From Planctomycetales bacterium (GTDB lineage: Bacteria > Omnitrophota > Gorgyraeia > Zapsychrales > Zapsychraceae): a DNA stretch of 41,925 nucleotides. The DNA is taken from the NCBI GenBank assembly GCA_005239675.1, contig SBBO01000039.1, positions 1 to 41,925 of the forward strand, read 5' to 3'. The stretch's first letter is position 1. The number at the start of each line of letters is the position of its first letter. Below are positions 1-41,925 of the stretch, piece after piece. The notes under the pieces are model-generated. The model did not search any database, had not been told where the DNA came from, and saw nothing but the letters and a program-made list of their open reading frames with translations. Made by a program: the position numbers and the translations under genes.

Positions 1-174
1 CTGATAGATAGCCAGTTCGTTCTTTAATTTTTCAAACGTTTCTTTTGTAAAAATTAAAAGCTTTTTTAGGGGGTAACAATCTATTATCCCATTCCCGCAC
101 CGTAATTTTTTTGCTGTTGCAAAATTGGTGATTATTGGGTATACTACCCCCACATTTCTAAAATTAGCATTCAT
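1..174 (-). CDS. Possible N-terminal fragment of a divergently transcribed hypothetical protein, truncated by the window edge
   Basis: Reverse complement of 1-174 reads ATG plus 57 further sense codons with no stop (MNANFRNVGVVYPIITNFATAKKLRCGNGIIDCYPLKKLLIFTKETFEKLKNELAIYQ). No clear Shine-Dalgarno; not in the supplied ORF track. Confidence 0.25.
   Translation of the reverse strand, partial: MNANFRNVGVVYPIITNFATAKKLRCGNGIIDCYPLKKLLIFTKETFEKLKNELAIYQ
117..145 (+). promoter_or_regulatory. Putative sigma70-type promoter for rpsB operon (TTGCAA - 17 nt - TATACT)
   Basis: TTGCAA at 117-122, 17-nt spacer, TATACT at 140-145; about 160 nt upstream of the rpsB start. Confidence 0.5.
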
Positions 175-200
175 AATAACATGCGTAGTTATTCCCTGGA

Positions 201-282
201 ACCCATGGATTTAAAGTCATGGGTCTTAAGGGCCTCGCATCTCAAAGAGAGGGGCGGGTGCTGCTTGAAGATTAATGAAGCA
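201..282 (+). promoter_or_regulatory. Structured 5' leader of rpsB with several short hairpins
   Basis: ACCCATG(201-207)/CATGGGT(218-224) perfect 7-bp stem; TCTC(240-243)/GAGA(247-250); TGCTT(262-266)/AAGCA(278-282). Confidence 0.35.
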
Positions 283-311
283 TGTTATTTACCTAAAAGG
301 AGTAACCGAAT

Positions 312-1112
312 ATGGTTGAGGACTTAATTAAGAAATTATTGGAAGCAGGGGTCCATTTTGGACATCAAACTAAGCGCTGGTGTCCTAAAATGAAAAAATA
401 TATTTTTGGGCAGCGTAGCGGGATTTACATTATTGACTTAGAAAAAACCGTCCAATGCCTGAATAAGGCGCAGGACTTCGCCCGTGACCTTGCTGCCAAG
501 GGTGGACGGATGTTATTTGTCGGAACCAAAAAACAGGCGCAAATGACAATCGAAGGAGAGGCGAAACGCACCGATATGTTCTATGTCAGCAACCGTTGGC
601 TGGGCGGGCTTTTAACCAATTTCCAGACGGTCAAGAAATCCATTGAACGCCTCAAGCAAATCGAGCAGATGAGTCAGGACTCAAATATCTGGGACAATTT
701 GAAGAAAAAAGAAATTGCGCGTTTAACGAAAGAACGGGAAAAATTTTCCAAGGACCTTAATGGCATTCGAGAAATGGCCAAGCTCCCTGAGGGGGTATTT
801 ATTGTTGATCCTAAGCGCGAGGAGATTGCCGTCCGCGAGGCAAGGAAACTAGGTATTCCTATTATAGCGATTGTGGATACCAACTGTGATCCTGGCTGTG
901 TGGATTATCCGATTCCAGGCAACGACGATGCCTTAAGGTCCATTTCTCTTCTTACGTTATTGATTGCAGATAGCATTGCCGAAGGACGCAAGGAATATAC
1001 AACCAACGAAGCGATTAAAAAGCAAGTGGGAACGGTTACTGATAACGGCTCAATACCGGTGGCCTCTACCAAGGAAGAAGTTTCCAGTGTTCCTTCAAGT
1101 ATCCAACAATAA
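312..1112 (+). CDS. rpsB: 30S ribosomal protein S2
   Basis: Characteristic S2 sequence ([61 protein letters not shown]); AAGGAG upstream. Confidence 0.97.
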
Positions 1113-1141
1113 TTTTCCTATGCATTTAAGAAAGGAATTCA

Positions 1142-1675
1142 ATGAAAGGGATCTCTGTTGATGTTATTAAAGAATTGCGCGAATTGACCTCTTGCGGTGT
1201 GATGGAGTGTAAAAGGGCATTAGAAGAAGCCAAAGGCGATATGGACAAGGCTAAGGAAATACTCCAGAAGCGTGGCCTGGAAATTGCCGCCAAGAAGAGC
1301 AGCCGTACGGCTAAAGAAGGACGCATCGAGTCCTATGTTCATTTGGGTAATAAGATTGGGGTCTTATTGGAAGTAAATTGTGAAACGGATTTTGTTGCTC
1401 GTAGCGAGGCCTTCTGTGCATTTACTAAAGATATCGCTATGCATATCGTTGCCATGAACCCCTTGTATATCGATCGCGAGGCCATCCCTCCCCATATCCT
1501 GGAAGGTCAGGTCAACCCAGAAATTTTTGTGCGGGACACCTGCCTGTTGGAACAGTTTTTTATCAGAGATCCAAAGAAAATAGTTCGTGATTGTCTTAAC
1601 GCCTTGATTGCCAGTACAGGGGAGAACATTTGCATTAGCCGGTTTACCCGTTACAAGGTCAGCGAAATTGAATAA
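1142..1675 (+). CDS. tsf: Elongation factor Ts (short form)
   Basis: [29 protein letters not shown] and [11 protein letters not shown] motifs; 177 aa; follows rpsB. Confidence 0.95.
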
Positions 1676-2393
1676 ACAACAAAGACCTCTTTACAAACGC
1701 GTCCTTCTTAAATTGAGCGGTGAGGCATTGTTGGGCAATAAACAGCATGGTATCGATGCTGAGATGTGCGCCCTGTTTGTTGCTCAAATTAAAGAGGTTC
1801 GTGACCTGGGAGTGGAGGTCGCCCTCGTTGTGGGGGGAGGGAATATCTTCCGCGGTCATGTGGAATCTCAACATTTTGGGTTAGACCGCTCTGTTGCCGA
1901 TTACATGGGGATGTTGGCAACGGTTCTCAATGGCCTCGCCCTGCAAAACGCTTTGGAAAAAATTGATGTGCCAACCCGTGTGATGACGGCTCTCCCTATG
2001 GCCGCCATTGCTGAGCCTTATATCCGGCGCCGTGCACTACGGCATCTGGAAAAAGGGCGTGTCATTATCTTTGTGGCCGGAACAGGAAACCCCTATTTTA
2101 CGACCGATACCGCGGCAGCGCTACGCGCCAAGGAAATCAATGCGGATGTTATCCTTAAGGCGACCAAGGTCGATGGTGTTTATTCAGCGGATCCTATGCA
2201 GGATAAAGCGGCACAGAAATTTAAGAAGTTGAAATTCATCGATGTCTTAAAGCGAAAGCTCAAGGTTATGGATGCAACCGCTATCAGCATGTGTATGGAG
2301 CATAATCTGCCCATTATCGTTTTTAATCTTCTGCAGAATGGTAATATTCGTAAAGTCATCTTAGGCGAACCAATTGGGACAATCGTTCAATAG
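1668..2393 (+). CDS. pyrH: Uridylate kinase (UMP kinase); likely TTG start overlapping the tsf stop
   Basis: [39 protein letters not shown] motifs. ORF track begins at 1608, but homologous sequence starts near 1668 (TTG AAT AAA). Confidence 0.94.
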
Positions 2394-2406
2394 TAAGGGG
2401 TGCGCG

Positions 2407-2967
2407 ATGATAACCAAAGAATTAGTTTTAGATACAGAAACAAGGATGAAGAAATCCATTGAATCGGCCAAGCGCGAATTCAATGAGGTTCGCACTGGAC
2501 GTGCGCATCCAGGGCTGGTTGAAGGGATGCATATCGATTATTATGGAACTCCCACGATCATTAAACAGTTAGCGGCGATCAGTGTCCTCGATGCGCGAAC
2601 TATAGTGATTCAACCCTGGGATGCCAGCGCTATCCAGGGAATTGAGCAGGCCATTGCTAATTCTAAACTGGGTGTAACACCCTATAGCGATGGCAAGTTG
2701 GTGCGGCTATCTATTCCACAGCTTTCTGAAGAGCGTCGACAAGAATTAAAAAAGGTTATTAAAGACATGGCAGAAAAGACTCGAGTATCATTGCGGACCA
2801 TCCGACGCGACGCCAACGACAAAATTAAAAAGATGCAAAACGAAAAGGTTGTTTCCGAGGATGAGTCCTTCAAGAGTCAAGACGAGATCCAGAAATTGAC
2901 CGATCGTTATATCAAAGAAGTTGACGCCCTCCTGGAAGATAAAAGCAAGGCCTTGGTTGAATTGTAG
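2407..2967 (+). CDS. frr: Ribosome recycling factor
   Basis: FNEVRTGRAHPGLVEGMHIDYYGTPTIIKQLA and RTIRRDANDKIKKM motifs; internal ATG at 2407 chosen over track start 2374. Confidence 0.96.
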   Translation: MITKELVLDTETRMKKSIESAKREFNEVRTGRAHPGLVEGMHIDYYGTPTIIKQLAAISVLDARTIVIQPWDASAIQGIEQAIANSKLGVTPYSDGKLVRLSIPQLSEERRQELKKVIKDMAEKTRVSLRTIRRDANDKIKKMQNEKVVSEDESFKSQDEIQKLTDRYIKEVDALLEDKSKALVEL

Positions 2968-2973
2968 GGTATT

Positions 2974-3046
2974 GACCCACTAGCTCATCTGGCAGAGCAC
3001 TGCCCTTTTAAGGCAGGTGTGCCGCGTTCGAGTCGCGGGTGGGTCA
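2974..3046 (+). tRNA. tRNA-Lys (UUU)
   Basis: Acceptor GACCCAC/GTGGGTC, D-stem GCTC/GAGC, anticodon stem CTGCC/GGCAG with loop CTTTTAA, T-stem CCGCG/CGCGG with TTCGAGT. Confidence 0.95.
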
Positions 3047-3116
3047 TTTGTTCGCGGTTCCTTTCACAGGGAATCCCTTTGGTTGCAGTGATTAGTGACT
3101 GCTGATCGCTGATAAA

Positions 3117-3201
3117 GGGCGGATGGCGGAATTGGTATACGCGCATGCCTTAGGAGCATGTGGGGTAACCCTTGGAGGTTCAAGTCCTCTTCCGCCCACC
3201 A
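3117..3201 (+). tRNA. tRNA-Leu (UAG), with encoded CCA
   Basis: Acceptor GGGCGGA/TCCGCCC, anticodon stem CATGC/GCATG with loop CTTAGGA, long variable arm, T-stem GGAGG/CCTCT with TTCAAGT, terminal ACCA. Confidence 0.94.
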
Positions 3202-3226
3202 TGAGTGTATGGCGATGTCTATTGAT

Positions 3227-3300
3227 GCGGCGGTAATTCAGTTGGCTAGAATGCTTCCTTGCCAAGGAAGATGTCGTGGGTTCGAATCCCATCCGCCGCT
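3227..3300 (+). tRNA. tRNA-Gly (GCC)
   Basis: Acceptor GCGGCGG/CCGCCGC, D-stem ATTC/GAAT, anticodon stem CTTCC/GGAAG with loop TTGCCAA, T-arm GTGGG TTCGAAT CCCAT. Confidence 0.94.
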
Positions 3301-3302
3301 TT

Positions 3303-3401
3303 TTCTCCACCGCCTTGATTCATTTTGAACTATCAAATACTACGAAATGAATCAGTTGGAGTAATGTGATTTGTTGGCCCATCGTTAGTAGCGGTGGAGA
3401 A
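3303..3401. repeat. Outer inverted repeat TTCTCCACCGC (3303-3313) / GCGGTGGAGAA (3391-3401)
   Basis: Perfect 11-bp inverted pair enclosing palindromic copy 1. Confidence 0.85.
3311..3352. repeat. Palindromic direct repeat, copy 1 (42 bp)
   Basis: CGCCTTGATTCATTTTGAACTATCAAATACTACGAAATGAAT, identical to 3408-3449; internal stem GATTCATTTTG/CGAAATGAATC with one G-U pair. Confidence 0.95.
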
Positions 3402-3407
3402 CTCCAA

Positions 3408-3449
3408 CGCCTTGATTCATTTTGAACTATCAAATACTACGAAATGAAT
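3408..3449. repeat. Palindromic direct repeat, copy 2 (42 bp)
   Basis: Identical to 3311-3352, offset 97 bp; CTCCA also precedes both copies (3305-3309 and 3402-3406). Confidence 0.95.
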
Positions 3450-3603
3450 TGGTAGAGGGTCAAATATTCCGGGAGGAACCGGTAAGGGGTAAGAAGTGAC
3501 AAGATTTTCTTTCCACTGCAGGCTGGTGGAGAACCCTTGCGATTTACGCCTGTCAGGCATCATTGATTCAACACTGTAGAGAGGAGCAAACTGCATGAGG
3601 ATC

Positions 3604-4071
3604 ATGGATTTTCTCCTTACAAAGGCAATCACGGCGAATCTGACGAGCACCAACAAAAAAGACATCATTGAAGAATTGCTCGGATTGTTGATCGATGCTG
3701 GTGCTGTAGAAAAAAGATATAAAAATAAAGTTTTAGAAGTCCTGTTGGCTCGTGAGGCGCTAGGATCAACAGCGATCGGTCAAGGCATTGCTATCCCTCA
3801 TGGTAAATGCGATTGCGTCAAGAAATTGGTCGGATGCCTGGGTGTCAGCAGGGCCGGTATTAATTTTGATTCATTGGATGGCGAACCCGCCTTCATATTC
3901 TTTTTGTTGATAGCCCCCATCGATTCCGCCGGTCCCCATCTTAAGGCGTTGGCAAAAATCTCTCGTCTGTTGAAAGATAAATTTATCCGTGAATCTTTAA
4001 AATCAGTCAAGGATGAAAAGTCCATACTGCTAATCCTGCAGCAGGAGGACAGCAGGCTGTCAAAGATTTAA
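3604..4071 (+). CDS. ptsN: PTS EIIA (PtsN/fructose type) domain protein
   Basis: GSTAIGQGIAIPHGKCD (active-site His) and FFLLIAPIDSAGPHLKALAKISRLL are typical of EIIA-Fru/Ntr. Track start is 3595; second ATG at 3604. Confidence 0.85.
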   Translation: MDFLLTKAITANLTSTNKKDIIEELLGLLIDAGAVEKRYKNKVLEVLLAREALGSTAIGQGIAIPHGKCDCVKKLVGCLGVSRAGINFDSLDGEPAFIFFLLIAPIDSAGPHLKALAKISRLLKDKFIRESLKSVKDEKSILLILQQEDSRLSKI

Positions 4072-4081
4072 AAATCGCCCT

Positions 4082-5323
4082 ATGCCTCAAAACCCATTCA
4101 AGTGGCTCTATCCTGGCATGAAGGTCAAGCGCTGGCTTTTGATTTCATTTGCAGGGGTTGTTATTGTTGCAACGGGTGCTATTTTTACCTCTGGACCTTA
4201 TTTTTTTGTAGATCTTATTGGAATGATATGGATTACCTGCGGGATGATCTTTCTGGTGATGGGTACGGGCAAGATGATTGTATCGCTTTTGACCTTATTC
4301 CTTCCTGAGGGTAGAGAGGGGCTGGTAAATATTTTGTATCAGAAGCGTTATCTGGAGCGCGGACCTAAAATTGTTGTAATAGGCGGTGGCCATGGGCTTT
4401 CTCACCTGATTTTTGGTTTAAAAGAATATACGGCTAATATTACAGCCATTGTCACCGTTGCCGACAGCGGCGGATCATCGGGACGGTTGCGCGAAGAATT
4501 CAATATTGTGGCCCCAGGAGACATACGCAATTGCCTGGTGGCACTCGCGGATGCACCGGCCTTGATGGGCGAACTTTTTCAATTTCGATTTTCCAAAGAT
4601 TCGGAATTAAAAGGACACAATTTCGGTAATTTGTTTTTAACGGCCATGGTTCAGTTGACTAATGGAGATTTTGAGCGGGCGGTCAAAGAGACCAGTAAGG
4701 TGTTGGCGATTCGGGGCAGTGTCGTGCCCTCTACCATCAGCAACGTTCATTTAGTCGCCGAATATATGGATGGTACTCGAACCAAAGGAGAGGCAAAGAT
4801 TCCTAATTCTCACTCTCGCATCAAACGGGTTTATCTAACTGATGAAAAGGCCTATCCTACCGCTGATGCGCTGGATGCCATTGCCCAGGCCGATGTCATT
4901 ATCTTGGGACCGGGGAGTCTTTATACCAGCGTAATTCCAAATTTGATTATTAAGGGGTTAAGCGAGGCGATCGTTAAATCACGGGCATTTAAGATTTATG
5001 TCTGTAATGTGATGACCCAGCATGGGGAGACGGACCATTATGCGGCAAGTGACCATGTCCAGGCCATTATCGATCATGCCCATAAAGATGTTATCAATGC
5101 CTGTTTAATCAATAATGCTACCGCGTCAGTACAGGCATTAAAACGATATCAGGATGAGGGATCCTTTCCTGTCGTCTGTGATTTAGAACGTATTCGCTCA
5201 CTAGGCTATACCGTGGAGGCAACTGATCTGTTGGGGGTCACAGACTACCTGCGCCATGATTCAACCAAATTGAACCGTGCCTTAATAGGGCTGATTGGGA
5301 GGCATCGGGTGATCAGGCGTTGA
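4082..5323 (+). CDS. yvcK: YvcK/CofD-family gluconeogenesis factor with N-terminal hydrophobic segments
   Basis: IGGGHGLSHLIFGLKEYTANITAIVTVADSGGSSGRLREEF..PGDIRNCLVALAD is a YvcK hallmark; about 70 hydrophobic residues precede it. Confidence 0.9.
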   Translation: MPQNPFKWLYPGMKVKRWLLISFAGVVIVATGAIFTSGPYFFVDLIGMIWITCGMIFLVMGTGKMIVSLLTLFLPEGREGLVNILYQKRYLERGPKIVVIGGGHGLSHLIFGLKEYTANITAIVTVADSGGSSGRLREEFNIVAPGDIRNCLVALADAPALMGELFQFRFSKDSELKGHNFGNLFLTAMVQLTNGDFERAVKETSKVLAIRGSVVPSTISNVHLVAEYMDGTRTKGEAKIPNSHSRIKRVYLTDEKAYPTADALDAIAQADVIILGPGSLYTSVIPNLIIKGLSEAIVKSRAFKIYVCNVMTQHGETDHYAASDHVQAIIDHAHKDVINACLINNATASVQALKRYQDEGSFPVVCDLERIRSLGYTVEATDLLGVTDYLRHDSTKLNRALIGLIGRHRVIRR

Positions 5324-5379
5324 ATTTCAACTGTCGGAATCAGCACATTGTTTTGTTTCTTATTTAGCGGGATGGGGAT

Positions 5380-5649
5380 ATGTCCAAAGAAAGAGTAGAG
5401 GTGGTGATTAAAAATCTGCAAGGACTGCATGCGCGTCCTGCGGCGATATTCGTTCAAATTGCCTCTAAGTACGATGCCGAGATCACCATTCAAAAAGGCG
5501 AAGAACGCGTCAATGGTAAATCTATTATGGGGATATTGACACTAGGGATTGAGCGCAATACTAAGATTACCCTGGAAGCTGATGGTAATGATGCCAGCGC
5601 ACTGATCGCAGAGTTGACAGGGCTTCTGGTCAAAGAGACGATCGCATGA
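5380..5649 (+). CDS. ptsH: Phosphocarrier protein HPr
   Basis: [13 protein letters not shown] (active His) and [11 protein letters not shown] (regulatory-Ser region). Confidence 0.93.
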
Positions 5650-7412
5650 GTGAGCTTATCTTGAAAGGGATTGCCGCTGCCCCAGGAATTGCCTGTGGGG
5701 CAGCGTTTGTCTTGGATAAACAGGACTTCATTGTACCGCCTCGGGCCATCATGGAAAAGGAGATCCCTATTGAGATCGCCCGTTTTGAGGAGGCCCTGAT
5801 TAAAACACGCGAGGAAATCCTGACTATTCAAAAACGTGTGAACGCAGATCTTAATGACCTGCATGCCCAGATCTTTGATGCCCACCTTTTGATCTTAGAA
5901 GACCGTACTTTGATTGAGGAGGTCATTAAGCGCATCCAGCAAGACCGCCTATCCGCTGAATATATCTTCTTCGAAGTCCTTAAGAAATATATTAAGATAT
6001 TTTCTAATATCGAAGATGAGTATCTGCGCGAACGCGTCGGTGACATCAATGACGTTGGTCGGCGAATCCTCAAGAATTTGATGGATGAAAGTAAACTCCA
6101 TGAGCTCGACCATCTAACTGAGGAATTGATCATCGTCAGCCATGATCTCTCGCCCTCCAATACGGCCAGTATGTATAATAAAAATATTTTGGCGTTTGTA
6201 ACCGATATCGGAGGCAGGACTTCGCATACGGCGATTATGGCCAAGTCGCTGGGTGTACCAGCGGTCGTGGGCCTAAAAGAGGCGACATTACGTATCAATA
6301 ATCAGGATTGTATTATTGTCGATGGCCGTAAGGGGCTGGTGATTCTTGATCCCAGCGCTCAGACAAAGACGTCCTATAAGAGCGAGCAGGACCGTATTCT
6401 TGAGTTTCGAGACCGCTATCAGGAATTGCGGGACTCCCCCAGTGAAACGCTCGATGGCAAGAAGATTGGGCTTTTGGCTAATCTGGAGTTACCTGCAGAA
6501 ATCCCCACAATCCAAAAACAGGGTGCAAACGGGATTGGGTTGTATCGGACGGAATATTTTTATATGAATCGCACTGATCTTCCATCAGAAGAGGAGCAGT
6601 ACGAGGCCTATAAATATGTCGTGCAGACCATTGCCCCCCATCCAGTCACCATACGGACACTGGATTTGGGCGGTGACAAATTTATATCAACCCTGAAGAT
6701 TCCGCAGGAGATGCATCCATTTTTTGGATCGCGGGCAATCCAACTCTGTTTGACGCACCCCGATATTTTTAAAACCCAATTGAGTGCTATCTTGCGCGCT
6801 TCCGCTCATGGGGATGTGCGCATCATGTATCCGATGATTACGGGTCCTGGAGAATTCCGTCAGGCCAACGCTATTTTGAATGATGTCAAACAGGCCCTTC
6901 GAGAAAAAAAGGTCCCGCACAATGAACAATTACCGGTAGGGGTCATGATCGAGACGCCATCAGCGGCGATGACAGCTGATTTGTTGGCCAGAGAAGTCAA
7001 CTTCTTTAGCATTGGGACCAATGACCTAATCCAATATGCATTGGCGGTAGATAGAGTTAGTGAAGAGACCGCCCCCCTTTACGAGCCCGGCCATCCATCT
7101 ATTTTGCGGCTAATTAAGAATACCGTTGAGGCGGCGCATAAAGAAAAGATTAAGGTCGGATTGTGTGGAGAGATGTGCAGCGAGCCTGTCCTTGCCTTGA
7201 TTCTACTAGGATTGAATTTAGATGAGTTCAGCATGTCTGCGCTCAGTATCCCTCAGATTAAAAAACTTATTCGCTCGATCAGGATAACGGATGCGCAGAA
7301 GTTAGCAGAAGACGTCTTGCAGCTATCCACCGGGAATGAAGTCGAAGAAGTAAGTCGGACACGGTTGCAGGAGCTGGCACCCCATATTATCAGCGATATG
7401 GAAAAGAGCTGA
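5646..7412 (+). CDS. ptsI: PTS enzyme I (phosphoenolpyruvate-protein phosphotransferase)
   Basis: [69 protein letters not shown] motifs. Confidence 0.96.
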
Positions 7413-7414
7413 AG

Positions 7415-8164
7415 ATGAACGTATTAATTCTGGCCGGTGGATACGGGACGCGATTACAGGCTATAGGGGAGGGTCTACCCAAGGCGTTGTTGACCATACA
7501 AGGCCGGCCGCTAATCGAATACCTATTGGCCAAAGTCCAAGGACTGCCGGATCTTAAGAATATTTTTTTAGTCACCAATAACAAATTTTATACGGCCTTT
7601 CGAGGCTGGGCTAAAGAGTACAAGGGGTATGTCAGGGACCTACAGATTGTCAACGATGGGACGAATACACCAGAGACTCGTTTGGGCTCTGTGGGGGATA
7701 TCCATTTTGTTATCCACCATGAACATGTCGCAGATGATCTCTTGGTTATTGGTAGCGATAACCTCTTTGACGACATGCTGGATCCTTATGTCATTTTCTC
7801 TCGGCGAAAAATACCGTTTGTTACTATAGGCATCTATGATGTCAAGAGCCTAGCGGATGCCAAGCGTTTTGGTGTCTTGGAGTTAGATGGAGACCAAAAG
7901 ATCATTGCCTTTGAGGAGAAGCCAGGGCAGCCACAAACAACATTGGTTGCCATGTGTCTTTATTATCTGCCAAAGAAATCTTTTGGTTTTATTGACGAGT
8001 ATCTGCTAGAATCAAACAAATCCGATACGGCCGGTGACTATATTCGTTGGCTTTGTCAGAAATCTCATATTTATGGATTTCCGTTTTGCGGAAAATGGTA
8101 TGACATTGGAAGCATCGAATCATATCGCCAGGCTCAAGCGCAATTTGGCATGGGCGACGTTTAA
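7415..8164 (+). CDS. Sugar-1-phosphate nucleotidyltransferase family protein
   Basis: LILAGGYGTRLQAIGEGLPKALLTIQGRPLIEYLL; IAFEEKP; GKWYDIGSIESYRQA. Confidence 0.85.
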   Translation: MNVLILAGGYGTRLQAIGEGLPKALLTIQGRPLIEYLLAKVQGLPDLKNIFLVTNNKFYTAFRGWAKEYKGYVRDLQIVNDGTNTPETRLGSVGDIHFVIHHEHVADDLLVIGSDNLFDDMLDPYVIFSRRKIPFVTIGIYDVKSLADAKRFGVLELDGDQKIIAFEEKPGQPQTTLVAMCLYYLPKKSFGFIDEYLLESNKSDTAGDYIRWLCQKSHIYGFPFCGKWYDIGSIESYRQAQAQFGMGDV

Positions 8165-8202
8165 CATCATCAATTGCATTCTTAAAGAAAGGAAGGTATT
8201 GA

Positions 8203-9366
8203 GTGAAAGGTAGATATTATCTGACATCAGAATCGGTTGGGTGTGGTCATCCGGATAAGGTCTGCGATCAAATCTCGGATGCCGTCTTAGATCAGGTCTT
8301 ACGGGAGGACCCAAAGGGGCGGGTTGCCTGCGAGACCTTTATCACGACAGGCCTGGTCGTCGTGGGTGGAGAGATAACGACCACGACTTATGTGGACGTG
8401 CAAAGGTTGGTCCGTCGCGTCTTAGCGGACATTGGGTATACGGATCATAAATATGGTTTTAATGCTACCACCTGTGGAATTTTAAATGTCATTGTCGGCC
8501 AGTCACCAGATATCGCTCAGGGAGTTGATGCCGGCGGCGCAGGTGATCAGGGGATCATGATCGGTTATGCCTGTGATGAAACCCCTGAACTCATGCCCTT
8601 GCCCATTGTCTTGGCCCATAAATTGGTGCAACGCGTGGAAGAGGTTAGAAAGAAAGAGATTCTTCCATATCTCGGACCAGACTGCAAGAGTCAGGTAACC
8701 GTTGAGTATGAAGATGGGACGCCGCAAAGAATCGAGGCCGTTGTACTGGCCTGCCAGCATACAGAAGAAATTTTAGATAAGACCGCAACCAAGATAACCC
8801 CAGAGGCGCGCCAGGAAATCATCAAGACCATTGCCATGCCGATCGTTGGTCAATTGGTGGACAATCAGACGAAATATTATGTTAATGAAACAGGCAAGTT
8901 TGTCGTTGGAGGTCCACAATCAGACACCGGGATGACCGGTCGTAAGATCGTTGTGGACACCTATGGCGGTGTTGTCTCGCATGGTGGTGGCGCTTTTTCA
9001 GGAAAAGATCCAACCAAGGTGGACCGTTCCGCCACGTATATGGCCAGGTATATCGCTAAAAATATCATAGCGGCTAAACTGGCCCGTAAATGTTGGATAC
9101 AATTGAGTTATGTCATAGGACGGCCTGACCCTGTCAGTATTATGATTGATACCTCGGGGACCGCAAAGATCTCTGACCAGGATTTGGTAGAGTTGGTTCG
9201 TAAGAATTTTGATTTGACCCCGCGGGGCATCATTAAGGACTTGGACCTTTGTAAGCCAATTTACCAGAGAACAGCCGTATACGGACACTTCGGCCGGGAT
9301 GAATTCAATTGGGAAAAAACATCCAAGGCAGCCATATTGGAGAAAGCGGCGGTGGTATTGCGATGA
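8203..9366 (+). CDS. metK: S-adenosylmethionine synthetase (GTG start)
   Basis: [70 protein letters not shown]. Confidence 0.97.
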
Positions 9367-10790
9367 AAACGGCAATGACAAGAGAGGTCATCAATAAAGA
9401 TTATAAGGTCAAAGACATCGCTTTGGCATCATGGGGGCATAAGGAAATTGAACTTGCCGAAGCGGAAATGCCAGGGTTGATGGCGCTACGCAAACGCTAT
9501 CAGGGGAAAAAATCTTTGGAAGGGGCACGCATTACAGGTTCCTTGCACATGACTATTCAGACCGCCGTCTTGATTAGAACGCTGCACGCCTTAGGGGCAC
9601 AGGTGCGTTGGGCCAGTTGCAATATTTTTTCTACGCAGGACCATGCGGCCGCGGCCATCGCTGATTTAGGGATTCCGGTTTTTGCCTGGAAGGCAGAGAC
9701 ATTGGAAGAGTACTGGTGGTGCACAGATCAAGCTCTATCTTTTCCAGGGGGCAAGGGACCAACTTTAATTGTAGACGATGGTGGAGATGCCACTTTAATG
9801 GTCCACAAAGGTTGTGAGGCTGAAAAAGATCCTCGGGTGCTGGACCACAAGACCCAGACACAAGACGAGGCCGCCTTGTACGCGTGTCTTAAAAAGATAT
9901 TAGCCCAAGACAAGAACAAATGGCAGCGCTTTGCCCGGGAGATTAAAGGCGTATCGGAGGAGACCACGACCGGGGTACATCGACTTTATCAAATGGAGAA
10001 AGAAGGCCGATTGTTATTCCCCGCCTTTAACGTCAACGATTCGGTCACTAAATCCAAATTCGACAATTTGTATGGTTGTCGGGAGTCCTTGGCTGATGGC
10101 ATCAAGCGTGCCACAGATATCATGCTGGCAGGCAAGGTGGTTGTTATCTGCGGCTATGGTGATGTGGGAAAAGGCTGCGCGCAGTCTATGCGTAGTTACG
10201 GCGCCCGTGTCATTATAACCGAGATCGATCCCATCTGCGCCTTACAAGCGGCTATGGAAGGCTATGAAGTAAAAACGCTTGCGGAGACCTTAGTCGAGGG
10301 CAATATTTATATCACCGCTTCAGGCAATTGTGATGTTATAACCGTTGACCATATGTCCCATATGAAGGATAAAGCCATTGTCTGTAATATTGGTCATTTT
10401 GACAATGAGATCCAATTGGCCGCGCTCGAGCGTGTCCCGGGTATTCAGAAAATCAACATTAAACCACAGGTGGATGAATATCGTTTCCCTGCAGGCCATT
10501 CGATTATCGTTTTAGCTGAAGGGCGTTTGGTCAACTTGGGATGCGCGACTGGCCACCCTTCTTTTGTCATGAGTAATTCTTTTACCAATCAGACCTTGGC
10601 CCAGATTGAACTATGGCAGAACAATTATAAGGTCGGAGTTCATCGTTTACCGCAAAGACTTGACGAGGAAGTCGCCCGGCTGCATTTGGGTCTTTTGGGC
10701 GCGAAATTGACGATACTGACCCCTAAACAGGCAGATTATATTGGTGTTTCTGTGGATGGTCCGTATAAATCTGCTCATTATAGGTATTAA
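9363..10790 (+). CDS. ahcY: Adenosylhomocysteinase
   Basis: [55 protein letters not shown]-terminal YKSAHYRY; start ATGA overlaps metK stop. Confidence 0.96.
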
Positions 10791-10808
10791 CAGTTCGAGA
10801 GGAAACCC

Positions 10809-11801
10809 ATGCCCAAAATTTATTATGATAAAGACGCTGATTTGAATGTGTATCAAGGAAGGACTATCGCTATTATTGGCTATGGGATTCAAGGTCGGGG
10901 TCAGGCCTTGAGCTTGCGGGACAGCGGTTTAAATGTCCTTGTTGCGCAAAGACCCGGCGGTGCTAATTATGATTTGGCGCAAAAAGATGGTTTTAGCCCT
11001 GTAGCAGCCGATGAGGCAGCGAAACGCTCGGATGTTATTATGATTTTGACACAGGATCACATACAAGGAGAATTGTACCGTCAATCAATCAAGCGTTATC
11101 TTAAAAAAGGTAAATCATTGGCATTTTCTCATGGGTTTAATATCCATTTTAGTCAAATTAAACCCCCCGGAGAGGTGGATGTCTGGATGATTGCGCCCAA
11201 GGCCCCCGGGGCGTTGGTACGTCGACAGTTTGTGGAAGGTAGAGGTGTGCCGTGCCTGGTGGCTATTCATCAAGATGCCTCAGGAAAGGCCTTAAGCGAT
11301 GCCTTGGCCTACGCTAAGGCGATTGGCGGAGGCCGTGCCGGGATTTTTGAGACAACATTCCGCGAAGAGACTGAAACGGATTTGTTTGGAGAACAGGTTG
11401 TCTTGTGCGGTGGAACAAGCGCCTTGATTAAGGCCGGTTACGAGACGCTCGTTGCCGCGGGTTATGCCCCTGAGATGGCCTATTTTGAATGTCTCCATGA
11501 ATTGAAATTGATCGTTGATCTAATCTATGAAGGTGGTATTACCGGGATGCGACAGCGCGTTTCTGATACAGCCGAATATGGGGACTATACCCGCGGGCCC
11601 AGGATCATTAACGAGCGTACCCGTAAAGAGATGAAGAAAATTTTAAAAGAAGTGCAATCCGGAAAGTTCGCGCGGGAATGGATACGGGAAAACAAAAAAG
11701 GGAGGCCCCATTTTAATCAATATCGCAAGGATTCTCAGCAACATCCTGTTGAGGAAGTGGGGAAGAGTCTACGCGCAATGATGTCCTGGATGAAACGATA
11801 A
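10809..11801 (+). CDS. ilvC: Ketol-acid reductoisomerase (class I)
   Basis: [75 protein letters not shown]. Confidence 0.95.
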
Positions 11802-11805
11802 AGGC

Positions 11806-12450
11806 ATGAAACTTCACCTAGGTTGCGGTACTAAGAAACTGGACGGCTGGGTTAATATTGATGCCGTCTCTATGTGTCAGCCGGATTTGGTCCACGATAT
11901 CAGCCGCCATTTGCCTTATGAAGATCAGCAGGCTGATGAGGTCTTGGCTGAAGACCTGTTGGAACATTTTGATAAATATATAAGGTTTATGGTCTTTGCC
12001 GAATGGGTACGGGTCTTACGTATCGGTGGAAAAATAACCCTTCAGGTTCCCCATTTCCCCAAAATCTTACGGCGGTATTTTAAGTTAGGATATGATAATT
12101 TTGTTGATTTTATTTTTGGTGAGAATCTATGGCGTTCCGATATTTATATTGGGCATTTCGGTAATCACAAGTGGGGGTATTCCAAAAAAACTCTTCAGGA
12201 ATTTGTTCGGCTTTTCGGGATTGAGCCAGTCTCTATCGAAGAATTGGGCCTGAACTTACGCCTGGTGGGAATCAAAAGACACCATGTCTCTATTGAAGAA
12301 ATGGACGATGTGTTGATTCATTCTCATGCCAATCAATGCGGAGAGGGACGAGGCAATGTCTCTTTAAAATACGCCCGAGAAAAGATTGCCCTATTTCAGA
12401 AAGAGATGAATAAAGATGGAAATTGGGAGCTCCATGAATCAAGAAAATAA
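11806..12450 (+). CDS. SAM-dependent methyltransferase-like protein
   Basis: MKLHLGCGTKKLDGWVNIDA SAM-binding start and LPYEDQQADEVLAEDLLEHFDKY. Confidence 0.7.
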   Translation: MKLHLGCGTKKLDGWVNIDAVSMCQPDLVHDISRHLPYEDQQADEVLAEDLLEHFDKYIRFMVFAEWVRVLRIGGKITLQVPHFPKILRRYFKLGYDNFVDFIFGENLWRSDIYIGHFGNHKWGYSKKTLQEFVRLFGIEPVSIEELGLNLRLVGIKRHHVSIEEMDDVLIHSHANQCGEGRGNVSLKYAREKIALFQKEMNKDGNWELHESRK

Positions 12451-13948
12451 AGTACTCATTTTTGACACCACATTACGTGACGGCGAACAAGCACCGGGCG
12501 CGAGCATGAACGAGCACGAGAAACTTGAGATCGCCTATGCCTTGGAACGGTTGGACGTTGATATTATCGAGGCTGGATTCCCGGTCATTTCTAAAGGTGA
12601 TTTTGACTGTGTCCGTAGCGTTGCCAGACATATCCAACATTCTACTGTCTGTGCCTTGGCCCGGTCCCTTAAGCAGGATATTGATGCGGCCCATGAGGCG
12701 CTAAGATCAGCCAGACGCCAACGCATCCATGTCTTCTTGGCAACCTCCAAGATTCATATGCAGCATAAGCTAAAAAAAACCCAAGAAGAAATCCTGCAGA
12801 TGGCCGTAGAGGCAGTCAAATATGCACGCCATAAGGTCGCAGACATCGAATTTTCACCGGAAGATGCCTCTCGTTCCGAGAAATTGTTTTTGTACCGCAT
12901 CCTTGAAGCGGTGATTGATGCTGGGGCGACGACCGTTAATATCCCCGATACGGTCGGTTATGCCATGCCTATCGAATATGGCAATCTTATTGCTGAAATC
13001 AAGAATAATGTTCCCAACATTCACAAGGCTGTTATCTCGGTGCATTGCCATGATGATTTGGGAGTAGCAGTGGCTAATTCGCTGGCCGCTATTCGTACCG
13101 GTGCCCGGCAGGTCGAATGCACGATCAACGGGATTGGCGAGCGCGCCGGCAATGCCTCCATGGAAGAGATTGTGATGGCCCTGAAGACACGCCAGGATGT
13201 CTATGGGTGTACGACCAACATCCAGACGCAGGAGATTTGCCGGGTATCACGCCTCGTCAGCAAGTATACTGGATTTGCTGTTGCGCCCAATAAAGCGGTT
13301 GTCGGGGCCAATGCCTTCCGCCATGAGGCCGGCATCCATCAGGACGGCATTCTAAAGGAGCGCTCCACCTATGAGATCATGCGTCCCGACGACGTAGGAT
13401 TTGTGGGGACAGGGTTGGTTCTAGGAAAACACTCTGGCCGTCACGCCTTCCGGGTGCGGCTAAAACATTTAGGAATAGAGTTAAGTGATGAGAATCTTGA
13501 TAAGGCCTTTGACCGTTTTAAGCGCATAGCCGATCAAAAGAAGCATGTGTTTGATGAGGACCTATTGGCCATCGTTGAAGACGAAATTAAGATATTTGAG
13601 AAGACATGGGGCCTGGTGAATCTTGTGTCCAAGAGCGGCACTAACATCAAGACAGAGGTTAATATTGTTCTTAAGTCCAAAGGTAAAAACTACGAGAAGG
13701 TTTCTTCCGGAGACGGCCCTGTGGATGCCTGCTATAAGGCGATCGATGCCATCACTAAGATTAAAGGGGAGCTATTGGATTATTCTATTCAATCGGTAAC
13801 GCAGGGTAAGGATGCGCTCGGAGAGGTGACGGTTAAGGTTAAATTTGATGATAGAAATGTCATTGCCCATGGAACCAGCACCGATATCCTCGAGGCCTCG
13901 GCCAAGGCCTATCTTAATGCCCTCAATAAAGTACTTACACCAACATAA
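12434..13948 (+). CDS. leuA: 2-isopropylmalate synthase
   Basis: VLIFDTTLRDGEQAPGASM, HCHDDLGVAVANSLAAIRTGARQVECTINGIGERAGNA, GIHQDGILKERSTYEI; ATG at 12434 preferred over 12416. Confidence 0.94.
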   Translation: MNQENKVLIFDTTLRDGEQAPGASMNEHEKLEIAYALERLDVDIIEAGFPVISKGDFDCVRSVARHIQHSTVCALARSLKQDIDAAHEALRSARRQRIHVFLATSKIHMQHKLKKTQEEILQMAVEAVKYARHKVADIEFSPEDASRSEKLFLYRILEAVIDAGATTVNIPDTVGYAMPIEYGNLIAEIKNNVPNIHKAVISVHCHDDLGVAVANSLAAIRTGARQVECTINGIGERAGNASMEEIVMALKTRQDVYGCTTNIQTQEICRVSRLVSKYTGFAVAPNKAVVGANAFRHEAGIHQDGILKERSTYEIMRPDDVGFVGTGLVLGKHSGRHAFRVRLKHLGIELSDENLDKAFDRFKRIADQKKHVFDEDLLAIVEDEIKIFEKTWGLVNLVSKSGTNIKTEVNIVLKSKGKNYEKVSSGDGPVDACYKAIDAITKIKGELLDYSIQSVTQGKDALGEVTVKVKFDDRNVIAHGTSTDILEASAKAYLNALNKVLTPT

Positions 13949-13970
13949 TCCCTCGGAAACAGAAGTCATC

Positions 13971-14855
13971 ATGGATGCTCAAAGCGCTGTCTACGGAATC
14001 ATTGGTTATCCGGTTGCCCATAGCCTGTCTCCCCTCATGCATAATACGGCCTTTAAAGAATTGGGCGTATCTGCCGTTTACAATCTTTTTGCGCTTCAAG
14101 AAGATGATCTGGATAGCTTTTTTCAAGAACTTAAATCTTCGACTAGTCCAATCTTTGGACTTAATGTGACAGTGCCTTATAAAGAAAGCGTTGTCCGTTA
14201 TATGGACAACATGAGTCCCTTGGCACAAAAAATTATGGCGGTCAATACCATCGTTATCAATAGCAGGCGTGACCTAATTGGATATAATACGGATGCCCCT
14301 GGTTTTTTGACCCACTTAACTGAGTTAGGATTCAGCACGGCAGATGCGAAGATCGCCATCCTCGGTGGTGGTGGTTCGGCCAGGGCAATTCTCGCGGTAT
14401 TGTGCATGATCCAGGAGCGGCCGAACACAATCACCATATATAACAGGACACCTGGCCGTTTAGATGCGCTGTTGAAGGATTTAGGTGCGCGCATTGATAC
14501 TAGTATTGTCGAAATAGCCCCTACCATTGATGACCTTAATATCGCTGAGGCGCAGCTCTTGATTAACACAACACCTCTAGGGATGAGTGCTGAAGATCCT
14601 TGCTTGATTGATGGAGATCTGTTGCATAAAGGGCTTTTGGTTTACGACCTTGTTTATAATCCAGCGCAGACGCCGTTGTCGAGGCTGGCCCGTGAGCGTG
14701 GCGCGCGCGCGGTCAATGGCTTAGGCATGCTCTATTATCAGGGACTTTTGTCGTTTCAGCGCTGGGCAAATATTCAATTGGATGATAGCATAAAACAAAA
14801 AATGCGTGAGGCGCTGGAGAAAGGATTACACCCATGTGCTGGGGAGATTATTTAA
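13971..14855 (+). CDS. aroE: Shikimate dehydrogenase
   Basis: GIIGYPVAHSLSPLMHNTAF, GLNVTVPYKESV, NTIV..GYNTDAPGF, INTTPLGM; start at 13971 rather than 13845. Confidence 0.94.
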   Translation: MDAQSAVYGIIGYPVAHSLSPLMHNTAFKELGVSAVYNLFALQEDDLDSFFQELKSSTSPIFGLNVTVPYKESVVRYMDNMSPLAQKIMAVNTIVINSRRDLIGYNTDAPGFLTHLTELGFSTADAKIAILGGGGSARAILAVLCMIQERPNTITIYNRTPGRLDALLKDLGARIDTSIVEIAPTIDDLNIAEAQLLINTTPLGMSAEDPCLIDGDLLHKGLLVYDLVYNPAQTPLSRLARERGARAVNGLGMLYYQGLLSFQRWANIQLDDSIKQKMREALEKGLHPCAGEII

Positions 14856-15661
14856 ATATTTTTTTCTTTATTCTGGGTGCGACCGTGGGGAGCTTCTTAA
14901 ATGTGTGCATTGTGCGCATGCCCCATGAAGAATCTATCGTGCACCCCCGTTCCCATTGTATCCATTGTAAAAAACAATTGCCATGGCATGACAATATCCC
15001 TTTTGTTAGTTATCTGCTATTGAAAGGACATTGCCGCTTCTGTGGCGCCAAGATCTCTCCTCGTTATTTTTTGGTTGAATTGCTCACCGCCATTGTCTTC
15101 GTTGTCTTCTATAGATATTTCGGTCTCACACCAGTCTTGCCGGCATATCTGACCATGACCTGTGGATTCATCGTAGCTACCTTTATCGATTTTAAACATC
15201 GGATTATCCCGGATGAAATTAGCGTTGGAGGAATGATCGCTGGGTTGGGTTTCAGTCTTTTGGTCCCTGCCTTGCATGAGGTCAGTTATAGCGCTGGCCC
15301 GTGGGGCGTTATCCCGGCTCATTTGAAATCTTTTGGGCTATCCTTCTTAGGTGCACTGGTCGGTGGCGGGATCATTTATGCGATGGGTATTTTGGGAGAC
15401 TTTTTATTTAAGAAAGAATCAATGGGGGGCGGAGATGTCAAGCTCATGGCCATGATCGGCGCCTTCTTGGGCTGGAAGCTTGCGATCCTGACATTCTTCT
15501 TGTCTCCAATCTTTGGTGCGGTTTATGGCATTATAGAAAAAATACGCACCAAAGATAGTACAATTGCCTATGGACCATTTTTAGTAACCGGCGCCATCAT
15601 GAGTCTTTTTTGCGGGGATCAGCTGATTGGCTGGATTGTGCGCGGATATGGATTGTATTAA
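14834..15661 (+). CDS. pilD: Prepilin peptidase (type IV leader peptidase)
   Basis: GSFLNVCIVRMP, CIHCKKQL..CRFCGAKISPRY tetracysteine motif, DFKHRIIPDEIS, MGGGDVKLMAMIGAFLGW. Confidence 0.93.
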   Translation: MCWGDYLNIFFFILGATVGSFLNVCIVRMPHEESIVHPRSHCIHCKKQLPWHDNIPFVSYLLLKGHCRFCGAKISPRYFLVELLTAIVFVVFYRYFGLTPVLPAYLTMTCGFIVATFIDFKHRIIPDEISVGGMIAGLGFSLLVPALHEVSYSAGPWGVIPAHLKSFGLSFLGALVGGGIIYAMGILGDFLFKKESMGGGDVKLMAMIGAFLGWKLAILTFFLSPIFGAVYGIIEKIRTKDSTIAYGPFLVTGAIMSLFCGDQLIGWIVRGYGLY

Positions 15662-15681
15662 TTGTATTAGAGGTCGGGGCA

Positions 15682-16185
15682 TTGAAGAATATTGTCTTAA
15701 TAGGCTTTATGGGCTCAGGCAAGTCAACAGTTGCTAAACGTTTAGCTGAATTCTTCTGTAAGGAACTTATTTCAACCGATACCTTGATCGAAGATAAAGA
15801 GGCTCAATCTATCCCAGAGATATTTCGTAATCGCGGCGAACAGTATTTCCGGGACAGAGAACGAGAGGCGGTAAAAAGAGCGGCAACAAAGAAAAATGTT
15901 ATCATTGACTGTGGCGGTGGGGTGGTTCTAAATCCGCAGAATATGGACAACCTACGCCGCAATGGTATCCTCATCTACCTTGCTGCGTCGCCTGAAACGA
16001 TTTATAAGCGTATCAAGCATCAGAAAAACAGGCCCTTATTAAATATATCTCAGCCGAAAGCTCGGATTGCCGAACTTATTAATCAACGCAAATCGTTATA
16101 TGAACAGGCTGACTATATCATCCAAACAGACACAAAGACCGTGACTGAAATCTCTGCAGAGATCATCCGTCTCTTAAATCAATGA
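15682..16185 (+). CDS. aroK: Shikimate kinase (probable TTG start)
   Basis: IVLIGFMGSGKSTVAKRLA, STDTLIE, RNRGEQYFRDREREA, DCGGGVVL, RPLL. Confidence 0.9.
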   Translation: MKNIVLIGFMGSGKSTVAKRLAEFFCKELISTDTLIEDKEAQSIPEIFRNRGEQYFRDREREAVKRAATKKNVIIDCGGGVVLNPQNMDNLRRNGILIYLAASPETIYKRIKHQKNRPLLNISQPKARIAELINQRKSLYEQADYIIQTDTKTVTEISAEIIRLLNQ

Positions 16186-17306
16186 ATGAATCAGATGCCC
16201 TATTAATCCTCAATGCCATACCGCAGTTGCGCAACGCGGATATCCATCGACTCGTTCAATATTATGGAAGCGCACAGAAGGTCCTTGCCATAGGCTCGCA
16301 GGCGCTGATCGCGGATCAAGCTGTCTCCCCAGGGTCAGCCGCTGCCATTGCCCAGTTCCCTCACGAGGCATTTCTCAAAAACGAAGAGACGCTCATCCGC
16401 CAAGGGAGTATTAAGATTCTTACTATAAACGATGCGGATTATCCTTTGCCCTTGCGCGCAATTGCTGATGCGCCTGTTGTGCTCTATGTCCGCGGCCAAG
16501 TTCCAGAAAACATGTCCTTAGCGATAGGGATTGTTGGTTCACGGCAGGCAAGTTTTTATGGTATAACGATTGCACAGCAATTTGCCGCGCGTCTGGCGGA
16601 GGCTGGTTTAACCATCGTCTCTGGAATGGCTAGGGGCATTGATGCGGCGGCCCACCATGGCGCCTTACACGCGAAGCGCACAGGCGCAAATACCGTGGCT
16701 ATTTTAGGTTGCGGTTTAAGCCAAATTTATCCTCTGGAAAATGCAAAGTTATATGAGGAAGTGGCAAACAAGGGGGCTCTTATTTCTGAATTTCCCATGA
16801 AGACACCACCTTTGGCTTACAACTTTCCACGTCGTAATCGCATTATTAGCGGTCTCTCGCTGGGGGTGATTGTGGTCGAGGCAGCAGCCAGAAGCGGAGC
16901 GCTGATTACTGCTGATTGTGCCCTGGAGCAGGGTCGGGAAGTGTATGCTGTTCCAGGCAAGGTGGATAGCCCAACATCTAAGGGAGTTCACAATCTCATC
17001 AAACAAGGGGCAAAACTCGTTTCTTGTGTTGACGACATCTTAGAAGACCTGCGGCCGCTTCTCTTGGCGGGACTCAATAGTCTTGAGGAGAGCCCTAATA
17101 CCGTTGCTATCGCACAAATTTCAACAAAAATTCTTAGCGAAACAGAACTTCTTGTTTATAATGCCATCAGCGATCGGCCTGTGCATATCGATGAACTGGC
17201 GGATCGCTGTGATACGGATCCATTAGATACCAATGCAGTTTTACTTCGTTTAGAGTTAAAACATTTCATTAAGCAGTTACCCGGTAAATTGTTTGTGAGG
17301 CAATAA
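16182..17306 (+). CDS. dprA: DNA processing protein DprA
   Basis: GIVGSRQASFYG, IVSGMARGIDAAAHHGAL, GCGLSQIYPLENAKL, SEFPMKTPPLAYNFPRRNRIISGLS; winged-helix-like C-terminus. Confidence 0.94.
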   Translation: MNESDALLILNAIPQLRNADIHRLVQYYGSAQKVLAIGSQALIADQAVSPGSAAAIAQFPHEAFLKNEETLIRQGSIKILTINDADYPLPLRAIADAPVVLYVRGQVPENMSLAIGIVGSRQASFYGITIAQQFAARLAEAGLTIVSGMARGIDAAAHHGALHAKRTGANTVAILGCGLSQIYPLENAKLYEEVANKGALISEFPMKTPPLAYNFPRRNRIISGLSLGVIVVEAAARSGALITADCALEQGREVYAVPGKVDSPTSKGVHNLIKQGAKLVSCVDDILEDLRPLLLAGLNSLEESPNTVAIAQISTKILSETELLVYNAISDRPVHIDELADRCDTDPLDTNAVLLRLELKHFIKQLPGKLFVRQ

Positions 17307-17307
17307 A

Positions 17308-19272
<1,965 letters not shown>

Positions 19273-19284
19273 AAGAATAGGAAG

Positions 19285-20145
19285 ATGGATCGGTATATCG
19301 ACAAATTCATTACCTATCTGGAAATCGAGAAGAATTATTCAAGGCATACCATCGTCAATTATGCGGTTGATCTACGGGAATTCGGTCAATTTACCGGATC
19401 GACCAGTATTGAAAAGATTGATTATTTATTCCTGCGTCATTTTCTTGCTCACCTAAGGACCAAGCCTTATCTCGGCAGGACTCTTACTCGCAAACTTTCC
19501 TCTTTGCGTAGTTTCTTTAAGTTCTTGCACCGCGACGGCCTAATTAAGAATAATCCAGCTATTCTTTTGATGTCACCCAAAAGAGAAAAACGGCTGCCGA
19601 AGTTTCTCACCGAAGATGAGGCGATTCGATTCATGGAGATGCCGGTGACCAATAACGTGATGGGTAAACGTGATCGCGCCATCCTAGAGACACTGTACAG
19701 TACTGGTATGCGGGTTAGCGAATTGGTGGGTCTTAATATCGAGCAGGTGGATCTTATCGGCAATATCGTTAAGGTGGCAGGGAAGGGGAAGAAAGAGCGT
19801 CTGGTTCCTATCGGCAAAAAGGCCATTATAGCCATACAGGATTATTGGGGAAGTCGTAAACAAACCTCGAATATCCTTTTTCTTAACAAAAATGGGACGC
19901 GTCTCTCTAGCCGTAGCATCACGACGATCGTTCACAAATATATTAAGAAGATGAGCATATCGCAGGACATCTCTGCGCACGTCCTGCGGCATACCTTCGC
20001 CACACATCTTTTAAATAGGGGCGCTGATTTGCGATCGGTTCAGGAGCTACTAGGTCATGTGCATTTGTCCACGACCCAGATTTATACCCACGTCACGACC
20101 GAGCGTTTGAAAAAAGTGTATGACCAGGCCCATCCACGGGCATAA
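19285..20145 (+). CDS. xerC: Tyrosine recombinase XerC/XerD family
   Basis: LYSTGMRVSELVGLNIEQVDL, HVLRHTFATHLLNRGADLRSVQELLGHVHLSTTQIYTHVT. Confidence 0.9.
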   Translation: MDRYIDKFITYLEIEKNYSRHTIVNYAVDLREFGQFTGSTSIEKIDYLFLRHFLAHLRTKPYLGRTLTRKLSSLRSFFKFLHRDGLIKNNPAILLMSPKREKRLPKFLTEDEAIRFMEMPVTNNVMGKRDRAILETLYSTGMRVSELVGLNIEQVDLIGNIVKVAGKGKKERLVPIGKKAIIAIQDYWGSRKQTSNILFLNKNGTRLSSRSITTIVHKYIKKMSISQDISAHVLRHTFATHLLNRGADLRSVQELLGHVHLSTTQIYTHVTTERLKKVYDQAHPRA

Positions 20146-20154
20146 AACATATCC

Positions 20155-21417
20155 ATGTTTATTTTCTATGACATATTCTTTTTCATCACCGCTTTGGTAT
20201 ATCTACCCTACTTGCTATGGAAAAGAAAATGGCACGGCGGGTTTTGGAGGCGATGCGCGATATCGCTCGGTGCGGTCGCAGGTTCCAGTACAAAAAAGAC
20301 AATTTGGGTGCATGCCGTTAGCGTGGGGGAGGTGCTGACTATTGTGCCGCTGGTCGAGAGCATCCGTCAGCGGTTTGCAGAATATCGCATTGTCCTTTCA
20401 GTGGTCACACCAACCGGCTATGAACTTGCTCAGAAAAGATTTAATAATACTCTAACTATTGTCTATGCGCCTTTGGATTTTAGCTGGGTTGTTCGTCGGT
20501 ACCTGGATGTGCTGAAACCGGTTATCTATATTTCTGCAGAAACAGAGTGGTGGCCCAATCTGTATGCATTCTTATATCATCGGCGAATCCCTATCGTGCA
20601 AGTCAACGGCCGGGTATCAGACCGGGCGTTTCAAAGATACCAGTTTATAGCCCCGCTGACACGCAAAGTGCTGGCGTGTATTCGATTATTCTGCATGCAG
20701 AGCGCACTGGATGCTGACCGTGTCATTGGCCTCGGTGCTGATGTTAGTCGCGTGCGGGTTATGGGTAATTTAAAGTTTGATTATACCCCGCCCTCAACAT
20801 CGTTTACCAAAGAAATACTGGGGTTTGATACGCAGGATCAACTAATCATCGCTGGCAGTACACATCCCGGAGAAGAACAGATCATGTTGGATATTTATGC
20901 AAGATTGGGCAATGAATTTCCCTCATTACGGTTGGTCCTTGCCCCGCGCCATGTGGGGCGTAGCGACGAAGTGGTTCGGTTGTGTCAGGCGCGTGGATTC
21001 TGTGCTCAAAAGTTCTCTGAGCTGCCCCCCACACAGGACCAGAGATCAGACTGTATCCTTATTGTTGATCGCATAGGATGCTTGAATGATTTATATAGTT
21101 TGGCGGAATTGGTCGTTATCGGTAAGACCTTTTGTGGACGCGGCGGGCAGAACATGCTGGAACCGCTTAGATACTGCAAGCCGACTCTCGTTGGGCCGCA
21201 TACTGAGAATTTTAGAGATATTGTTAGAATTTTCCTGAAAACAGGTGCGCTCATCGAGGTCAAGGACAAAGAGGAGCTCATGAACCGTATGCGTCGCTTA
21301 TTAAGCGACCCAAAGGAGCGCTTAGCTGGACTTACGGCGGCCCAAGAAGAATTCACGCGGCATCAAGGGGCAACAGTGAAGACGATGGAAGGAATTGCAG
21401 GGATATTGAACATATGA
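20155..21417 (+). CDS. waaA: 3-deoxy-D-manno-octulosonic acid (Kdo) transferase
   Basis: IWVHAVSVGEVLTIVPLVE, VTPTGYELAQKR, ETEWWPNLYAFLYHRRIPIVQVNGRVSDRA, GGQNMLEPLRYCKPTLVGPHTENF. Confidence 0.94.
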   Translation: MFIFYDIFFFITALVYLPYLLWKRKWHGGFWRRCAISLGAVAGSSTKKTIWVHAVSVGEVLTIVPLVESIRQRFAEYRIVLSVVTPTGYELAQKRFNNTLTIVYAPLDFSWVVRRYLDVLKPVIYISAETEWWPNLYAFLYHRRIPIVQVNGRVSDRAFQRYQFIAPLTRKVLACIRLFCMQSALDADRVIGLGADVSRVRVMGNLKFDYTPPSTSFTKEILGFDTQDQLIIAGSTHPGEEQIMLDIYARLGNEFPSLRLVLAPRHVGRSDEVVRLCQARGFCAQKFSELPPTQDQRSDCILIVDRIGCLNDLYSLAELVVIGKTFCGRGGQNMLEPLRYCKPTLVGPHTENFRDIVRIFLKTGALIEVKDKEELMNRMRRLLSDPKERLAGLTAAQEEFTRHQGATVKTMEGIAGILNI

Positions 21418-22487
21418 AAATGTTTTTTTATCGTGTGATCACTGATCAGGTTAGCGGGGCGACTGTCTTTATTTTAAAAGTCATTTTACGGCTTTTATCG
21501 TATGGGTATGCCGCAGGGGTGCGGACTATCGCTTTCATGTATCGTCAGGGTTATCGCAAATCATATCGCTTAAATCGGCCGGTCATCAGTATCGGTAATA
21601 TCACCGTGGGTGGCGTTGGAAAGACACCACTGGTGATTGCCCTGGCTCAGATGTGCCAAAGACATAATTTGCGACCAGTGATTCTTACCCGCGGCTATAA
21701 AGGGCTGGGGTCTTGCTTGGTGCATAGTGATGAGGTCTTGATGCTGCATGAGGTCCTGGGCGATGTCCCGATCCTGGTTGGCGCCAATCGCATCAAAAAC
21801 GCCCAAGAGTACCTTAGAAATAACGCTGTTGATGTCTTCATCTTGGATGACGGTTTCCAGCATTGGCGGCTCGCCCGAGACATGGATATCGTGGCCATTG
21901 ATGCAACCAATCCCTGGGGAAACGGTTATCTCTTACCGCGAGGAATACTGCGCGAGCCGCTCGTGGCCTTGCGCAGGGCCCATTGGATTGTCTTGACCAA
22001 GACGGATTTCAATGGGACGGATATCCCTGGGATACGCAATCGATTGGCCGCATTGGACTGTCCCCAGCCAGTAGTCCTGGCAGTGTATCGGCCCATAGAA
22101 CTTGTCAATTTGAAGTCGGGGACCAAAGGGATGCCAGAGATGCTACGTTCAAAGAGAATCTGTTGTTTTTCTAGTCTTGGCTCACCAGCCACCTTCGTGC
22201 AGACATTAATACGTTTGGGGGCAGAGATCCAAAAAATATTTAATTTTATTGATCATCATGCCTATAATAAAAAAGATATCCAACGAATTTTAGAATACTG
22301 TCGGGTTAATCATATAACCACCATCGTCACAACCCACAAAGATGCGGTCAAGTTGCTTGAATTTGCCACGGAGTTTAATCAGGCACAAGAAATAGAGTGC
22401 CTATTTTTAAGAATCGAAACGGTATTGCTGGAGGGTGAGGGAACTGATGCGTTCCTTAAACGAATCATTGATTTATCACAGCGTTGA
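21414..22487 (+). CDS. lpxK: Tetraacyldisaccharide 4'-kinase
   Basis: RPVISIGNITVGGVGKTPLVIALA, LTRGYKG, VFILDDGFQHWRLARDMDIVAIDA, LLPRGILREP. Confidence 0.95.
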   Translation: MKMFFYRVITDQVSGATVFILKVILRLLSYGYAAGVRTIAFMYRQGYRKSYRLNRPVISIGNITVGGVGKTPLVIALAQMCQRHNLRPVILTRGYKGLGSCLVHSDEVLMLHEVLGDVPILVGANRIKNAQEYLRNNAVDVFILDDGFQHWRLARDMDIVAIDATNPWGNGYLLPRGILREPLVALRRAHWIVLTKTDFNGTDIPGIRNRLAALDCPQPVVLAVYRPIELVNLKSGTKGMPEMLRSKRICCFSSLGSPATFVQTLIRLGAEIQKIFNFIDHHAYNKKDIQRILEYCRVNHITTIVTTHKDAVKLLEFATEFNQAQEIECLFLRIETVLLEGEGTDAFLKRIIDLSQR

Positions 22488-24423
22488 TGCTTTTGGGGTT
22501 TTGGTGCGGGTGCTGCCCTTGCCAGTTGCGCTGTTTATTGGTCGTCTCATCGGTCGCCTGGCCTATTATTTTGACACACGGCACAAGGCCCTGGCCTACG
22601 CCAATCTTAAGAAGGCCTTTGCCGATTCTAAGTCGCCTGCGCAGATTAAGCAGATCACGAAAGACCTATTCCAAAATTACGGCCAAAATTTAATCGATTT
22701 ATTGCGCATCCCATTGATTAATCCGCAGCGTTTTAAAGACACCATCAATGTAGAAGGGGTAGATCATCTTTCGCAGTGTCTCAAACAAGGCAAGGGCGCC
22801 ATCATGTTGGCCATGCACTTCGGGAGCTGGGAGTTAGCCAGTTTATCTTGCGCCATGCTACGATTACCGTACAAGGTTATTGTGAATCCTCAAGCGCGCT
22901 ATTCTTATCTGGACGAACTCCTCAATTCTTATCGCTCCTGCGGGGGTTATGTGGTTCTCTCTAAAGGGATGGGAACTCGCGATGTTGTCCGTAGTCTTGC
23001 GAATAATGAAGTCATCGGTATGGTCGTAGATCAGGGCGGCCGTGATGGGATTAGGGTACCATTTTTTGGCCGCACCGCTTCCATGGCAGTAGGCGCCTTG
23101 CGCATGGGATTAAAATGGGGGGTACCAATCTGTTTTAGCGTTATTCATCGCCAGGCCAATGGACGTCACCGGATGATTGTCCATCCGCCATTAGAGCTAG
23201 TCAATACCGGACGCATGCAAGAAGATATTAAAGCCAATCTGTCCAAGATTACGCTGATTATGGAGGATTATATCCAACGTTATCCTGCGGAGTACATGTG
23301 GTTTTATAAAATTTGGAAATATTCGGATCAGGCCTCGATTGTGATTTTAGACGATGGTCGGATAGGGCACCTACGACAATCCGAGTCCGTGGCGCGGATG
23401 CTGCAAAAGGCCTTGCTTGAACGTAACATCCGTTCTAGTGTCTGCACGGTCTCCATAAAATTTAAAAGCCCCCACCATCGGCATATTTTTGAAATCTTGG
23501 TGTGGTCATTTTTACCATGGTTCTATCAAGGACATGTGGAATGGCTCCAATGGTTTCTAACAGCAGATTCTTATAAACTTGTACGCCCGATGGCAGCGGA
23601 TTTTATTGTTTCTTGCGGGTCCTCCGTTGCCGCTCTTAATCATTTCCTTGCTAAGGATCAACGCGCTAAGAGCGTTACGATCCTCAAGCCCGCATTTTTT
23701 GGATACCAGCGGTTTGATCTGGTTATTTTACCACGCCATGATGCGATGCCATCCCATTCAAATGCGCGTGCACATTTGGCCTACACCCAAGGTGCGCCGA
23801 ATATCATTATTCCGGAATATCTAGAGGAACAATCCCAGGCGCTTTTGAACCGCTATTCGCATCTTAAGGACAATCACAAGCTCAAGATTGGAATTTTTGT
23901 TGGAGGTGATTCCAAGAATATTTTTTTAAGCGAGCATCAAATGAAGATATTGATTGATCAAGTAAGTGGCGTTGCCCAAGAAATTAATGCTGACCTATTA
24001 GTTACAACGTCACGGCGCACACCGCCGGCCGTTGAGCAATTAATCCAAAGGCGATTGCGTAAACACCCCCGATGTGCATTGTTGGTCCTTGCCAGCGAAA
24101 ATCAAATTCCTGAGGTTATGGGGGGAATCTTGGGGTTGTCAGACATTAACGTTGTCTCTGGTGACAGCATCTCCATGGTCTCAGAGTCGGCCAGCTCAGG
24201 GAAGAATACCATTGTCTTTATGCCACAGATAAAAGACAAATGGACTGGAAAATTCAATAAACACCTTGCCTTTATTGAACAATTAAGCGCGCAAGGGCAT
24301 ATTCTTGTTAGCGGCGTCGTGGATGTCGGCAGGGTCGTTTACGACATTGCCAAAGGGAAAATTCAAACCAAGAGACTGGATGATAACCCCGTGATCTTAG
24401 AGGCTGTACGGAAAATAATTTAG
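22447..24423 (+). CDS. Lipid A lauroyl/lysophospholipid acyltransferase (LpxL/HtrB-like) fused to an ELM1-like (DUF1022) domain
   Basis: N-terminal acyltransferase (AMHFGSWEL HX4E, GMVVDQGGRDGIRVPFFGRTASMAVGALRMGLKWGVP); C-terminal ELM1-like (VILDDGRIGHLRQSESVARML, FVGGDSKNIFL, LLVTTSRRTPPAVEQLI, VSGDSISMVSESASSGKNTIVF) in one frame. Confidence 0.87.
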   Translation: MRSLNESLIYHSVDAFGVLVRVLPLPVALFIGRLIGRLAYYFDTRHKALAYANLKKAFADSKSPAQIKQITKDLFQNYGQNLIDLLRIPLINPQRFKDTINVEGVDHLSQCLKQGKGAIMLAMHFGSWELASLSCAMLRLPYKVIVNPQARYSYLDELLNSYRSCGGYVVLSKGMGTRDVVRSLANNEVIGMVVDQGGRDGIRVPFFGRTASMAVGALRMGLKWGVPICFSVIHRQANGRHRMIVHPPLELVNTGRMQEDIKANLSKITLIMEDYIQRYPAEYMWFYKIWKYSDQASIVILDDGRIGHLRQSESVARMLQKALLERNIRSSVCTVSIKFKSPHHRHIFEILVWSFLPWFYQGHVEWLQWFLTADSYKLVRPMAADFIVSCGSSVAALNHFLAKDQRAKSVTILKPAFFGYQRFDLVILPRHDAMPSHSNARAHLAYTQGAPNIIIPEYLEEQSQALLNRYSHLKDNHKLKIGIFVGGDSKNIFLSEHQMKILIDQVSGVAQEINADLLVTTSRRTPPAVEQLIQRRLRKHPRCALLVLASENQIPEVMGGILGLSDINVVSGDSISMVSESASSGKNTIVFMPQIKDKWTGKFNKHLAFIEQLSAQGHILVSGVVDVGRVVYDIAKGKIQTKRLDDNPVILEAVRKII

Positions 24424-26534
24424 TGAAATCGATAACCATCCTACAAATTTTGCCGGAATTAAACGTTGGTGGCGTAGAGACCGGGACCGTTGATTTGGCT
24501 AATTATTTGGTTAATCGCGGTTACCGTTCCATCGTTGTATCCAATGGCGGTGAACTGGTGCCCGCACTAGAGAGCTCAGGGACAAAACATTATGCGCTTC
24601 CCGTTCATCAGAAATCCCTGCGGACTATGATCCGATCAGTTGCGGCATTGCGTAAGATCATCCAAGGAGAGCAGGTGGACATCGTGCATGCCCGCTCGAG
24701 GGTTCCGGCCTGGATCGCTTATTTCGCCTGCCATAAGACACAGGCAACATTTCTTACCACCTGTCATGGTTATTACGAAAATCGAATTTTTAGTCAAATC
24801 ATGGGGTGGTCGAAACTGGTCATTGTGCCCAGCGAAGTTATTGGGCGACACATGATCGAACGGTTCGGTGTTTCTCCCCGCAGTATTCGATGTATCCCCC
24901 GCAGTGTTGATTTAAAAAGATTTTGCCATCAACGGCCTTCTCTTGCCGGGAAACCATCGTATAGGGTGGCTATTATCGGTCGTCTTACGCCGCTTAAAGG
25001 ACACACGTTTTTCCTGCAGGCGATGGCCAAGGTTATCCGTACCCTACCTAATATCCGCATTTGGATTATTGGCGATGCGCCAGCTGGCAAACAATCGTAC
25101 AAGGCCGAGTTGCAACTTCTGAGCCGCCGACTGGGTGTTCATGGGCATGTGGAATTTTTGGGCAACCGCAGTGATGTGCCTGAGCTTCTCTCGCAGGTGG
25201 ATGTCCTGGTTCTGGCGACGGTAACCCAAGAGGCATTTGGTAGAGTCATCCTGGAGGCTCAGGCAGCTGGGGTGCCGGTCGTTGCGACCCGCGTTGGTGG
25301 AGTTGTGGATGTGATCGATGATGGTGTAACTGGCCTGTTGGTCGCGCCAAAGGACATAGACGAGATGGCAAAGGCTGTCACGCGGATTTTAAGCGATAAA
25401 AAGTTGGCAGGACATTTGGTCGATGCCTCGCGTACGAAGCTGGAGGCAGAGTTTACCTTAGAACAGATGGCCTCTAAGACGGTTGCGGTATACGAGGAAT
25501 TGCTGCGGTCGCTTAATATCTTGGTCATTAAGATTGGCTCTCTGGGGGATGTGGTCCTGGTGACCGCCTCCTTAAAGGCCATCCGCGAGAAATATCCTTA
25601 TGCGAAAATCTATTGCCTGGTAGGGAAGGAATCGCGCAAGGTCCTGCAGAACTGTCCTTATCTGGATGGCATTATTGTCGGTGACTTGAAACCCAGATGG
25701 AGAGGATGGATCCGCACGCTCATCCTTTCCTATAAATTGCGTAAATATCGTTTTGATAAAATTATCGACTTTCAGAATAATCGTCGCAGCCATTTACTTG
25801 CGTTTTTAAGTTTTCCACGAGAAAGTTATGGATATGATAATGGCAAGCTGGGAAACTTGTTGACGCACCCGTTGAAGGAATATCATAACGATATCCCTGC
25901 CGTGGAGCATCAGTTCCAACTGTTGCGCATGATAGGGGTATTGGCCCCTACGCAGGTTTCTTTGCAACTTTGGCCATCGGCCAAGGACCGCGAGTATGTG
26001 CAAGAACTTCTGGAGACGGAATGGGTGGGTAATGCTCAGCGAATCGTTGGGATTAATATCGCAGCGTCCATTAAGTGGCAGAGCAAAAATTGGCCCGTTG
26101 AATATATTGCCCGTTTATGCGATCTACTGGCAAGTCAGAATATCCGCACCTTGATAACAGGCATGGAAAAAGATAAACTGCTGGTAGGGCAGCTCTTAGC
26201 CGCCACCAAGTCCAAGCCTGTCAATTTTGTGGGCCGCACCGATATCTTGCAGTTAGCCGCTCTGATTGAGCGTTGCTCAGTCTATATCACGCCTGATTCG
26301 GCGCCGTTACATGTGGCAGCAGCCATGCGTACACCATTGATAGCTTTTTTTGGGCCTACGGATTCACGACGGCATCGGCCTCCCGCGCGGGACATGATCG
26401 TCCTGGAGAGAAAATTGGCGTGCGCGCCGTGTTACAGTCCCCAGTGTCTTATTTTAACCCATGCCTGCCTGCGTGAGATTACACCAGAAGAGGTCGTCCG
26501 CAAAGTGATCGAACTAATCCAGACCAAGCGATGA
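24423..26534 (+). CDS. GT4-family glycosyltransferase fused to a GT9-family (heptosyltransferase-like) domain (GTG start)
   Basis: N-terminal half: ILQILPELNVGGVETGTVDLANYL, IIGRLTPLKGHTFFLQAM, EAFGRVILEAQAAGVPVVATRVGGVVDVI. C-terminal half: NILVIKIGSLGDVVLVTASLKAIREKYPYAKIYCLVG, YITPDSAPLHVAAAMRTPLIAFFGPTD. Confidence 0.9.
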   Translation: MKSITILQILPELNVGGVETGTVDLANYLVNRGYRSIVVSNGGELVPALESSGTKHYALPVHQKSLRTMIRSVAALRKIIQGEQVDIVHARSRVPAWIAYFACHKTQATFLTTCHGYYENRIFSQIMGWSKLVIVPSEVIGRHMIERFGVSPRSIRCIPRSVDLKRFCHQRPSLAGKPSYRVAIIGRLTPLKGHTFFLQAMAKVIRTLPNIRIWIIGDAPAGKQSYKAELQLLSRRLGVHGHVEFLGNRSDVPELLSQVDVLVLATVTQEAFGRVILEAQAAGVPVVATRVGGVVDVIDDGVTGLLVAPKDIDEMAKAVTRILSDKKLAGHLVDASRTKLEAEFTLEQMASKTVAVYEELLRSLNILVIKIGSLGDVVLVTASLKAIREKYPYAKIYCLVGKESRKVLQNCPYLDGIIVGDLKPRWRGWIRTLILSYKLRKYRFDKIIDFQNNRRSHLLAFLSFPRESYGYDNGKLGNLLTHPLKEYHNDIPAVEHQFQLLRMIGVLAPTQVSLQLWPSAKDREYVQELLETEWVGNAQRIVGINIAASIKWQSKNWPVEYIARLCDLLASQNIRTLITGMEKDKLLVGQLLAATKSKPVNFVGRTDILQLAALIERCSVYITPDSAPLHVAAAMRTPLIAFFGPTDSRRHRPPARDMIVLERKLACAPCYSPQCLILTHACLREITPEEVVRKVIELIQTKR

Positions 26535-27631
26535 ATGTCCTTTTTTTAACAACTCATCTCAATGGCGGTGGGATCACGAGCTATATTTTGACGCTAGCCC
26601 AGGGGATGTGCCGTAAAGGGCTAGGAGTTCATGTTGCCTCCAGCGCTGGCAATAGGATGGTCGATTTTAAATCGTGCGGCGCGCACCATCTTTTGTTGAA
26701 TATTCAAACGAAATCAGAACTAAGCCCAAAGATTTATATGGCCTTACCGGAGTTAAGCCGCTATGTGCATCAACAGGCGATCGACATCATTCATACCCAG
26801 ACACGCGTAACACAGGTTATGGGTACCTGGCTTTCGATTATGACCGGACGGCCACACGTTACTACGTGTCATGGATTTTTTAAGAGAAGACTATTGCGAA
26901 AATTATTTCCCTGCTGGGGGAAGGCATCGATTGCTATTAGTCATGCGGTCGCAGATCACTTACGTTGTGATTGGGGGGTAGTTGAGCAAGGCATCCAGCT
27001 CATCCCTAGCGGCATCGACTTAAACCAGTACGTACCTATTACGCCAGCTGAAAAAAAAGAAATTCGTCGTAAATATAATCTTGGCGATAGCCCGATCATC
27101 GGCATAATTGCCCGCCTGTCTGAGGTCAAGGGACAGGATATCCTCATTGAGGCCATGAGGACGGTTGTTAAAGAATTTGCTACGACCAAGCTGCTCATTG
27201 TTGGAAGGGGAAAGACGGAAAAATCCTTGCAAGGCTTAGTTAAGGCAGCTGGCCTAGAGAACCAAGTGTTCTTTTATCCTGTCGTTCATACAACCGTTGC
27301 AATGCTATCGATGTTGGATATTTTTATTATGTCTTCGCGTCAGGAAGGGTTGGGCATCGCAATTATGGAGGCACAGGCAATGGGTCTACCGGTCATCGCA
27401 AGTAAAGTTGGTGGTATCCCAAGCCTTATCCAAGATGGCAAGACAGGTGTTTTGGTTGAACCCGAGCAACCACGTGCACTGGCAAAAGCGATCATCGGGT
27501 TGCTCCAAGATCCTAACCGGCGTGAGGCCCTGGGGAAGGCAGCACGAGAATTTATCCAGCGCGATCATTGTGCCACGACCATGGTGAATGATACATTAGC
27601 CTTGTATACACGGATGATGGAGACACCATGA
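26531..27631 (+). CDS. GT4-family glycosyltransferase
   Basis: FLTTHLNGGGITSYILTLAQGM, IIGIIARLSEVKGQDILIEAM, EGLGIAIMEAQAMGLPVIASKVGGIPSLI. Confidence 0.92.
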   Translation: MNVLFLTTHLNGGGITSYILTLAQGMCRKGLGVHVASSAGNRMVDFKSCGAHHLLLNIQTKSELSPKIYMALPELSRYVHQQAIDIIHTQTRVTQVMGTWLSIMTGRPHVTTCHGFFKRRLLRKLFPCWGKASIAISHAVADHLRCDWGVVEQGIQLIPSGIDLNQYVPITPAEKKEIRRKYNLGDSPIIGIIARLSEVKGQDILIEAMRTVVKEFATTKLLIVGRGKTEKSLQGLVKAAGLENQVFFYPVVHTTVAMLSMLDIFIMSSRQEGLGIAIMEAQAMGLPVIASKVGGIPSLIQDGKTGVLVEPEQPRALAKAIIGLLQDPNRREALGKAAREFIQRDHCATTMVNDTLALYTRMMETP

Positions 27632-28650
27632 TGAAAAAAATTTTAGTGGTCAACGCGAATTGGATCGGGGATGCCATCTTTTCATCACCTGTCTTTAGGG
27701 CATTAAAGCAAGCCTATCCGCAGGCAACGATCAGTTGCCTTGCTGAACCCCGTGTGCACGGGATATTAGAGGCGATTGCAGAAATCGATGAGATTATCCC
27801 TTATGAAGAGAATGGTCAACACAGGGCCTTGGGCGCAAAACTACGTTTGATTATAAACCTCTTTCAGCGACATTTCGATGCGGCCTTTTTACTCCACCGC
27901 TCCTTGACCAAGGCCTTATTAGTTTTTTGTTCCGGGATCCCGCATCGTATCGGCTATAACGCCAAGCACCGTGGTATTTTCTTAACCCACCAAGTTCAAG
28001 GGAGGCCACAGGAAAAAGTTCACCGCTGTGACTATTATCTACAGGTATTGGAATCGTTTGGTATTACGGTGGCTGAGCGCTCCACATCGTTGCGGGTTGA
28101 TCAAGAAGCCCAAAAGGAGATAGCAGGGATCTTGCACTGCCACCAAATTACCCCTACTACTTTTTTAGTCATTATTCATCCTGGTGGCAATTGGAATTTA
28201 AAACGCTGGCCTCCTGCCTATTTTACGCGCTTGATTGATCATTTGAATCGCGAAATGGATGTTCGGACAATTGTCACCGGGACACAAGATGATGCCTCCC
28301 TTATCCAAGCAATTATTGCCCCCTTGTCACAAAGACCGCTTGTCTTGGCAGGCAAGATTAATCTAAGACAATTGATCGCATTGATGAAGCGGGCCAATGC
28401 CGTTGTATCAGCAGATTCGGGACCGTTGCACATCGCCGCTAGTGTAGGCACAGCGACCTTGAGTATTTTTGGACCCACGGATCCAACGCTCACCGGTCCC
28501 CGCGGCACGGGCCGCGCTATTATCTTACGTCATGACATTGGATGTAACCGTCAGGCCTGTTATTATACGGATTGTCCTGACAATACCTGCATGCAGGCAG
28601 TAAGCGTAGCCGAGGTGATGGATGTTATCCGCTCGATCAGAAATTCATAA
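27628..28650 (+). CDS. waaF: GT9-family glycosyltransferase (ADP-heptose:LPS heptosyltransferase-like)
   Basis: KILVVNANWIGDAIFSSPVFRALKQAYPQA, VIIHPGGNWNLKRWP, VSADSGPLHIAASVGTATLSIFGPTDPTLTGPRGTG. Confidence 0.88.
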   Translation: MMKKILVVNANWIGDAIFSSPVFRALKQAYPQATISCLAEPRVHGILEAIAEIDEIIPYEENGQHRALGAKLRLIINLFQRHFDAAFLLHRSLTKALLVFCSGIPHRIGYNAKHRGIFLTHQVQGRPQEKVHRCDYYLQVLESFGITVAERSTSLRVDQEAQKEIAGILHCHQITPTTFLVIIHPGGNWNLKRWPPAYFTRLIDHLNREMDVRTIVTGTQDDASLIQAIIAPLSQRPLVLAGKINLRQLIALMKRANAVVSADSGPLHIAASVGTATLSIFGPTDPTLTGPRGTGRAIILRHDIGCNRQACYYTDCPDNTCMQAVSVAEVMDVIRSIRNS

Positions 28651-29617
28651 GATTTTGGTGGTGTCTTTATCCAACATCGGCGATGTTGTCCTGACATTGC
28701 CGGTTGTTGATATCTTGCGTAATGATTTCCCTGAGGCCCAGCTATCTCTCGTTGTCGGCCCCAAGGCACAGACTTTGTTTCAAGGCAATCCCCATATCCA
28801 CCAGTTACATATTTTTGACAAAAAACAACCCTTTTGGATAACGCTGTCTTGGGTCCTGCAGTTACGCGCGCAATCTTTTGATCTCGTTGTGGACCTGCGC
28901 AATACGGCAATTCCGTTTTTGATTTCTCCACGATATAGAACGCCTTGCTTGGTTAATCAGAACACACCGACGCATATGCGTCAAAAACATCTACAACATT
29001 TACGAACGGCCTACCCGTATACCTTAGAATCAAATAAAAGATACGCTGTTACGGTATCTAGCGGGGATACTACTTCCGTCCAGAAAACATTGACGCAGGC
29101 CTTTGGCGATTGCCCCCAATATATTGTGGTCGCGCCGGGGGCTGCCGATCAGGCCAAGCGCTGGCCTATCGATTGTTTTATAGAGGTGTGCTATTGGTTG
29201 GTAAAACACGATGATTGGAAAGTTGTCTGTGTGGGCGATAAAAATGATCGAGGAGCAGCAGAACGCCTCAAGCAGGTATTGATGGGCAATGTCGTTAATT
29301 TATGCGGACAGACGAGTCTGCTTGAATTAGCCGCTGTGCTCCAAGGCGCCTTCTTGGCCATTGTCAATGACAGCGCGCCCATGCATCTGGCAAGTTATTT
29401 AGATGTCCCCGTCTTGGCTTTGTTTGGCCCTAGCGATCCACAACGATATGGCCCTTGGGGGGCGAACGGTCATTACCTGCGCAATAATCAAGATTGTGCC
29501 GCTTGCCGCAGCCTTAAGGACTCTTATCGGCATACCTGTATGGAGGCCATCACCGGTCAAGATGTCTTGAATAGTTTTCATGTTCTTAGGAAAAAGGTTA
29601 TTTTAGCCAAGCCATGA
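28622..29617 (+). CDS. GT9-family glycosyltransferase
   Basis: KILVVSLSNIGDVVLTLPVVDILRNDFPEA, VVAPGAADQAKRWP, IVNDSAPMHLASYLDVPVLALFGPSDPQRYGPWG. Confidence 0.88.
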   Translation: MLSARSEIHKILVVSLSNIGDVVLTLPVVDILRNDFPEAQLSLVVGPKAQTLFQGNPHIHQLHIFDKKQPFWITLSWVLQLRAQSFDLVVDLRNTAIPFLISPRYRTPCLVNQNTPTHMRQKHLQHLRTAYPYTLESNKRYAVTVSSGDTTSVQKTLTQAFGDCPQYIVVAPGAADQAKRWPIDCFIEVCYWLVKHDDWKVVCVGDKNDRGAAERLKQVLMGNVVNLCGQTSLLELAAVLQGAFLAIVNDSAPMHLASYLDVPVLALFGPSDPQRYGPWGANGHYLRNNQDCAACRSLKDSYRHTCMEAITGQDVLNSFHVLRKKVILAKP

Positions 29618-30630
29618 ATCATTTTCCTCATATCCTTATTGTACGTACCGACCGCTTGGGGGATGTGGTCCTGACAACACCGGCTATCAAGGCCCTTAAG
29701 AAGTCTTGGCCGCAGGCCCGCATTGCGATTCTCGTGGGGGCCTCGACGCGAGAGCTTTTAATCGATAATCCTTGTCTGGATGAAATCCTCGTAGATGACC
29801 GCCAGGGCAGACATGCTGGGATAGGGGGATTCTTTAGGTTGGTATTAGACTTGCGGCAACGCAAGTTCGATTTGGCCATTATCTATCATACGAAAAAACG
29901 GACCAACTGGCTGTGCTTTCTTGCTGGAATCCCGCGTCGCATCGGCTATAAAAATGAAAAGGCCGGTTTTTTATTGACTGACCCTGTTCGTGACGAACGT
30001 CATCTAGGCCATCGGCATGAGGCTCAATATTGTTTAGACCTCTTGCGTCATCTTTCAATTCCGCCCAATCTTATTCTGGAAAAATCACTGCAGGGCTTGG
30101 CGGATGACGTGTATGTCGCTGTCAGCTCGGACGCCACAAAATGGCTGGAGGCACAATGTCGGACCCGGCATATTCAGCCCCATCAGCGAATGATTGCCCT
30201 CCACCCACAGGCCAGCGACCCGGCCAAAGAATGGCCTGTAGAACAATTTGCGGAATTGATTAATCGTGTTGTTCAACGGTATCCGAGTGTCATTGTTCTA
30301 ATTGGGTCTAAACGGACCGCAGAAATTTCCCAGTTCATTGCAAGGCAGGTGCGCGTGCCGATATGGGATCTAAGGTCGCAGACAACGGTTGGGCAATTGG
30401 CAGTTTTATTAAGGCGATGTCAGTTGCTCATCTCCAACGATTCAGGACCCGTCCATATCGCCGTGGGGGTAGGGACACCTGCTATCTCGATTTTTACCCG
30501 TAACTATCCGGGAATTAACCCTGAGCGTTGGCGACCGTTAGGGTCAACTTCTCAGGTTGTAAGCGTCCCGCAACCTATTACGATACAGTCAGTTATGGAA
30601 TCTGTTGACGCTGTATTTAAACTGTGTTAA
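29614..30630 (+). CDS. GT9-family glycosyltransferase
   Basis: HILIVRTDRLGDVVLTTPAIKALKKSWPQA, IALHPQASDPAKEWP, LISNDSGPVHIAVGVGTPAISIFTRNYPG. Confidence 0.88.
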   Translation: MNHFPHILIVRTDRLGDVVLTTPAIKALKKSWPQARIAILVGASTRELLIDNPCLDEILVDDRQGRHAGIGGFFRLVLDLRQRKFDLAIIYHTKKRTNWLCFLAGIPRRIGYKNEKAGFLLTDPVRDERHLGHRHEAQYCLDLLRHLSIPPNLILEKSLQGLADDVYVAVSSDATKWLEAQCRTRHIQPHQRMIALHPQASDPAKEWPVEQFAELINRVVQRYPSVIVLIGSKRTAEISQFIARQVRVPIWDLRSQTTVGQLAVLLRRCQLLISNDSGPVHIAVGVGTPAISIFTRNYPGINPERWRPLGSTSQVVSVPQPITIQSVMESVDAVFKLC

Positions 30631-30633
30631 AAT
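30605..30633 (+). promoter_or_regulatory. Putative sigma70-type promoter upstream of hldE1/rfaE1-like gene (TTGACG - 17 nt - TAAAAT)
   Basis: TTGACG at 30605-30610, 17-nt spacer, TAAAAT at 30628-30633; 33 nt upstream of ATG 30667; AT-rich gap. Confidence 0.5.
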
Positions 30634-30666
30634 TATCGGTCATATTTCTTATAAATAAAAATACCT

Positions 30667-31704
30667 ATGCTCCATAAAATACGGCTAAAAGATCGTATCT
30701 CTAAATTTTCCCGTCAAAGGATTCTAGTTCTGGGGGATATTATCCTAGATCGGTATATTCAGGGAAGCGCTTCGCGATTATCCCCTGAGGCTCCCGTGCC
30801 GGTAGTCCTGGAGGAAAGGTCGTTTTATACCCTAGGCGGCGCGGCGAACGTGGCGCATAATTTACGTAGATTAACCTCCGGGGTCACATTGGTAGGAAAG
30901 CTGGGGCGTGATCAGGAAGGACAAATCCTTAAGAAGACGCTCCGTCAACAAGGAATCACGACATATGGAATTTTTGTTGATCATCGCCTCCCCACGACCT
31001 GCAAGACCCGCGTCATTGCAGAACACCAACAGGTGGTTCGTATTGACCGAGAAAAGGTAGGCGAGCTGGAGGATGAAACAATTTTACGTAAAATCGTCGA
31101 TTTCGTTCGTAGGACCATCGACACTCACGATGCCATTATTTTGTCTGATTACGGGAAGGGATTGATTACCTCCAATTTGATCAATATCGTGCGAGATTTA
31201 GCCATAGCAAAAAGAAAGATTATCGTCGTTGACCCCAAGGTTGAGCACTTTGATTATTACCGCGGTGTCAGCGCAATTACACCCAACCTGCGAGAGACAG
31301 AAAACGCTATTCGTAATATCAAGATGACCTCCATGCTGCCGGAGACGCTAAAAATCAACAGTGACCGTTTGCGTACCAGTGAAGACATTAATTACGTTGG
31401 CATGGCATTGTTAAAATATTTGAATTTGGGTTCTCTTTTGATTACGCTGGGCGAGCAGGGCATGCGGCTTTTTGAACGAAATAAACCTGTGCTGTCTATT
31501 AAGACAAAGGCTAAAGAGGTTTATGACGTCTCGGGGGCTGGTGATACAGTGATTGCTACCTTTACCTTAAGTCTTGCTGCTGGCGCGACGAAAAAAGACG
31601 CCGCGTATTTGGCCAATTTAGCGGCAGGGATTGTCGTTGGGAAATTGGGGGCAGTTGCCGTGAGCAAACAAGAGCTTTTGGAGGCCCTGCAAAATGAGGC
31701 CTGA
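30667..31704 (+). CDS. rfaE1: D-glycero-beta-D-manno-heptose-7-phosphate kinase (RfaE domain I / HldE1-like, PfkB family)
   Basis: RILVLGDIILDRYIQGSASRLSPEAPVPVV, LGGAANVAHNLRRL, YDVSGAGDTVIATFTLSLAAGA. Confidence 0.9.
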   Translation: MLHKIRLKDRISKFSRQRILVLGDIILDRYIQGSASRLSPEAPVPVVLEERSFYTLGGAANVAHNLRRLTSGVTLVGKLGRDQEGQILKKTLRQQGITTYGIFVDHRLPTTCKTRVIAEHQQVVRIDREKVGELEDETILRKIVDFVRRTIDTHDAIILSDYGKGLITSNLINIVRDLAIAKRKIIVVDPKVEHFDYYRGVSAITPNLRETENAIRNIKMTSMLPETLKINSDRLRTSEDINYVGMALLKYLNLGSLLITLGEQGMRLFERNKPVLSIKTKAKEVYDVSGAGDTVIATFTLSLAAGATKKDAAYLANLAAGIVVGKLGAVAVSKQELLEALQNEA

Positions 31705-31720
31705 TCAACTAAGCGGTAAT

Positions 31721-32449
31721 ATGCGCGCTATCGGTGTCATTCCGGCCCGCTGGGCGGCAACACGTTTTGCAGGTAAAGTGCTGGCGCCGCTCAAGGGCAA
31801 GCCCATGATCCAGCATGTATGGCAACGCGCCAAACAGGCTCGCCATTTAGAAGAGGTGATGATTGCTTGTGATGATCAGCGCATCCTGCAAGCGGCCCAG
31901 GAATTCGGCGCCAAGGCGGTATTAACCGCCCCCACGCACACCTGCGGCACGGACCGTATTGCCGAGGCCGTGACTGGGCTGAAAGTAGATATCGTGGTCA
32001 ACATCCAAGGAGACGAGCCTCTTATCTATCATGACACCATTGATGATTTGGTGCAGCTTCTTGCGAAGGATCCATCGCTGGCGATGGCGACTGCGATCAA
32101 GGCGATTAAGACCCAAACTGAGCTAGAAGACCCCAATGTCGTTAAGGTCATTACGGATAATCAGCAATATGCTTTGTATTTTTCGCGATCAGTCATTCCT
32201 TATGATCGAGATCGTGTTGGCATAAAAAAAATTCCCTACCACCGGCATCTAGGTATTTATGCGTACCGAAAAGATTTTTTGATTCATTTCAGCAAGATGA
32301 AGAAATCATGGCTGGAGCAGGCTGAACAATTAGAACAGCTGCGGGCCCTTACTACTGGCGTTAAGATAAAGACGGTCGTGACAACGATGGAGACAATCGG
32401 TGTGGATACCCCTGAAGATTTGGCCCGCGTCGAGCAGCTGATTAAATAA
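31721..32449 (+). CDS. kdsB: 3-deoxy-manno-octulosonate cytidylyltransferase
   Basis: AIGVIPARWAATRFAGKVLAPLKGKPMIQHVWQRA, VVNIQGDEPLI, YFSRSVIPYDRD, GVDTPEDLARVE; start 31721 or 31694. Confidence 0.95.
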   Translation: MRAIGVIPARWAATRFAGKVLAPLKGKPMIQHVWQRAKQARHLEEVMIACDDQRILQAAQEFGAKAVLTAPTHTCGTDRIAEAVTGLKVDIVVNIQGDEPLIYHDTIDDLVQLLAKDPSLAMATAIKAIKTQTELEDPNVVKVITDNQQYALYFSRSVIPYDRDRVGIKKIPYHRHLGIYAYRKDFLIHFSKMKKSWLEQAEQLEQLRALTTGVKIKTVVTTMETIGVDTPEDLARVEQLIK

Positions 32450-32459
32450 TCTTAAAACG

Positions 32460-33287
32460 ATGAGACATTTAACGCGCGTTGTTCAGGTGGGTAGTATTAA
32501 GATTGGTCAGGGAAGTCCGTTGGCCTTGATAGCAGGCCCTTGCGTCATTGAGAGCTGCTCGATGGTCATTAATATTGCCCGCACCCTTAAGCAAATTACC
32601 AGCGAGTTGCAAATTCCGCTCATTTTCAAGGCCAGTTATGACAAGGCCAACAGGACATCGCTTCGCTCCTTTCGTGGTCTAGGCTTTATGCAGGGCCTGC
32701 AGATCCTCGCTGAGGTTAAAGCAGAATTGGGCTTGCCCATCCTAAGCGATGTGCACAATAATCATGAAATCGAGGCAGCGGCAAAGGTTTTGGACGTGAT
32801 TCAAATCCCCGCCTTTTTATGTCGACAGACGGATCTTTTGGTGCACGCAGGAAAAACACAAAAAACCATCAATGTTAAAAAGGGACAGTTCCTGGCTCCT
32901 TGGGATATGGAGCAGGTTGTGCACAAAATTACCAGCACAGGCAACAAAAAAATTTTATTGACGGAACGCGGGACAAGTTTTGGTTACAACACGCTGGTCA
33001 ACGATTTTAGGGCACTGAGTATTATGCGCGAGATTGGTTATCCTGTTGTCTTTGATGCGACCCACAGCGTTCAGCAGCCAGGGGGGCTAAAAACGGCTTC
33101 AGGTGGTCAGAGTCAATATATCCCTCTTTTGTCACGGGCGGCAGTCGCGGCCGGATGCGATGCGGTATTTATGGAGGTCCATCCCAATCCATTGAGGGCA
33201 CGTTCAGATGGTCCTAACATGTTGGCCTTGCGTAAACTAAGAGGATTACTCACGGACCTGCAGGCAATCGATAAACTTATTAGGTAA
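32460..33287 (+). CDS. kdsA: 3-deoxy-8-phosphooctulonate synthase
   Basis: LIAGPCVIES, FKASYDKANRTSLRSFRGLG, LSDVHN, QIPAFLCRQTDLL, ERGTSFGYNTLVNDFRAL, DATHSVQQPG. Confidence 0.96.
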   Translation: MRHLTRVVQVGSIKIGQGSPLALIAGPCVIESCSMVINIARTLKQITSELQIPLIFKASYDKANRTSLRSFRGLGFMQGLQILAEVKAELGLPILSDVHNNHEIEAAAKVLDVIQIPAFLCRQTDLLVHAGKTQKTINVKKGQFLAPWDMEQVVHKITSTGNKKILLTERGTSFGYNTLVNDFRALSIMREIGYPVVFDATHSVQQPGGLKTASGGQSQYIPLLSRAAVAAGCDAVFMEVHPNPLRARSDGPNMLALRKLRGLLTDLQAIDKLIR

Positions 33288-33307
33288 AGACACCCCATCG
33301 AGGATGT

Positions 33308-34267
33308 ATGACTATTCAAAAAGCTAAAGAGGTGATTGCGATAGAGTCCGAGGCCATCCGGGCACTGACGGGAAGAATTAATAAAGATTTTGTTGGAGCT
33401 GTTGATCTTATTGATAAGTGCAAGGGTCGCGTGATTGTCGCTGGCATGGGCAAGACGGGTATTATCGGCCGCAAGATCGCTGCTACCTTATCATCGACTG
33501 GTACGCCCAGCCTGTGGATGCACAGCATCGAGGCCATCCATGGGGATTTAGGGCAGGTGACACGCCAGGACGTAGTCATCATCATTTCTACTAGCGGTGA
33601 GACCGAGGAAACTAAACGATTGTTGCCGCTCATTAAAAAAATCGGCTCTCGTACCATTGCTATAACAGGAAACAAATATTCATCCTTGGCGAGACACGCA
33701 GACGTCGTCCTTGATGTCTCTGTCAAAAAAGAAGGATGTCCTTTAGGGCTGGCCCCCATGGCATCGACAACGGCAACGCTGGTGATGGGTGATGCCCTGG
33801 CAGCCTGTTTGATCGTCCGTAAGGGTTTTCGCAAAGAAGACTTCGCCTTTTATCACCCTGGAGGATCACTGGGCCGTAAACTTTTGTTGAAGGTCGAAGA
33901 TATCATGCGCACAGGCACCCACTACGCCAAGGTGCGCGAGGATATGAATGTCAAAGAAGTCTTATTTGCCATCACCCAGGCGCGGTGCGGTTCGGCCTGC
34001 GTTTTAAATAAAAAAGGGAGATTGGTGGGGATATTTACTGATGGTGATTTGCGTCGGCATCTAAAAATGGATACCGCTATTCTTCAGCGTCGAGTATCGG
34101 AAGTCATGACACCGCAACCCATCACGATTGTCCAGGATCACCTTGCTGCCGAGGCGCTTAATATCTTAAAAGAGAAAAGAATTGATGAGATACCGGTTCT
34201 GGATCGGCGCCGCAGGCTTGTTGGTCTGTTGGACGTGCAGGATCTACTAAGGGTCGGCTTGGTATGA
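33308..34267 (+). CDS. kdsD: Arabinose-5-phosphate isomerase (KpsF/GutQ; SIS + two CBS domains)
   Basis: VIVAGMGKTGIIGRKIAATLSSTGTPSLWMHSIEAIHGDLG, STSGETEETKRLLPLIK, FAFYHPGGSLGRKLL, CBS motifs (LVGIFTDGDLRR). Confidence 0.95.
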   Translation: MTIQKAKEVIAIESEAIRALTGRINKDFVGAVDLIDKCKGRVIVAGMGKTGIIGRKIAATLSSTGTPSLWMHSIEAIHGDLGQVTRQDVVIIISTSGETEETKRLLPLIKKIGSRTIAITGNKYSSLARHADVVLDVSVKKEGCPLGLAPMASTTATLVMGDALAACLIVRKGFRKEDFAFYHPGGSLGRKLLLKVEDIMRTGTHYAKVREDMNVKEVLFAITQARCGSACVLNKKGRLVGIFTDGDLRRHLKMDTAILQRRVSEVMTPQPITIVQDHLAAEALNILKEKRIDEIPVLDRRRRLVGLLDVQDLLRVGLV

Positions 34268-34788
34268 AGGCTATCTTAAAAAAAAAGATTCAAAAGATCA
34301 AGCTCCTGGTGATGGATGTCGATGGGGTGTTGACCGATGGGACAATCGCCCTCAATAACGAAGGAAGCGAGATCAAGCTTTTTAATGTCCAGGATGGATA
34401 TGGACTTGTTTTGCTGCGTGAGGCTGGCATTAAGACAGCTATCCTTTCTGCCCGGTCATCTGGTGCCGTCACTATCCGGGGCAAAGATCTTAAAATTGAC
34501 AAAATCTGCCAAGACGCGTATCCTAAGCAGGGTGTTTACCGGCAGTTGATTCAGGAATTAGGACTGACGGACGAAGATGTCTGCTTTGTGGGTGATGACC
34601 TGCCAGACTTAGCCGTATTGCGCAGGGTGGGGGTCGCGGTCGCGGTGCCCAATGCGGTTGGCGAGGTAAAAGAGGCGGCTCATTATATTACGAAAAGCCA
34701 TGGTGGCCGCGGGGCTGTCCGAGAAATAGTTGAGCTTATTTTGAAAGTTCAGGGTAAATGGGAAAAAATTCTTACTCAATTGGGATGA
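34264..34788 (+). CDS. kdsC: KdsC-family 3-deoxy-manno-octulosonate-8-phosphatase (HAD)
   Basis: LLVMDVDGVLTDGTIAL, GIKTAILSARSSGAV, CFVGDDLPDLAVLRRVGVAVAVPNA. Confidence 0.93.
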   Translation: MKAILKKKIQKIKLLVMDVDGVLTDGTIALNNEGSEIKLFNVQDGYGLVLLREAGIKTAILSARSSGAVTIRGKDLKIDKICQDAYPKQGVYRQLIQELGLTDEDVCFVGDDLPDLAVLRRVGVAVAVPNAVGEVKEAAHYITKSHGGRGAVREIVELILKVQGKWEKILTQLG

Positions 34789-34795
34789 ATCGTAT

Positions 34796-35626
34796 ATGAA
34801 GGCAGAATATGTCTTGATCGTTGCGTTCTCCATCCTGGCCCAGTCATCGATAGCGCTGGCCGATGACTCTTCACCCGCGCAACAGTTTCAAGGATTTAAT
34901 TTAGAAGGATATACGCAAGATGGTAAAAAATCATGGGTAGTTAACGGTAGCAAGGCTGACATCCTGGGAGATGTCATCCAGATTGCTGATGTGGATGCCG
35001 AATCTTACATGGATGAAAAAGTCAATCTGGTCTCGCAGGTGGGGACAATTAATCAGGTCAGCGGCAATATTCATCTAGAAAAAGACGTGGTGGTTACCGG
35101 TGAGCGTGGTGTTCGGTTATCCACGGATTCTCTGGATTGGGATCGCAACAAAGATCTGGTTCAGACCCAGGACCCTGTCACTATTACGGATAAAGACATG
35201 ACGCTTACCGGTCAAGGCATGCAGGCACACCCAGCCTTGAAGACCGCTAAAATCGAAAAGGACGTGAAGGTGGTCATGGATACCGCCCCTGCCCCAGAGG
35301 AGAGCAAGATTGTCACCATTACCTCTAGCGGTCCCATGACGATCGATCAGGCTAAATCCTATGCCGTCTTTGAGGACCAGGTAGTCGCCGCCCAAGAGGA
35401 TCAGACCTTGCAGGCCGACCGCATGGAGATATATTTTGACGAAGAGAAAAAACAGATAAAAGAAATGATTTGTACGGGCAACGTGATCCTTATTCGCGGC
35501 GAAAATAAATCTTTTTCGGACAAGGCCGTCTACGATGGGACACAGCGACGCCTGACTCTCTCCGGCAGACCCAAATTGATTCTATTGACAGAAGGAAACG
35601 ATGTCTTTACATCTCTTGGAAACTAG
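34796..35626 (+). CDS. Fused LptC-like and LptA-like LPS-transport protein
   Basis: Signal-peptide-like N-terminus; LptC-like KKSWVVNGSKADILGDVIQI..LDWDRNKDLVQTQDPVTITDKDMTLTGQGMQA; LptA-like ITSSGPMTIDQAKSYAVFEDQVVA..LQADRMEIYFDEEKKQIKEMICTGNV..YDGTQRRLTLSGRPKLI; followed by lptB. Confidence 0.8.
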   Translation: MKAEYVLIVAFSILAQSSIALADDSSPAQQFQGFNLEGYTQDGKKSWVVNGSKADILGDVIQIADVDAESYMDEKVNLVSQVGTINQVSGNIHLEKDVVVTGERGVRLSTDSLDWDRNKDLVQTQDPVTITDKDMTLTGQGMQAHPALKTAKIEKDVKVVMDTAPAPEESKIVTITSSGPMTIDQAKSYAVFEDQVVAAQEDQTLQADRMEIYFDEEKKQIKEMICTGNVILIRGENKSFSDKAVYDGTQRRLTLSGRPKLILLTEGNDVFTSLGN

Positions 35627-36329
35627 GGGCCTGGTCAAGAAATACAGTCAACGCCGTGTCGTGGACGGGCTGAGCATCACGGTTGGGCGATCAGAGATTG
35701 TTGGTTTGCTGGGACCCAACGGCGCCGGGAAGACCACCACTTTCTATATGACGGTAGGGATTGTTAAGCCCAATGAAGGTGAAATTTATTTTGACAACGA
35801 GAAGATCACCTACAAATCTATCCATGAACGGTGCCGTCTGGGCATGGGGTACCTGGCACAGGAGGCCTCTATTTTTCGGAAACTAACGGTGGAAGAAAAC
35901 ATTCTGGCTATTCTGGAGACGTTACCGATCGCAGCCAAAGAACGGAAAAAACGTCTGCAGTCATTATTGGAGGAATTAAATATTGCCCACCTAGCTAAGC
36001 ATAAGGCCTATACACTTTCTGGCGGAGAACGTCGACGCCTGGAAATCACACGGGCCTTGGTGACGAACCCGTCTTTCTTGCTGTTGGATGAGCCTTTCTC
36101 TGGGATTGATCCTATTGTCGTTGCCGAGGCTCAGGAGATTATTAAAAATTTAAAGTCCCGTGGATTGGGTATTCTTTTGACCGACCATAATGTGCGCGAG
36201 ACCCTTTCCATTACCGACAGGGCGTATTTGATTGCTGATGGCAAAATTATTATTTCCGGGACAGCAGAAGATTTGATCAATGATCCCGAGGCAAAGAAAA
36301 TTTATTTGGGAGAAAAATTCAGGATGTAA
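35601..36329 (+). CDS. lptB: LPS export ABC transporter ATP-binding protein
   Basis: LLGPNGAGKTTTFYMTVGIVKPNEGEI, LSGGERRRLEITRALVTNPSFLLLDEPFSGIDPIVVAE, LLTDHNVRETLSITDRAYLI. Confidence 0.96.
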   Translation: MSLHLLETRGLVKKYSQRRVVDGLSITVGRSEIVGLLGPNGAGKTTTFYMTVGIVKPNEGEIYFDNEKITYKSIHERCRLGMGYLAQEASIFRKLTVEENILAILETLPIAAKERKKRLQSLLEELNIAHLAKHKAYTLSGGERRRLEITRALVTNPSFLLLDEPFSGIDPIVVAEAQEIIKNLKSRGLGILLTDHNVRETLSITDRAYLIADGKIIISGTAEDLINDPEAKKIYLGEKFRM

Positions 36330-36348
36330 CACAAAAGATAGGAGTTTT

Positions 36349-37242
36349 ATGAAAATCGCGATTAAAAAATTAGATGCTATTCGGCGAGAATTGAAATTTG
36401 AGATCCCTAAGGAACGCGTTTCCAAGAAATTTGATAAGATTTATGGAGAATTAGGCAAGGCAGTCAAGGTCAAGGGATTTCGTCCGGGGAATATCCCGCG
36501 GCACATCTTAGAATCTCAACACAGTAAGCTCGCTCAAGAAGAGGTTATTAAGGAGCTTGTTCCTGAAGCTTATCAGGAGGGAATCCAAAAGGAAAATATT
36601 AACCCTGTGGATCTTCCTGAGATTGTCGATGTCAATCTAAAGGAAGGGATTATGACCTTTACTGCCAAGCTGGATATCAAGCCAGAGATTAAAGTCAGTG
36701 ATTATAAGAAAATCAAGGTCAATCGCAAAAGCTCTATCGTGACAGCACAGGAATTGGACCAGACTCTTGAATCTTTCAAGAGGCACCACAGCGAAGGAAA
36801 GGAAGTCACCCTAGATGATGCCTTCGCCCGTGGTCTGGGGTTTCCTTCTTTGGAAGAGTTTAAAAAGGCATTGTCACGGCAACTCGAATTAGATAAGGAT
36901 CGGCACAATCGCGTTGACATCGAAGAGCAGGTAGTTGCATATTTACTAAAAAATACCAAGGTTATCGCCCCGCCGTCTTTAGTCAAGCGCCAGCTTGCCC
37001 GACGATTAGAAGAACTAAAACAACGTTTATCCAGCCAGGGATTATCTCAGGACGAAATTAACAAGAAACTAGCTGAGATACGCCAACAGCTGGAAGAATC
37101 CGTAGAGAGAGATATCAGGGCATATCTTGTATTGGATCGGATCGCGCAACTGGAGAATATCGTGGCAGGTGAGAACGAGAATTTACCGGCAAAGGTCATG
37201 GAATTTCTGTTAAAAGAAGCAGCCTGGGAGGAGGCAAAATAA
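36349..37242 (+). CDS. tig: Trigger factor, apparently without the FKBP/PPIase domain
   Basis: Ribosome-binding signature [16 protein letters not shown]-terminal region from [29 protein letters not shown] 36349 has AGGAG upstream, unlike track start 36280. Confidence 0.9.
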
Positions 37243-37243
37243 T

Positions 37244-37858
37244 ATGGAGCTCAAATCACAAGTGCTTGTTCCAATCGTTGTGGAAAAAACTTTACAAGGA
37301 GAGCGTGCCTATGATATTTATTCGCGTCTATTAAAAGAACGAATCGTTTTCATTGGCACCGCCATTGATGATACCGTTGCTAATCTGATCATCGCCCAGT
37401 TATTGTTTCTCCAGAGTGAAGATGCAACGAAAGACATCAATATATATGTCAATTCGCCCGGTGGTTCAGTTACCGCCGGTTTAGCCATTTATGACACGAT
37501 ACAGTTCCTTAAGCCCGATGTGTCCACCTATTGCATCGGCCAGGCCGCTAGTATGGGCTCTTTACTTCTTGCCGCCGGGGCTAAGGGGAAACGATTTGCG
37601 TTACCGTATTCACGGATCATGATCCATCAGCCCTGGGGAGGCACGCAAGGGACAGCTAGCGACATCTCTATTCAGGCCAAGGAAATTTTACGCATCAAAG
37701 AGGAATTGACACGGATCTTGGCGCATCACAGCGGTCAATCCATAGAGAGGGTTCAGAAAGATTCTGACAGGGATTTTTTTATGACCGCACACGAGGCCAA
37801 AGAATATGGCTTAGTCGATGAGGTCATCATCACAACAAAAAAATCCAAAAAAGGCTAG
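37244..37858 (+). CDS. clpP: ATP-dependent Clp protease proteolytic subunit
   Basis: [65 protein letters not shown]. Confidence 0.97.
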
Positions 37859-37867
37859 AGAGATCCT

Positions 37868-39010
37868 ATGATGAAACGTAACCTCCTTTTGACCCCGGGC
37901 CCCACCCAGATTCCACCGGAAATCTGCGCCGCGCTGGGACGCCCCATTATCCATCATCGCACGCCTCAGTTTCAAGACAATCTTAGAGGGGCCATCGAGG
38001 GCTTGCAATATGTTTTTCAGACGAATAATGACATTTACGTATTGACCTGTTCTGGCACCGGGGCAATGGAGGCAGCGGTCAGTAATCTGTTATCGCCTGG
38101 TGATAAGGCCCTGACCGTAGAGGGGGGAAAATTCGGTGAGCGCTGGACTGAATTGTGTCGTAGTTACGGCGTTAAAACAGAGGTGTTGGAGGTCGTGTGG
38201 GGAAAAGCAGTTCAGGCCAATGAGATTAAAAAACGTCTGAATGCCAATGAAGATATTAAGGCAGTTTTTATCACCCAGTGTGAGACCTCAACCGGCGTGA
38301 CGACCGATGTGGAGGCCGTGGCACGAGTGGTGCGTGATACCCGGGCTATCCTGGTCGTTGATGCCATCAGTAGTTTGGGGGTAACTGATCTTAAGACTGA
38401 TCGCTGGGGGGTCGACGTCGTTGTCTCGGCCTCGCATAAAGGACTCGTGTTGCCGCCAGGGCTGGCGTTCATTTCAGTCAATGAAAAGACATTGCAACGC
38501 ATTGCTCAATCTAAGAATGCACGTTATTATTTTGATTTACGTAAAGCAAAAGAAGCACTGGAAGATATGGATACACCATTTACACCGGCGATCGGCATTG
38601 TCATTGCCCTCAATGAGAGTCTCCGGCGTATTAAAGCGCAAGGTTTGGAAAATCTTCTCACGCATTACGCGCGCCTTGCGCAAGCGACTAGGCAGGCGGC
38701 CTTGGCGCTTGGGCTGTCGCTTTTTCCAGATGAATCCGCCATGTCCAATGTCCTAACAGCGATCAGCCTTCCGGTGGGAATAGATGGTGGAGAAATCGTC
38801 AAGATCATGCGGGATACTTATGGGATCTCCATTGCCGGCGGCCAAGACTCTCTAAAAGGAAAAATTATCCGTATCGCGCACATGGGGTGTTTGGATGAGT
38901 ACGATATCCTTACAGGTATATCCTGCCTGGAAAAGGTCCTAACCCAACTGGGACACCAATTTACTTGTGGTGTTGGCGTGGCCGCGGCCCAGAAAACTTT
39001 TAATACGTAA
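37868..39010 (+). CDS. Class-V PLP aminotransferase (alanine/serine-glyoxylate aminotransferase-like)
   Basis: LLTPGPTQIPPEICAALGRPIIHHRTPQF, LTCSGTGAMEAAVSNLL, VVDAISSLGVTDLKTDRWGVDVVVSASHKGLVLPPGLAFI. Confidence 0.88.
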   Translation: MMKRNLLLTPGPTQIPPEICAALGRPIIHHRTPQFQDNLRGAIEGLQYVFQTNNDIYVLTCSGTGAMEAAVSNLLSPGDKALTVEGGKFGERWTELCRSYGVKTEVLEVVWGKAVQANEIKKRLNANEDIKAVFITQCETSTGVTTDVEAVARVVRDTRAILVVDAISSLGVTDLKTDRWGVDVVVSASHKGLVLPPGLAFISVNEKTLQRIAQSKNARYYFDLRKAKEALEDMDTPFTPAIGIVIALNESLRRIKAQGLENLLTHYARLAQATRQAALALGLSLFPDESAMSNVLTAISLPVGIDGGEIVKIMRDTYGISIAGGQDSLKGKIIRIAHMGCLDEYDILTGISCLEKVLTQLGHQFTCGVGVAAAQKTFNT

Positions 39011-39030
39011 CCTTGTCGCAAGGGTGGGAT

Positions 39031-40620
39031 ATGATCAACAAGATATTGATTAGTGACCAATTAGCTGAAGAAGGCGTTGCCATATTAAAAGCCATCAAAG
39101 AATTCCAGGTGGATTGTCAATATAATTTGACTTCCGATCAACTTAAGAAAATCATTAAGGACTACGATGCCCTCATTGTCCGCAGCGCGACCAAGGTAAG
39201 CGCGGATATTATTAAAGAGGCGGACCGTCTAAAATTCATCGGGCGCGCGGGGGTAGGTTTGGATAATGTTGACCTCAAGGCAGCGACCCAAAAAGGCATC
39301 GTCACCATGAATACACCGGCAGGCAATACGACCTCGACTGCCGAACATACCATGAGTCTCATTATGGCCCTTTCTCGCAATATCCCGCAGGCCTGTGCAT
39401 CCATGAAGGCCGGAAAATGGGAGCGATCCAAATTTAGCGGAGTGGAACTGTATGGAAAGACATTGGGGATCATAGGTTTTGGCCGTATCGGTTCCACGAT
39501 CGCAAGATATGCCAAGGCCTTTGGTATGTCTGTGCTTGTCTTTGATCCTTACATTTCTCTAGAAGCTGCGACGCATGCTGGGGTACAGATGGCCCAGATG
39601 ACGGTCGTGTTGCAAGAATCCGATTACATCACCATTCATATCCCTAAGACGACAGAGACAACCAATCTTATTTCTGAACAACAATTTGAATTAATGAAGA
39701 AAACGGCTCGTTTGATAAATTGTGCCCGAGGCGGGATTGTGGATGAAGCTGCATTGGCCAAGGCATTATCCGATAAGCGTATCGCTGGCGCAGCGCTGGA
39801 TGTCTTTATCGAAGAACCCCTCGCACCTAATTCCCCATTACTCAAGCTTGATAATTGTATTATGACACCCCATCTAGGCGCCTCCACCTCAGAGGCCCAA
39901 ATCAATGTGGCCATCGAAATAGCTGAATCGATCCGTAACGCCCTTTTGGGAAGAGGTATCGTCAATGCAGCCAATTTTCCTACCGTTGATGCGCAGGCCT
40001 ACAAAACACTGGAACCCTACATTGATCTGGCATACCGGATGGGTAAATTCGCCGGGCAACTAATCAACGGACGCATTAATACTATTCAAATTACCTATAA
40101 TGGACTCATGACGAAATACAAAGTAGCGCCAGTGACGCTCTCTCTAGTTAACGGTCTTTTAACACCAATTCTAGGCGAGACCGTCAATTTCATCAATGCC
40201 CTGGAGGTGGCCAAGGAAAGGGCTATCAATGTCAAAGAAATTGTGTCCACCCAAGAAGAAGAGTTTGTGAATTCCATTCAGATGGAAGTCAAGACCGACA
40301 AAGAGCCCTTTATCATCCTGGGAACGTTGTCCGCCAACCAGCGGCCGCGCATTGTTAAAATCAATAAGGTCTATGTGGAGGCCATCCCTGATGGATATAT
40401 CTTATTTATTCATAACAATGATAAGCCCGGCTTAGTCGCTGCCATAGGGGCGATTCTAGCGCAAGCCAATGTTAATATCGCAGGTATCACCCTGGGGCGA
40501 GAAGCGCCTGGTGGACTTGCCATCAGTGCAGTTAATATCGATAGTAATATCCCTGAAAAGGCGATCGAACGTTTGCGTAACACTCAAGACGTTCTCTATG
40601 TCAAACTCCTCAAGGTCTAA
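39031..40620 (+). CDS. serA: D-3-phosphoglycerate dehydrogenase (long form with C-terminal ACT domain)
   Basis: LIVRSATKVSADII, GRAGVGLDNVDLKAATQKGI, GKTLGIIGFGRIGSTIARYAKAFGM, NCARGGIVDEAAL; ACT-like end HNNDKPGLVAAIGAILAQANVNIAGITLGR. ATG 39031 preferred over TTG 39013. Confidence 0.95.
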   Translation: MINKILISDQLAEEGVAILKAIKEFQVDCQYNLTSDQLKKIIKDYDALIVRSATKVSADIIKEADRLKFIGRAGVGLDNVDLKAATQKGIVTMNTPAGNTTSTAEHTMSLIMALSRNIPQACASMKAGKWERSKFSGVELYGKTLGIIGFGRIGSTIARYAKAFGMSVLVFDPYISLEAATHAGVQMAQMTVVLQESDYITIHIPKTTETTNLISEQQFELMKKTARLINCARGGIVDEAALAKALSDKRIAGAALDVFIEEPLAPNSPLLKLDNCIMTPHLGASTSEAQINVAIEIAESIRNALLGRGIVNAANFPTVDAQAYKTLEPYIDLAYRMGKFAGQLINGRINTIQITYNGLMTKYKVAPVTLSLVNGLLTPILGETVNFINALEVAKERAINVKEIVSTQEEEFVNSIQMEVKTDKEPFIILGTLSANQRPRIVKINKVYVEAIPDGYILFIHNNDKPGLVAAIGAILAQANVNIAGITLGREAPGGLAISAVNIDSNIPEKAIERLRNTQDVLYVKLLKV

Positions 40621-40642
40621 TGATTGAATACCAAGAGATCGC

Positions 40643-41920
40643 ATGGCGATGAATATTGTTGTTGTTGGCTCACAATGGGGGGATGAAGGTAAGGGTAAGC
40701 TAATTGATATCCTTTCGGCTCATAGCGACATTACCGTGCGCTATCAGGGGGGCAATAATGCTGGACACACGGTCGTGGTGAGAGACAAAGAATATGTCTT
40801 TCATCTATTGCCCTCAGCCATCCTACATAAAGGAAAGGTCTGTGTCGTAGCCAATGGTTGCGTCATTGACCCCCAGGCTATTTTAAATGAAATGGAGGAT
40901 TTGAAGCGCCGCGCCATTAAGGTTGACAGCATTTGTTTAAAGATTTCCGGCCTCGCTCATGTGGTTATGCCCTACCATCGCATCCTGGATGGTTTACGGG
41001 AATCAAAACGCAAGAATAAAATCGGCACAACTGGCCGCGGTATAGGGCCGTGCTATGCAGATAAAGTCACCCGTTGTGGAATTCGAATGATTGACCTGTT
41101 GAACCCCCGAATCTTCAAATCTAAACTCGAGGATAACTTATCAGAGAAAAATGAAATCTTTAAAGAGGTCTTTGATACACAAGGCTTCTCGCTTGAGAAA
41201 GTTTATGCAGAATATCTTGATTACGGCAGGAGATTGGCCCCTTATATTTGCGATACAGCGCTGTATCTTAACCGAGCCATGGATCGCGGTAAGTCAGTCC
41301 TGTTCGAAGGAGCGCAAGGGACATTCTTGGACATCGACTTTGGGACATATCCTTTTGTGACCTCATCTAATACTATTGTCGGTGGGCTTTGTGCCGGCAG
41401 CGGGATTGCACCAACACGCATCAATAAGACCATCGCCTGTGTCAAGGCGTATACAACCCGTGTGGGCGAGGGGCCGTTTCCAACGGAATTTTCTTCAAGC
41501 CTAAAAGATGAAATCCGCATTAAAGGAAAAGAGTTTGGAGCAACCACTGGTCGCCCGCGGCGGTGTGGTTGGTTTGACAGCGTCCTGGTGCGGCATTCAA
41601 TTATTATTAATGGTGCCCATGAACTAGCAATCATGAAGCTGGATGTGCTTTCTGGTTTAAAGGAAATTAAGATATGTAGGCGGTATAAATACAAAGGCAA
41701 AACTTATAAAGATTTCCCTATGGATTTTGAAGTCTTAAGCAATGCCCAGCCGATTTATGAGGAACTAACCGGTTGGCAAGCGGATATTAGTGGCATTCGT
41801 CGGTATGCACAGCTTCCTTCGCAGGCACGCGCCTATGTAGAGCGACTGGAAGATTTGTTGAAAGTGGGGGTTCGATACATTTCTATTGGGACAAGGCGCG
41901 AAGATATTATTATTCGATAG
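40643..41920 (+). CDS. purA: Adenylosuccinate synthetase
   Basis: VVVGSQWGDEGKGKLIDILS, VRYQGGNNAGHTVV, TTGRGIGPCYADKVTR, FEGAQGTFLDIDFGTYPFVTSSNT, GVGEGPFPTE-like region (TRVGEGPFPTEF). Confidence 0.97.
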   Translation: MAMNIVVVGSQWGDEGKGKLIDILSAHSDITVRYQGGNNAGHTVVVRDKEYVFHLLPSAILHKGKVCVVANGCVIDPQAILNEMEDLKRRAIKVDSICLKISGLAHVVMPYHRILDGLRESKRKNKIGTTGRGIGPCYADKVTRCGIRMIDLLNPRIFKSKLEDNLSEKNEIFKEVFDTQGFSLEKVYAEYLDYGRRLAPYICDTALYLNRAMDRGKSVLFEGAQGTFLDIDFGTYPFVTSSNTIVGGLCAGSGIAPTRINKTIACVKAYTTRVGEGPFPTEFSSSLKDEIRIKGKEFGATTGRPRRCGWFDSVLVRHSIIINGAHELAIMKLDVLSGLKEIKICRRYKYKGKTYKDFPMDFEVLSNAQPIYEELTGWQADISGIRRYAQLPSQARAYVERLEDLLKVGVRYISIGTRREDIIIR

Positions 41921-41925
41921 ATTTA

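Follow-up and report, generated by a model that had tools for sequence, protein, structure and literature searches.

An LpxL-type acyltransferase fused to a KdoT-like ELM1 domain in the lipid A/core gene run of Omnitrophota

Introduction

Which step, or steps, of lipopolysaccharide (LPS) assembly would be carried out by a protein in which a lipid A acyltransferase continues, in the same frame, into an ELM1 domain? The question is raised by a gene in a 41,925-nucleotide stretch of DNA (contig SBBO01000039.1, hereafter the window) from a genome of the phylum Omnitrophota. The ELM1 domain has long been annotated after a plant mitochondrial protein, and a first-pass annotation of the window called its bacterial function poorly defined. 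This held true until recently and is now outdated, since Kdo transfer has been demonstrated for KdoT of Acinetobacter baumannii (PMC12856342).

When the ELM1-like gene 2903 of A. baumannii is deleted, a Kdo2 core is left (PMC10936431). In vitro its product, renamed KdoT, extends Kdo2-lipid IVA by a third Kdo (PMC12856342, December 2025) and suffices alone for this transfer. KdoT has been proposed to be an inverting GT-B enzyme with no essential catalytic base, in which the arginines of an SRRT motif, chiefly R180, place the donor; the substitutions R180A and R180Q impair function in cells, and H13 was reported as not conserved outside Acinetobacter (PMC12856342). Both families and the activity of this one ELM1 member are already known. 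A search of open-access literature on ELM1/KdoT and on Omnitrophota lipid A found the LpxL::ELM1 fusion described in no title or opening abstract lines, and found no Omnitrophota biochemistry or lipid A/core structure.

Results

One frame encodes an acyltransferase and an ELM1 domain

The first-pass annotation had read the gene as an LpxL/HtrB-like acyltransferase with an HFGSWE (HX4E) site, joined to an ELM1 domain from about nt 23330, and this reading was confirmed. The ORF is uninterrupted from the ATG at 22447 to a stop ending at 24423, with an in-frame GTG upstream at 22435 and purine-rich ggagggtgaggg 5' of the ATG. Both Pfam families score well above their curated cut-offs: Lip_A_acyltrans (PF03279) over residues 14-291 (E 1.4e-46, 159.5 bits against a cut-off of 22.3), with the HX4E site at H124 and E129, and Mito_fiss_Elm1 (PF06258) over residues 307-618 (E 8.4e-45, 153.6 bits against 27). 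Pfam places the C-terminal half in the ELM1 family and not in another, and its start, at about nt 23340, agrees with the earlier estimate. The halves meet without a long linker, the gap between the two Pfam matches being 3-7 aa in nearly all relatives (Table 1).

Table 1. Features of the gene run and of the fusion gene in the window
Feature	Position	Strand	Basis
WaaA/KdtA Kdo transferase (GT30)	20155..21417	+	Pfam Glycos_transf_N 3e-57
LpxK, lipid A 4'-kinase	21414..22487	+	Pfam LpxK 1e-78
LpxL::ELM1 fusion gene, 658 aa	22447..24423	+	ORF, Pfam and conservation in phylum
N-terminal LpxL/HtrB-type acyltransferase domain, residues 1-291	22447..23319	+	Pfam PF03279 and alignment
Junction and first ELM1 strand, residues 292-306	23320..23364	+	Relatives' domain gaps; model strand 4-11
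C-terminal ELM1/GtrOC1 (KdoT-like) GT-B domain	23353..24300	+	Pfam, AlphaFold2, Foldseek
SRRT motif, residues 522-525 (KdoT S178-R179-R180-T181)	24010..24021	+	Invariance in 90 fusions; KdoT alignment
GT4::GT9 fusion, 703 aa	24423..26534	+	Pfam; neighbourhoods
GT4 and three GT9 (heptosyltransferase-family) genes	26531..30630	+	Pfam, NCBIfam
PfkB-family sugar kinase (HldE1-like), KdsB, KdsA, KdsD, KdsC	30667..34788	+	Pfam
LptC and LptA/LptD_N domains in one ORF, then LptB-like ABC ATPase	34796..36329	+	Pfam

The N-terminal half has in common with the LpxL/HtrB late acyltransferases (PF03279) a full-length family match, the HX4E site and a lipid A neighbourhood, and the fusion differs from them by its added C-terminal glycosyltransferase-like domain. 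It does not reach the NCBIfam cut-offs of the specific LpxL, LpxM and LpxP models (93.2 bits against 297.8 for the LpxL equivalog TIGR02207). A second, unfused LpxL-like protein is encoded in the same genome. At another locus (L120:1456-3369), an LpxL-type acyltransferase is fused to LptC and LptA/LptD_N domains in a protein of 638 aa.

The fusion gene lies in a packed LPS gene run

The first 41 nt of the gene overlap lpxK and its 3' end abuts the next gene, which places it inside a tightly packed run. Enzyme names given to this run are more specific than the Pfam families and derive from family and context combined. Read in this way, the adjoining GT4::GT9 protein is likely a second bifunctional core enzyme, the GT4 and three GT9 genes that follow are presumed core glycosyltransferases, and KdsB, KdsA, KdsD and KdsC would supply CMP-Kdo. 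LpxC is encoded elsewhere in the genome. Further along, the LptC and LptA/LptD_N domains are combined in a 276-aa ORF (34796-35626).

In the Acinetobacter setting of KdoT a GnaT-type GlcNAcA transferase follows, whereas a GT4 domain follows here, a difference of context and not a condition of catalysis. The GT4 half of GT4::GT9 was considered as a GnaT equivalent, but this found no support, no significant similarity to A. baumannii GnaT being detected.

LpxL::ELM1 is a phylum-wide trait

PF06258 is present in 357 of 384 Omnitrophota genomes. The first-pass annotation had proposed a survey of LpxL-ELM1 fusions; both domains were found in one ORF at 108 of the 123 Omnitrophota loci examined, two of the 108 being the window itself. 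The order WaaA-LpxK-[LpxL::ELM1]-[GT4::GT9] is conserved in the great majority of 60 flanked loci: the first gene recognised upstream is LpxK in 51, while in two more LpxK is fused to ELM1, and GT4::GT9 comes next downstream of the ELM1-bearing gene in 53. At the remaining seven loci no upstream gene was recognised, mostly because the contig begins there. Of 20 listed genomes with no ELM1 match, ten also lack WaaA; in the other ten, the WaaA contigs stop before or within the fusion, the exception being a second, divergent WaaA-like locus in one genome (G322). Assembly gaps could lie behind part of the ten WaaA-less genomes too. No match to the fusion was found in viral contigs. LpxL::ELM1 is a trait of the whole phylum and not an oddity of one genome. 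Directly upstream of one such fusion, WaaA and LpxK are themselves fused in an 811-aa ORF (L235:1623-4055).

At two loci from two family-level groups, the fusion partner of ELM1 is LpxK and not LpxL (L049:3891-6044, 718 aa, and L060:2389-4566, 726 aa). These proteins occupy the same place, between WaaA and GT4::GT9, and each of the two genomes has three free LpxL-like genes. The ELM1 domain is thus retained in the run even without an attached acyltransferase. In a quick tree built without bootstrap, both fall within a 47-row branch of mostly LpxL fusions (SH-aLRT 92), a placement that suggests, with moderate support, that LpxK::ELM1 derives from an LpxL fusion that lost its acyltransferase part. 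Free-standing Omnitrophota ELM1 paralogues (L013, L059, L080) also fall among the fusions. One free-standing ELM1 locus (L002, Omnitrophota genome G066) is 100% identical to another, L127.

Active-site residues are kept in both halves

Conservation was measured over 90 aligned full-length fusions, and the tree includes fusions from 41 family-level groups of the phylum. H124, E129, R163 and D195 of the acyltransferase half are 100% conserved, as are D303, Q311, H431, S522-R523-R524-T525, S574 and M577 of the ELM1 half, in which H308, D432 and E580 reach 97-99%. The ELM1 halves of the relatives are 25-54% identical to that of the window. Since active-site residues are kept over such deep divergence, both halves look catalytically competent.

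The window domain is homologous to KdoT by sequence comparison. In single comparisons, the two are 27% identical over 219 aa (E 1e-12) and an Omnitrophota ELM1 profile recovers KdoT at 4e-40. KdoT D8, H13, H109, D110, R179 and R180 align with D303, H308, H431, D432, R523 and R524, so that the window domain has every one of the six KdoT residues probed in the literature, SRRT included. The H13 equivalent is His in 65 of the 66 fusions that have a residue at that column, a position often occupied by Met in canonical ELM1 proteins. KdoT (GtrOC1) and the window domain also have in common the Pfam family, DGKAGH-like and HD motifs, nearby LPS core glycosyltransferase genes and a predicted GT-B fold. 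They differ in that KdoT is free-standing (296 aa, locus L124), whereas the window domain, at about 360 aa, is the larger of the two, is joined to an LpxL-type acyltransferase and is set in a run with LpxK and WaaA. The tree places KdoT with the canonical ELM1 proteins, where it joins three proteins of a Planctomycetota sample (SH-aLRT 99), and puts the fusions on other branches. Because of this separation the domain is named KdoT-like and not KdoT.

The ELM1 half has a predicted GT-B fold

AlphaFold2 was run on the window ELM1 domain with 29 distant relatives and gave a model with pLDDT 82 and pTM 0.83, in which residues 4-11 form the first strand and residues 52-87 are poorly predicted. Nearly all of the top 50 Foldseek matches in the PDB are GT-B glycosyltransferases and UDP-GlcNAc 2-epimerases, which have a GT-B fold (query-normalised TM 0.34-0.56). 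The prediction supports assignment of the ELM1 half to the GT-B class, the fold matches spanning many donors, and it bears out the GT-B resemblance for which the first-pass annotation had suggested an AlphaFold/Foldseek check. The best single match, above the bacterial GT-B enzymes, comes from respiratory complex I of Tetrahymena (chain 8b6f_A0), possibly a GT-B-like accessory subunit.

A sequence search of the PDB with the domain returned no homologue. Profile comparisons were weak for GT4 (56% probability, C-terminal region only), WaaA (18.7%, C-terminal region only) and GT9 (5%). WaaA/KdtA (GT30) is a GT-B type enzyme that transfers Kdo to lipid A precursors. The role proposed below for ELM1 is likewise Kdo transfer to a lipid A precursor, and WaaA adjoins in the run; it is, however, a separate gene here and not detectably of the same family by profile comparison.

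Discussion

A candidate bifunctional enzyme of lipid A and inner-core assembly

The first-pass annotation had suggested a role in lipid A/core assembly, and this is supported by the two families, the LPS gene run and the GT-B match. We propose that the protein works in this assembly at the inner membrane. Its N-terminal half would transfer a secondary acyl chain to Kdo2-lipid IVA through the HX4E site, and its C-terminal GT-B half would glycosylate that same molecule in its Kdo region. The most likely donor would be CMP-Kdo, yielding a third Kdo as in A. baumannii KdoT, with Arg524 of SRRT, the counterpart of KdoT R180, holding the donor in place. WaaA and LpxK would act just before the fusion enzyme, and GT4::GT9 just after. 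The substrate of Escherichia coli LpxL is Kdo2-lipid IVA. KdoT has this substrate too (PMC12856342), so one enzyme acting on Kdo2-lipid IVA is the simplest account, and the CMP-Kdo supply genes in the same run make Kdo a plausible donor. With moderate confidence, we favour a bifunctional enzyme that modifies one and the same Kdo2-lipid IVA twice, with a secondary acyl chain from one half and with an inner-core sugar (probably Kdo) from the other; both activities, the shared acceptor, the donor, the order of the steps and any coupling or channelling are what we infer from these comparisons.

Several points weigh against this proposal: KdoT stands apart from the fusions in the tree, the profile comparison with WaaA is weak, the downstream GT4 half shows no similarity to GnaT, and, as regards the acyl position served, the specific NCBIfam cut-offs are not reached and the genome encodes a second LpxL-like protein. 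The sugar may differ from Kdo, given that identity to KdoT is only 27%, which leaves the donor unfixed. A C-terminal half acting as an inner-core glycosyltransferase for another sugar (heptose, hexuronic acid or amino sugar), or at another position, would also suit the breadth of the ELM1/GtrOC1 family with its distant branches, the many donors covered by the GT-B matches and the ADP-heptose-type PfkB-family sugar kinase in the same run. Against it, the six KdoT residues are all kept, including the H13 that canonical ELM1 proteins often miss, and CMP-Kdo genes lie in the run; we regard a different donor or position as unlikely, though worth keeping in mind. Enzyme fusions can also supply a binding module, and plant ELM1 reportedly recruits a dynamin-related protein (cited in PMC10936431), so a non-catalytic ELM1 half that serves to bind or position Kdo2-lipid A, or to bring in the GT4::GT9 enzyme, may be envisaged. 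It is improbable, as even deeply diverged fusions all keep the putative donor-site motif and KdoT, a homologue that has these residues too, is active as a transferase (PMC12856342).

Doubt may also be cast on the other half, since its family covers acyltransferases that do not act on lipid A (a phosphatidylinositol mannoside acyltransferase is among the weaker NCBIfam matches) and unfused LpxL-like paralogues are present in the genomes. That the acyltransferase half acts on another lipid, or is inactive, is nevertheless very improbable given the complete conservation of H124, E129, R163 and D195 in the 90 fusions and a gene that adjoins LpxK and WaaA throughout the phylum. As to an artefact, in which an error of sequencing or assembly, or a frameshift, merged two genes, nothing was found in favour, and recurrence of the identical architecture in independent genomes throughout the survey leaves it a negligible chance and rules it out for practical purposes.

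Gene fusion is strong evidence of a functional link, and here ELM1 is joined to LpxL or to LpxK within the LPS run of the phylum. Its fusion to two lipid A enzymes gives support, independent of Acinetobacter, to bacterial ELM1 proteins as LPS inner-core glycosyltransferases. One molecule appears to perform two steps in building the outer membrane, which provides a concrete candidate enzyme for outer-membrane biogenesis in Omnitrophota. As a more tentative suggestion, which we put at somewhat below even chances, a single phylum-wide protein might couple late lipid A acylation to completion of a Kdo3 inner core before the core is extended; if true, a KdoT-type Kdo3 inner core would be a trait of the whole phylum.

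ELM1 proteins outside Omnitrophota

PF06258 was found in 16 of 199 genomes of a Planctomycetota sample, and matches to the window domain in 30 of 200 genomes of a Pseudomonadota sample (the phylum of a Skermanella locus). Of the 80 loci that a contig search with the ELM1 family alignment returned, most encode free-standing alphaproteobacterial proteins; with one sequence as query the search gave no matches. Outside Omnitrophota, no acyltransferase domain was found in the ELM1 ORFs of the loci examined from these two samples or of the 80-locus set. Canonical alphaproteobacterial ELM1 proteins (most of L132-L206) have the family and the SRRT motif in common with the window domain, but are free-standing, of about 300-340 aa, with no LpxL-like gene found within about 6 kb. 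Frames of 671 aa in two of the genomes from the 80-locus set were considered as further fusions; in the one inspected (L187), the extra length arises where the frame runs on, out of frame, across a carB-like gene. An ELM1 protein of 780 aa on a Pseudomonas plasmid (L125:3597-5939) has about 440 N-terminal residues without a Pfam match, and in one genome of the Planctomycetota sample (G519; L253 and others) two contigs carry a pair of ELM1-family matches each, four in all.
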